Below the pieces are notes generated by a model. That model ran no database searches. It had not been told where the DNA came from and saw only the letters and a program-made list of their open reading frames with translations. 46,703 bases of DNA from Deltaproteobacteria bacterium (lineage in GTDB: Bacteria; Desulfobacterota; GWC2-55-46; UBA9637; GWC2-42-11). Positions 1-46,703 of the stretch are shown in pieces. Position 1 is the stretch's first letter. Each line of letters starts with the position of its first letter. The translations under genes were made by a program, and so were the position numbers. The stretch covers positions 1 to 46,703 of the forward strand of contig JACRPW010000043.1 of NCBI GenBank assembly GCA_016223005.1, written 5' to 3'.

Positions 1-1
1 T

Positions 2-373
2 TTACATGCCTTGCTAATGGTAAAAACATTTGATGACTTGCAGTCGCATCCTGTTGTTGGCAGTTCATGGGAAGGGTTTGTTATTGAACAGATAGCGGGA
101 ATCTTGCCTGAAAACACCCTGCTCTATTTTTACAGAACAGGCGCAGGCGCTGAAATTGATTTACTGGTTTTTGACAGGAAAAACCTACCCATAGCAATAG
201 AGGTCAAATATTCCTTGAGCCCAAAGGCGGAAAAGGGATTTTGGATGGCATGTGAAGATCTCTCATGCAAAAAGGGGTTTATTGTTTATCCGGGTAAAGA
301 ATCTTATCCCATAGCACGAAATATCACGGTATTGCCTGTTAAAGAAATTTCAAAGATTGCAAAGGAATTTTGA
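2..373 (+). CDS. C-terminal part of AAA ATPase with DUF4143 domain (5' cut by window)
   Basis: The reading frame is open from base 2, so the gene begins before the window; only about the last 123 residues are present. The visible part matches the end of DUF4143, the C-terminal domain of the COG1373 family of AAA ATPases: an LHALLMV-type start, then GSSWEGFVIEQI, an RTGAGAEIDLLV stretch and an IAIEVKYS stretch. The GAEIDL...IEVKYS pair resembles the core of restriction-like nuclease folds, which is a known feature of this domain. Biological role is poorly defined for the family; many members sit in mobile or accessory regions. It ends at TGA 371-373 and is followed by a REP-like hairpin. The family call is fairly sure, the function is not. 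Confidence 0.75.
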   Translation, partial: LHALLMVKTFDDLQSHPVVGSSWEGFVIEQIAGILPENTLLYFYRTGAGAEIDLLVFDRKNLPIAIEVKYSLSPKAEKGFWMACEDLSCKKGFIVYPGKESYPIARNITVLPVKEISKIAKEF

Positions 374-447
374 GGGAGGCTAAAAGAAATTCTATGACAA
401 AAGCGAATATAAGAAAAAATATTATAAACAAGGCAAAGCGGAAAAAT

Positions 448-493
448 AAAGGGGACAAATTTATTTTTTTCTTAAAATAAATCTGTCCCCTTT
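448..493. repeat. REP-like hairpin with GGGGACA arms
   Basis: Two 20-base arms (448-467 and 474-493) are complementary except for one position and are separated by a 6-base loop. The arm core is GGGGACARATTTATTTT. A related shorter palindrome with GGGGACAGATTT arms lies at 16656-16680. Such GGGGACA palindromes resemble REP units mobilised by Y1 (IS200-like) transposases. It lies between the DUF4143 gene and the convergent oppD-like gene and could also act as a bidirectional terminator. The rest of 374-616 shows no gene. Confidence 0.7.
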
Positions 494-616
494 TTAGTCT
501 AACGGAATAGGACAATGCATGTGCTACAGATGTGGACAGTTTATGTGTTACTGACAGGGACAGACGCAGGTCTTGTCATTTTGGACAGGTATGAGATAAT
601 AAAGACCACTTTATTT

Positions 617-1603
617 TTATCTTTTAAAGCATGCAACCCAATGCCCTTTTTTGATTTCCTTTAATTCAGGTTCTTCTGCATTACACTCTTTGTCAACATT
701 CGGACATCTATCTTTATAAATACAGCCTGAAGGGATTTGTAAGAGATTCGGCACCATACCCTTGATTGTTTTAAGAGATTTTCGTTTCCCCTCAACTTTT
801 TCTGCACAAGGGAGGGACTCAATAAGTCCAATGGTATAAGGGTGCATTGGCTCCTGAAAAATAGATTTTGTATCAGTGTATTCAACAACCCTTCCTGCAT
901 ACATTACTAAAACATCATCTGCTGTCTCTGCAACAATCCCAAGGTCATGGGTTATAAGCATTACAGCCATACCAAGTTTTTGCTGGAGTTCCCTTATAAG
1001 TTCAAGGATTTGCGCCTGAATTGTAACATCAAGGGCAGTTGTAGGCTCATCTGCAATTAAAAGATTGGGGTTGCATGAAAGCGCCATAGCAATCATAACC
1101 CTCTGTCTCATACCCCCGCTTAACTGATGTGGATAATCCTTTGTCCGCCTTTCAGGAGATGGAATGCCAACTAATTTAAGCATCTCTATCACCTTTAGTT
1201 CTACTTCCTTCTTGCCCAAATCCTGATGGAGTTTTATTGCCTCTTTTATCTGACTGCCTATTGTAAACACGGGGTTTAAGGAAGTCATGGACTCCTGAAA
1301 TATCATTGAAATCTCATTACCCCTTACATGATGCATCTCCTCTTCAGAAAGTTTGAGGAGGTCTTTGTTATTCTTGTTCCCGAATGTTTCTATCGGGGAA
1401 TAGATAATCTCACCGCTAATAATCTTTCCGGGGTGAGGGACAAGTCTCATTATTGAAAGGGCAGTAACACTCTTGCCGCAGCCTGACTCACCGACAATCC
1501 CAATCGTTTTGCCTTTCCCAAGGGTAAAACTAATACCCCTTACTGCCTTAAGTTCACCTGCATCAAGAAAAAACGATGTATGTAAATCCTTAACCTCTAA
1601 CAT
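617..1603 (-). CDS. Oligopeptide/dipeptide ABC transporter ATP-binding protein (OppD/DppD type)
   Basis: A 328-residue ATPase that would energise import of peptides or nickel at the inner membrane. It shows Walker A GESGCGKS near residue 40, the signature LSGGMRQR, Walker B LLIADEPTTALD followed by the H-loop LITHDLG, and the C-terminal OppD/DppD extension with spaced cysteines (CIYKDRCPNVDKEC...). The start at 1603 (MLEVKDLHTSF) is preferred over an upstream ATG at 1660 because the family begins there and AAAGGA precedes it. The start overlaps the tail of the upstream radical SAM gene by 14 bases. No permease, binding protein or OppF partner is adjacent, which is unusual for this family, so it may be an orphan left by a rearrangement. 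Substrate cannot be told from sequence. Confidence 0.85.
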   Translation of the reverse strand: MLEVKDLHTSFFLDAGELKAVRGISFTLGKGKTIGIVGESGCGKSVTALSIMRLVPHPGKIISGEIIYSPIETFGNKNNKDLLKLSEEEMHHVRGNEISMIFQESMTSLNPVFTIGSQIKEAIKLHQDLGKKEVELKVIEMLKLVGIPSPERRTKDYPHQLSGGMRQRVMIAMALSCNPNLLIADEPTTALDVTIQAQILELIRELQQKLGMAVMLITHDLGIVAETADDVLVMYAGRVVEYTDTKSIFQEPMHPYTIGLIESLPCAEKVEGKRKSLKTIKGMVPNLLQIPSGCIYKDRCPNVDKECNAEEPELKEIKKGHWVACFKR

Positions 1604-2414
1604 CTGTTTGTATCCTTTCTGCCAATTGCCTGAAAGAAGGATGCATTGGCCCTGCCACAATATTCTGTTTTAAATCTTCCGTAACATACAGCCCAACCCT
1701 GACAACAGGTATTCTATATTTTTCAAAGACGGTCATTATCTTACTGCAAATTATTATCATATCTTTTAACTGCCATGGCTTATATAAGCCTTTAAGATAT
1801 AGCCTTTCAAGGGGAGTATCCTTTATTACTAGAGCGGGATATATCCTTATAAAGTCAGGCACCATATCTGCAACTTTATAGGCAGTATAAAGTATTGTTT
1901 CATCTGTATCACCAGGAAGTCCGGGCATTATCTGGACGCCAATTTTAAATCCATTTCCCCTTAATAGTCTTACCGCAGTTCTTGTATCCTCTGATGCATG
2001 ACCCCTGCCTGATTTTTTCAGCACAGCATTATCCATTGACTGGACACCTAGTTCAACAGTGGTTACACCATACCTTTTCAGCAAATCCAGTTTCTTGTCG
2101 TCCACAGCATCAGGTCTTGTTGATACCCTTAATTCATCTACAAGACCGTTCTGTATAAAACGATAGGCAGTTAAAAGAAGTTTTTCCTGAATATCTGCAT
2201 CCATAGCAGTAAATGTCCCGCCGTAAAATGCTATCTCTTTTACTGCCTGCCCTTTCCATGTGCGGAGATATTGGGTAATTGTCTCTTCCATCTCTGCAGG
2301 TGATGGAGGGGAAGATGTTCCTGTAATCTTTTTCTGATTACAGAATACGCACTGATGCGGACACCCTGAGTGGGGAATAAAAAAAGGGATAATAAAATGT
2401 TTTTTTCTGCCCAT
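1590..2414 (-). CDS. Radical SAM protein, Elp3-like (COG1243 type), C-terminally short
   Basis: A 274-residue radical SAM enzyme. The cluster motif CPHQCVFC (CX3CX2C) sits near residue 18, followed by the glycine-rich FYGGTFTAMD segment and GVQSMD and GLPGDTDE motifs. This is the group often found next to rnc in anaerobes and related in sequence to the Elp3 radical SAM domain; its substrate is unknown. Family members as I recall them continue some 60-80 residues beyond the AGPxHPSFRxL motif, whereas this one stops 12 residues after it, exactly where the oppD-like gene begins. The stop may therefore be the scar of a deletion. It starts at 2414 (MGRKKHFIIPFFIPHSG) 7 bases after the end of rnc. 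Confidence 0.75.
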   Translation of the reverse strand: MGRKKHFIIPFFIPHSGCPHQCVFCNQKKITGTSSPPSPAEMEETITQYLRTWKGQAVKEIAFYGGTFTAMDADIQEKLLLTAYRFIQNGLVDELRVSTRPDAVDDKKLDLLKRYGVTTVELGVQSMDNAVLKKSGRGHASEDTRTAVRLLRGNGFKIGVQIMPGLPGDTDETILYTAYKVADMVPDFIRIYPALVIKDTPLERLYLKGLYKPWQLKDMIIICSKIMTVFEKYRIPVVRVGLYVTEDLKQNIVAGPMHPSFRQLAERIQTDVRG

Positions 2415-2421
2415 AAAAAAC

Positions 2422-3135
2422 TTAATCTTGATACTTGAGTTTTATCAAAGCCTCTCTGGCTGCCTGCTGTTCAGCCTCTTTTTTACTTTTCCCCCTCCCT
2501 GTCCCCATCATCTCACCACTTATTACGACATTAACAATAAATGTCTTGTCATGCTCAGGACCAACCTTATCTATCAGCCGATATTGCGGAACGGTCTTAA
2601 ATCTCCCCTGCACATACTCCTGAAGGTCGGTTTTATAATCCAAAGATATAATGTTATTGGAAAATTTGCTTAAAAGGGTGTCAAAATATCCTTTAACAGT
2701 ATCAAAGGTTTTATCAAACCCCTTGTCTAAATACATAGCGCCTATTATTGCTTCAAATGCATCAGCAAGCATGGATGGTTTTTCCCTTCCACCTGTTAAT
2801 TCTTCTCCCTTGCCCAAGAAAATGTATTGACCTACAGAAAGCCCCATTGCTGCATGTGAGAGGGTAGGCTCACTAACAATCCTTGCCCTTAATTTGCTTA
2901 ACCCCCCTTCATCCATCTCCGGATACCTTGTTGTAAGTAAATGGGTTATAACAGCAGAAAGTATAGAATCACCCAAAAACTCCATCCGTTCATTACTTTC
3001 TTTCAATCCCTCCTCCATCTTTTCATTGAGATAGGAAGTATGAATGAGTGCCTTTTTTAATAACCCAATATCCTTAAATTCATAACCTAGTTTTTTTTCA
3101 AACTCCTTAAGTTCAGCATCGCACGTCGTATACAC
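2422..3135 (-). CDS. rnc: Ribonuclease III
   Basis: Double-stranded RNA endonuclease that processes rRNA precursors and structured mRNAs in the cytoplasm. The protein (about 237 residues, usual family size) has the catalytic signature NERMEFLGDSIL near residue 49, the second acidic site DAFEAIIGAMYLDKG, and a C-terminal dsRNA-binding domain (DLQEYVQGR ... GRGKSKKEAEQQAAREAL). A strong AAGGAGG at 3142-3148 points to the GTG at 3135; a TTG at 3138 is also possible but would be very close to the Shine-Dalgarno site. The 5' end overlaps the 3' end of mtaB, so the two are translationally coupled. Confidence 0.93.
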   Translation of the reverse strand: MYTTCDAELKEFEKKLGYEFKDIGLLKKALIHTSYLNEKMEEGLKESNERMEFLGDSILSAVITHLLTTRYPEMDEGGLSKLRARIVSEPTLSHAAMGLSVGQYIFLGKGEELTGGREKPSMLADAFEAIIGAMYLDKGFDKTFDTVKGYFDTLLSKFSNNIISLDYKTDLQEYVQGRFKTVPQYRLIDKVGPEHDKTFIVNVVISGEMMGTGRGKSKKEAEQQAAREALIKLKYQD

Positions 3136-4423
3136 CAAAAACCTCCTTCCCTTTGCTCTCTTTTAATAAGACATTCACCTCTTTGTTGATGATGCCAGTT
3201 CCGTATTTAAAAACCACAGGGATATAGTTTCTTGATTTACCTTTCACCATCTCGCTGTCTTTACCAACTATTGACTCAACTAGTACACACGCACCCTTCC
3301 CAATCTGGGTTTTATAAAAATTCTGCCTCTTTTCTTGGCCAAGATTCTTTAATAATATGCATCTTTCTTCTTTGAGCCTAAAGTCTACCTCATCTTTAAA
3401 ATCATGAGCAGGTGTGCCTTTTCTCTTTGAGAATGGGAATATATGGAAATATGTTAATGGTAAATCTTCCAGCGATTTGTATGTATTCATAAACTGCCTA
3501 TCTGTTTCACCGGGAAATCCTGCAATAATATCAATGCCTATTGAGATGTCATCAATAGCATCATGTATCTTTTTTACCTTTTCAAAAAATAAATCTTTAG
3601 AATAATGATGCCTGTTCATTCTTTGCAAGATACTATCATCACAACTCTGCACAGCCAGATGCAGATGATTACATATACCATTTGACAATGCCATTATCTC
3701 AATAAGTTCATCAGTTACCTCATCAGGGTCAAGGGAAGATATACGGAATCTACAAGGGTAATTTCTTTTATCTATCTCCTTAATCAGTTTAGCAAGGCTT
3801 CCTTCTCTATCAGCCGTTCCATATGAGCCAAGGTGTATGCCTGTTAATACTATCTCTTTATAGTTATTTTGAATCAAGAGTTCAATCTCTCTTATCATAT
3901 CATCAAACGATAAACTTCTGCTTTTGCCCCTTGCATATGGGATTATGCAGTAAGAACACCTTCGGTTGCAGCCATCCTGAATCTTTAGAAATGCCCGTGT
4001 TCTATCGGAAGAACCTTTTGCAATTAGATTAGGCTTAAGATTTAAGGCTGAAGACTCCAGGCTATTTACAATAATCTGCGGAACCTCTTGTTTGCCTCTG
4101 TAGATTAGATTTAGTATTGTATCTTTGTCCACATTACCTAATATATAGTCAATGCCGCCTATCCTTTTCACATCATCAGGAGATACTTGGGCATAACACC
4201 CTGTAACAATAACCACTGCATCAGGATTGGACTTCTTTGCCTTTCTTATAAGATAACGTGATTTGTAATCAGCAATATTAGTAACAGTGCAGGTATTGAT
4301 GATATAGGCATCCGCAGGCTCTGAAAAAGGGACAACCCTATAATTATCCATTAACATGCCTTCTATTGCAAATGAATCATACTGATTTGCCTTGCACCCA
4401 AGTGTTGTAATTGCAACCTTCAC
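3113..4423 (-). CDS. mtaB: tRNA ms2t6A methylthiotransferase MtaB
   Basis: Radical SAM methylthiotransferase that converts t6A37 to ms2t6A37 in ANN-decoding tRNAs. The 436 residues show the N-terminal methylthiotransferase domain (TTLGCKANQYDS, then INTCTVTN and GCYAQ cysteines for the auxiliary 4Fe-4S cluster), the SAM cluster motif GCNRRCSYCIIPYARG near residue 150, and a C-terminal TRAM-like part. The motif set with KANQYDS and the lack of the MiaB-specific pattern support MtaB rather than MiaB or RimO. Start is GTG at 4423 preceded by AAGAGGT. It sits in a leftward run ahead of rnc and overlaps it. Confidence 0.9.
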   Translation of the reverse strand: MKVAITTLGCKANQYDSFAIEGMLMDNYRVVPFSEPADAYIINTCTVTNIADYKSRYLIRKAKKSNPDAVVIVTGCYAQVSPDDVKRIGGIDYILGNVDKDTILNLIYRGKQEVPQIIVNSLESSALNLKPNLIAKGSSDRTRAFLKIQDGCNRRCSYCIIPYARGKSRSLSFDDMIREIELLIQNNYKEIVLTGIHLGSYGTADREGSLAKLIKEIDKRNYPCRFRISSLDPDEVTDELIEIMALSNGICNHLHLAVQSCDDSILQRMNRHHYSKDLFFEKVKKIHDAIDDISIGIDIIAGFPGETDRQFMNTYKSLEDLPLTYFHIFPFSKRKGTPAHDFKDEVDFRLKEERCILLKNLGQEKRQNFYKTQIGKGACVLVESIVGKDSEMVKGKSRNYIPVVFKYGTGIINKEVNVLLKESKGKEVFGVYDVRC

Positions 4424-4442
4424 CTGAAAATACCTCTTAGGT

Positions 4443-5096
4443 TTATATTAGCATATTTTTTAACTGCTTTATATCTTCAATCAAAAAATCTGCGCCTGCG
4501 ATTATAAGTTCATCACTTCCCCTGAAACCGTAAACAGCGCCGCAGGTCATTACACCCGCATTTTTACCTGCCTCTATGTCAATTCTGCTGTCGCCTACGA
4601 ATACAGTATTTTCTGGTCTAATATCCAATTCCTCTAATACAATATCAATCGCCTGCGGATGAGGTTTTTTGTTCAGGACATTGTCTCCTCCAACGACCCT
4701 TTTAAAATATCCTGATATTGCCAGACCATCAAGTATCTTTTTTGTTAAGCCGATAGGCTTGTTTGTAACTATTGCAAGTTTTTTATCTTTAAAATATTCA
4801 ATGACATCTTTTGCACCAGGGTATAAAAATGTATCCATAAGAAGATGTCCTTCATAGTATCTTAAAAAGAGCTCTCTTGCCTCACTTAAAAGATTATGCC
4901 TCTTTACAGGGATTGCCTGCTCAAGCAGCATACCGACTCCCCACCCTATGTATGACTTTATTACATCATAAGGGAGTTCATCAAACCCCATATGGTTAAG
5001 TGTCTTATTCACTGCCCATACAATATCCCTGCTTGACTCAATGAGTGTTCCGTCTAAATCAAAGATTATCAAATCAACCATTACCTTTTTTCCCAT
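4443..5096 (-). CDS. gph: HAD-superfamily phosphoglycolate phosphatase-like
   Basis: HAD hydrolase of 217 residues. The catalytic DLDGTLIES motif is near residue 13, motif II/III as VTNKPIGLTKK and the K of NKKPHPQ, and motif IV VGDSRIDIEAGKNAG. Organisation with an alpha-helical cap between motif I and II matches the Gph/PGP group, which removes 2-phosphoglycolate (for example produced at damaged DNA ends). Relatives include pyrophosphatases and beta-phosphoglucomutases, so the substrate is an inference. AGGAG lies five bases upstream of the ATG at 5096, supporting that start over the internal ATG at 5081. It lies between mtaB and the DUF2914 gene on the same strand. Confidence 0.8.
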   Translation of the reverse strand: MGKKVMVDLIIFDLDGTLIESSRDIVWAVNKTLNHMGFDELPYDVIKSYIGWGVGMLLEQAIPVKRHNLLSEARELFLRYYEGHLLMDTFLYPGAKDVIEYFKDKKLAIVTNKPIGLTKKILDGLAISGYFKRVVGGDNVLNKKPHPQAIDIVLEELDIRPENTVFVGDSRIDIEAGKNAGVMTCGAVYGFRGSDELIIAGADFLIEDIKQLKNMLI

Positions 5097-5123
5097 CAGA
5101 TCTCCTATACTATCCTGCCCCCA

Positions 5124-6167
5124 TCAATCTATAACCTTAAATCTAACCCTTCCAACCAACTGCCCTCCCCCTGTCTCAATATCCACTATCCATGTCCCCT
5201 TTGCATCATTTCTGGCAAGAGTCCTCTTTGACCATGTTCTGTAGCCCTCTTTTCTCCCGCCTGTAATCACCTGAGGGACCTTCTGTATAAATACATCATC
5301 CTTTTTCCATACATGCCACAATGTCTCTTTTATGCCCATTGGCGCGAATATAGATGTATAGCAGTATATAGTCTCAAGCCCTTTTGATGATATACTTGAA
5401 AACGGTGATGTCGGCTCTTTTTTTACCCTGTCTATATCTGTGCTTGCTGTGCCAGAAATAAGTTTTAATGGCACAGGCGGGATAAAGCCTTTTAACAAAT
5501 TTACTGCCAGGAAAGAAATAAGAATCATTGGAATAATAATAAATATCATTCCCAAATTAAAACCTTTCAGGACATGCTTTGAACTCACCACGATTTGTCT
5601 ATAATTAACAAATAAAGGTGACAGCAATAAGATGGATAGTGAAATGCTTATATAAAGGCTGAAGATATTTCTTACACCTGCAAGGACAGGCAGGCAAAAA
5701 TTTAAAAAGGCAAACAGGTTGAATGTATAGAACAAAAACTGTGTAACCTTGCTGCGTAAAATCACTGTCCTGTAGAGGTTGTCAAATGTTGTTATTATTG
5801 CCAGCGCTGTTATGATAATGAGAAAAACCACATTTTTTGAATAAAGGGTTGAACTCTGATAGTAGATTGGCAGGAGGAATAATATCAAATCCTGATAAAT
5901 GTTCTGATTTATAAATTCAATACACCATACAGCGATCGGAAATATTTTGTTTTCGCAAGAGAGATGTCTTGCAAATCGCAGCAGTATTATAGTGGTAATG
6001 CCTATGAATATGAGATAAATGAATGCCCATCTTATAAATTCAAATCCCCTTTCCCATAACACTATGGTTAGTATCCCAAGCAGAAGCGAAAGGTATGGAA
6101 AGTATTTATAATACCTATTGGTTACATGAACAAGTCTATCAATATAAGAAAGGATTATCTCTTTCAA
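5124..6167 (-). CDS. Multi-pass membrane protein with C-terminal DUF2914 domain
   Basis: A 347-residue protein with roughly seven hydrophobic segments between residues 20 and 230, then a soluble C-terminal domain of about 95 residues (from SSKGLETIYCYTSI to GRVRFKVID) that matches DUF2914. The C-terminal domain has the family's pattern of alternating aromatic residues and WxVDI, consistent with a small beta-sandwich. Function unknown; it may be an envelope component. Start is TTG at 6167, overlapping the TGA of the creatininase-like gene by four bases (TTGA), so the pair is translationally coupled. Confidence 0.7.
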   Translation of the reverse strand: MKEIILSYIDRLVHVTNRYYKYFPYLSLLLGILTIVLWERGFEFIRWAFIYLIFIGITTIILLRFARHLSCENKIFPIAVWCIEFINQNIYQDLILFLLPIYYQSSTLYSKNVVFLIIITALAIITTFDNLYRTVILRSKVTQFLFYTFNLFAFLNFCLPVLAGVRNIFSLYISISLSILLLSPLFVNYRQIVVSSKHVLKGFNLGMIFIIIPMILISFLAVNLLKGFIPPVPLKLISGTASTDIDRVKKEPTSPFSSISSKGLETIYCYTSIFAPMGIKETLWHVWKKDDVFIQKVPQVITGGRKEGYRTWSKRTLARNDAKGTWIVDIETGGGQLVGRVRFKVID

Positions 6168-6877
6168 GTCTGTTCAATCTTCTTTGCAATCTCAACAACC
6201 TTGTCAACAGAAACCATGATGAGTTTCTTGCCTTTTTCTTTTGTTGCCTTTTGCGGATTTCCCCAGACACCGTTTTTCCAGTGTTTGACCTTGTCCCTTG
6301 CAATAAACGGTGCTGGAAATTCTGGATACTCCTCTTTTGCCCTGCCTTTTACTAGGTTTGGAGCGAGGTATAAAACCCTTGATGTCTCAATCTCTCCAGC
6401 ATGTCCGTCGTTTTCTGTTTCAACCACCTTCCCTGCTTCTTTTACTATGCTGTCGTATTCTGATATTACAGCGATTTTAATATCACAAATCTCATCTATC
6501 AGTCCCTCGCCAACCTCACGAAGCGCTGACATATGTATGCCCCCGGCATGTCCTGAAATTAAGATGAAATTCTTTAGTCCCTGCGAGTATGCTGATTTGA
6601 TTATATCCCTTGTTATTGCCCTTAAACTATTCGGGGAGATGCCGATGCTCCCTGCATGCTGCCTTGTTGATGTCAAAACACCAAAATGCAAGGGAGGTGC
6701 AACAAAGACATTAACCCTCTTTGCTGCCTCTTTGCAAACCTCATAAACCTGAATCGTATCGGTAGAAAGAGGCAGATGACTGCCGTGCTCCTCTACCGTG
6801 CCAAAGGGGATAATCAGGGTCTTTGTCTTTTTAAGGCCCTTTTTAAAATCTGTCATTGTAATGTTTTCCAAAAGCAT
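6164..6877 (-). CDS. Creatininase family amidohydrolase
   Basis: A 237-residue member of the creatininase superfamily, which contains metal-dependent amidohydrolases such as creatinine amidohydrolase, MftE and FAPy deformylase ArfB. Metal-binding motifs are clear: GTVEEHGSHLPLSTD near residue 27, ISGHAGG near residue 107, and DGHAGEIETS near residue 157. The start at 6877 follows AAGGAGG by seven bases. No cofactor-maturation genes lie beside it, so the physiological substrate cannot be set. It heads a two-gene coupled unit with the DUF2914 membrane protein and appears to be the first gene of the long leftward run. Confidence 0.8.
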   Translation of the reverse strand: MLLENITMTDFKKGLKKTKTLIIPFGTVEEHGSHLPLSTDTIQVYEVCKEAAKRVNVFVAPPLHFGVLTSTRQHAGSIGISPNSLRAITRDIIKSAYSQGLKNFILISGHAGGIHMSALREVGEGLIDEICDIKIAVISEYDSIVKEAGKVVETENDGHAGEIETSRVLYLAPNLVKGRAKEEYPEFPAPFIARDKVKHWKNGVWGNPQKATKEKGKKLIMVSVDKVVEIAKKIEQT

Positions 6878-6939
6878 TTAAAACCTCCTTTTTGATGCAA
6901 GCGTATGTGAAATTAGAGAAAGAAGCGAAGCAAAAACTT

Positions 6940-7036
6940 TTAGTTGTCAAGAGGGTTTTTCACTCCAAGTATGTTTTTTGTTGCCACATGAGTATATATC
7001 ATAGTTGTCTGGAGATTGGAATGCCCGGTTTTTATA
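6940..7036 (-). pseudogene. Remnant of a tyrosine recombinase/integron-type integrase C-terminus
   Basis: Read on the minus strand, about 32 codons give LIKTGHSNLQTTMIYTHV followed by ATKNILGVKNPLDN and a TAA at 6940-6942. GHSxxxTTxIYTHV is the hallmark C-terminal box of tyrosine recombinases, including the nucleophile tyrosine; the LGVKNPLD ending is like that of integron integrases. Upstream the frame dissolves into a T/A-rich stretch (7037-7080) with no integrase homology. This is therefore a broken fragment, marking a past integration or deletion between the creatininase-like operon and the vanZ-like operon. Confidence 0.75.
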
Positions 7037-7138
7037 AGTTTTTATAATTTTATAATTTTTTTCTTGATGAGCACACCTTTAATTTCTATAATCCATCATA
7101 ATGTTGAATAAACATAAAAAAGATAAGGAGATAAGGTT

Positions 7139-7288
7139 ATGAAGAAAATAGTATTTCTTTTTATCCTGATTTTTTCAATTTTATCTGGATGCGCCCCAAC
7201 AACACAACGAGTCAAGGTAGACGATGCATTGGTTAAAGCAGAGGCACAGAGGCAGATGGAGGCAGATTTATTTTTGTCTAACAAATAA
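7139..7288 (+). CDS. Small putative lipoprotein (49 aa)
   Basis: Below the usual size cutoff. AGGAGATAAGG precedes the ATG at 7139. The product has a textbook lipoprotein signal: two lysines, a hydrophobic stretch, then LSGC at residues 15-18, followed by APTTQRVKVDDALVKAEAQR. The mature part would be about 32 residues, rich in Ala, Gln and charged residues. Just past its stop a different frame stays open to 7406 and reads ILADVLDKPADEALAEHKK, so the present gene might be a frameshifted, shortened version of a longer lipoprotein; the strong GC-rich palindrome in between is a possible cause. No family recognised. Confidence 0.5.
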   Translation: MKKIVFLFILIFSILSGCAPTTQRVKVDDALVKAEAQRQMEADLFLSNK

Positions 7289-7291
7289 ATC

Positions 7292-7319
7292 CAGCGGACG
7301 GCAAAAAACGCCGCCGCTG
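7292..7319. repeat. GC-rich hairpin after the small lipoprotein gene
   Basis: Arms CAGCGGACGGC and GCCGCCGCTG flank an AAAAAA loop, giving a strong stem with a one-base bulge. It starts four bases after the stop of the small lipoprotein gene. There is no T-tract, so a classical terminator is uncertain. Confidence 0.5.
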
Positions 7320-7431
7320 ATTTTGGCCGATGTCCTCGACAAACCTGCTGATGAGGCTCTTGCGGAACATAAAAAACGGCAGGAAAGTATGTTGAGGATT
7401 TTCTGAGGAGCGAAGCGCAGTATAAAGACAT

Positions 7432-7824
7432 TTATTGCGTTTGTATTAGTTTCCTTTTGTAGAGCCATATTCCAGCCCATGCGCCAAGTCCGTCAGCAGC
7501 AATGTCAAACGGGTCAAAGAACCTGTTTGGCACAAAGAACTGATGGATTTCATCAGAAATACCATAAAGGAATGTTATTAAAAAGGCAACTATTACAAAT
7601 CTCTTATAATCTTTTTGGGTTGCGTTTATAGCCCTTGCCCATAGAAGAGAAAGAAAGGCATACTCAGAAAAATGGATTACCTTATCAATATTCCAGATAT
7701 CAGGTATCGGCAAATCAACATACGGCACAGATGACAGATAATATATGAATGCCATATAAACCATTACAGGCAGCCAATAAATGACAATATGTTTAAGTTT
7801 TATTGGTCTTCTTTCTGTAGCCAT
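7432..7824 (-). CDS. VanZ-like membrane protein
   Basis: About 130 residues starting at ATERRPIKLKHIV, with four predicted transmembrane segments. The conserved VanZ-type features are present: YYLSSVP after the first helix, DKVIHFSEYAFLSLL in the second, and ISDEIHQFFVPNRFFDPFDIAADGLGAWAG near the end (E/H/Q and N/D motifs). VanZ-like proteins are small integral membrane proteins found widely; apart from the teicoplanin-resistance VanZ their role is unclear. An upstream in-frame ATG at 7842 is possible. The gene overlaps the 3' end of cobM by about 32 bases and is the last gene of the asmA-endoQ-cobM unit. Confidence 0.8.
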   Translation of the reverse strand: MATERRPIKLKHIVIYWLPVMVYMAFIYYLSSVPYVDLPIPDIWNIDKVIHFSEYAFLSLLWARAINATQKDYKRFVIVAFLITFLYGISDEIHQFFVPNRFFDPFDIAADGLGAWAGIWLYKRKLIQTQ

Positions 7825-8605
7825 GTTCAAACCCTTTATCATATAATCTTGACCCTTGACCGTGAAAAGTATGCTTTTCACCCCTTGACCCTATTGTATT
7901 CCCCACAATTATCATTGCCTGCCTTTTAATCCCTGCCCTTTTTACCCTTTTGCAAATATCCTTTAATGTGCCTTGCACAATCTTTTCATCTTCCCATGTT
8001 GCCCTGTAAACAACAGCGATAGGGGTGTCTTCTAAATAGCCTTTTTTCAATTCATCAACTACCCTGTCAATCATGCCGACACTTAAAAATATGCACATAG
8101 TTGCATTATGCTTTGCGAGCAGAGGTAGTTTCTCTTTTTCAGGCACAGGGGTATTGCCTTCAAGTCTTGTAAAGATGACAGTTTGTGTAACTTCAGGCAG
8201 TGTGAGTTCTTTTTTCAATGCAGAGGCAGAGGCAAATGCAGAACTTACACCCGGCACAATCTCGTATGGTATGCCCTGCCTTTCAAGTATCTCTATCTGT
8301 TCCTGTAAGGCGCTGTATAATGTCGGGTCTCCTGTATGCAGCCTTGCAACCTTTTTGCCGCGCCTTGCAGCATCTGTAATAACCCGCATAATCTCTTCAA
8401 GTGTCATCGGTGCAGAATTATAAATCAAGGCATCCTTTTTTGCATACATCAAAACCTTTTCTTTTACAAGAGAGCCTGCATAAACTACGACATCAGCCTC
8501 TTCAAGGAGTCTTTTGCCCTTTACTGTGATGAGTTCAGGGTCGCCTGGACCGGAGCCGATAAATGACACAACTGCTGCCTGCTGGTTTTTTAATATTTTA
8601 GTCAT
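7793..8605 (-). CDS. cobM: Precorrin-4/cobalt-precorrin-4 C11-methyltransferase
   Basis: SAM-dependent methyltransferase of corrin-ring synthesis, methylating C-11 of (cobalt-)precorrin-4. The 270-residue protein has the tetrapyrrole methylase fold motifs: VSFIGSGPGDPELITVKG near residue 14, VVYAGSLV, the ARLHTGDPTLYSALQEQ loop, and YEIVPGVSSAFASASALK. CobM/CbiF is the best match by the VYAGSLV and GDPTLYGA-type motifs. No other corrin genes are in the window, so it is detached from its pathway or part of a scattered pathway. It overlaps the endoQ-like gene by four bases (ATGA). Confidence 0.88.
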   Translation of the reverse strand: MTKILKNQQAAVVSFIGSGPGDPELITVKGKRLLEEADVVVYAGSLVKEKVLMYAKKDALIYNSAPMTLEEIMRVITDAARRGKKVARLHTGDPTLYSALQEQIEILERQGIPYEIVPGVSSAFASASALKKELTLPEVTQTVIFTRLEGNTPVPEKEKLPLLAKHNATMCIFLSVGMIDRVVDELKKGYLEDTPIAVVYRATWEDEKIVQGTLKDICKRVKRAGIKRQAMIIVGNTIGSRGEKHTFHGQGSRLYDKGFEHGYRKKTNKT

Positions 8606-9876
8606 AGAGATAACAATATCTGCCCTTTAACCTTTTTGTCTTCCACCATCTCAAAAATCTTTACCTTTCCATATTCGCCATCATATCCGGGGATAATATT
8701 GACATTGCCTTCCCGCACCATTGATATGGCTTCCATTATACGAGATGTGCTTGCATCTTCAATCTCTTTTGCTGGAATATCCATCAGGATTTTAAACTCA
8801 CTGCCAAGTTTTTCAAGAAGGCTCTGATACTGCTTGCAGACTGTCTTGCTGTTTACACCAACATTTAGCACCTCTGCAAGAATTTCAGATAAGGGAATTA
8901 CAGAATAAAATGGCAGTGCATTCTTTGGCTTAAAACCATTTTGTCTGTCTGCTAGTTTTTCAACCCTGTGCATCACACCGACTGTAACCTTTTTGCTGCA
9001 TACAGGGCAGAGATAATTATGCCTTATTGTTTCATCTGGTGAAAGACAGGCACCGCACTGTCTGTGTCCATCATAATGGTATTTGCCTTCTTCAGGAAAA
9101 AATTCAATAGTCCCTGAAAATCCTGTTCTGGTTTTTATGGCATTGGTAATGCCTCTGTATGAAAGTTCTGTGTCAAATATATTAGATTCTCTGCCTATCT
9201 TGGCTGGAGAATGGGCATCAGAATTTGAAATCAGGGTGATTTTATCAAGGGCTGACAGCCTCCAGTTCATAGGAGGGTCTGATGAGAGTCCTGTTTCAAC
9301 GGCATGGATATGAGGTGTCAAGTCTTCAAAACATTCTTCAAGAGAGTCAAAACCTGATGATGCACCTAATACAGAAAAATGGGGGGTCCATGCATGTGCA
9401 GGTATCAACATGGCATCAGGAGACGCATCCATTACAATCCTTAAGAGTTCTTTTGCATCAAGCCCGAGTATCGGTCTTCCATCAGCGCTTAAATTCCCAA
9501 TCTTTGACAATTGATCATTGAGCCGTTTTGCACCTGTAAAATCAGGGGCAAGTATTATTGAGTGTACCTTTCTAATCTTTCCATTTTTGCTGTATATGCA
9601 GCTGATTTCAGCGGATAAAAGAAAATAGACCTCACCCCTGCATAAGAATGGGATGTCGTCTGTTTGCAATTCCTTTTTGAGTTTGAACAAGCCATTCCCT
9701 AAAGGTATAATCTTTTCACCAAGTTCCTTAAACCATGCAGGATGGGTAAAATCCCCTGTAGATATTACAGTGATGCCTTTGAATTGCGCCCACTTCCAGA
9801 TGCCTTCAGGCGACATATCCTGACTTGTTGCCCTTGAGTATCTTGAATGTATATGAAGGTCGGCAATAAAATGCAT
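8602..9876 (-). CDS. PHP-domain protein, endonuclease Q-like
   Basis: A 424-residue protein matching the EndoQ group, which nicks DNA 5' of deaminated bases (uracil, hypoxanthine) in archaea and some bacteria. The PHP metal site is visible: DLHIHSRYS at residues 6-14, GDFTHP at 41-46, H105 in KVHSIILAP, PAHAWTPHF at 159-167 and NSDAHS at 218-223. A zinc-ribbon follows with Cys274/277 and Cys290/293, then a helical C-terminal region. These proteins are often mislabelled as UvrD-type helicases, but no helicase motif is present. It is two bases from the end of the asmA-like gene and coupled to cobM. Confidence 0.8.
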   Translation of the reverse strand: MHFIADLHIHSRYSRATSQDMSPEGIWKWAQFKGITVISTGDFTHPAWFKELGEKIIPLGNGLFKLKKELQTDDIPFLCRGEVYFLLSAEISCIYSKNGKIRKVHSIILAPDFTGAKRLNDQLSKIGNLSADGRPILGLDAKELLRIVMDASPDAMLIPAHAWTPHFSVLGASSGFDSLEECFEDLTPHIHAVETGLSSDPPMNWRLSALDKITLISNSDAHSPAKIGRESNIFDTELSYRGITNAIKTRTGFSGTIEFFPEEGKYHYDGHRQCGACLSPDETIRHNYLCPVCSKKVTVGVMHRVEKLADRQNGFKPKNALPFYSVIPLSEILAEVLNVGVNSKTVCKQYQSLLEKLGSEFKILMDIPAKEIEDASTSRIMEAISMVREGNVNIIPGYDGEYGKVKIFEMVEDKKVKGQILLSL

Positions 9877-9878
9877 AA

Positions 9879-12800
9879 TTATTTCACCAGCGGTTTTATA
9901 ATATCTGCAGGCAGTTCAAGGATTCTTTGAAATATACCTAAAATCCCTGTGCCAAGTGATTTTACAGGAACAGCCTCAACATCAGGGTTATTTAGAGGTC
10001 CTTTCACCTCATAATACATACTCAGTGTGCTTTTTTCCTTTCCGCCTATAATCCATCCTGCCAGAGGGATTTTGCTTATAATGCTATCAACTGTAACAAA
10101 TGGGTGAACCCCCAGTTTTGCATCCACAGTCCGCTGTTCCATATTGATACCCCCTACTGCTGACATCCTCATGGACGGACTGTCAAGGGTTAAGTCTTCT
10201 GTTGAGAGGACGCCGTCTTTTATAACAAAATTTCCTTTAAGTTCTCTATACGGCAGACCCTCTAGTAAAAGTTCATTTATTGAAATAATATTTACAATGC
10301 TGAAGAGTTTTGACATAAGGACAAATCTCCACATCTTCCCATCCTTTGATACTGCATTCCCATAACCATCAAGCCCGCTTAAGATATTCTCTTTGCCCCG
10401 TTTTGCTGTAACCCCTATGTCTTTTAAAATCTTTTCTGCATCCCATCCATCTATCTTAAAATTTGCAGTAAGAAGAGGCTTATCACCTGATGCAGTGTCC
10501 CTGTAGTATATAAGACCTCCGCTCACAATCCCCTGATTATTTATAAATGTCATTGGTTTTAAGGTAATGCCCTCTTTTCCCATCAAAACATCTGCCCTGA
10601 AAGACTCAATATCTAAGTTAAGGAGCCTCCCGTTTTTAACAGTTATACTGCCAGAGCCTGTTGGAATGAATTTCCTCTTTTCCTGAAGCGGATACAAATC
10701 GTCTGCATCAAGGTATTGTGCGGCAATAGTAAAATTCAGGTCATGCCTTGCTATATCAGGTATATCAATCTTTCCAGACAGTTTTGTCCTGCCTGTTTCA
10801 AACGAATTTATTACTGCATTTACTGAACTGCCTGATACCTTTGCAAAGATATCTGCCTTTGAAACCATCTTGGGTAAAACCCCTGTTTCAAACTGTGCAT
10901 CTTTAATCTTTACCTCGCCATCAATATCCCTTTTACCATCCTTTAAATCATATACCATGCTTAATTGTGTTGAAACCATGCCTGTAGATTTAAACTCCCT
11001 TTTGAAATAAGGGATTATATTATCTACATCGTCCATGTCCACATCATTTGTCTTAAAAGAAAAGGATGCCTTACCTTTATAGACATCCCCTTTCACGACA
11101 GCAGAGGCACTTCCAAATCTGATATTCAATTTCTCTACGGTCAGCCGTTTCAAAGACCTGTCAGAAGGTCTTTTTATATTCAAGACGCCGTCCATAAAAA
11201 GCGGATAGTCCAGCGGCTTTGTAAACCATGTAGAGTATTGAACATTGGACTTTGTTGTGTCAAGGACAAGGGCAACCGACATATTATCTTCAGTGCCTTT
11301 AATCTTTGATGTAAATGACACGACGTTATCAAAATGGACACTGCTGTCCTTAAGTTCTGTAAAGACCTCTTTTAAAGATGCCTCAGCAGCAAATCCTTTT
11401 ATGCTCAGGTCAAGCAAAGGGTTGTTTTTATATTCTAAAATGATACCATTACAAACAAAGTTTGATTTTTCCCACCTGCCTGCAAGATTGTTTAAGGCGA
11501 TTTTTTGATTATCAAAGTTCAAAACCCCTGTTACATCATTTAAAGGGAATGTCAGGTCTTTATGAGAGAAATTAACCCCTTTAATCGCTGCTGTTCCGTT
11601 GTAAGATAACTGCCCTTTTTCCTGCAGACTGCCAGATGCCTCTAATGTTAGTGCAGCAAAGCCGTTTATCTCCTTTAACTCACCAAAGGTTTTTGCCCAT
11701 GTTCTGCCAAAATCTCTTTGTTTCAACTCATCCATTGCATCTTTCACATCAAGGGTTATAGCAGTTTTCAGGTCAAAGACAGGTTTTTTTTCAAGGTCTT
11801 TTATATTTCCCATCAGTCGTTCAATACTACTCTTGCCATATTTACCCCTGACATTTTCAAAGACTAAAGTTTCCCTTCTAATCGCAAGGCTGCCTTCAAT
11901 ATCTGTCCATGCCTTTTTAAAACCAGCAAATGAAAACCCTGCATCCTTGAAAACCATTTTAAGTAAAAAGTCATCAGGTTTTTTGCTTGAATATACAAGA
12001 CGGTCTATTGTCATACTGCCATTTTTGGGGTCTATTTTGCTCAAGTTCTGATAAGCATATACAGGTAAGATATTGGAAGGGATATACCCCTTGATAACAG
12101 GCAGTGGTATTGGGGATGTCTTTGCATCAAACCCTGCATCAAACTCTTTGCCTTGAGGCTTTACCCCCCAAACTGCCGCACTAACCGTAAATTCAGGCAT
12201 TTGAAATATGCCGTTTTTGATGTTCGCTGAAAATGCTGTATTGTCATATTTAATGCCAATATCAAATGAACCTCTGGTTGACAGTATCTTTTTGGAGAAG
12301 ATACTAGGCATATCCAATCTGAGCAGGGAGTAATCTATCTTGCCATTTGTTTCAATGGATTTAAGCCATCCTTTCAAAGAATATCCTGCTGATATATTCA
12401 TATTCGCATTAAGACCTGTTTCTGAAAGGATAGACTTCAGATACGGCTGGTAATTGTAAAGGTTGATATTATTTGCTGTAATCTTACCATCAATCAAAAA
12501 ATCTTCCTTATCATAATCTTTAATCACACCTGCGGAATCAATCATCACAGATTCTGAAGTATCATCGTGCAGTCTCCCCTTTATTTCATAAACAATTCCC
12601 TTGCTATAATCAGGTTTTATATGCAGGTTTACATTACCCATTGTATAAAATATCTTGTCTCCAGTAAACTCATCAATAAACCACACCCTTCCATTTGTTA
12701 CCCGCACATCATCAATTTCTGCCTTGATTTTGTTCTTACCAAAAAGCCCTGAGATATTTATGACGCCGTTTCTATCCCTTTTAACCCGTAACAGCGGAGA

Positions 12801-13130
12801 GTCTATTATAACCCTTTTTATATTTATTTCCCGCTTTAGAAGCGGCATAAGATACAGATTCATTCTAATAGTTTTTGAACTGAAGATAGTGTCTGCATCT
12901 GCCTTGACTTCAAATCCATCAAGCATGATGCGGGGATTTGGCAGGATTTTAAGCACAATCTTTTCCACAGATACCCTTACCTTTGCCTCTGATTCAATCT
13001 TGTCAATCAGATACCCCTTGTAATTGCTTAAGTCCACAGGTATATAAAGGAGGTATGCTGTGGTTAAGAGGATAAGGACTACAATAAGAATAGATAAAAA
13101 TGCGAATAATTTTAAGATAAACCGCGTCAT
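9879..13130 (-). CDS. AsmA-like/YhdP-type envelope protein
   Basis: A very long protein (about 1083 residues) with one N-terminal transmembrane segment (LFAFLSILIVVLILLTTAYLL) and a long beta-rich periplasmic body of repeating short strands. AsmA-like features are the N-terminal IDSPLLRVKRDRNGVINISGL segment and the C-terminal block with GWIIGGKEKSTLSMYYEVKGPLNNPDVEAVP followed by a proline-hinged helix. AsmA-clan proteins such as YhdP, TamB and AsmA form bridge-like grooves thought to move phospholipids between membranes. Start at 13130 is chosen because the frame further upstream (to 13271) passes through an intergenic repeat element; ATG 13145 is the alternative. First gene of the unit with endoQ-like, cobM and vanZ-like. 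Confidence 0.8.
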   Translation of the reverse strand: MTRFILKLFAFLSILIVVLILLTTAYLLYIPVDLSNYKGYLIDKIESEAKVRVSVEKIVLKILPNPRIMLDGFEVKADADTIFSSKTIRMNLYLMPLLKREINIKRVIIDSPLLRVKRDRNGVINISGLFGKNKIKAEIDDVRVTNGRVWFIDEFTGDKIFYTMGNVNLHIKPDYSKGIVYEIKGRLHDDTSESVMIDSAGVIKDYDKEDFLIDGKITANNINLYNYQPYLKSILSETGLNANMNISAGYSLKGWLKSIETNGKIDYSLLRLDMPSIFSKKILSTRGSFDIGIKYDNTAFSANIKNGIFQMPEFTVSAAVWGVKPQGKEFDAGFDAKTSPIPLPVIKGYIPSNILPVYAYQNLSKIDPKNGSMTIDRLVYSSKKPDDFLLKMVFKDAGFSFAGFKKAWTDIEGSLAIRRETLVFENVRGKYGKSSIERLMGNIKDLEKKPVFDLKTAITLDVKDAMDELKQRDFGRTWAKTFGELKEINGFAALTLEASGSLQEKGQLSYNGTAAIKGVNFSHKDLTFPLNDVTGVLNFDNQKIALNNLAGRWEKSNFVCNGIILEYKNNPLLDLSIKGFAAEASLKEVFTELKDSSVHFDNVVSFTSKIKGTEDNMSVALVLDTTKSNVQYSTWFTKPLDYPLFMDGVLNIKRPSDRSLKRLTVEKLNIRFGSASAVVKGDVYKGKASFSFKTNDVDMDDVDNIIPYFKREFKSTGMVSTQLSMVYDLKDGKRDIDGEVKIKDAQFETGVLPKMVSKADIFAKVSGSSVNAVINSFETGRTKLSGKIDIPDIARHDLNFTIAAQYLDADDLYPLQEKRKFIPTGSGSITVKNGRLLNLDIESFRADVLMGKEGITLKPMTFINNQGIVSGGLIYYRDTASGDKPLLTANFKIDGWDAEKILKDIGVTAKRGKENILSGLDGYGNAVSKDGKMWRFVLMSKLFSIVNIISINELLLEGLPYRELKGNFVIKDGVLSTEDLTLDSPSMRMSAVGGINMEQRTVDAKLGVHPFVTVDSIISKIPLAGWIIGGKEKSTLSMYYEVKGPLNNPDVEAVPVKSLGTGILGIFQRILELPADIIKPLVK

Positions 13131-13171
13131 CTTGTATGCAATCATACAATATGTATTGCTGTCATTCAATA

Positions 13172-13197
13172 CCCAAAAATCAATGTCTATTTTTAGG
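13172..13197 (+). repeat. Copy 1 of the 20-bp AAAAATCAATGTCTATTTTT motif
   Basis: The core AAAAATCAATGTCTATTTTT (13175-13194) is repeated without mismatch near 17452-17476 (other strand) and 37472-37494. It is flanked by CCC on the left and AGG on the right, making a quasi-palindrome. It ends one base before the ATG at 13198 and lies in the gap between two divergent genes. Confidence 0.75.
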
Positions 13198-13899
13198 ATG
13201 AAAGTTAAGGATAAAAAGAAGTTGAAAATCAAAAAAGCAATTGCAATAATGGTCAAAGCGCCGTTACCCAAAATGGTAAAGACAAGGCTAACCCCTCCGC
13301 TTACAGAAGAAGCGGCAGCAGAGCTCTACAAATGTTTTATAAGAGATATATTTGCAAGGATAGGCAGGTTAACTAGTATTGATATATTTGCAGCATATAC
13401 CCCATTTGGTGAAGAGAGATTCATAAAACAACTAATCGGTGAAGATATTAGCCTTGTTCTGCAAAGAGGCAACAGTCTTGGCGAACGACTTGCAAACCTG
13501 TTTTCAGACCTGTTTATAATAGGTTACAAAAAGGTTGTTGTTATAGGCAGCGACAGCCCTGATGTGCCGCTTGAGTATATAAAAACTGCCTTTATTAAAC
13601 TTAATAAAATAAGGGTTGTCTTTGGTCCAACAGAGGATGGGGGGTATTATCTTGCAGGGATGAACAGGTTTAACAAGGAGATATTTAAAAATATTCCATG
13701 GAGCACAAACAAGGTTTTGGAAAAAAGCCTTGAGGTATGCAGCAAAGAGGGGACTAAAACCTTTCTTCTCCCAAAGTGGTATGATGTTGATACATACAAT
13801 GACCTGAAAAGACTTGTGAAGGATAGCGATCCAGAAGAAATACCCAATACATATAAGTTCGTCATTACCAACAAGTTATGCAGGTCACTATCCAAATAA
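13198..13899 (+). CDS. TIGR04282/DUF2064 family glycosyltransferase-like protein
   Basis: About 233 residues with the nucleotide-diphosphosugar transferase fold of DUF2064. Visible motifs: MVKAPLPKMVKTRLTPPLT near the N-terminus (the K-TRL phosphate loop), VVIGSDSPDVPLEYIKTAF in the middle (SDxPD metal site) and GPTEDGGYYLAGM. Members often lie near family 2 glycosyltransferases or in arsenosugar and exopolysaccharide clusters; activity here is unknown. The ATG at 13198 is taken as start because everything upstream is the repeat element and the divergent gene's promoter; ATG 13252 (MVKAPLP) is possible. It is convergent with the nucleotidyltransferase fusion gene, 32 bases away. Confidence 0.75.
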   Translation: MKVKDKKKLKIKKAIAIMVKAPLPKMVKTRLTPPLTEEAAAELYKCFIRDIFARIGRLTSIDIFAAYTPFGEERFIKQLIGEDISLVLQRGNSLGERLANLFSDLFIIGYKKVVVIGSDSPDVPLEYIKTAFIKLNKIRVVFGPTEDGGYYLAGMNRFNKEIFKNIPWSTNKVLEKSLEVCSKEGTKTFLLPKWYDVDTYNDLKRLVKDSDPEEIPNTYKFVITNKLCRSLSK

Positions 13900-13931
13900 T
13901 CGTGAACAATAAAAGAGGCTTTTTGGTGGGG

Positions 13932-16430
13932 CTATATCTGCCACTGCTCTATCTTATCTGCATAGACCTTTGCAATCTCCTCTGCCCTCTCTTTGGTAGA
14001 TGCCTCCGCCGTTATATGAAAATATGCATGATCATAACTGGGGTATGCAATTACCCAGTCATTGTCAAAAAATATCTTAACCCCATCTATCAACTGGACA
14101 TCCATTGCCTTTGAATCGTCCATCAGGTGCCTCATTATCATCCCCTTTTTTTCCCATGAACATGAAACCCTCTTATTTGCCATAAAACTCGGCGGTATCT
14201 CCCTTGCCAATGAATGGAGCCTTACCTCTTTTTTAGCCATCATCTCCAGCAACTTTACTATTACAAACATGCCGTCAAATGCAGGCTGGAACTGCGGGAA
14301 GATAAATCCGCCTGTCTGCTCCCCTGCAAAGATGACATCTTTTCCCATTGCTGTTTCCATCATGTTTCTTGCAGATATCTTTGTCCTTTTTACAGTAAAG
14401 CCGTAGACCTCTGCAAGATTATCAATAATCCTTGACGCCGTAACAGGAACTGCAATTGAAGGTTTGGAATTAACATGAGACTTCATTACAAGGAGTGCCA
14501 TAAGAATAAGTCCCATGTTGCCGTCTATAATCTCCCCGTTTTCATCCACAAGAAATATCTTTTCTCCGCCTGCATCAAGGAAGATGCCAATATCAGCCTT
14601 TAATGAACGAACTATGGTGGAAAGTTGCTCAAGGGATTTTGTAAATTCTTCTTGGGTCCTTGTTATTCTGGTGCCGTCAAGATTTGCATTAAGTGCAATT
14701 ACATCGCAGTTCAGTTTGCCAAGGATGGCAGGGAATATGCTGCTTGAACTTCCATAAGAATAGTCAATTACAAGTTTAAAGTCTGCCCCTCTTATTGCCT
14801 CCTTATCTACCATAGACATGAAACCGTTATGGTAGTGTTCAAAGGCATGTGCCGGAAAACTGATTTCACCTGTATCTTTCATCTGCGCCCTTCTAAAGTC
14901 CTCACGATAAAAGAGCCTTTCTATAGTCTTTTCCTGATTTGGATGAAGGTCAAGTCCGCTTTCATCAAAGAACTTCAAGTCCAAAATCTCTGCATCAAAA
15001 GGTGAACGACGAGTATATATACCTCCAGACTCCTTTCCGCCCCGTGCAAGGTACCTCACAACAGGCATTGGCACAACACCGTAATCATGCACATGCACAC
15101 CTGTTGAAAGTATGCCTGTCATGATTGCCCTGTTAATCATGCGGGAGGCTTTATGACTGTCTCTGCTTGTTGATACTACTGACCCCTTTTTAAGGGTTGC
15201 ACCATACGCAGCGCCGACCTTTGATGCAAATTCAGGGGATATTTCAATATTTGCAAGTCCTGTAATGCCGTAGGCACCAAATATATTTTTAGACCACTTT
15301 TCACCCCAGATAAGACTGGATGATAGTGTTGCCCCATCTTCAACAATCTTGTAAGGCCAAACCCTTACATTTGCCTTTACAATACTTTTTCGTCCTATAT
15401 AGCAGTTGTCGCTTACTATCGCACCCTCGCCAATGAATGCACTGTCTTTAATCTCTGCACTATTGCCAACAACATTCTCCTGCAGTACTGCATGCCTGCC
15501 GATGGATACATTGTCCCAGACTACAGAATCTATGATTACGGCACCATCTTCAATTATGCAGTTTTTACCTATCACAGAGTTTACAATCCTTACGCCCCCA
15601 TTTATGCAGGAGTTTGCACCTATAACAACCGAACCATCAAGCCTTGCCGTAAAATCTATCTTTACATCATTTTCAATCCATACACCCCTGTTACCGACTT
15701 CAATGCCTGGGATGTTGACCTTTACCCTATTGGTAAGCACATCTATATTTGCCCTTCTGTACTCTTCAATGCTTCCTACATCCTTCCAGTAGCCGTCTGC
15801 TATATAACCATAAAGCGGTTTATTATTTTTAAGGAGGAGGGGAAACAGGTCTTTGCTGAAATCAAATTCCTTTCTATCGGGTATATAATTCAACACCTCT
15901 GGTTCAAGTATATATATACCTGTGTTTATTGTATCGCTGAAGACCTCACCCCATGAAGGCTTTTCAAGAAAACGGACTATCCTGCCATCGTCATCTGTAA
16001 TAACAATGCCAAATGGAAGGGGATTTTCAACCCTTGTCAATACCATTGTTGCGATTGCCTTTTTCTCTTTATGGAATGCTATTGCCTTTTTCAGATCAAA
16101 GTCTGTAAGCACATCACCGCTTATCACAAGAAATGATTTATCAAGAAATGACTGGGCATATTTAACACTGCCTGCAGTGCCAAGGTCTTCAGGAGGCGCT
16201 GTATAGGTAATCTTAACACCAAATTTATCTCCTATACCGAAGTGGCTCTCTATCATTTCAGGATGAAAATAAAGCAGTGTTACAATATCCCGTATATCGG
16301 AACCTGTCAGCCGGCCGAGGATATGCTCCATCATGGGTCTGTTGACAATACTTACCATTGGTTTTGGGAGGTTGTTTGTCAAGGGACGCAGTCTTGTCCC
16401 AAATCCCCCTGCCATAATTACACCCTTCAT
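13932..16430 (-). CDS. Sugar-phosphate nucleotidyltransferase fused to phosphomannomutase-like domain
   Basis: An 832-residue fusion. Residues 1-235 are a nucleotidyltransferase (MAGGFGTRLRPLTNNLPKPM near the N-terminus), residues 250-370 a left-handed beta-helix of hexapeptide repeats (VVIGANSCI, CIIEDGAVI, and so on), and residues 380-832 a phosphomannomutase/phosphoglucomutase-like region. It would make GDP-mannose or a related nucleotide sugar for glycans or LPS. The mutase part looks non-canonical: the phosphoserine loop TASHNP is replaced by YTRRSPFD and the metal loop DGDGDR by DAGGEK, so that half may be non-catalytic. A good AGGAG precedes the ATG at 16430. A foldback MITE lies 17 bases upstream of the start, so transcription must cross or begin at it. 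Confidence 0.87.
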   Translation of the reverse strand: MKGVIMAGGFGTRLRPLTNNLPKPMVSIVNRPMMEHILGRLTGSDIRDIVTLLYFHPEMIESHFGIGDKFGVKITYTAPPEDLGTAGSVKYAQSFLDKSFLVISGDVLTDFDLKKAIAFHKEKKAIATMVLTRVENPLPFGIVITDDDGRIVRFLEKPSWGEVFSDTINTGIYILEPEVLNYIPDRKEFDFSKDLFPLLLKNNKPLYGYIADGYWKDVGSIEEYRRANIDVLTNRVKVNIPGIEVGNRGVWIENDVKIDFTARLDGSVVIGANSCINGGVRIVNSVIGKNCIIEDGAVIIDSVVWDNVSIGRHAVLQENVVGNSAEIKDSAFIGEGAIVSDNCYIGRKSIVKANVRVWPYKIVEDGATLSSSLIWGEKWSKNIFGAYGITGLANIEISPEFASKVGAAYGATLKKGSVVSTSRDSHKASRMINRAIMTGILSTGVHVHDYGVVPMPVVRYLARGGKESGGIYTRRSPFDAEILDLKFFDESGLDLHPNQEKTIERLFYREDFRRAQMKDTGEISFPAHAFEHYHNGFMSMVDKEAIRGADFKLVIDYSYGSSSSIFPAILGKLNCDVIALNANLDGTRITRTQEEFTKSLEQLSTIVRSLKADIGIFLDAGGEKIFLVDENGEIIDGNMGLILMALLVMKSHVNSKPSIAVPVTASRIIDNLAEVYGFTVKRTKISARNMMETAMGKDVIFAGEQTGGFIFPQFQPAFDGMFVIVKLLEMMAKKEVRLHSLAREIPPSFMANKRVSCSWEKKGMIMRHLMDDSKAMDVQLIDGVKIFFDNDWVIAYPSYDHAYFHITAEASTKERAEEIAKVYADKIEQWQI

Positions 16431-16447
16431 ATTAACTCCTGTTTGGA

Positions 16448-16625
16448 TTAACCCAAAAAATGCAGTTGAAATCGTCATGAGACGCAGAAGAAGCCCTACA
16501 GGCAAGGCGCAGAAAAGATTTTGGCAGAAGGAATATTGGAATATTTCGATGTCAAAATCTCTTTCTGCAACACAGCCTGTAGGGCTGATTTCAAGTTTGT
16601 TAGGATTTTTATAGGGTAAGTTAAA
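16448..16625 (+). mobile_element. Foldback MITE, copy 1 (degenerate right end)
   Basis: Starts with TTAACCCAAAAAATGCA (16448-16464). Its interior, from about 16465 to 16595, is the reverse complement of 20263-20381 in copy 2 with few mismatches. A long internal stem is formed by CCCTACAGGC (16494-16503) and GCCTGTAGGG (16574-16583), continuing into GCGCAGAAAAGATTTTG and CAAAATCTCTTTCTGC. The right terminal repeat is decayed (ATTTTTATAGGGTAAGTTAA). No coding capacity; it would need a transposase in trans. Confidence 0.8.
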
Positions 16626-16655
16626 TTGATGGGGATGTAGATAGAGTGGACAAAT

Positions 16656-16680
16656 GGGGACAGATTTGAAATCTGCCCCC
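16656..16680. repeat. Short REP-like palindrome with GGGGACAGATTT arms
   Basis: Arms GGGGACAGATTT and AAATCTGCCCC are separated by one base. The sequence shares its core with the hairpin at 448-493. It lies 16 bases past the stop of the monohaem cytochrome gene and may end its transcript. Confidence 0.6.
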
Positions 16681-16696
16681 ACATAAATCTTAAAAT

Positions 16697-17275
16697 TCAG
16701 TTCCTGTTTCCGCAGACATAACCGACGCATACCTGCTTAAAGCCTGCATGACAGTTGGCGCAGGTCTCAGGGTTCAAGGGATGTCCCTTGTCTTTTGATG
16801 CAACGGACTTGCCATCTTTAAGCGATACGACATCATAAACAGGCTTTCCGCCCTTGTGGTCTGTCGTAAATGCAACACCGATTTCCTTGAATTCAAGGAT
16901 AGCGGTCTTTCCATCAGGGTATTTGTCCCCTCTTTCCTTATATATCTTCATTACAGCAGGATTTATAAAGGAATAGTATTGTCCTGGTTTTACCGCACAG
17001 TATGTATCTACTGTTGCCTGTAATATGTCGTCTCCACCAAGTGGGAGGACATTAACACCGCATGGAGGAACAAGACCCTTTGCCTTTCCATTTTCCCACT
17101 TTGCCCAGTACATTCCTGGTGTTGGTTTGGACTTATCTTCAGCCTTTGCCGCTGGCGCTGCCTTTGCTGCAGCAGGCGTCTTTGCCGCTGGTGCCGCCTT
17201 TTCTGCAGCAAATGTACTGCTTGCAACTGCTAATGCTATAACAAACATCACAATGCCTAGAAATATCTTTTTCAT
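16697..17275 (-). CDS. Periplasmic monohaem c-type cytochrome, P460-like (tentative)
   Basis: 192 residues. The ATG at 17275 follows a GGAGGGGGGAGA ribosome site and opens a Sec signal peptide (MKKIFLGIVMFVIALAVASSTFA). Next comes a 25-residue Ala/Pro/Lys linker, then a globular domain with GMYWAKWENGKAKGL, two cysteines (VPPCGVN, DTYCAVK), KYPDGKTAILEFKEIGVAF and GGKPVYDVVSLKDG. A single haem site CANCH lies near the C-terminus, after HPLNPET. One haem site at the very C-terminus and the PDGK...ILEFKE pattern recall cytochrome P460 proteins, which act on hydroxylamine or NO, but I cannot confirm the cross-link lysine. It could instead be an unclassified electron carrier. Monocistronic, with a REP-like hairpin behind it. 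Confidence 0.6.
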   Translation of the reverse strand: MKKIFLGIVMFVIALAVASSTFAAEKAAPAAKTPAAAKAAPAAKAEDKSKPTPGMYWAKWENGKAKGLVPPCGVNVLPLGGDDILQATVDTYCAVKPGQYYSFINPAVMKIYKERGDKYPDGKTAILEFKEIGVAFTTDHKGGKPVYDVVSLKDGKSVASKDKGHPLNPETCANCHAGFKQVCVGYVCGNRN

Positions 17276-17451
17276 AATCTCCCCCCTCCTTTTATTTTTG
17301 ACGCTGTGTATATATCTATTCTTAATTATTCTAACCAAAAACATAAAGGACGACTCGCTTCCATCCCCCCTTTCACTATAAAATAACGACCCATAAATAC
17401 TTAAATTCAATGTCATTGTCAATAAAATAATTAAATAAAATAATTAAAGAG

Positions 17452-17476
17452 CAAAAATAGACATTGATTTTTGGGG
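17452..17476 (-). repeat. Copy 2 of the 20-bp AAAAATCAATGTCTATTTTT motif
   Basis: On the minus strand this reads CCCCAAAAATCAATGTCTAT followed by TTTTG, with the 20-base core identical to copies 1 and 3. It sits about 175 bases upstream of the monohaem cytochrome gene and in the same orientation relative to it as the other copies have to their downstream genes. Confidence 0.75.
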
Positions 17477-17554
17477 AAACCTGCGAGTTGGTTGCCATCT
17501 ATAGTGGTTGGCTGGTAAAATTATATATGTTTTTATTTTTCAGCGAAATGTGCA

Positions 17555-17923
17555 CTAAAGGCTTACACGGATTACTGTCTTAACATTCCCCCTGACATTG
17601 AAATCTCCGGCAACATCAAGTTTGCGGGGTTTGAGGGTGTTTTTTAAATCGTCAAATATCTTATTTGCTGCGGATTCGTGCGATATGTGTTGATTTCTGT
17701 ATTTATTAAGATAGAGTTTCAGGGACTTAAGTTCAACTATGTGTCTGTCAGGAATATAGTTTACAAATATTGTTGCAAAGTCAGGGTATCCGGAACGGGG
17801 ACACAAACAGGTAAATTCAGGGTAGGAAATCTCAATTGTATAATCCCTGTCAGGATATGGGTTTTCCCATACCTCTAGTTCTGCTTTTTCTATCATCTCT
17901 TCACCGTATTTCATATTGCCCAT
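17555..17923 (-). CDS. queF: NADPH-dependent 7-cyano-7-deazaguanine reductase QueF
   Basis: Reduces preQ0 to preQ1 for queuosine in tRNA. About 122 residues, matching the short unimodular QueF. The nucleophilic cysteine is in the [18 protein letters not shown] segment, with the catalytic aspartate in PDFA, and the substrate-binding motif [19 protein letters not shown] follows. The start is set at 17923 (GNMKYGEEM); an in-frame ATG nine bases downstream is equally possible and no clear Shine-Dalgarno distinguishes them. It is divergent from the small basic protein gene at 18023, so the 100-base gap must hold both promoters. No other queuosine genes are in the window. Confidence 0.92.
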
Positions 17924-18022
17924 TATATCAGTATGGGAATCCATATCAAAGAAAAAACTTTGCCCATTAAAATATATTTGTGTTATCCTTATATTTACCA
18001 ATCTGTAGGAGGTATATCATTT

Positions 18023-18241
18023 ATGAGAGAAAGAGATAGAGAAATCAGGAGGAGACAGCATAGAAAGGAAAAGGCAAGAAAGGCAAGAACTAATGCATTG
18101 ATTTTGGAGGCAAAGAAAAATCCCAAAAAGGCAAAAGAACCTTTAGAGAAAAAACCTGTAAAACCCACAGTCAAGGTTGTTAAATCACCAAAGGCAAAGA
18201 CTGAGAAAAAACCTGAAGTCAAACAGGAAACTGGTTCTTAA
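18023..18241 (+). CDS. Small lysine/arginine-rich protein (72 aa)
   Basis: AGGAGG at 18007-18012 precedes the ATG at 18023. The protein begins with RERDREIRRRQHRKEKARKARTNALILEAKK and continues with PK-rich repeats (KKPVKPTVKVVKSPKAK). It is strongly basic, low-complexity and without hydrophobic core, so probably disordered. The N-terminal third looks like an RNA-binding helix. I do not recognise a family; small basic proteins of this sort are reported in Nitrospirota-like genomes but function is unknown. It is divergent from queF and upstream of mutL by about 190 bases. Confidence 0.6.
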   Translation: MRERDREIRRRQHRKEKARKARTNALILEAKKNPKKAKEPLEKKPVKPTVKVVKSPKAKTEKKPEVKQETGS

Positions 18242-18434
18242 GATATATAAACCCAGACTATGCATGAATATGACATATATTCCTTCCGCTTGCCATAAAG
18301 ACAGCCGTCCATGTCTGTCTTTACTCTGGAAATTTCCCATTTTTACCATCCGTGGAAAATGGAAAATTTAACAGTCGCTTTAGGAACATATGGTCATATT
18401 TTATTGTTCACGCATTATTTGGGATAAAGGGAAG

Positions 18435-20210
18435 ATGGGCAAAGGTAAAATAAAGATAATGCCGCCTAACATCGCCATAAAAATTGCCGCAGGCGAGGTT
18501 GTAGAGAGTCCTGCATCAGTTGTAAAGGAACTTATAGAAAACTCTATTGATGCCGGTGCAGGTAATATCTCGGTATATATCACAGATGGAGGCAAAGGTT
18601 TAATCAGGGTCAGCGATAATGGTGAAGGCATGGATAAAGAGGGTGCGCTGCTTGCGTTTGAAAGGCATGCAACGAGTAAGATTGTTAAAGAAGATGATTT
18701 ATATTCAATTACCACAATGGGGTTTAGGGGTGAGGCCTTGCCAAGTATTGCCTCTGTCAGCGATACGGTGCTTACGACAAGGACAAGGGGTAAGATTGAA
18801 GGCACACAAATCAGAATAAAGGGGGGGCATGTTGAAGATATAATAGAGTGCGGCTCTCCTGATGGAACTACTGTAGAGGTTAAGGATATATTTTTCAATG
18901 TGCCTGCAAGACTAAAATTTTTAAGGTCTCATGCAACAGAGGTTGGCAATATCCATGATTGGGTCATTCGTTTAAGTCTTGCAAACCCTGATATTAGATT
19001 TAAACTGACCAGTGGTAAGACAGTTCTGTTGGACAGCCGTCAAGATTGTGATTTAAGAGAACGAATCCGCGATGTGTTTGGCAAGGATGTTATTAAAGAA
19101 ATTATCCCTGTTGACTATAGGGAACATGGCATTTCCATAAAGGGTTTTGTATCCAACACAAACCTTTCTTATCCAACAACAAAGGGGATATTTATCTTTG
19201 TAAACAGAAGGTGGATAAGGAATAAGGGTGTTAATTATGCCCTGCTGCGGGCATATAAAAATCTTTTGATGAAAGACCGCTGTCCATTTGCTGCCCTGTT
19301 TATTGAAATCCCGCCGCAGGATGTTGATGTAAATATCCATCCTGCAAAGGTTGAGGTTAGATTCAAAAATCCAAAGTTTATTTACGATACCGTGTCAGAT
19401 GCAATTAAACACGGACTTTACCGGCATCTTGGATCCAAGGGTGAAACATATACCCGTGATATGCAAAGGCAGTGGTCAGGAGACAGGGATTCTGGCAAGA
19501 CTGAATACCTTTCTATGCCGCACTGGAATGGAGAGGTTAAAGAATATCGGGCAAACTATTCCACAGATATTGCAGCAGATAATATCAATCTCTTTTTTAA
19601 AGGTGATTTTAGTTACAACAGCAAAATCAGGTTTGATGAACTGTCCTTTATCGGTCAGTTGTGGGAAGAGTATATCCTGTGCGAGGACCGGGACCAGTTT
19701 TACATAATTGACCAACATGCTGCAGCAGAAAGGGTAACTTATGAAAAACTAAAACTGATGTATAATACATCAGGCATAAAAAGCCAGATGCTCCTTGTCC
19801 CTGAGATGATTGAACTTTCTGTCGCAGAAATATCTGCGATAGAATCGGCTTTTTCTATAATAGAAAAGGCAGGTTTTGAGATAGAGCCTTTTGGCAGCAA
19901 TACAGTTGCAATCAAATCCATCCCCCAAATCCTTTCAGGAAAGGGGTGCGGCAGTTTAATTAAGGATATGGCAGAAGAGATTGTATCTATGGATAAGACA
20001 ACAGCAGTAGATGATGTGATTGAGGCAATAATGGTAAGGATTGCATGCCATACCGTAATAAGAGGCAAAAGGGTGCTTGCAAGGGAAGAGGTAAATGCCC
20101 TGCTTAAGCAGATGTCAGAGACTGATTTTGCATCAAACTGTCCGCATGGAAGGCCTGCGGTAAAAAAACTGTCAAGGATAGAGATAGAAACAATGTTCAA
20201 AAGGAGATGA
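18435..20210 (+). CDS. mutL: DNA mismatch repair protein MutL
   Basis: GHKL ATPase that links MutS mismatch recognition to strand incision. 591 residues. N-terminal ATPase motifs: KELIENSIDAGAGNI, SDNGEGM, TMGFRGEALPSIASVS and the GTTVEVKDIFFNVPARLKFL segment. The C-terminal dimerisation/nuclease domain holds DQHAAAERVTYE, the metal-binding endonuclease motif of MutL proteins lacking a MutH partner, plus ACHTVIRGKR and CPHGRP near the end. So this MutL is probably a nicking enzyme itself. The start at 18435 (GKGKIKIMPP) follows AAGGGAAG; ORF upstream of it has no MutL similarity. mutS is not in the window. The stop is five bases before a MITE that separates it from miaA. Confidence 0.93.
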   Translation: MGKGKIKIMPPNIAIKIAAGEVVESPASVVKELIENSIDAGAGNISVYITDGGKGLIRVSDNGEGMDKEGALLAFERHATSKIVKEDDLYSITTMGFRGEALPSIASVSDTVLTTRTRGKIEGTQIRIKGGHVEDIIECGSPDGTTVEVKDIFFNVPARLKFLRSHATEVGNIHDWVIRLSLANPDIRFKLTSGKTVLLDSRQDCDLRERIRDVFGKDVIKEIIPVDYREHGISIKGFVSNTNLSYPTTKGIFIFVNRRWIRNKGVNYALLRAYKNLLMKDRCPFAALFIEIPPQDVDVNIHPAKVEVRFKNPKFIYDTVSDAIKHGLYRHLGSKGETYTRDMQRQWSGDRDSGKTEYLSMPHWNGEVKEYRANYSTDIAADNINLFFKGDFSYNSKIRFDELSFIGQLWEEYILCEDRDQFYIIDQHAAAERVTYEKLKLMYNTSGIKSQMLLVPEMIELSVAEISAIESAFSIIEKAGFEIEPFGSNTVAIKSIPQILSGKGCGSLIKDMAEEIVSMDKTTAVDDVIEAIMVRIACHTVIRGKRVLAREEVNALLKQMSETDFASNCPHGRPAVKKLSRIEIETMFKRR

Positions 20211-20215
20211 TAGAC

Positions 20216-20398
20216 TTAACCCGAAAAATGCATTTGAATATCTATTACGACTTGAAATCAGCCCTACAGGCTGTGTTGCAGAAAGAGATTTTGACATCGA
20301 AATATTCCAATATTCCTTCTGCCAAAATCTTTTCTGCGCCTTGCCTGCAGGGCTTCTTCTGCGTCTCATGACGATTTCAACTGCATTTTTTGGGTTAA
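20216..20398 (-). mobile_element. Foldback MITE, copy 2 (183 bp, intact ends)
   Basis: Left end TTAACCCGAAAAATGCA (20216-20232) and right end TGCATTTTTTGGGTTAA (20382-20398) are inverted repeats with one mismatch. The interior contains the long stem around CCCTACAGGC/GCCTGCAGGG. It matches copy 1 at 16448-16625 in reverse orientation. It has no ORF of its own, lies between mutL and miaA, and its right half overlaps the 5' end of miaA. No target duplication was convincing. Confidence 0.85.
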
Positions 20399-21312
20399 AA
20401 ATAAAGATTGTTGTAATAGCAGGTCCGACGGCATCAGGAAAGTCAGAGATTGCGGTAAGACTGGCAGAGAGGTTTAATGCTGAAATTGTCAATGCAGACT
20501 CCATGCAGGTATATAGATTCATGGATATAGGGACAGCAAAACCCTCTGCCCCTGACAGATTACGGATAAGACACCATGTTACAGATATTGTAAATCCTGA
20601 TGAAGACTATACCGCTGCACAGTATAAATTTGACGCTGCAAGGGCAATAGATGATATACGGAAGCGGGGTAAAAATATCTTTGTAGTGGGCGGCACAGGG
20701 CTTTATATCAGGGCGCTCACAAGAGGGCTCTTTAAAGGTCCTGGTAGAAATGAGATGCTGCGGATGAAACTTGAGAGGTTGTCTGAAAAAAAAGGGAATG
20801 GATACCTCTATAGGATATTAAAAAGGGTTGACCCTGTATCTGCTTCAAAGATACACCCTAATAATGAGGCGAGGATTGTAAGGGCATTGGAGGTATATCT
20901 TTCTGCAGGTAAATCTATATCATCATTTCAGATGGAGCATGGTTTTATGGAAACGCCTTACAAGACCTTGTATATAGGGCTTGCAAAAGACAGGCTCATG
21001 CTGTATCAGGATATAGATACAAGGGTTGAGGGGATGATTGAGGCAGGGTTCATAGATGAGGTGAAAAGGCTTCTGGATATGGGTTTTGCCCCTGAACTGA
21101 AACCAATGCAGGCTTTAGGATATAAAGAGGCAGTGCTTTACCTTCACGGGAAAATAGGTTTTGATGATATGGATAGAGAAATCAAAAAGAATACAAAAAG
21201 GTATGCCAAGAGACAACTAACATGGTTTAAAAAAGAACCTGATATAATCTGGCTTGGTGCAGAAGATGGGCCTCAAATTACCTATCAAGTAAAAAGGTTT
21301 TTGGAAGGGTGA
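20368..21312 (+). CDS. miaA: tRNA dimethylallyltransferase MiaA (start inside MITE)
   Basis: Adds the dimethylallyl group to A37 of UNN-reading tRNAs. Motifs: P-loop VVIAGPTASGKSEIAV, NADSMQVYRFMDIGTAKP, HHVTDIVNPDEDYTAAQY, VVGGTGLYIRALTRG and KRLLDMGFAPELKPMQALGYKE. The normal N-terminus of the family would be close to KIKIVVIAGPTASGKS, but no start codon is left there; the first in-frame ATG is at 20368, inside the MITE, adding the ten MITE-coded residues MTISTAFFGL. A TTG at 20341 is the other option. So the native start appears to have been replaced by the element. It is followed two bases later by the next gene. Confidence 0.9.
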   Translation: MTISTAFFGLKIKIVVIAGPTASGKSEIAVRLAERFNAEIVNADSMQVYRFMDIGTAKPSAPDRLRIRHHVTDIVNPDEDYTAAQYKFDAARAIDDIRKRGKNIFVVGGTGLYIRALTRGLFKGPGRNEMLRMKLERLSEKKGNGYLYRILKRVDPVSASKIHPNNEARIVRALEVYLSAGKSISSFQMEHGFMETPYKTLYIGLAKDRLMLYQDIDTRVEGMIEAGFIDEVKRLLDMGFAPELKPMQALGYKEAVLYLHGKIGFDDMDREIKKNTKRYAKRQLTWFKKEPDIIWLGAEDGPQITYQVKRFLEG

Positions 21313-21313
21313 A

Positions 21314-22024
21314 ATGCAAGATTATATTAATTATATCATGGCAGGGTTTTTCTTTTTTATATTTTTGTTTTGCAAGCCCTTTCCCCTGGCTGCATCTGAA
21401 TATATAAGAATAGAAACTTATGGCAAGGCTCAAATCATGGATGGTAATCTTGCGCAGGCAAAGGATATGGCGCTTAGCGCCGCCCTTAAGAATGCCATAG
21501 AAGAGGCTGTTAAAAATGAACCATTTTTAGTTGATATAGAGAAGAACAAGGTGGTTTTAATAGATAAGGTCTTCTCAAAGGCAAGTGTCTATATTGCAAA
21601 TTTCCGTATAGTATTAGAAGAACAAATGGAAGAGATGCAGGAAGGCGAACCAATGGCTTTGCCGTTTTACAGAATATATCTTGAGGCCGGCATCTCAAGG
21701 GACATTTTAAATAATGACCTTATTAACTTAAGTATAATCAAAGATTTTAGCGATACCCCGCGGATTATAAATTTGAGTATTAACGATATATATGAATATA
21801 AAGATTTTATAAGATTAAAAGATGCCTTAAAGGATGTGAAAGGTGTCAGAGGGATTTTTTACAGGCAATTTTCCAGAGGGAAAATAACAATGGCGATAAA
21901 GTCCACTGCTCTCCCGACAACGATTACAGATGGTTTAGTTTCAAAAGACTTCGTGGATTTTAAGGTAGAAATAATATCTGCATCTGATACCCTGCTGGAT
22001 TTAAAAATAATAAAAAGGAGATAG
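21314..22024 (+). CDS. Secreted protein with FlgT/LPP20-like N-terminal domain
   Basis: 236 residues. A hydrophobic N-terminal segment (MAGFFFFIFLFCKPFPLAAS) looks like a signal peptide. Next, YGKAQIMDGNLAQAKDMALSAALKNAIEEAV resembles the N-terminal repeat domain of flagellar assembly protein T and LPP20-type lipoproteins, where a glycine-start strand is followed by a helix of Ala-rich repeats. The C-terminal half is mixed alpha/beta with no recognised motif. No flagellar genes are around, so a general envelope role is more likely than flagellar assembly. It begins one base after the miaA stop and is probably co-transcribed with the lipoprotein gene behind it. Confidence 0.55.
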   Translation: MQDYINYIMAGFFFFIFLFCKPFPLAASEYIRIETYGKAQIMDGNLAQAKDMALSAALKNAIEEAVKNEPFLVDIEKNKVVLIDKVFSKASVYIANFRIVLEEQMEEMQEGEPMALPFYRIYLEAGISRDILNNDLINLSIIKDFSDTPRIINLSINDIYEYKDFIRLKDALKDVKGVRGIFYRQFSRGKITMAIKSTALPTTITDGLVSKDFVDFKVEIISASDTLLDLKIIKRR

Positions 22025-22037
22025 TTATTAAAGACCT

Positions 22038-22664
22038 ATGAAAAGACTAATGGTAATCCTTATACTGCTTGGCGTATCTGGCTGTGGACATGCGGTTCCG
22101 CATAAGATAGCAAAAGATTACAAAAATAAGATTACTGGGACTATCGCAGTCCTGCCTGTAATAGGTGAAAAGGCTGATAGCGATGTCAGGTATCTGTTTC
22201 GCATTATGACACAGGAGAGACTGCATCAGATGAACTATAACCCTTTGCCGATTGGGGTTGTTGATGAAAAACTCACATCAGCAAATATCGGCAAAAAGGA
22301 ATTCCTCTCCAAACCGCCTGCTGAAATGGCAGGGCTTCTCGGTGTTGATGCTGTTATCTATATTACCATAACTGACTATGACAGGGATTTTCTGATAACA
22401 TACGCATCCCTGGGCATAGAGGCAAGATTTGATATGTATCTGGGTGCTGCCGGCGAGAAGATATGGACTGCCAAATATAAGCACAAGGAATCAGATTTCG
22501 GCATAGATAAAAATATGCTGAAAATCCAGATTACAAAAATCTACGAGCCGATTATTCAAAGGATCGTTGATGCTGCATTTTCAACCCTTCCTGCAAACCC
22601 TGAAAAAAGGGAAATAATTAAACAGGGAGAAGACAAAAAGAGATATTTTGAATGGTTAAAATAA
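22038..22664 (+). CDS. DUF799/GNA1162-like lipoprotein
   Basis: 208 residues with a lipoprotein signal peptide (LMVILILLGVSGC, Cys16 as the lipidation site). The mature region begins with HKIAKDYKNKITGTIAVLPVIGEKADSDVRYLF and contains LLGVDAVIYITITDYDR and a long helix near IYEPIIQRIVDAAFSTLP, matching DUF799. Related lipoproteins act with CsgG-like and LPP20-like proteins in outer-membrane assemblies; here it directly follows a FlgT/LPP20-like secreted protein, consistent with a two-protein envelope module. A CsgG homologue is not seen in the window. It overlaps the start of pgsA by 13 bases. Confidence 0.65.
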   Translation: MKRLMVILILLGVSGCGHAVPHKIAKDYKNKITGTIAVLPVIGEKADSDVRYLFRIMTQERLHQMNYNPLPIGVVDEKLTSANIGKKEFLSKPPAEMAGLLGVDAVIYITITDYDRDFLITYASLGIEARFDMYLGAAGEKIWTAKYKHKESDFGIDKNMLKIQITKIYEPIIQRIVDAAFSTLPANPEKREIIKQGEDKKRYFEWLK

Positions 22665-23179
22665 ATATCCCTAATCTTTTAACTATATTCCGTATACTTC
22701 TTGTCCCGGTTTTTATTATCCTCATAATAAATTATGAATTAAAAACTGCCCTTTTGGTTTTTATACTTGCCGCGGTAACAGATGGTCTGGATGGGCTCAT
22801 TGCCAGGGTTTTCAATCAGAAGACAAAATTGGGTGCATATCTGGACCCTGTTGCAGATAAATTACTTCTGGCGTCTGCATATATAACCCTTGCTGCACAA
22901 AATATCCTCCCAAACTGGCTGACTGTAATAGTTGTAAGCAGGGATGTGATAATACTCATCGGCATTGTAGTCCTTGTTGTTATGGGTAAACCTGTGGAAA
23001 TAAAACCGTCAATGATTAGCAAGACTACAACAGCATTGCAGATATTAACGGTTGTCTTTACCATTGTTTGGTTTAGTATACCTTCAATCATAACATCCTC
23101 CCTTATCCCATTGACAGCAATCTTTACAATAGCATCTGGCATCTATTATATTTACAGAGGGGTAGGGAGGCTTAACTGA
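22652..23179 (+). CDS. pgsA: CDP-diacylglycerol-glycerol-3-phosphate 3-phosphatidyltransferase
   Basis: Integral membrane enzyme of phosphatidylglycerol synthesis, 175 residues. The CDP-alcohol phosphotransferase motif is intact: DGLDGLIARVFNQKTKLGAY followed by LDPVADK (D-G-x2-A-R-x8-G-x3-D-x3-D). N-terminal INIPNLLTIFRILLVPVF is typical of PgsA. Five to six hydrophobic helices are visible. Its start overlaps the end of the preceding lipoprotein gene and its TGA overlaps the ATG of the ydcF-like gene, so all three are translationally coupled. Confidence 0.9.
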   Translation: MVKINIPNLLTIFRILLVPVFIILIINYELKTALLVFILAAVTDGLDGLIARVFNQKTKLGAYLDPVADKLLLASAYITLAAQNILPNWLTVIVVSRDVIILIGIVVLVVMGKPVEIKPSMISKTTTALQILTVVFTIVWFSIPSIITSSLIPLTAIFTIASGIYYIYRGVGRLN

Positions 23180-23760
23180 TGAAAACATATATAATAGTAA
23201 TCTCTGTCTTGATTTTAGCAGCTTATCTATTTATTTCCTTTATCCATAACATGAGCGGTTATAAAGATGCGGGGATGTCTTCGGATGTTATAGTTGTCCT
23301 AACCGGAGGGACAGGCAGGATAGAAACCGGAGCCTCCCTTTTATCAAAAGGACGGGCGCCATTTCTCATCCTGTCAGGTGTAAACAGAGAATCTGACCTG
23401 AAGTCAATATTCTTCAAGACAAATATAGATATTGATTCCAAAAGGGTAATCCTTGAAACCAGCTCAAAAAGCACTTATGAAAACGCTGTGGAGGTAAAGG
23501 CAATTCTGAAGGAAAAGGGGTTTAAGGATATTGTCCTTGTTACATCTAACTATCACACGAAGAGGGCATTTTACATATTTAGAAAGGTCTTGCCGCCTGA
23601 TGTGAAGATACAAACCCATCCTGTGTCTACGCCTAATTTTGACGAAAACAGGTGGTGGCAGCATGCGACCAGTATAGGAATAGTCGTTATGGAGTTTATA
23701 AAATTTTACTGGTATAAAGTGCAATTATATTTCTACACAATCCCCTACATTAACAATTAA
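23179..23760 (+). CDS. YdcF/SanA-type DUF218 membrane-anchored protein
   Basis: 193 residues with one N-terminal transmembrane helix (IVISVLILAAYLFISFIHNM) and a DUF218 domain: VIVVLTGGTGRIETGASLLSKGR, then FLILSGVNRES, ETSSKSTYENAVEVK and VLVTSNYHTKRAFYIFRKVLP. The S-T-x-E-N-A motif and the TSxYHxxRA motif are diagnostic. ElyC and SanA, members of this group, influence envelope polymer synthesis; the exact reaction is not known. The last 36 bases overlap the convergent UPF0173 gene. Confidence 0.8.
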   Translation: MKTYIIVISVLILAAYLFISFIHNMSGYKDAGMSSDVIVVLTGGTGRIETGASLLSKGRAPFLILSGVNRESDLKSIFFKTNIDIDSKRVILETSSKSTYENAVEVKAILKEKGFKDIVLVTSNYHTKRAFYIFRKVLPPDVKIQTHPVSTPNFDENRWWQHATSIGIVVMEFIKFYWYKVQLYFYTIPYINN

Positions 23761-24396
23761 ACACCTTGTATCAGAACCCTTCAAACCATCCACAAATTTC
23801 TGTGGGTCCTGTTTTATTACATCCCATGTATTGTAGTGCATTGGTATCACTGTTTTTGGTTTTAAGAACTCCACTGCCCTTATGGCATCTTCTATGCCCA
23901 TTGTAAAATTATCTCCAATGGGGAGGAGCGCCACATCTATATTATTGGTTTCTCCTATGAGTTTCATGTCATAGAAAAGCCCTGTATCCCCTGCATGGTA
24001 TATTGTTTTGCCTTCCATTGTTACAATAAACCCGCAGGGATTTCCTGTTGCACCTGTGTCAGTCGTTGAGCCGTGATGGGCAATAGTAAGTTTAACCCTG
24101 CCAAATGGAAACTCATGACTGCCGCCAATGTGCATGGGATGTCCTTTTGCACCCTTTGCCTCGCAGTAGCCTACAAGTTCATACGGTGCGATTACAGGGG
24201 TAAGGCATCTCTTGCTTATAAAAACAGCATCACCAAGATGGTCTGCATGACCGTGGCTTACAAGGATTGCATCAACATGGACATCATCCGGCTTTATCTT
24301 TGCCGCAGGATTGCCATTTAAGAACGGGTCAAATATTATGCTGTGTTTACTTCCCTCCAGAATAAAACATGAATGACCGTGATATGTTAGTTTCAT
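23725..24396 (-). CDS. UPF0173 metal-dependent hydrolase (metallo-beta-lactamase fold)
   Basis: 223 residues with the metal site SHGHADHLGD near residue 50, a HHGSTTDTGATGNPCGF segment, GKTIYHAGDTGLF and IPMHYNTWDVI. These fit the UPF0173 (YtkL-like) family of the metallo-beta-lactamase superfamily, whose substrates are not established. AGGAGG precedes the ATG at 24396. It is downstream of the HD-GYP gene on the same strand with a 45-base gap and converges on the ydcF-like gene. Confidence 0.88.
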   Translation of the reverse strand: MKLTYHGHSCFILEGSKHSIIFDPFLNGNPAAKIKPDDVHVDAILVSHGHADHLGDAVFISKRCLTPVIAPYELVGYCEAKGAKGHPMHIGGSHEFPFGRVKLTIAHHGSTTDTGATGNPCGFIVTMEGKTIYHAGDTGLFYDMKLIGETNNIDVALLPIGDNFTMGIEDAIRAVEFLKPKTVIPMHYNTWDVIKQDPQKFVDGLKGSDTRCLIVNVGDCVEI

Positions 24397-24441
24397 ATAA
24401 CTAGCCTCCTTTAAATGGTTTTTAAAAAATAGTTTAGATTG

Positions 24442-25923
24442 TCAATCCATAACCCTCATCCTCTCCTGTTTGCCAAGCATGGCAACAAAATACTTGAACA
24501 CCTTCTGGTCATAATCCAGGGTATGTCTTGCAAGATAGTTTGATGCATCAAACGGAGAGAGCGCCTTCTTATATGCCCGTTCAGTGGTCAAGGCATCATA
24601 TATATCTGAAATGGCTGAAATCCTGCCAAAGAGGTGTATCGCATCTCCTGAAAGTCCACGGGGATAACCAACACCGCTTATCTTCTCGTGGTGATGCTTT
24701 AATGGATAGAGCGCTATTTCAGGGATGTCCTTATGACCCTCTATGATTTTCTCCCCAAACAAAACATGATTTTTCATTATATTGAATTCCGTATCAGTTA
24801 AATTCCCGGGCTTATTTATAAGACTAGAATCTATCATACTCTTGCCGATGTCATGAAGCAAGGCGCCAAAACCAAGATTAAAAAGTTCATGGTTCCCTGC
24901 CAGCCCCATCAACATTCCAATACCTATGGAAATGGTACATACATTAACAGAATGGACATAGGTATAGTAGTCGTGGGTATTTATCCGCATAAGGCTATAA
25001 AACGATGACGGATTTTCAAGCACTGTTTGAATCAATTCATTAACAGAGTTTTTTGCCTCTTTCAGATGAATGCCGCTTCGTGGATTTTCAAGCAATTCCT
25101 TTGTAACAATCTTTGTATTTTCCTTTATTATCGCAATCCTGACATCCTCTTTAATCTCGGATGTCTGTATCTTTGCCAATAATCCCTTTAGATAAAATTG
25201 GTACTTGTCCTTATCTTCTATCCTTATCAGGATGTTTGCCTTTTTGTAATCAGGGAAAAAAGAAGGTATTAAATCTTCGTCAAATATCCTGTCTGCCTCA
25301 TGGAATAAAGAGACCCTTATATCCTGCTCAATGGATAATGGAAACGGGATTGCAAGTCCTGATATAAGTATGGAAGGGTTAATGGGGATATAGTTGTTGA
25401 GATAATCATTGTATCTATGGGTTCTTTCCTGTGTCTCAAAGCCTTTTGCAAGACCTTTTCTGGATAGTTCCTTTTCCCCCTCAACACTTTTTAGATATTC
25501 ATCAAGTAAATGCCTCTCTCTTTCATCTATGTAAAGGGTTTGTATATTATGCTCCCTTATATCATATAGGATTTCAGAGTGGAGGGGGAGGTTGTTTTTT
25601 AAATAAATGGTGAACCCATCCCCATCTTTAGTATACAAACTGAATGGAATTACTTCACCTGCTATAAGGGAACCTACAGGCACCTCTATATAGTTAATGG
25701 AACTGCTGGTAGAAATCTCAACTACCTCTTTTTCATCAACATCAAGCCCCTTTTCTGTATTTATATAGACATCTTCAATCCTGCTGTCTATAAGTTTCTG
25801 AATATCTTCAGAAGACTTAATCTTGAACTGGTGAAACAGAAATGGTGTTGAAAACCAACTTTGGTCAATCTTTTCTACATAATTACCAATCTTAAGTTTT
25901 TTTACAGATACCCTTTTAATCAT
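24442..25923 (-). CDS. HD-GYP domain protein with N-terminal DUF3391-like region
   Basis: 493 residues. The N-terminus (RVSVKKLKIGNYVEKIDQSWFSTPFLFHQFKIKS) is a DUF3391-like region; the middle, residues 80-300, is not recognised. Residues 320-480 hold an HD-GYP phosphodiesterase: HDIGKSMIDSSLINKPGNLT, H in MKNHVLFGEK, and HHHEKISGVGYPRGL with an intact GYP. Such enzymes hydrolyse cyclic di-GMP or cGAMP, so this is probably active. The start codon abuts the stop of the upstream LivK-like lipoprotein gene, so the two are one transcription unit. Confidence 0.87.
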   Translation of the reverse strand: MIKRVSVKKLKIGNYVEKIDQSWFSTPFLFHQFKIKSSEDIQKLIDSRIEDVYINTEKGLDVDEKEVVEISTSSSINYIEVPVGSLIAGEVIPFSLYTKDGDGFTIYLKNNLPLHSEILYDIREHNIQTLYIDERERHLLDEYLKSVEGEKELSRKGLAKGFETQERTHRYNDYLNNYIPINPSILISGLAIPFPLSIEQDIRVSLFHEADRIFDEDLIPSFFPDYKKANILIRIEDKDKYQFYLKGLLAKIQTSEIKEDVRIAIIKENTKIVTKELLENPRSGIHLKEAKNSVNELIQTVLENPSSFYSLMRINTHDYYTYVHSVNVCTISIGIGMLMGLAGNHELFNLGFGALLHDIGKSMIDSSLINKPGNLTDTEFNIMKNHVLFGEKIIEGHKDIPEIALYPLKHHHEKISGVGYPRGLSGDAIHLFGRISAISDIYDALTTERAYKKALSPFDASNYLARHTLDYDQKVFKYFVAMLGKQERMRVMD

Positions 25924-27078
25924 CTATTCTTTTGCAGGTGACCAGTATTCCTTGAAATCACCATCCTTTGTGAGCCAGACAACATAAGGCGCCTTTAACA
26001 CATCTCCCTTTTTGTCAAACTGAATTAAACCAAGGGCGCCCTCGTATTTAAGGTTTCGTATTGCATCCAGTATCTTTTTACCTTCAAGGCTGCCTGCATT
26101 TCTAATGCCTGTCAGCAGTATGTTTGCAGCATCATAGGCATATATTGAGTATGGACCATGCTCTCCGTATTTTGCATGATACTTGTCAAGAAATGCCTTT
26201 GAACTTGGTATGTTTATTGGGTCAGGGCTGAATGTAAGATATGTCCCTTCTGCATTATCTCTACCTGCAATCTTAATAAATTCTTTGTCAATGGTCCCAT
26301 CACCGCTCATAAAAGGCGATTTTATACCGAGTTCCTTTGCCTGTTTTATAAGTAGCCCTGCCTCAGGGTATATACCGCCAAAATATATAAGTTCAGGCAT
26401 CGTATCCTTTATACTTGTTAAGACAGCCCTAAAATCCTTATCACCCTGAATAATAACACCATAATAAACTACTTCCACACCTCCCAGCGCCTTTTTAAAC
26501 TCATCTGCAAGCCCCTGTCCGTAAGTTGTTTTATCGTGTATGATTGCAACTTTTTTTATCTTTAATTTCCTTGAAACAAATTCTGCTGCAATACTACCCT
26601 GCTGGTCATCTCTGCCGCAAACCCTGAAGACATTTTCAAATCCCCTCTCTGTTAATTGCGGGTTTGTTGAGGCAGGGGTGAGCATTGGGATATTTCCCCT
26701 GTCTCTATACACTTCAGATGCAGGGATTGACGCAGAACTGTTCCAGTGGCCTATAACACCGACAACCTCCGAATTGGTGAGTTTATTGGCAACAGTTACA
26801 GCACTTTTTGGGTCATGCTGGTCATCCTCTGCAAGAAGTTCAATCTTCTTTCCAAGCAGCCCGCCCCTTTCATTCCACTCTGATACAGCAAGTTCCACAC
26901 CATTCTTCAAATCCATTCCCATCTTTGCTTGGTCTCCTGTCAATGGTCCAGCCACCCCTATCTTAATGGTATCTTCCTTTCTTGTGCAGCCAATGAAGAC
27001 AGTGAACAGTAAGAGGTAAGCAGTGAACAGTAATAAAGTTTTAAATTTAGATTCTTGAGATTTGGGTTTGTTTGCCAT
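25924..27078 (-). CDS. Branched-chain amino acid-type ABC substrate-binding lipoprotein (LivK/UrtA family)
   Basis: 384 residues. AGGAGG precedes the ATG at 27078. A lipoprotein signal ends at FIGC; the mature protein begins with IKIGVAGPLTGDQAKMGMDLKNGVELAV, and VVGVIGHWNSSASIPASEVYRD, FRVCGRDDQQGSIAAEF, VAIIHDKTTYGQGLADEFKKAL and YAYDAANILLTGI are the usual periplasmic-binding-protein type 1 motifs. It would bind an amino acid or related small molecule. No LivHMGF permease genes are near; instead it is immediately upstream of an HD-GYP gene, suggesting a ligand-sensing rather than transport role. The hydrophobic core of the signal peptide is coded by a heptanucleotide repeat. Confidence 0.85.
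   Translation of the reverse strand: MANKPKSQESKFKTLLLFTAYLLLFTVFIGCTRKEDTIKIGVAGPLTGDQAKMGMDLKNGVELAVSEWNERGGLLGKKIELLAEDDQHDPKSAVTVANKLTNSEVVGVIGHWNSSASIPASEVYRDRGNIPMLTPASTNPQLTERGFENVFRVCGRDDQQGSIAAEFVSRKLKIKKVAIIHDKTTYGQGLADEFKKALGGVEVVYYGVIIQGDKDFRAVLTSIKDTMPELIYFGGIYPEAGLLIKQAKELGIKSPFMSGDGTIDKEFIKIAGRDNAEGTYLTFSPDPINIPSSKAFLDKYHAKYGEHGPYSIYAYDAANILLTGIRNAGSLEGKKILDAIRNLKYEGALGLIQFDKKGDVLKAPYVVWLTKDGDFKEYWSPAKE
26998..27033. repeat. Heptanucleotide tandem tract within a signal-peptide-coding region
   Basis: On the plus strand, five degenerate 7-mers: GACAGTG, AACAGTA, AGAGGTA, AGCAGTG, AACAGTA. On the coding (minus) strand these give the LLLFTAYLLLFTVF core of the LivK-like signal peptide. 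Similar 7-base periodicity occurs at 31359-31428, 44951-44978, 45018-45052 and 45241-45279. Confidence 0.65.
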
Positions 27079-27239
27079 ATATCCTCCTTTTTGCAAAAAG
27101 GTAAATTCCCCAACAAGTTACAGGTCAATATGACTTATGGGGGGGGTTATCTTTATTAAATGTAAAAAATATACTACAGATGAAAAAGAAAAGACAACCA
27201 AAAATCAAGATATAGGGCAAAATTTAACACTTTTTTTTC

Positions 27240-27268
27240 TTGACTTTTACTGGTTAGTATTCTATTTT
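27240..27268 (+). promoter_or_regulatory. Sigma-70-type promoter of the cytochrome/NosZ-like pair
   Basis: TTGACT (27240-27245), 17-base spacer, TATTTT (27263-27268), about 160 bases upstream of the cytochrome start. A long A/T-rich stretch precedes it. The rest of the 348-base gap 27079-27426 contains a G8 run at 27140-27147, no ORF, and the tandem ribosome-site leader described separately. Confidence 0.6.
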
Positions 27269-27352
27269 TGGCACATTCATGTAAAGGCATGCAAGTTCAA
27301 ATAATGACTTCTATATACCCGATTTCTGTTACAACGAATAAAAACCAAACCG

Positions 27353-27420
27353 AAAGGAGGTGAAAAATCAACTACCATAAAGATTTAAGAGCAGTGTTTG
27401 TTAGTCAAAATAAGGAGGTG
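27353..27420 (+). promoter_or_regulatory. Leader with two near-identical strong ribosome-binding sites
   Basis: AAAGGAGGTGAAA at 27353-27365 and AAGGAGGTGAAA at 27412-27423 lie 59 bases apart. Only the second is correctly spaced to an ATG (27427). The first has no good start codon behind it; a GTG within it would give a six-codon peptide ending at 27380, too close to be its own start. It may be a duplicated leader or a standby site. Confidence 0.5.
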
Positions 27421-27426
27421 AAAGAA

Positions 27427-28362
27427 ATGAAAACAAGGTCGCAGTTAGTAGCATTAACAAGTGCGCTCATATTTGCACTGTTTATTGCAGCACCATTTGC
27501 AGATGCTGCTGAGAAGAGATGCCGCATAGGCAATGAAAAAGTTGAGTGCCCTACGAGGACAGATGCTGAACTGCAAACAGCAGTTGCCAACTTTGATAAA
27601 GAGGCTACAGACATGATGAAGGGCATTGGCGGAAGCACATACGGCATAGCACCCTTTGACTACCTCACCGGCGTCGGTAAGAGGACTACCAAGGCTGACA
27701 CAAAGACCTTCAAGGTTGAAAGCGGTTACGCAAAGGGCACTGGCAGGACAGAGGCATGGGACAGAATTAAGAAACCTGCCTCAGGCGAGGCTATCTACAA
27801 CCAGTGGACAAACAACTGGTCGCCTTCGTTTAAGAGCACTCTGGTTGCTGGCGCAGACCCGAATGAAGGCAAGCAGTGGTATTATGTTTATTGCGTAGGG
27901 TGCCACGGCTGGCTTCTGCACGGTGATGGTCCTAATGCAGTGTATCTTGACCCAAAGCCGAGGATACTTACAAAGGGTTCGTATATGAACAAAAAGACAA
28001 ATGTAGAACTCTTTGCAACAATCAAGGGCGGCGGCGGTTCAGTTGACCTTTCAGAGATTATGCCTGCATGGGGCAATCTTTTACAGGATCAGGATATCTG
28101 GAATGTTATTGCATGGATAAGGGCAAACGCGGATGTAAAGCCAATAACAAGCCTGGAAGACTATCTAAACCCAAAATCTTCATTTGACCCAAAGTCAAAG
28201 GAAAACGCAGTTACTCCATTGAATGCTGCAAAAAGCCCTGAGTTTAAGGATGCACAGGAAACAGTTGAGGCATCGTTGGCAGGCAGAGGCGGGAAGCAGA
28301 AGGGCGCTGGTTTTGTTGAAGGTGGTTTAAGAAAGGCGCCTGAAAAGGTTACAATAGAATAA
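27427..28362 (+). CDS. Periplasmic c-type cytochrome (monohaem, cbb3-like cytochrome c fold)
   Basis: 311 residues. The ATG at 27427 follows AAGGAGGTG; a GTG at 27394 in the same frame is less likely because MKTRSQLVALTSALIFALFIAAPFADA is a full signal peptide. Residues 30-145 are an unassigned N-terminal region (with CRIGNEKVEC, two cysteines that could pair). The haem site CVGCH is at residues 156-160, followed by GWLLHGDGPNAVYL, ELFATIKGGGGSVDL and the axial-ligand MPAWGN at Met212, then QDIWNVIAWIRAN, all typical of class I/CcoP-type cytochrome c. The last 80 residues are charged and probably disordered. It lies 27 bases upstream of the NosZ-like gene and is likely its electron donor. Confidence 0.82.
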   Translation: MKTRSQLVALTSALIFALFIAAPFADAAEKRCRIGNEKVECPTRTDAELQTAVANFDKEATDMMKGIGGSTYGIAPFDYLTGVGKRTTKADTKTFKVESGYAKGTGRTEAWDRIKKPASGEAIYNQWTNNWSPSFKSTLVAGADPNEGKQWYYVYCVGCHGWLLHGDGPNAVYLDPKPRILTKGSYMNKKTNVELFATIKGGGGSVDLSEIMPAWGNLLQDQDIWNVIAWIRANADVKPITSLEDYLNPKSSFDPKSKENAVTPLNAAKSPEFKDAQETVEASLAGRGGKQKGAGFVEGGLRKAPEKVTIE

Positions 28363-28389
28363 ATCTAGAGAAAGAGGGGATGAAGAAAA

Positions 28390-30081
28390 ATGCAATTTAG
28401 GAAGATTGGTTTTCTAATAGCAGCATGTATAATGCTGGCTGCGGTTCCTTTGGCAGTAAATGCTGCTGAAAGAGACTGGCACATAACAGAAACCAGCCCA
28501 AACGACGCCCCGCTTCAGGATACAATGTTAATGTATAATGCAGGCGGAACAGACGGTTCTGTTGCTGTCTTTGGTGTCCCGAGCATGAGGACATACAGGC
28601 ATATACTTGTTGGTGTTGACCTGCATGAGCCGGTATTCAGCGCAAAGGACAATTCAGGCACAAAGAACCTAAACCCTGACGGAAAATTTCTATATGTAAA
28701 TGACAAGGCTGCAAATACAATAGGTGTAATCAACCTGCAGTTGGGCGCTCTGGAGAGGCTTATAGCATTGCCATTCCCATTCGGTGTCCATCACATATCA
28801 TTAAGCAGGGACGGCAAAAGCCTTTATGCAACAGGTGAACTTACAGGCAAGATGGCAAAGGTTGACATTGCAACAGGCAAGGCACAGGTAATAGACTGGG
28901 GTCCTGCTCCAAGCGCACCTGACTATCTTGATGTAAGCAAGCCGCCGAAAAAAGAAATGATATTCTCAGGCAACTACTATCATTCAACAGTCGGTGTATT
29001 CCAGCCAAATCCATTCAAACTCATAAAAGAGATACCAGTTGGAAAGAACCCCCATGGGACAGATGCAGAGCCAAAAGGCAGGTATATACAGGTTGCAGAT
29101 AAACTCTCTGCAACACTTACAATTATTGATGTGGACACCCTCTCTGTAAAAAAGGTTATACCAGCAGGCGCTGGTCCTCTCCACAATGTGTTTGACGCAA
29201 AAGGCAATGCATATACATCCTGCTTTGTTGCAGACTCTATTGTTAAGACAAACCTTGATAAACTTGAGGTTGTTGATGAATTTCCGGTCCATTACAGGAT
29301 AGGGCATATTGCAGTAACTGATGATGCCAAGTATGTGTTTGCGCTCAATAAGTTTTCTACAGGTCTTTTCAGTCCAACAGGCATCCGTTGGCCTGTAAAC
29401 CACGAGATGATTGATGCGGATGAGAAAAGCCCGACATACGGCAAGTCATTAAAGATTATCCCTGTTGACGGCGAGCCGCATAATGCAAAGATTATCTCTG
29501 CAAACATGATTAAGGATTGGACAATGGGTCAGGCAGAAAAAGGCGGACTTCTTGACAAGCCGTTAACAGAGGTAAGGCCAACGCATGTCAGCGGAAAGAT
29601 TAGTTATCTTCCTGTTGACACAGGCAAGCCTGGCATTACTGTTGCAAAGGACGGCGTAAAAGAGATTCGTGTAAAGGCATTTAGTTACGGTTATGTCCCA
29701 AGACAAATGAGGGTGAACAAGGGCGACAAGGTCAGAATCATCGTGACAAATATAGACAAGGCATCCGGTATCACTAAGAACCCTGATGTTATCATGGGCT
29801 TTACCATATATGGTCCTTATGCAACAAGGACAATGCTGCATATTCCAAGGGGCGTTTCATTGATGTCGGAATTTGTTGCAGATTACGCAGGCGAATATGA
29901 AATCTACTGCGAGACATTCTGTGGACCTCTGCACCTTGAGATGAGGGCGGCATTCTTTGTTGATGACCCAAAGAAGGGTCCTTCAAATCTTGGTGTTGGA
30001 GATTATGATGAGGCTCAGAAGCAGAAACAATTGAATGTCCCTGAAGAACATCTGTCAGCACCAAAACCAGAGATTCTGTAA
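28390..30081 (+). CDS. Divergent Sec-exported nitrous-oxide-reductase-like (NosZ-like) copper protein
   Basis: 563 residues with a Sec signal peptide (cleavage near NAA/ER), a seven-bladed-propeller-like domain (40-400) and a C-terminal cupredoxin (420-525). It follows NosZ blade by blade: GGTDGSVAVFGVPSMR, FLYVNDKAANT, IPVGKNPHGTDAEPKGRY, GPLHNVFDAKGNAYTS and GEPHNAK. Histidines aligned with CuZ ligands are H79, H134, H222, H265, H306 and H364, but the second His of DxHHP is Glu80 (DLHEP). The CuA loop CETFCGPLHLEM keeps C507, C511, H515 and M518, while the upstream CuA histidine (THGF in NosZ) is Met469 (VIMGF). So it may be a variant N2O reductase or a copper oxidoreductase of other function. 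It is shorter than NosZ (about 640), and no nosDFYL genes are nearby. AGAGGGGATG precedes its ATG. Confidence 0.8.
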   Translation: MQFRKIGFLIAACIMLAAVPLAVNAAERDWHITETSPNDAPLQDTMLMYNAGGTDGSVAVFGVPSMRTYRHILVGVDLHEPVFSAKDNSGTKNLNPDGKFLYVNDKAANTIGVINLQLGALERLIALPFPFGVHHISLSRDGKSLYATGELTGKMAKVDIATGKAQVIDWGPAPSAPDYLDVSKPPKKEMIFSGNYYHSTVGVFQPNPFKLIKEIPVGKNPHGTDAEPKGRYIQVADKLSATLTIIDVDTLSVKKVIPAGAGPLHNVFDAKGNAYTSCFVADSIVKTNLDKLEVVDEFPVHYRIGHIAVTDDAKYVFALNKFSTGLFSPTGIRWPVNHEMIDADEKSPTYGKSLKIIPVDGEPHNAKIISANMIKDWTMGQAEKGGLLDKPLTEVRPTHVSGKISYLPVDTGKPGITVAKDGVKEIRVKAFSYGYVPRQMRVNKGDKVRIIVTNIDKASGITKNPDVIMGFTIYGPYATRTMLHIPRGVSLMSEFVADYAGEYEIYCETFCGPLHLEMRAAFFVDDPKKGPSNLGVGDYDEAQKQKQLNVPEEHLSAPKPEIL

Positions 30082-30102
30082 GGGTAGTTAAAGGTAAACC
30101 TA

Positions 30103-30154
30103 AAATATCCCGGCATCTCCTGTGCAATAACAGGGGACCGGGATATTTTTTTTG
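30103..30154 (+). terminator. Rho-independent terminator after the NosZ-like gene
   Basis: Stem arms AAATATCCCGG (30103-30113) and CCGGGATATTT (30138-30148), with an inner CCTGT/ACAGG stem, followed by a T-run. It ends the cytochrome/NosZ-like transcript. Confidence 0.85.
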
Positions 30155-30206
30155 CCATAGTTTTTTATTCTATCACTTTCACTATAAATTCTGCTCATTT
30201 AAGTCT

Positions 30207-31358
30207 TCAGCCCTCTTTTATCATCCAGATACACTCCTTTTTCAAGCAGACAGTTATCTCTTTATTTAATTCTATGTTGAGCCTTCTGAATACTATACTT
30301 GGTATGTCTATCTTAAGGTTAACATTAGGACTGCCCTTTGCTGTGAAATACAATATATAACCTGTTCCCTTTGCCATTATGCCTGATACTGTTCCCTCTA
30401 TAAGATTATCCTGCACACTTCTGTCAAGTGGTCTATCGGTTTTTATTATCATAATCTCTTCGGGTCTTATGCCAAAACATACCTTGTCACCGATATTAAA
30501 ATCAGTATTTTTAATCAGGGAGATTTGCTTATACGGAGGAATCAATTGTCTGGCAATCATAATACTGCCTGTCTCTATTGAATCTATTATAATATTGCTG
30601 TTATCAAGTGATTTTATTACACCGTGAAATATATTCCTTGCACCGATAAACCTTGCAACATTTTTTGTCATTGGTCTGTAAAACACATCTTCCCTTGTCC
30701 CAAACTGCTCAATCCTACCATTATTTATAACAGCAATCCTCTCCCCAAGCATAAATGCCTCTTCCATATCATGGGTTACCAGAAGTGTTGTTATTGGGAA
30801 TCTCTTATGTATTACTATAAGTTCATGCCGTAATTTTTCCCTAACCTGATTGTCAAGTGCTGAAAAGGGCTCGTCCAGAAGCAGTATCTCCGGTTCTGTG
30901 GCAAGTGTCCTTGCAAGGGCTGTCCTCTGTTTTTGTCCTCCTGAAATCTGGGATGGGTGCCTGTTCTCAATACCTGTCAAACGCATGAGTTCAAGGAGTT
31001 CGTAAACCTTGTCTTTTATTTCATGGTGGGGCATATGTGAAATTCCATAGGCAATATTTTCAAATACTGTCATGTGGGGGAATAATGCATAATCTTGAAA
31101 TAGATACCCAATCCGCCTTTTCCTTATTGGGATATCTATGCCTCTTGTTGAATCAAAGATATTTCTTTCGTTTATATTTATACAGCCGGCATCGGGCTTA
31201 ACAATACCAGAAAGCATATTAAGGGTTATACTCTTGCCTGAACCGGACGGTCCAAAGAGAACCGCGATTTCATTATTAAGTTCAAGTCCTATATCCAGAT
31301 GAAAGTCGTGCAGGTGTTTTTTTAGAGAAAACTTCAGCGCCAATCTATTTGCCCTCAT
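30207..31358 (-). CDS. modC: Molybdate ABC transporter ATP-binding protein ModC
   Basis: 383 residues. Walker A GPSGSGKS near residue 37, signature ISGGQKQRTALARTLA, Walker B LLLDEPFSALD, H-loop LLVTHDMEE. After about residue 240 the C-terminal part holds two TOBE-like segments (FHGVIKSLDNSNIIIDS and EGTVSGIMAKGTGYILYF), as in ModC/CysA-type ATPases. Neighbouring modB and the broken modA support molybdate or tungstate. The gap to modB is a heptanucleotide repeat tract. Supplies Mo/W for molybdoenzymes, which fits the TorD-like protein elsewhere in the window. Confidence 0.88.
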   Translation of the reverse strand: MRANRLALKFSLKKHLHDFHLDIGLELNNEIAVLFGPSGSGKSITLNMLSGIVKPDAGCININERNIFDSTRGIDIPIRKRRIGYLFQDYALFPHMTVFENIAYGISHMPHHEIKDKVYELLELMRLTGIENRHPSQISGGQKQRTALARTLATEPEILLLDEPFSALDNQVREKLRHELIVIHKRFPITTLLVTHDMEEAFMLGERIAVINNGRIEQFGTREDVFYRPMTKNVARFIGARNIFHGVIKSLDNSNIIIDSIETGSIMIARQLIPPYKQISLIKNTDFNIGDKVCFGIRPEEIMIIKTDRPLDRSVQDNLIEGTVSGIMAKGTGYILYFTAKGSPNVNLKIDIPSIVFRRLNIELNKEITVCLKKECIWMIKEG

Positions 31359-31428
31359 TTTAGGTATCAGGTATCAGGTGTCAGAAAAACCTAGAACCTG
31401 AAACCTAGCTGCTAGAACCTAAAACCTG
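31359..31428. repeat. Heptanucleotide tandem tract between modC and modB
   Basis: Two adjoining tracts with a 7-base period: AGGTATC AGGTATC AGGTGTC, then AGAACCT GAAACCT AGCTGCT AGAACCT AAAACCT. The modB stop codon (31419-31421) lies inside the second tract. Same style as the tracts at 26998, 44951, 45018 and 45241. Confidence 0.75.
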
Positions 31429-32075
31429 TTTTTAGAAAACCAGTTTACAAAATATATTACAGAGATTGAAAATACTGTTACCATCACTACAAGGATATTT
31501 GCCAGAGATGTGTTTCCTGTCTGGACTGCATCATATATGGCAATCGGCATTGTCTGTGTTAGCCCAGGAATATTACCTGCAACCATAAGTGTAGCGCCAA
31601 ACTCACCGGTTGCCCTTGCAAATGCCATGACTGAGCCTGCAGCAATGCCGCGCCATGCAAGCGGGATTGTGATAGTCTTTAATACCTGCCATTCTGATTT
31701 CCCAAGGAGCCTCGCTGTATTTTCTAGATTTTTATCTACACCTTCAAGTGATGACCGTGCAGGTTTTATAAAGAGAGGAAGGGATGAGATAAATGCAGCA
31801 GCCACAGCCCCCTTCCATGTAAAGACAAGTGTTATGCCAAGTGTATCTTCCAATAGTCTGCCAAGGGGACTGTACCTTCCAAAAAGCACAAGGAGATAAT
31901 AACCAAGGACAGTCGGAGGGATTACCAAAGGCTGCATTATTACGGCATCTAAAATGCCCTTGCCCCAGAAATCCTTTTTTGCCATTATAAGTGCAATCCC
32001 GAGCCCTGATATTACAGTGAAAAGTGTCGCAAAAAAGGATACCTTTAATGTCAGATATAAAGGGAATAAATCCAT
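31419..32075 (-). CDS. modB: Molybdate ABC transporter permease ModB
   Basis: 218 residues with about five transmembrane helices. The permease EAA loop is LLGKSEWQVLKTITIPLAWRGIAAG and is followed by ARATGEFGATLMVAGNIPGLTQTMPIAIYDAVQTG, the ModB signature. N-terminal LTLKVSFFATLFTVISG matches. It starts at 32075, three bases after the end of the broken modA, and its C-terminus (WFSKNRF) runs into a heptanucleotide tract that provides the stop codon. Confidence 0.92.
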   Translation of the reverse strand: MDLFPLYLTLKVSFFATLFTVISGLGIALIMAKKDFWGKGILDAVIMQPLVIPPTVLGYYLLVLFGRYSPLGRLLEDTLGITLVFTWKGAVAAAFISSLPLFIKPARSSLEGVDKNLENTARLLGKSEWQVLKTITIPLAWRGIAAGSVMAFARATGEFGATLMVAGNIPGLTQTMPIAIYDAVQTGNTSLANILVVMVTVFSISVIYFVNWFSKNRF

Positions 32076-32077
32076 TA

Positions 32078-32744
32078 TTAAAACTCTCCCGGCAGTAAAA
32101 ACCCGTATCTTTTCATTATCTGCCTGCTATTAGGACTATTCATATATTCTATAAATCTCTTTGCCTCTTTTTCATTCTTTGCGGCCTTAAGTATTCCAAC
32201 AGATTGATCTATTGGGTTATGGAGGTTGCTGTCAATCAACAAGTATTCTATTTCAGGGACGTTGGCAACAGACAAAGCAACTATGCCTGCCTGCGCGTTT
32301 CCTGTCTGGATAAACTGTAATGTCTGGCGGATATTTTCACCATAAACAAGTTTGGGTTTAATTTTATTCCACAATCCTAGTTTTACAAAAACTTACCCCC
32401 GATTTTTTATTCACAGCAAGGACAATCCTCCCCTGTGCATAAATCTGCTGAGAGTCAGGGAGTATCAATCCGTTTTCTCTTAACCTGTTCATATATCCTT
32501 CATTAGCAGCAAAAAATATGTCAAACGGCGCACCATTTTCAATCTGCATAGCAAAGATGCCTGTAGAGCCAAAGGAAAGCACGGTTTTTATGCCTGTATC
32601 TTTTTCAAATCCTCTAACTATTTCATTTAATGCAAAGGTTAAGTCGCTGGCAGCAGCAATAGTCAATGTCCTTTCGGCTGAATGGACATTTTTGGGGACG
32701 ACCGTTAGTGCTAAAAAAAGTAGGATTGCAGTAAGTGTTCTCAT
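32078..32744 (-). pseudogene. modA: Molybdate-binding protein ModA, broken by an internal deletion
   Basis: Two frames together cover a ModA protein. From the ATG at 32744 (signal peptide RTLTAILLFLALTVVPKNVHSA; ERTLTIAAASDLTFALNEI) the first frame runs to AQGRIVLAVNKKSG then ends out of frame at 32364. The second frame resumes at LGLWNKIKPKLVYGEN and continues through GNAQAGIVALSVA to KRYGFLLPGEF. Compared with typical ModA (about 250 residues) about 40 residues, including the DPEHxPxG segment of the ligand site, are missing around 32375-32400, and the frame is shifted. The rest is well conserved, so the lesion is recent or is an assembly error. As given, no functional binding protein is encoded. 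Confidence 0.85.
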
Positions 32745-32823
32745 CTTACCTAAAGATGTCCTCAAAACTTAAAAAAACATACTGTAAAACAGAATAGAAT
32801 GCAAATAGAAATTGTCTCCCAAA

Positions 32824-34269
32824 TTATCTAATAGGTGATTTAAGAACAGCCAGTCTTCCCCCAGCGTATCTGCCAAGTTTGGTATTTGGGGCAATCCTAA
32901 CCTGTAATTCATATTCATGTATTGCTGCCCCTATATCACTTACATTTTCATGGGATATACCCAGCATACCATGAACTTCAGGGTGTTTTGGTGATGTCTG
33001 TGCAAAATCCATTAAATACAGAATTGCCTTCTTCCACTCCTTTAACTGAAAGTAACTCCTGCCAATGCCAAAAAGAGAGGGTGGATGCGATGGATAGAGT
33101 TCAAGGCTTCTTTTGAACTTATCTGCTGCGCTGCTATAATTACCTTTCAGATAATAAGTAATTCCTAACCCATAGTATGAAGGCTGGTAATCAGCATCTA
33201 TAGAAAGCGCCTTTTTAAAATTTCTTTCTGATTCATAAAAATCCTTTTGCTTAATTCTTATCATCCCCATTAGATTATAAAAAGGTGCCTGCTCGCTATT
33301 TACTGATATGGATTTTTGTAATCTCTCCTCTGCATCCTGAAACTTACCCTTTTCATACAGGCTCACTGCCTCATCATAAATAAAATAGGATTGATTTGCC
33401 TCTCTGATCCTTGCTGTCATTGACTGAAAATGCTCCTTAAATCTGCCGTCCCCTTTGAAGATAAATGGAGAAAGTTCACGAATCATTGCCTCTATCTCAT
33501 GCCTTCTAACCCCTGTCCTTGGGTGCGTTGAAAATAGTTCATCTAAAAATGTATCCCCTTTTCTTTTTGCATCCTCCCTTTTGAGATAGCGACTAACTGC
33601 AGCCTCCAGCCTCTCATGTGCATTTAATGCCTCACTGGGTTCATATCCCAGTTTTGCCATATATTTTATTCCAAGTCTGTCTGCCTGAATCTCCTGATTT
33701 CTGTCATATTTTAATAATAGTAAATTGCTTCCGATGCTGGCAAGTGTCAGTATCTCATCAGTGCCTTTTCCGCCTTCAAGGGCAACCCCGCCTAATGCAA
33801 TACCAATCTGCTGCAGTGTGCCCACAGATATTCTCTTGGCTGTATGCCTTGCCATTACATGACCAGCCTCATGCCCCATTACTGCTGTAAACTGTGCCTC
33901 GTTTTCAAGTTCGGAGAGGAGCCCCCTTGTAATAGCCACATATCCGGGAAGGGCAAAGGCATTTGGGATAGATGTGTTTTGTATGACAAACCTCATTGGC
34001 AGGTGAGACCTTTCTGATACCTGCCATATATCCTTTACAACCCCTTCAAGATAGGACTTGAGTTCAGCATCCTTGTATTCCCCGCCAAAATCCCAGTTGA
34101 GAGATGGTGCAGCATTCTTGCCTATAGTGATTTCCTCTTCCTCACTTACGAGCATGAACTCTTTTTCGCCTGTAACAGGATTAACCGCGCATGAGATTAG
34201 GGTTGAACAAATCAGTATAAGAAATAAACTGAATAACAAAGACCTTGCCATAGAAAATCTCCCTATCAT
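32824..34269 (-). CDS. M48 family metalloprotease with TPR repeats (BepA-like lipoprotein)
   Basis: 481 residues from the ATG at 34269. A lipoprotein signal ends at STLISC, followed by AVNPVTGEKEFMLVSEEEE, the standard start of BepA-type periplasmic proteases. The zinc site HEAGH (AVMGHEAGHVMARH) is near residue 135, with the third ligand in QEIQADRLGI. After residue 290 come four to five tetratricopeptide repeats (for example DAEERLQKSISVNSEQAPFY and PSYYGLGITYYLKGNYSSAA). These enzymes act on misassembled outer-membrane proteins such as LptD. The start overlaps the stop of the upstream methyltransferase gene by four bases (ATGA). Confidence 0.88.
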   Translation of the reverse strand: MIGRFSMARSLLFSLFLILICSTLISCAVNPVTGEKEFMLVSEEEEITIGKNAAPSLNWDFGGEYKDAELKSYLEGVVKDIWQVSERSHLPMRFVIQNTSIPNAFALPGYVAITRGLLSELENEAQFTAVMGHEAGHVMARHTAKRISVGTLQQIGIALGGVALEGGKGTDEILTLASIGSNLLLLKYDRNQEIQADRLGIKYMAKLGYEPSEALNAHERLEAAVSRYLKREDAKRKGDTFLDELFSTHPRTGVRRHEIEAMIRELSPFIFKGDGRFKEHFQSMTARIREANQSYFIYDEAVSLYEKGKFQDAEERLQKSISVNSEQAPFYNLMGMIRIKQKDFYESERNFKKALSIDADYQPSYYGLGITYYLKGNYSSAADKFKRSLELYPSHPPSLFGIGRSYFQLKEWKKAILYLMDFAQTSPKHPEVHGMLGISHENVSDIGAAIHEYELQVRIAPNTKLGRYAGGRLAVLKSPIR

Positions 34270-34916
34270 TTTTTCCCCGCCTCTATTAAAAAGCATTTTA
34301 CTGCCTTCCCTGTTCCTGCAAATTTTAACCTTGTAACCTCTAACCCTTCAGTGGTTAATGCAGAAACAACCTCTTGTAACCTTGCTGTTGGATATATGTA
34401 AAAGACCATTCCTTTGGGTTTTAACAAATACCTTGAAATCTGGACAAGTTCTTGTAGTGTCCCAAACATCTCATGTCTTGCAATAGATTTTTCTGGGTCC
34501 GGACATATCCTGCCTGAACCTGCCCTTGCATACGGAGGATTGCTTAAGACAACAGAAAATGAGCCCCCTTTAAAAACCCTTTTTAGTTCTCTGAAATCAC
34601 ACCTTAATATCTTAACCCTTTTTGCAAGACCATTGAGGCTTATATTGCGGATGGCGAGTTTTGCAAGATTATCTTGTATCTCAACGCCGACTATCTTTTT
34701 TACACTTGTCTTATATGCAAGGAGCAGCGGGATGATGCCTGAACCAGTGCCTATATCCAGAACAGTATCATTTATAGACAGCGGTGTTGCAAACTCTGCT
34801 AAAAGAATAGGGTCTTCGGAAAATCTATACCCATTTTTTTTCTGGATAATCTTGAATGGACCTATGTTATCAATTGTCTCGCCGCTAAAGAGTTGCGACT
34901 TGCTCATTTTCATCAA
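34266..34916 (-). CDS. tRNA1(Val)-type N6-adenine methyltransferase (TrmN6/YfiC-like)
   Basis: 216 residues. SAM-binding motif I VLDIGTGSGIIPLLLA near residue 54, the acidic VGVEIQDNLAKLA, and the catalytic NPPYA (SNPPYARAGSG) motif near residue 128 mark an N6-adenine or small-molecule amino methyltransferase; the N-terminus (FSGETIDNIGPFKIIQKKNGYRFSEDPILLAEFA) is typical of TrmN6. RNA target is inferred from family. ATG 34916 overlaps the end of the DUF1015 gene by 32 bases; ATG 34907 is an alternative. Confidence 0.85.
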   Translation of the reverse strand: MMKMSKSQLFSGETIDNIGPFKIIQKKNGYRFSEDPILLAEFATPLSINDTVLDIGTGSGIIPLLLAYKTSVKKIVGVEIQDNLAKLAIRNISLNGLAKRVKILRCDFRELKRVFKGGSFSVVLSNPPYARAGSGRICPDPEKSIARHEMFGTLQELVQISRYLLKPKGMVFYIYPTARLQEVVSALTTEGLEVTRLKFAGTGKAVKCFLIEAGKK

Positions 34917-36246
34917 CAGAATTTATAACAAGCCCTGAAAGGAGTTTAGGGTAGAAATATGTTGATTTTTGTGGCATCACATAACCTGCGTTTGCAACAT
35001 CCTTAACCTGCTCTATCTTTGTAGGGTGAAGTAAAAACGCCATCTGATGGCTTCCGCCTTTAAGCGACTCAAGTGTTTCATCTAACCCTTTTACATAAAC
35101 AAGGTTTTCCTGATTTTCCTGCGATTTTGATGACAGCCCGAGTATCTTAGTAAATATCAATGAGTGCAGCACTGTTACATCAAGTGCATTAAAGACATCT
35201 GGTATCGTGTCCTTAAATATCTGTTCCATTATATCATTTGATTTAAGTTGCAGTATAAAGTATGAATCCATTCCTTTTATGGCAAGTCCGAATGACGGAA
35301 GGGGGTCATTATACATCTCTTCAAATCTTTTATAGAATGCCTTTCTTACCTCTGGTTCTACTGTCTTGTCAAACCGCACCTCATGGACATCAAAGAAATT
35401 AGAGCAGTTCACAAGGAATGTGTTTGGAATAAAATTTAGTATGCTGTGAATTATACGATGGGTAGGCAGTATTGTCATACCCTCATCGTCCATGTTGGAA
35501 AAATACATCATCACATAATTAAAACCCTCTTTGCCTGTCCATCCCTTTTTACTATCCATCATCTCCCTGCGGTAGTTAAGGGCTGTTTCATACCGATGGT
35601 GACCATCTGCAATGAAAAGGGGGGTATCCTTGAGCCTTTCTATAATCTCTTTTATTGCTTTATGGTTGTCAACCCTCCACATCCTGTTTATTACGCCGTC
35701 ATCATCTGCTACCTCTGTAAGCAGGTTTTCTGTTATATGTGCCTCAAGGATTGAATTTATCATCTTTTCTGGTTCAGAGTAGAGTGAAAATATACAGCAG
35801 AAGTTTGCCTTACATGCCCTAATGAGATTCAGTCTGTCTGCCTTTGGTCCGGCAAGGGTCTTTTCATGCGGATGGATTTTACCTGAACCAAACTCCTCCA
35901 ATCTTGCCAGTGCTATGAATCCTCTCCTGTCTTTTGTCTCACCATTTTTTAATCTATAGGTTTGTGTGTAGTAATATATTGCTGGTTTTTTATCTTGTTC
36001 AAGCACACCATCTTTTTGCCATTTTTTAAAATCAATACTTGCCCTTATGTATCTATTATTTTCAGTATTGTCATCAGGATAGGTTTTGCCAAGTATAAGC
36101 CTTACGATGTTATATGGATGCCTTTGGTAAAGTTCTTCCTGAAACTGCGGAGATATGACATCATAAGGCGGTGCCATCACCTTTGATACATCCCCAATCT
36201 TTTCCTGATTATACAGATGCCCTCTGAATGGCAATATATCTGCCAT
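34885..36246 (-). CDS. DUF1015 family protein
   Basis: 453 residues, full length for the family. Diagnostic segments: ILPFRGHLYNQEKIGDVSKVMAPPYDVISP at the N-terminus, NIVRLILGK, HPHEKTLAGPKADRLNLIRA, IADGHHRYETALNYR near residue 215 and the C-terminal GLVINSVD. DUF1015 proteins are widespread in anaerobes and are sometimes linked to serine/D-serine or SerB-like metabolism, but no activity is proven to my knowledge. It heads a leftward three-gene unit with the methyltransferase and the M48 protease. Confidence 0.88.
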   Translation of the reverse strand: MADILPFRGHLYNQEKIGDVSKVMAPPYDVISPQFQEELYQRHPYNIVRLILGKTYPDDNTENNRYIRASIDFKKWQKDGVLEQDKKPAIYYYTQTYRLKNGETKDRRGFIALARLEEFGSGKIHPHEKTLAGPKADRLNLIRACKANFCCIFSLYSEPEKMINSILEAHITENLLTEVADDDGVINRMWRVDNHKAIKEIIERLKDTPLFIADGHHRYETALNYRREMMDSKKGWTGKEGFNYVMMYFSNMDDEGMTILPTHRIIHSILNFIPNTFLVNCSNFFDVHEVRFDKTVEPEVRKAFYKRFEEMYNDPLPSFGLAIKGMDSYFILQLKSNDIMEQIFKDTIPDVFNALDVTVLHSLIFTKILGLSSKSQENQENLVYVKGLDETLESLKGGSHQMAFLLHPTKIEQVKDVANAGYVMPQKSTYFYPKLLSGLVINSVDENEQVATL

Positions 36247-36458
36247 AAATCTTTCTCCTTACACAATAGAATCATTTTGGTGCGTAATGCTATCAACTGC
36301 CTTTTGAAAGGTCAAGAAAATCTTAAACAGAAAATCTTAAACAGGCAAGATATGATTTTACAACCAAAAAAGACTTGAAAAATTTTTATTATTTGTTATT
36401 GTTTATCCCAACCAATCTTACATGGGCAGGAGATAAAGATCTTTTTAGGAGGTTTGTC

Positions 36459-37436
36459 TTGGTCAAAGCAGATGTTGTAAAAGAAATTATAAATAGTTTT
36501 GTAAGCCGTCTGTCTCATGAAGAGGCATTGAGTCTTGCCCTTCAAAAAGTTGTAGAGGGATTTAACTGCAATAGTTGCGCAATCATTACCACTTATGAAA
36601 AGAACTATCCGATAATAAAGACAGCAAAGGGACTGAGTAACGATTATATAAAATCGTTTTATGCAGAATCTGGAAAAGAGGTTATTAGTAATGTTATCAG
36701 AACCAGAAAAGCGATTTTAATAACAAAGGGATATCCTGACTTTAATAAACATGGCTATAGATTTGAACATGACTATAAGAGTCTTTTTGCAGCGCCTGTT
36801 TTTATGCACGACAAACCGCTGGGTATAATGTATATGGATTTTACTGATGATAAAGTTCCCTCTCAAGAAGAACAAAAGGCATTTATTGACATAGTAAATA
36901 TATGTTCAATTATAATTGACCACGAAATAAAGGCAGATGAATACATGAAAACCTTAAACATAGATAATCTCACGGGCATTTATACATACAAATACTTTAA
37001 TGAAGAACTCCATAAAGAAATCAAAAGGGCGATCAAGTTTAAACATCCGCTGACGGTAATGATTGCATCCATAGGGCATATGAATGAGTATAATTCTGTA
37101 TATGGATATATAGCAGGAAATGAGGCAATAGAATCCATTGCCGATATAGTAAGGGCTAATCTGCATGATATAAATACCGTAAGCCGTTATGCTGCCAGAT
37201 TTGCACTGATTTTCCCTGAAGTTACTTCTTCTGTTGTTCAAAAATTTGCTGAAAAGATACTCTGTGATTTCTCTTCATCTGGTTTATTTAAGGATAAAAA
37301 ACCTGAACTTACATTAAGGATTGGCATTGCCTCATTTCCTGCTGATGCTGAAAATGAAACCTCCCTGTTGAACATTGCGGAAAAGAATGTCTATGAATCA
37401 ACAAGAAAAGGCGGCAATAGCATAACAGTATCATAG
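36459..37436 (+). CDS. GAF-domain protein with degenerate GGDEF domain
   Basis: 325 residues. AGGAGG at 36447-36452 points to the TTG at 36459 (VKADVVKEIINSF); the frame upstream to 36375 reads as a poor extension without a ribosome site. Residues 20-165 form a GAF-like sensor (GFNCNSCAIITTYEKNYPIIKTAKG, APVFMHDKPLGIMYMDF). Residues 175-325 are a GGDEF fold with DNLTGIYTYKYFNEEL intact, but the catalytic RYGGDEF is RYAARFA, so it should not make cyclic di-GMP. It could bind GTP or c-di-GMP as an effector, or mediate dimerisation. It stands alone, divergent from the DUF1015 gene. Confidence 0.8.
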   Translation: MVKADVVKEIINSFVSRLSHEEALSLALQKVVEGFNCNSCAIITTYEKNYPIIKTAKGLSNDYIKSFYAESGKEVISNVIRTRKAILITKGYPDFNKHGYRFEHDYKSLFAAPVFMHDKPLGIMYMDFTDDKVPSQEEQKAFIDIVNICSIIIDHEIKADEYMKTLNIDNLTGIYTYKYFNEELHKEIKRAIKFKHPLTVMIASIGHMNEYNSVYGYIAGNEAIESIADIVRANLHDINTVSRYAARFALIFPEVTSSVVQKFAEKILCDFSSSGLFKDKKPELTLRIGIASFPADAENETSLLNIAEKNVYESTRKGGNSITVS

Positions 37437-37471
37437 ATATCCTGAACTAACCCTGTCATAATCCCTTCCGT

Positions 37472-37494
37472 AAAAATCAATGTCTATTTTTGGG
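37472..37494 (+). repeat. Copy 3 of the 20-bp AAAAATCAATGTCTATTTTT motif
   Basis: The core (37472-37491) is identical to copies 1 and 2 and is followed by GGG. It lies 52 bases upstream of the suhB-like start and in the same direction. Confidence 0.75.
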
Positions 37495-37546
37495 TCCCTT
37501 TTTCCTGCTTGCTTATAATCTTATATTTGTGTAATTTAGAAAATAT

Positions 37547-38317
37547 ATGCAAAGTTTTAAAGATACAGCAGTAGATGCTGCAAAAAAGGCTGGCAGTCTA
37601 TTGAAAGAGAATCTGGGCAAAATCCATGCTATAGAGATGAAGGGTGCAGTTGATATTGTTACAGAAATGGATAGACTTGCTGAAGACCTCATAATAAATG
37701 AATTAAAGAGTGCCTTCTCTGATTGCGGCATTCTTACAGAAGAGAGTATAGAGCATAGATCTTTGTCATCATACCGCTGGATTATTGACCCCCTTGACGG
37801 CACAACAAACTATGCACACGGGTATCCTGTATTTTGTGTATCCATTGCACTGGAAAAAGATGGGGATGTAATCTTTGGTGTTGTATATAGCCCAATGTTG
37901 AACGAACTCTTTACTGCTGAAAGGGGTAATGGTGCATATCTGAACGATAAGAGGATTTATGTCTCAAGGGTGAACGATTTAAATTCATCCCTCCTTGCAA
38001 CAGGCTTCCCTTACGATGTGCGCACATCTCAAAATAACAATATAAACCACTTTGCAAATTTTGCTGTCCGTGCCCAGGCAATAAGAAGGGCAGGCTCTGC
38101 TGCCCTTGATTTATGCTATATTGCATGCGGCAGGTTTGACGGCTTCTGGGAATTAAAATTGAAACCATGGGATGTGGCAGCAGGGGGACTTATAATACAG
38201 GAGGCAGGGGGGGAGTTATCTGATTTTAAAGGTAGTCCCTTTTCTATTTTTTCTCAAGAAACACTAGCAAGTAATGGTATAATACATAAAGAAATGCTGG
38301 GGGTCTTAAACCTTTGA
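37547..38317 (+). CDS. suhB: Inositol-1-monophosphatase family phosphatase (SuhB-like)
   Basis: 256 residues. Metal and catalytic motifs: EESIEHR (residue 65-71), WIIDPLDGTTNYAHGYP near residue 78-94, and KPWDVAAGGLIIQEAGGELSDF near residue 205. This Li-sensitive phosphatase family dephosphorylates inositol phosphate, and in bacteria SuhB also contributes to rRNA antitermination. Substrate not determinable. It has no clear ribosome site before the ATG at 37547; a 20-bp repeat motif lies upstream. The TGA overlaps the TTG of the next gene. Confidence 0.88.
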   Translation: MQSFKDTAVDAAKKAGSLLKENLGKIHAIEMKGAVDIVTEMDRLAEDLIINELKSAFSDCGILTEESIEHRSLSSYRWIIDPLDGTTNYAHGYPVFCVSIALEKDGDVIFGVVYSPMLNELFTAERGNGAYLNDKRIYVSRVNDLNSSLLATGFPYDVRTSQNNNINHFANFAVRAQAIRRAGSAALDLCYIACGRFDGFWELKLKPWDVAAGGLIIQEAGGELSDFKGSPFSIFSQETLASNGIIHKEMLGVLNL

Positions 38318-38655
38318 AGAATCTTTTATTGCGATGGATTATAAATGGATTTTCAATCATCCTTGCATCCCTTGTCCTGAAAGGCATAATACTTGATAAT
38401 TTTATGTCCGCATTTACTGCAGGGGCATTATTAGGCATATTTAATGCGGTAATAAGACCCATTTTAATTATACTCACACTGCCGGTAAATATTCTGACAC
38501 TCGGACTATTTACACTTGTAATAAATGGGTTTATGCTGTGGCTTGTAGGCTCTGTTATCAAAGGTTTTGAGGTTACAGGTTTTATACCTGCGGTGTCAGG
38601 CGCATTGTTTATAAGTGCGGTCAGTCTGCTTGTCAGCCTGTTTATAAAGGATTAA
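38314..38655 (+). CDS. Phage-holin-like superfamily IV membrane protein
   Basis: 113 residues, starting at TTG 38314 and overlapping the suhB-like stop (TTGA). Four hydrophobic helices are evident (WIINGFSIILASLVLKGI, AFTAGALLGIFNAVIRPIL, ILTLGLFTLVINGFMLWLVG, SGALFISAVSLLVSLF). It resembles the DUF-type 4-TM proteins annotated as phage holin family IV, which are mostly chromosomal and of unknown role, so a phage origin is not implied. Confidence 0.75.
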   Translation: MKNLLLRWIINGFSIILASLVLKGIILDNFMSAFTAGALLGIFNAVIRPILIILTLPVNILTLGLFTLVINGFMLWLVGSVIKGFEVTGFIPAVSGALFISAVSLLVSLFIKD

Positions 38656-39168
38656 ATGAGCAAAAACAAAAAAAATCATCCGTATCTTACAAGAATCAAG
38701 AGATGGATTAAACTGCACTACTATAAGGTTGTTCGTCTTGATGACCCGCCTGAAAAGATTGCCCGTGGTGTTGCTATCGGTGTATTTATGGGGATATTCC
38801 CAACCTTTGGGCTTGGTATAATTGCCGCCATTATATCTGCCTATATATTAAAGGCAAACAGGGCTGCTGCTGTCATTGGAAGTTTTATCATGAACCCGAT
38901 TACAACGCCGGTATTCTGGACGCTTTCATCTTTTGTTGGCGCTATTATATTCTGGCAGGATAGAGAACTCGTTATGGCAAATATACGGAACCACAGTTTC
39001 TTTAATGGCATGGGGTGGGCATATATTGCATTCATCGTTGGTAATATAATAGTATCAAGTGCCTTTTCTGCATTATCATATTTCCTTACAAAAAAATGGG
39101 TTATAGGGCACAAAAGTCATAAGGCAATGAAAATGGCTGCGGCCAGCAAGTTGAAATATTTCAAGTAA
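38656..39168 (+). CDS. DUF2062 membrane protein
   Basis: 170 residues starting the base after the preceding stop codon. The DUF2062 pattern is present: DDPPEKIARGVAIGVFMGIFPTFGLGIIAAIISA near residue 33, then NRAAAVIGSFIMNPITTPVFWTLSSFVGA, with two to three hydrophobic segments. These proteins are small inner-membrane proteins of unknown function. Completes a coupled unit with the suhB-like and holin-like genes. The stop codon falls inside a short direct repeat. Confidence 0.8.
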   Translation: MSKNKKNHPYLTRIKRWIKLHYYKVVRLDDPPEKIARGVAIGVFMGIFPTFGLGIIAAIISAYILKANRAAAVIGSFIMNPITTPVFWTLSSFVGAIIFWQDRELVMANIRNHSFFNGMGWAYIAFIVGNIIVSSAFSALSYFLTKKWVIGHKSHKAMKMAAASKLKYFK

Positions 39169-39206
39169 CCCCGAAAAATAAAAACCAAATGCATTTTTCA
39201 AGTAAC
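39159..39206. repeat. Short direct repeats enclosing MITE-end-like sequence
   Basis: TTTCAAGTAAC occurs at 39159-39169 and 39196-39206. Between them CCCGAAAAATA and CAAATGCATTTTT resemble the two termini of the foldback MITE (TTAACCCGAAAAATGCA) without its interior. It may be an excision or solo-end trace. The similarity is short, so this is tentative. Confidence 0.4.
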
Positions 39207-39231
39207 ATAAAACCCACCCCGATTTCCTATC

Positions 39232-40455
39232 TCACACATCCTCTTTCCCTAGTCCAAATGCCTTGTGAAGCACCCTTACGGCAAGTTCAGTATATTTTAC
39301 ATCAATAACACAGGAGATTTTTATTTCGGATGTAGAAATCATCTGGATATTTATCCCTTCTTCTGCAAGGGTCTCAAACATCTTTGATGCAATGCCTGCA
39401 TGACTTCTCATGCCGGCTCCTACAATAGAAACCTTTGCAATATTTGTATCTGATAATACCCCTTTTGCCTTTATATTCTTTGCTGTCTTTTGAACCAACT
39501 GCAGAGCCTTTTTAAAATCAGCCTTTGATACGGTGAATGTTAAGTCTGTGAAACCATCGTGGCTTATATTTTGGACGATCATATCAACATTTATATTTGT
39601 CCTTGTAAGAGGTGCAAAGAGTTTTGCTGCTATACCCGGCATATCAGGCACTCTTATAAGTGATATCTTCGCCTCGTCTTTATTGTATGTAATACCTGAA
39701 ACAACTACCCGTTCCATATCTTTGTCCTCCTTTGTGACTAGTGTTCCTTCTGCGTCTGTAAATGATGACTTTACCATAACAGGGACACTGTATTTTTTTG
39801 CAAATTCAACACTTCTTGTTTGTAATACCTTTGCACCAAGACTTGCCATTTCCAGCATTTCATCGTATGAGATCTTTTTAAGTTTTTTTGCATCAGGACA
39901 GATATTCGGATCTGTTGTATACACACCTTCAACATCCGTATAGATTTCGCAGACATCCGACTTAATTGCTGCTGCAAGCGCAACAGCAGTTGTGTCAGAG
40001 CCGCCTCTGCCAAGTGTTGTAATATTCCCATCTTCGTCAACACCCTGAAACCCTGCAACCACAACGATATTTCCATTTTTAAGTTCAGAGAAAAGTTTCT
40101 CTGTATCAATCCTCTCTATCCTTGCCTTGCCAAAAGAACTGTCTGTTATTATCGGCACCTGATGCCCGAGAAAGGATTTTGCCTTAAAGCCCAGTTCCTG
40201 AAGAGCAAGGGCAAGTAGCCCGGTTGTAACCTGCTCCCCTGTTGATACAACAGCATCATATTCCCTGCCAATTGGGAATTCCTTTGATTGATGCGCCAAG
40301 TCAACGAGTTTATTTGTCTCTCCTGACATTGCAGAGACAACCACAACAACCTTATTTCCCTTCCTCTTTGTCTGTGCAACCCTTATGGCAACATTTCTAA
40401 TTCTTTCAATATTGCCGACAGATGTTCCGCCGTATTTTTGAACGATTAATGCCAT
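39232..40455 (-). CDS. lysC: Aspartate kinase
   Basis: First step of the aspartate pathway to Lys, Thr and Met. 407 residues: [19 protein letters not shown] at the N-terminus, the [30 protein letters not shown] nucleotide loop near residue 150, and two C-terminal ACT domains ([19 protein letters not shown] and [20 protein letters not shown]) for feedback control. Length and ACT pair match the alpha2beta2-type or single-chain LysC. Starts three bases after the end of the broken lpdA, so is probably co-transcribed with lpxC and lpdA; no lysine riboswitch is visible. Confidence 0.93.
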
Positions 40456-40457
40456 GT

Positions 40458-41712
<1,255 letters not shown>

Positions 41713-41860
41713 TTAATCCTCCGTAGATTGTACAGATTTGCGCCATATCTGTTTTGATATGCATCTTAAGACTAATGCATCAATTTTGCCTTATGAAAGG
41801 TAACAGAGATTTTCTTTGAAATCAAGTGGAGAAAAGCAGGTGAAGTGGTAAAGGATTTAT

Positions 41861-42796
41861 TTATGAGGCAACATAGCAATAAGAAAAGGCAGGGTCCAAT
41901 ACCATTTCCCGAATAGTGTCTTTATAGGATGTTGCGGCAGGTATTTCTTCAGCAAATGTCCAACTTGAAGGGCTTTCAATAACCTTTCTTACAAGTTTCT
42001 GATTTAAACAATGTCCTGATCTTTCTGCAATAATGTGTCCTCTTATTGTTGCTCCAAGAAGAGAGATGTCACCCATACAGTCAAGGATCTTATGTCTTAC
42101 GAATTCGTCCGGAAACCGCATGCAATCTCTGTTAATAATCTTTGTGTCATCTATGACAATTGCATTTTCAAGAGAGCCGCCTGCCACCAGCCCCTGAGAT
42201 CTAAGCCATTCAACCTCTTTTAAAAATCCAAATGTTCTTGCCCCGCATAGTTCATCTTTAAAAGATGTTTCAGAGTAAACGGTTGAAAGAGATTGATTTT
42301 TCAAGAATGGATGGTCAAAACTTATAGAGTATGTTATTTTAAAATCCCTTGCAGGCAGCATCAACGCCACCTTTCTGCCATCCCTGACCTTTATAGGTCT
42401 CTTTATAACGATAATCTTTTTTATCTTTTTCTGGGTTTCAATGCCTGCTGTCTGTATTAACTCCACAAAAGGCAATGCACTTCCATCCATTATAGGTATT
42501 TCACAGGAATCAACCTCAACAACTGCATTGTCTATTTCAAGACCATAAAATGCAGCGAGAAGATGTTCTACAGTTCCTAATGTGATGCCCTCTAATCCAA
42601 GTGTTGTTGCAAGCCGGGTGTCAACAACATTTTTTGAGCATGCCTTAATAACAACACCACCGCTGACATCCGTTCTTATAAATGTTATGCCGCTATTTTC
42701 ATCAGCAGGTAATATCCTGACATTGACTTTTTTGCCGCTGTGAAGTCCAATGCCGTTAAAACTTACGCTGTTTTTTAATGTCTTTTGTTTTGCCAT
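41861..42796 (-). CDS. lpxC: UDP-3-O-acyl-N-acetylglucosamine deacetylase LpxC
   Basis: Zinc-dependent committed step of lipid A synthesis, which shows the organism makes LPS. 311 residues: SFNGIGLHSGKKVNV near the N-terminus, GTVEHLLAAFYGLEIDNA with the catalytic Glu and a zinc His, HKILDCMGDISLLG with the other zinc ligands His and Asp, and SGHCLNQKLV with the catalytic His. Length is normal. It is the first gene of the lpxC-lpdA-lysC run, with a 148-base gap to lpdA that shows no gene. Confidence 0.93.
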   Translation of the reverse strand: MAKQKTLKNSVSFNGIGLHSGKKVNVRILPADENSGITFIRTDVSGGVVIKACSKNVVDTRLATTLGLEGITLGTVEHLLAAFYGLEIDNAVVEVDSCEIPIMDGSALPFVELIQTAGIETQKKIKKIIVIKRPIKVRDGRKVALMLPARDFKITYSISFDHPFLKNQSLSTVYSETSFKDELCGARTFGFLKEVEWLRSQGLVAGGSLENAIVIDDTKIINRDCMRFPDEFVRHKILDCMGDISLLGATIRGHIIAERSGHCLNQKLVRKVIESPSSWTFAEEIPAATSYKDTIREMVLDPAFSYCYVAS

Positions 42797-42995
42797 ATTA
42801 TCATTAAAATTGGTTTACAAGATAAAGGGTAAGCAAATAATATGCCATGTGCATAAATTTAAAATTATCAAGCAAATACAATTAGATGCAAGCTTTCGTC
42901 CGGGTTAAAAAGGGATAGGGGGTGTATTTAAAATACAACCCATTAGATATTCATTCTCTTTTTTGATACGCTTGTAAAAATTTTTTAAAAATCTC

Positions 42996-43040
42996 TTGAC
43001 ATCATTATTGTAATATACTATATACGCACATGCGTATATA
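42996..43040 (+). promoter_or_regulatory. Promoter and palindromic operator of the first arsR-like gene
   Basis: TTGACA (42996-43001), 17-base spacer, TATATA (43019-43024). A perfect 10-base inverted repeat, TATATACGCA (43019-43028) and TGCGTATATA (43031-43040) around CA, covers the -10 and start point. That is the expected site for autorepression by the ArsR-like protein. An ATG at 43030 lies inside the operator and upstream of the likely transcript start. Confidence 0.8.
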
Positions 43041-43047
43041 CAAATCT

Positions 43048-43383
43048 ATGGAAAAGGTCATACAGATATATAAAGCCCTGTCTGATGGAACAAGAATAAG
43101 GATAGTAAATATCCTTCAGGGTAAAAGGCTGTGTGTTAACCGTATAGCAGAGGTCCTTGGGATTCAGCAGGCTAAAATATCCCGCCATCTATTTTATCTT
43201 AAAAATGTGGGTTTGGTTAATAGTGAAAAAGACGGGCTTCGGGTTTACTATACACTGCCAGATGATGGATTATGCCAACCAGTAATAAAATGTCTTAAAG
43301 AATTAAGAAAAGATGTCATAGAACTGGATGAGGATATAAAAAGACTAAACAAAGAGAAGTCGCGCGAAGAGTCGTGCTGTTAA
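43048..43383 (+). CDS. ArsR-family transcriptional regulator 1
   Basis: 111 residues from ATG 43048; the upstream ATG 43030 lies inside the operator and is unlikely to be transcribed. Winged-helix motif LCVNRIAEVLGIQQAKISRHLFYLKNVGLV with the wing DGLRVYYTL. The canonical ArsR metalloid motif ELCVCDL appears as RLCVNRI, so Cys29 remains while the second Cys is Asn31. The protein ends in a Cys-Cys pair (ESCC). It may sense a metalloid with C-terminal thiols, or another signal. It is followed by the torD-like gene 48 bases downstream and shares much sequence with the second ArsR-like protein, suggesting duplication. Confidence 0.88.
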   Translation: MEKVIQIYKALSDGTRIRIVNILQGKRLCVNRIAEVLGIQQAKISRHLFYLKNVGLVNSEKDGLRVYYTLPDDGLCQPVIKCLKELRKDVIELDEDIKRLNKEKSREESCC

Positions 43384-43431
43384 AATTTTTCAAGGCTAAA
43401 GCCTTGAGGGACATAAATCATAGGAGAATTC

Positions 43432-44112
43432 ATGCCTGAAGTTATTGAGAAATCTGACCCGTCAACTATCGCAAAAAGCAGAGCAGGTGTTTATCATCTT
43501 ATTTCAAAGTTTTATTTGAAAGAGGTTTCTCCTGAATTTTTGGCTGTCCTCAAGAAAAAAGAGATGCTGGAATTATTAAATGGTCTTGACGTTGATTTTG
43601 GCAAGGTTCTTTCTAATTTCTCTGACGAGACAAAATTTCTGGATGAACTTGCAACAGAATATGCGGCTCTCTTTATTGTCGGAGGCGGCATTCCGCCTTA
43701 TGAATCAGCGCGTTTGAAAGGGATGTTATGTCAGGAGCCTGAGGCGCAGGTAAGGGCGTTTTATAAAAGATGCGGTCTAACTGTAAAAGATGAAAACAAA
43801 ATATTTTCTGACCATCTTGGTATGGAATTGGAGTTTATGGGTTATCTTGCGGATAAAGAGGCAGAGGCATGGAAAAACAATGATGAAAAGACCGCCGGGG
43901 AGTGGAGCGGCTTGCAAAAAGAATTTTTTACAGAACATCTGGATAAATGGGCATTTGCCTTTTTAAAGGATATGGCTCTATGCGCCTTTCATCCGTTTTA
44001 TAAAGAGGCGGCTAAACTTACAAGATGTTTTCTGGAACTGGAAAAGGAAGACCTGATTGACAGCAAGCAAAATAGGATAGAGTCTGCGGACAAAATATCC
44101 TTGACAACATGA
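43432..44112 (+). CDS. TorD/DmsD-family molybdoenzyme chaperone
   Basis: 226 residues, all-helical. RAGVYHLISKFYLKEVSPEFLAVLKKKEML near the start, the ATEYAALFIVGGGIPPYESARL segment (the Y-x-x-LF...PYESxY-like motif of TorD proteins), and DHLGMELEFMGYLADKEAEAW with HPFYKEAAKLTRCFL near the end. Such chaperones bind the Tat signal and insert the molybdopterin cofactor into DMSO-reductase-type enzymes. Sandwiched between two arsR-like genes, with a polyferredoxin and a multihaem cytochrome behind, it predicts a molybdoenzyme catalytic subunit beyond the window edge. Confidence 0.87.
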   Translation: MPEVIEKSDPSTIAKSRAGVYHLISKFYLKEVSPEFLAVLKKKEMLELLNGLDVDFGKVLSNFSDETKFLDELATEYAALFIVGGGIPPYESARLKGMLCQEPEAQVRAFYKRCGLTVKDENKIFSDHLGMELEFMGYLADKEAEAWKNNDEKTAGEWSGLQKEFFTEHLDKWAFAFLKDMALCAFHPFYKEAAKLTRCFLELEKEDLIDSKQNRIESADKISLTT

Positions 44113-44129
44113 TAAAAAATATTTATATA
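44101..44129 (+). promoter_or_regulatory. Promoter of the second arsR-like gene, inside the 3' end of the torD-like gene
   Basis: TTGACA (44101-44106), 17-base spacer, TATATA (44124-44129). Downstream, TATATC ... GATATA arms about 16 bases apart frame the region before the ATG at 44153, a weaker palindrome than that of the first operator but sharing ATATNCGCAT. Confidence 0.6.
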
Positions 44130-44152
44130 TCCATATCCGCATAAACAGATAT

Positions 44153-44557
44153 ATGAAAAAGATTACTAAAATATATCAGGCGCTTTCAGACGAGACAAGA
44201 CTAAGGATATTAAACCTGCTGCACGAAGGCGAACTATGCGTATGCCATATTATGGATGTTTTGGAAACAGGTCAATCAAAAATATCAAGACATCTTACAT
44301 ATCTTAAAAATGCGGGGCTTGTTCATAATAGAAGAAACGGGCTTTGGGTTTACTATTCATTATCAAAGGATAAATCTTATATACCTCTCTTAAAATGTCT
44401 GAAAGAATTGAGGGTGAGTGTAAGGCAGTTAAAAAACGATAGTGAAAGGATGCTCAAGAAAAAGGACGAGGCTTCTTTATTAGGTATGACTATAGATACG
44501 AAATGTTGTAATACTTCCAAAACAGAAAAGAATAGCAGAACAGAGTGTAAATGTTAG
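44153..44557 (+). CDS. ArsR-family transcriptional regulator 2 with intact Cys pair
   Basis: 134 residues. ELCVCHIMDVLETGQSKISRHLTYLKNAGLV is the winged-helix recognition region; ELCVC (Cys29, Cys31) keeps both thiols of the arsenite-binding ELCVCDL motif. The extended C-terminus adds DTKCCNTSK and TECKC, four more cysteines. This favours a thiophilic metalloid or metal signal such as As(III), though this is inferred. It follows its own promoter inside the torD-like gene and is a paralogue of the first ArsR-like protein. Confidence 0.88.
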   Translation: MKKITKIYQALSDETRLRILNLLHEGELCVCHIMDVLETGQSKISRHLTYLKNAGLVHNRRNGLWVYYSLSKDKSYIPLLKCLKELRVSVRQLKNDSERMLKKKDEASLLGMTIDTKCCNTSKTEKNSRTECKC

Positions 44558-44589
44558 TTTACTAAACAGGAATATTTTCCTGATTGATA

Positions 44590-44677
44590 GGTTTGTAAAG
44601 AGTCAAAAAAGCAGTTTGCATTTTTAATTATTATACCTTTTTAACAAATGTAATTTTTAAAGACTTTTTACAAAACC
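44590..44677. repeat. 88-bp inverted repeat between arsR-like 2 and polyferredoxin genes
   Basis: Left arm GGTTTGTAAAGAGTC (44590-44604) and right arm GACTTTTTACAAAACC (44662-44677) are complementary with small mismatches. A short CAGGAA/TTCCTG stem lies just before it (44570s). May be a regulatory hairpin or a short mobile element; no T-run terminator was seen. Confidence 0.5.
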
Positions 44678-44681
44678 GTCA

Positions 44682-45962
44682 ATGATAAATTTTACACCTG
44701 ATAGATGCCAATCATGGCTTTACAAAAAGGCTGACTGCCGTTTGTGTGTTGAAGCCTGTCCTGTTGAGGGTTGCATAAGTTTTAAAGACTCTCAACTGAT
44801 TGTTAAGGCAGAAGAATGTGTCGGTTGCGGCGTATGCACAACTGTCTGTCCCACAAGCGCCCTGGAAATGGAAGGGTTAACTGACAGAGAACTCTTAAGC
44901 AGGCTTATGGCAGCACTGCCTGAAAACACTACCAGTATTACCCCTCAACCCGCAATCCGAAATCCGCAATCCGAAATTTTCTTAACTATTGGCTGTTCCC
45001 TTGGTTCAAAGGATTCTAAATCTGCAATCTGCAATCTGCAATCTGCAATCTTCATCAATCTTCCCTGTCTTGCTATATTAAAAGAATCACATCTCATATC
45101 TTTAGTCCTTTCAGGCACGCGGAATATTTACCTTGACTTAACCCGATGTGGTGACTGTTCATTCAAACACGGCAGAAAGACTATTGAAAAGACCATGTCT
45201 TATGCCTCAAGTCTTTTGGGGGCGATGGGGTATGAAGATAGACTTCAGACTTCAGACTTCAGACTTCAGACACCAGACCAAAATCAAAACAAGAAGTCAA
45301 TCCTATCATTCAGAAAAAACAAAAAAAATAACATAAAAACCATAACCCCTGAACCTGAATATTCAAGGAGGGAACTCCTGCACTTTTTCAGGGAAAAGGC
45401 TGTAGAAAAGGCGGTAGAGAGGGTTGTGGGTAAGACTAATAGAAAGAAAGGGGGTGGGAAGAAAGCAGGTGATGTTCCAGAGAGAAGGGAAATCCTTCTT
45501 GAGATATTAGGTAAAGAAAAAAACATTGTTCAATCTAATCAGATTAAAGATGGCAGTTTTCCTGTTCATAGTATAAGGATAGATGATGACTGCACATTGT
45601 GCAATGACTGCAATCTTTTCTGTCCAACAGGGGCATTAGCAAAAGTTGAGCAAAAAGCGGAAACAGATGATGAAACAGGAGAGGTAAGGCTCGATTTTAA
45701 TATGTCGCTTTGCATGGGCTGTGAACAGTGCGCAGAACTCTGCCCTGAAGATGCAATGAGCCTTGTAAAGGATATAAATCTATCTGATTTTGCGTCAGGC
45801 AGTGTCCAAACCCTGTTTAGCAAAGTCAGCAAAAAATGTCCTTCCTGCAACAGGGTGTTTTATCCAGAAGACGGTATGGAAGGATGCCTCATCTGCAAGA
45901 AAAGAAAAGATAGTGATGATATGTTTTTTAACGCAATTTTCAGTCAGCAAGATATGCAGTGA
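44682..45962 (+). CDS. Polyferredoxin-like 4Fe-4S protein interrupted by heptanucleotide repeats
   Basis: 426 residues. N-terminal ferredoxin half: Cys19/22/26 (CRLCVEACP) and CVGCGVCTTVCP (Cys46-56). C-terminal half: CTLCNDCNLFCP and CMGCEQCAELCP, then CPSC ... CLIC, a possible zinc-ribbon or rubredoxin-like pair. This could carry about four clusters and act as an electron-transfer subunit or a NapF/MauM-like maturation protein. Three 7-base tandem tracts are translated within it (RNPQSEI, SAICNLQSAI, RLQTSDFRLQT), in the linker between ferredoxin halves, which probably is flexible. The start at 44682 has no clear Shine-Dalgarno. It precedes the multihaem cytochrome gene. Confidence 0.72.
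   Translation: MINFTPDRCQSWLYKKADCRLCVEACPVEGCISFKDSQLIVKAEECVGCGVCTTVCPTSALEMEGLTDRELLSRLMAALPENTTSITPQPAIRNPQSEIFLTIGCSLGSKDSKSAICNLQSAIFINLPCLAILKESHLISLVLSGTRNIYLDLTRCGDCSFKHGRKTIEKTMSYASSLLGAMGYEDRLQTSDFRLQTPDQNQNKKSILSFRKNKKNNIKTITPEPEYSRRELLHFFREKAVEKAVERVVGKTNRKKGGGKKAGDVPERREILLEILGKEKNIVQSNQIKDGSFPVHSIRIDDDCTLCNDCNLFCPTGALAKVEQKAETDDETGEVRLDFNMSLCMGCEQCAELCPEDAMSLVKDINLSDFASGSVQTLFSKVSKKCPSCNRVFYPEDGMEGCLICKKRKDSDDMFFNAIFSQQDMQ
44951..44978. repeat. Heptanucleotide tract a in the polyferredoxin gene
   Basis: CGCAATC CGAAATC CGCAATC CGAAAT: four degenerate 7-mers, in frame with the polyferredoxin-like protein and read as AIRNPQSEI. Confidence 0.75.
45018..45052. repeat. Heptanucleotide tract b in the polyferredoxin gene
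   Basis: Exact tandem 7-mers AATCTGC repeated four times, then AATCTT. Translated as KSAICNLQSAIF. Confidence 0.8.
45241..45279. repeat. Heptanucleotide tract c in the polyferredoxin gene
   Basis: GACTTCA repeated four times, then GACACCA. Translated as RLQTSDFRLQTPD. Confidence 0.8.
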
Positions 45963-45984
45963 TTTTTTAAAAACCAGCAAGTTC

Positions 45985-46063
45985 GTCATTCCCCGGTTTA
46001 TCCGGGGAATCCAGTGTTCTTTAAAATCAAAGACTTCTGGATTCCCGCCTTCGCGGGAATGAC
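45985..46063. repeat. Long inverted-repeat element (GTCATTCC ... GGAATGAC)
   Basis: Left arm starts GTCATTCCCCGG and ends GGAATCCAG; right arm starts CTGGATTCCCGC and ends CGGGAATGAC, separated by a 20-base A/T-rich loop. Each arm is itself a hairpin. Elements of this TGGATTCCCGC..GCGGGAATGAC type are widespread dispersed repeats in many Proteobacteria and relatives. It lies between polyferredoxin and cytochrome genes. Confidence 0.8.
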
Positions 46064-46125
46064 AGAGAAACAGTATTTTTCAAAGGTTTCTATGCAGTAA
46101 ATTAAAAAAAGGAGGATTATATTAG

Positions 46126-46703
46126 ATGAAGAGATTTTTGATTTCAATTTTTGCAGTAATTACACTTTTTGCAGCAAAAGAGGTTCTTGCAGCAGCAGGG
46201 GCTTATGAGGGCTACAAGAAATGCGGAGGATGTCATAAGAGCCAGAAAGACGCATGGTTAGAGACAAAACATGCCAAGGCAATGCACTCACTGAAACCAG
46301 GGGAGCGCAAGGAAGAAAAGAAGAAAGCAAAACTGGACCCTGAAAAGGACTATACTCAGGAGAAAGATTGTCTTACCTGTCATACAACAGGGTTTGGCGA
46401 AAGGGGTGGTTATAAGGCAAGTATGTCTGGAAAAGATGCAGAGTATTTTGGAAATATAGGCTGTGAATCATGTCATGGGGCAGGCAGTGTTTATAGAAAA
46501 GACCACAGCGATGCAGGGAAGGCATTTAAGGCATCCCAAAAACCCAGCCCAAGGCAAAAACTGGTTGATAATGGGCAGAATTTTGACTATGAAGCAGCCT
46601 GTAAAAAATGTCATATGAATTTTGAAGGTCAGCCGGGCGCAAAGGAGCCGTTTACCCCATTCACGCCAAAAGTGGATGCAAAATATAAATTTGACTTTGA
46701 AAA
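46126..46703 (+). CDS. Multihaem c-type cytochrome, c554-like (3' end beyond window)
   Basis: AGGAGG at 46111-46116 precedes the ATG at 46126. The frame is open to the window end (192 complete codons). Signal peptide KRFLISIFAVITLFAAKEVLA, then four haem sites: CGGCH, CLTCH, CESCH and CKKCH. The spacing, with GYKKCGGCHKSQKDAWLETKHAKAM and IGCESCHGAG, matches the cytochrome c554 family, periplasmic tetrahaem carriers that couple to hydroxylamine oxidoreductase or other multihaem enzymes. Here, next to TorD-like and polyferredoxin genes, it may pass electrons to or from a molybdoenzyme. Further haem sites may follow. Confidence 0.85.
   Translation, partial: MKRFLISIFAVITLFAAKEVLAAAGAYEGYKKCGGCHKSQKDAWLETKHAKAMHSLKPGERKEEKKKAKLDPEKDYTQEKDCLTCHTTGFGERGGYKASMSGKDAEYFGNIGCESCHGAGSVYRKDHSDAGKAFKASQKPSPRQKLVDNGQNFDYEAACKKCHMNFEGQPGAKEPFTPFTPKVDAKYKFDFE

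Follow-up and report, generated by a model that had tools for sequence, protein, structure and literature searches.

To our knowledge, nitrous oxide reductase (NosZ) is the only established biological sink of N2O. Besides the canonical clades I and II, a clade III lactonase-type N2O reductase family (L-NosZ or L-N2OR) has reportedly been described by He et al. 2025 (Nature 646:152, doi 10.1038/s41586-025-09401-4). PMC13274427 cites He et al. 2025 and treats clade III as N2O-reducing; clade III has also entered the literature through PMC13122619, and lactonase-type NosZ-like proteins through PMC11033732 (2024). In canonical NosZ, the copper cluster CuZ is held by seven His residues, two of which are provided by blade 2 of the propeller, and replacing any one of the seven leaves no intact CuZ; in P. 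stutzeri NosZ, single replacements led to loss of metalation in six of the seven cases and to loss of activity in the seventh (PMC11573801). Moreover, a Ca2+ site, formed by Glu260 and Asp274 in M. nauticus, lies on a loop by which one protomer is clamped to its partner (PMC11573801). Canonical maturation depends on NosDFY and NosL, of which NosD and NosL serve the maturation of CuZ (PMC6530538, PMC7660919).

The gene considered here lies in a window of 46,703 nucleotides, the whole stretch of DNA that was analysed (contig JACRPW010000043.1 of the Deltaproteobacteria assembly GCA_016223005.1), as a stop-free open reading frame at 28390-30081 on the forward strand, where all features below are located unless otherwise stated, and encodes a protein of 563 amino acids. 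This protein is a NosZ homologue of full length that is exported by the Sec route; its signal peptide of about 26 residues (28390-28467), read from the sequence and not predicted by a program, is of the Sec type and has no twin-arginine motif. The NosZ homology that the original prediction had seen over the whole length is borne out by the translation, where all the landmarks can be read: DLHE (residues 77-80), NPHG (220-223), GPLH (262-265), EPH (362-364), VIMG (467-470), and the CuA motif CETFCGPLHLEM (507-518). By far the best NCBIfam match is NF052460, the clade III lactonase-type nitrous-oxide reductase (L-NosZ), with 687.5 bits (E 7.9e-207) over the whole model (positions 1-480 of 480), 12 bits short of the curated cut-off of 700 bits; the protein is one of 8 among the class's 13 full-length L-NosZ that score just under that cut-off, and the nearest relative, in genome G053, scores 701.7 bits. 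The clade II and clade I models (TIGR04246 and TIGR04244, cut-off 625) give 197 and 153 bits, respectively, both below cut-off. Among Pfam models, the Lactonase and YNCE propellers match above cut-off and the NosZ propeller repeat is matched as well; Cupredoxin_1 remains sub-threshold (20.1 against 27), the cupredoxin CuA domain having a complete CxxxCxxxHxxM motif and being covered by the NosZ models. A lactonase-type propeller fused to a cupredoxin CuA domain is, therefore, present.

Clade III is an already described, recent family, and this protein is another member of it. The proposal of a distinct NosZ clade with altered CuA and CuZ thus holds in that the clade is real and the substitutions are fixed in the sample, but the clade had been described before. 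The protein resembles the NF052460 family in its whole-length match, in the preferred Glu80 and His135 discussed below, and in the lactonase-like propeller with a cupredoxin domain; it differs in its score under the cut-off and at the CuA His position, for which it has Met and the family model gives a mixture of His and Met that slightly favours His. With clade I/II NosZ (TIGR04244 and TIGR04246; P. stutzeri 3SBQ, M. nauticus 9F8X) it shares the order of the fold, six of the seven CuZ His, the Lys/Glu pair, and the CuA Cys-Cys-His-Met set, whereas the identity is only 25-31%, one CuZ His is replaced by Glu and one CuA His by Met, and His135 is gained. Sequence matches in the PDB copy searched are canonical NosZ, with no structure from clade III among them. 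An AlphaFold2 model built with nine homologues reached a pLDDT of 52, too poor for placing any side chain; Foldseek searches with it listed NosZ structures at the top, which supports the NosZ identity as far as such a model can, with an rmsd of about 18 Å that is of no use for ligands. No relatives appeared in a scan of viral contigs, Rfam gave no match in the window, and promoter and terminator scans yielded promoters no better than chance.

The copper sites were compared in a MAFFT alignment with six canonical NosZ and, independently, in an HHalign profile-profile comparison (probability 100, E 1.5e-53), and both place His79-Glu80 opposite the His-His pair of the canonical DxHH motif. His79 (28624-28626) corresponds to the CuZ ligand H129 of P. 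stutzeri, and Glu80 (GAG, 28627-28629) replaces the second one, H130. Just after it, the protein has a small insertion that canonical NosZ lacks, which had also been anticipated. The remaining members of the seven-His set are present, namely His134 (28789-28791, P. stutzeri H178), His222 of NPHG (29053-29055), His265 of GPLH (29182-29184), His306 (29305-29307), and His364 of the Glu362-Pro-His364 triplet (29473-29481), in which Glu362 is the second-shell acid, so that six of the seven canonical CuZ His are found and the second is Glu80. Lys321 (29350-29352) corresponds to Lys454 of P. stutzeri, whose catalytic role is known from canonical NosZ (PMC11573801).

Conservation of these residues was followed in 18 distinct clade III proteins drawn from public genome collections, 62-93% identical to this one and belonging to two phyla, mostly from MAGs labelled Deltaproteobacteria, three of them from the phylum to which a Gallionella genome belongs, and with no members from Firmicutes, Nitrospirota, or Nitrospinota. 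All 18 carry E80, H135, M469, H71, H198, T200, and C278, and all keep the six CuZ His (79, 134, 222, 265, 306, and 364), Lys321 and Glu362 (which match the catalytic residues Lys454 and Glu492 in P. stutzeri), and the CuA residues Cys507, Cys511, His515, and Met518. The survey of homologues for Glu80 and Met469 thus upholds the assignment of both substitutions, on which MAFFT and HHalign also agree. Residue preference across the family, reaching past the sequences sampled, was estimated by scoring point-changed fragments against the NF052460 HMM. At position 80, Glu scores best (214.8), followed by Asp (212.8), Gln (212.4), His (212.1), Ala (211.6), and Leu (210.5), and at position 135 His is preferred over Gly by 5.2 bits; Glu80 and His135 hence look like family-wide traits. 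As a mark of clade III, the pair Glu80 plus His135 is a definition made here and not by the authors of the family, and it describes all 18 proteins and agrees with the HMM preferences.

His135 (28792-28794), invariant and specific to clade III where canonical NosZ has Gly or Ala, is a candidate replacement CuZ ligand. From one blade to the next, the CuZ His residues recur in an unchanged register (VDLH-E, GVH-H, NPH-G, PLH-N, IGH-I, and EPH-N), and the extra His at the second position, found in blade 2 of canonical NosZ (P. stutzeri H129-H130), gives way in clade III to Glu, with a His at the equivalent position in blade 3 (H134-H135). The simplest reading of the alignment is that the extra CuZ His may have moved one blade along, from blade 2 to blade 3; for His135 taken on its own as the supplier of the seventh CuZ His, the chances seem evenly balanced. 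Other candidates were considered. H71, which the original prediction had named together with H135 and H484 as a possible occupant of a missing ligand position, is also invariant in the 18 proteins but is held weakly by the HMM (1.7 bits), and, judging from the repeat register, its position eight residues before H79 would be at the rim end of the outer strand of the blade. H198 sits at the old Ca2+ site, and H484 was rejected as a replacement CuA ligand because it is not conserved in the alignment. The claim that both copper centres are re-liganded therefore stands for the substitutions themselves, but copper binding is a matter of prediction and His135 may restore a set of seven His.

In the CuA domain, both alignments set Met469 (ATG, 29794-29796) opposite the N-terminal CuA His (P. 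stutzeri H583), and the motif Cys507-x3-Cys511-x3-His515-x2-Met518 (29908-29943) supplies the other four residues of the canonical His-Cys-Cys-His-Met set. Met can itself ligate copper. The HMM scores at position 469 slightly favour His (163.9) over Met (163.0), with the other residues tried at 161.1-161.6; this scoring of point-changed fragments, on which the His/Met mixture rests, and not on sequences, suggests that Met469 is a trait of part of clade III and that many members may keep His at this position. For CuA, the substitution by Met469 holds, but the proposed re-liganding is weakened both by the ability of Met to bind copper and by the possible retention of His in many members. No H583M variant is found in the PDB copy among the variants H583A/D/E/N/F/Y/W.

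The Ca2+ clamp has also changed. His198-Ser-Thr200 (28981-28989) occupies the canonical Ca2+-binding Tyr-Asn-Ser-Glu site, whose ligands are known from canonical NosZ (PMC11573801); Thr200 replaces the Glu in 18 of 18 proteins, the loop of blade 4 is shortened, and the clamp loop of clade I/II NosZ is missing.

Maturation genes were surveyed as NosD and NosL. Within the class, 13 genomes encode a full-length L-NosZ, the source genome (G000) included, and neither NosL (PF05573) nor an above-cut-off NosD was found in any of them, whereas both are present in the sole class genome that has a canonical NosZ (G052, L025). Two weak, partial beta-helix NosD matches, in G005 and G023, are similar to matches that genomes lacking NosZ also give. 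Nitrospirota proteins with a lactonase domain are alike in the lactonase-type propeller plus cupredoxin, in belonging to groundwater bacteria, and in the company of denitrification genes, but a Nitrospirota MAG with such a related gene carries nosDFLYX (PMC11033732), and the loss of maturation genes is thus not universal. In some orders, a NosD-like right-handed beta-helix fused to a c-type cytochrome is encoded inside the L-NosZ clusters (L069:10521-11948 and L010:4708-6048), and the source genome has only the cytochrome part of this fusion. ABC genes beside some L-NosZ clusters were considered as NosF/NosY and rejected, as they match GldA-type ABC ATPases.

Upstream of L-NosZ, at a distance of 27 bases, a single-haem c-type cytochrome (27394-28362, CVGCH at residue 167) is encoded, a probable electron donor; 13 of 18 loci have a homologue of it in the vicinity of L-NosZ. 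In sister orders, one cluster contains L-NosZ together with a putative lipoprotein, cytochrome b6, subunit IV/cytochrome c, two Vgb-like propellers, more cytochromes, and CcmH-, ResA-, and CcdA-like proteins; in the source genome, the cytochrome c/b6/subunit IV/Vgb-like block is located on a separate contig (C40:12614-16710). A conserved pair of virginiamycin-B-lyase-like propellers adjoins the bc-type genes in most L-NosZ genomes (L073:14498-16710, which is the genome's own C40, and L069:12781-15035); we know of no role for such propellers in N2O reduction. A putative lipoprotein of about 150 residues without a Pfam or NCBIfam match is encoded directly 3' of L-NosZ in 11 of 18 loci (L003:7854-8306 and equivalents), and its gene is absent from the window. 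The source genome carries NirS and a haem-copper oxidase-like gene that has a cupredoxin partner and resembles sNOR, a label given in this analysis; the source organism could thus plausibly denitrify from nitrite as far as N2, and the cytochrome c, the bc-type complex, NirS, and the sNOR-like oxidase fit N2O respiration.

Elsewhere in the window, molybdate-type ABC genes resembling modC, modB, and modA (30207-32765, reverse strand) lie directly downstream of L-NosZ. Two ArsR-type regulators around a TorD-like chaperone, followed by a multi-[4Fe-4S] ferredoxin-like protein (43030-45962), may belong to a molybdoenzyme locus that the end of the window truncates. A 149-base inverted repeat (16448-16596 and 20250-20398), 99% complementary, with its arms 3.65 kb apart and overlapping ORF ends on each side, is probably a repeated element.

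It is highly probable that the protein is a copper N2O reductase of clade III with modified CuZ and CuA, a judgement that covers this identity and not the ligand-shift step. N2O reductase activity is reported for clade III and, for this protein, we infer it. The seven-bladed propeller would hold CuZ and the C-terminal cupredoxin domain the dinuclear CuA; electrons would pass from a cytochrome bc-type complex to the c-type cytochrome encoded just upstream, then to CuA, and from there to the CuZ of the partner protomer, where N2O would be converted into N2. CuZ would lack the second His of blade 2, the seventh His coming most likely from His135 in blade 3, with Glu80 acting as an extra ligand or as a second-shell acid, and CuA would have Met469 in place of the gating His. 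The alignment, the conservation, the retained catalytic Lys/Glu, and the gene context are observed, whereas we infer the copper-binding side chains, the nature of the cluster, and the electron route. Against this identity count the score under the cut-off, the failure to find NosL and NosD, and the intolerance of canonical CuZ His to replacement.

The alternative that survives best retains the same enzyme and reaction but with a truly different CuZ, in which the carboxylate of Glu80 would serve as a ligand (six His and one Glu) or fewer Cu or sulfide would be present, and which would be assembled independently of NosDFY/NosL. Only the ligand-shift step is challenged by this alternative, and its likelihood, which overlaps that of the preferred explanation, seems somewhat less than even. 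The invariance of E80 and its standing as family consensus, the loss of the Ca2+ clamp loop, and the lack of NosL and bona fide NosD in the 13 class genomes, against both in the genome with canonical NosZ, speak for it. Against it, seven His could still be reached through the additional invariant His135, the beta-helix/cytochrome c fusion occurs in the cluster of some orders, the survey of maturation genes covered NosD and NosL, and the Nitrospirota MAG has a nosDFLYX set. A NosZ paralogue repurposed for other copper chemistry or for electron transfer only, with no N2O reduction, as the original prediction had also envisaged, could account for the ligand changes at both centres, the score below the family cut-off, the missing canonical maturation genes, and the virginiamycin-B-lyase-like propellers of the conserved clusters; it is nonetheless unlikely, being disfavoured by the invariance of Lys321, Glu362, and most ligands, by a genome whose NirS and sNOR-like oxidase would make N2O, and by the N2O reduction reported for clade III (PMC13274427). 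Sequencing error, a pseudogene, or misalignment has a negligible likelihood, its sole support being that the gene lies on a contig of a fragmented assembly: the identical residues in 18 distinct sequences dispose of sporadic errors, converting the Glu80 or Met469 codon into one for His takes two to three base changes and so more than a single-base error, dN/dS against relatives is 0.06-0.11, and the two alignments concur.

Clade III as an N2O reductase being already described, what is still of interest is the chemistry, as nature has conserved an N2O reductase whose CuZ does without a His that is indispensable in canonical NosZ. Such a clade, with one CuZ His missing, no CuA gating His in the lineages sampled, and apparently no NosD/NosL, would make it possible to ask directly what N2O reduction needs, and the paired swap, from His to Glu in blade 2 and from Gly to His in blade 3, opens concrete experiments. 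Tentatively, clade III might have a chemically different CuZ, with a Glu ligand or a His shifted by one blade and possibly another Cu/sulfide content, assembled without NosDFY/NosL. If this were true, biological N2O reduction in general would require neither the seven-His site of canonical NosZ nor the maturation system dedicated to it.
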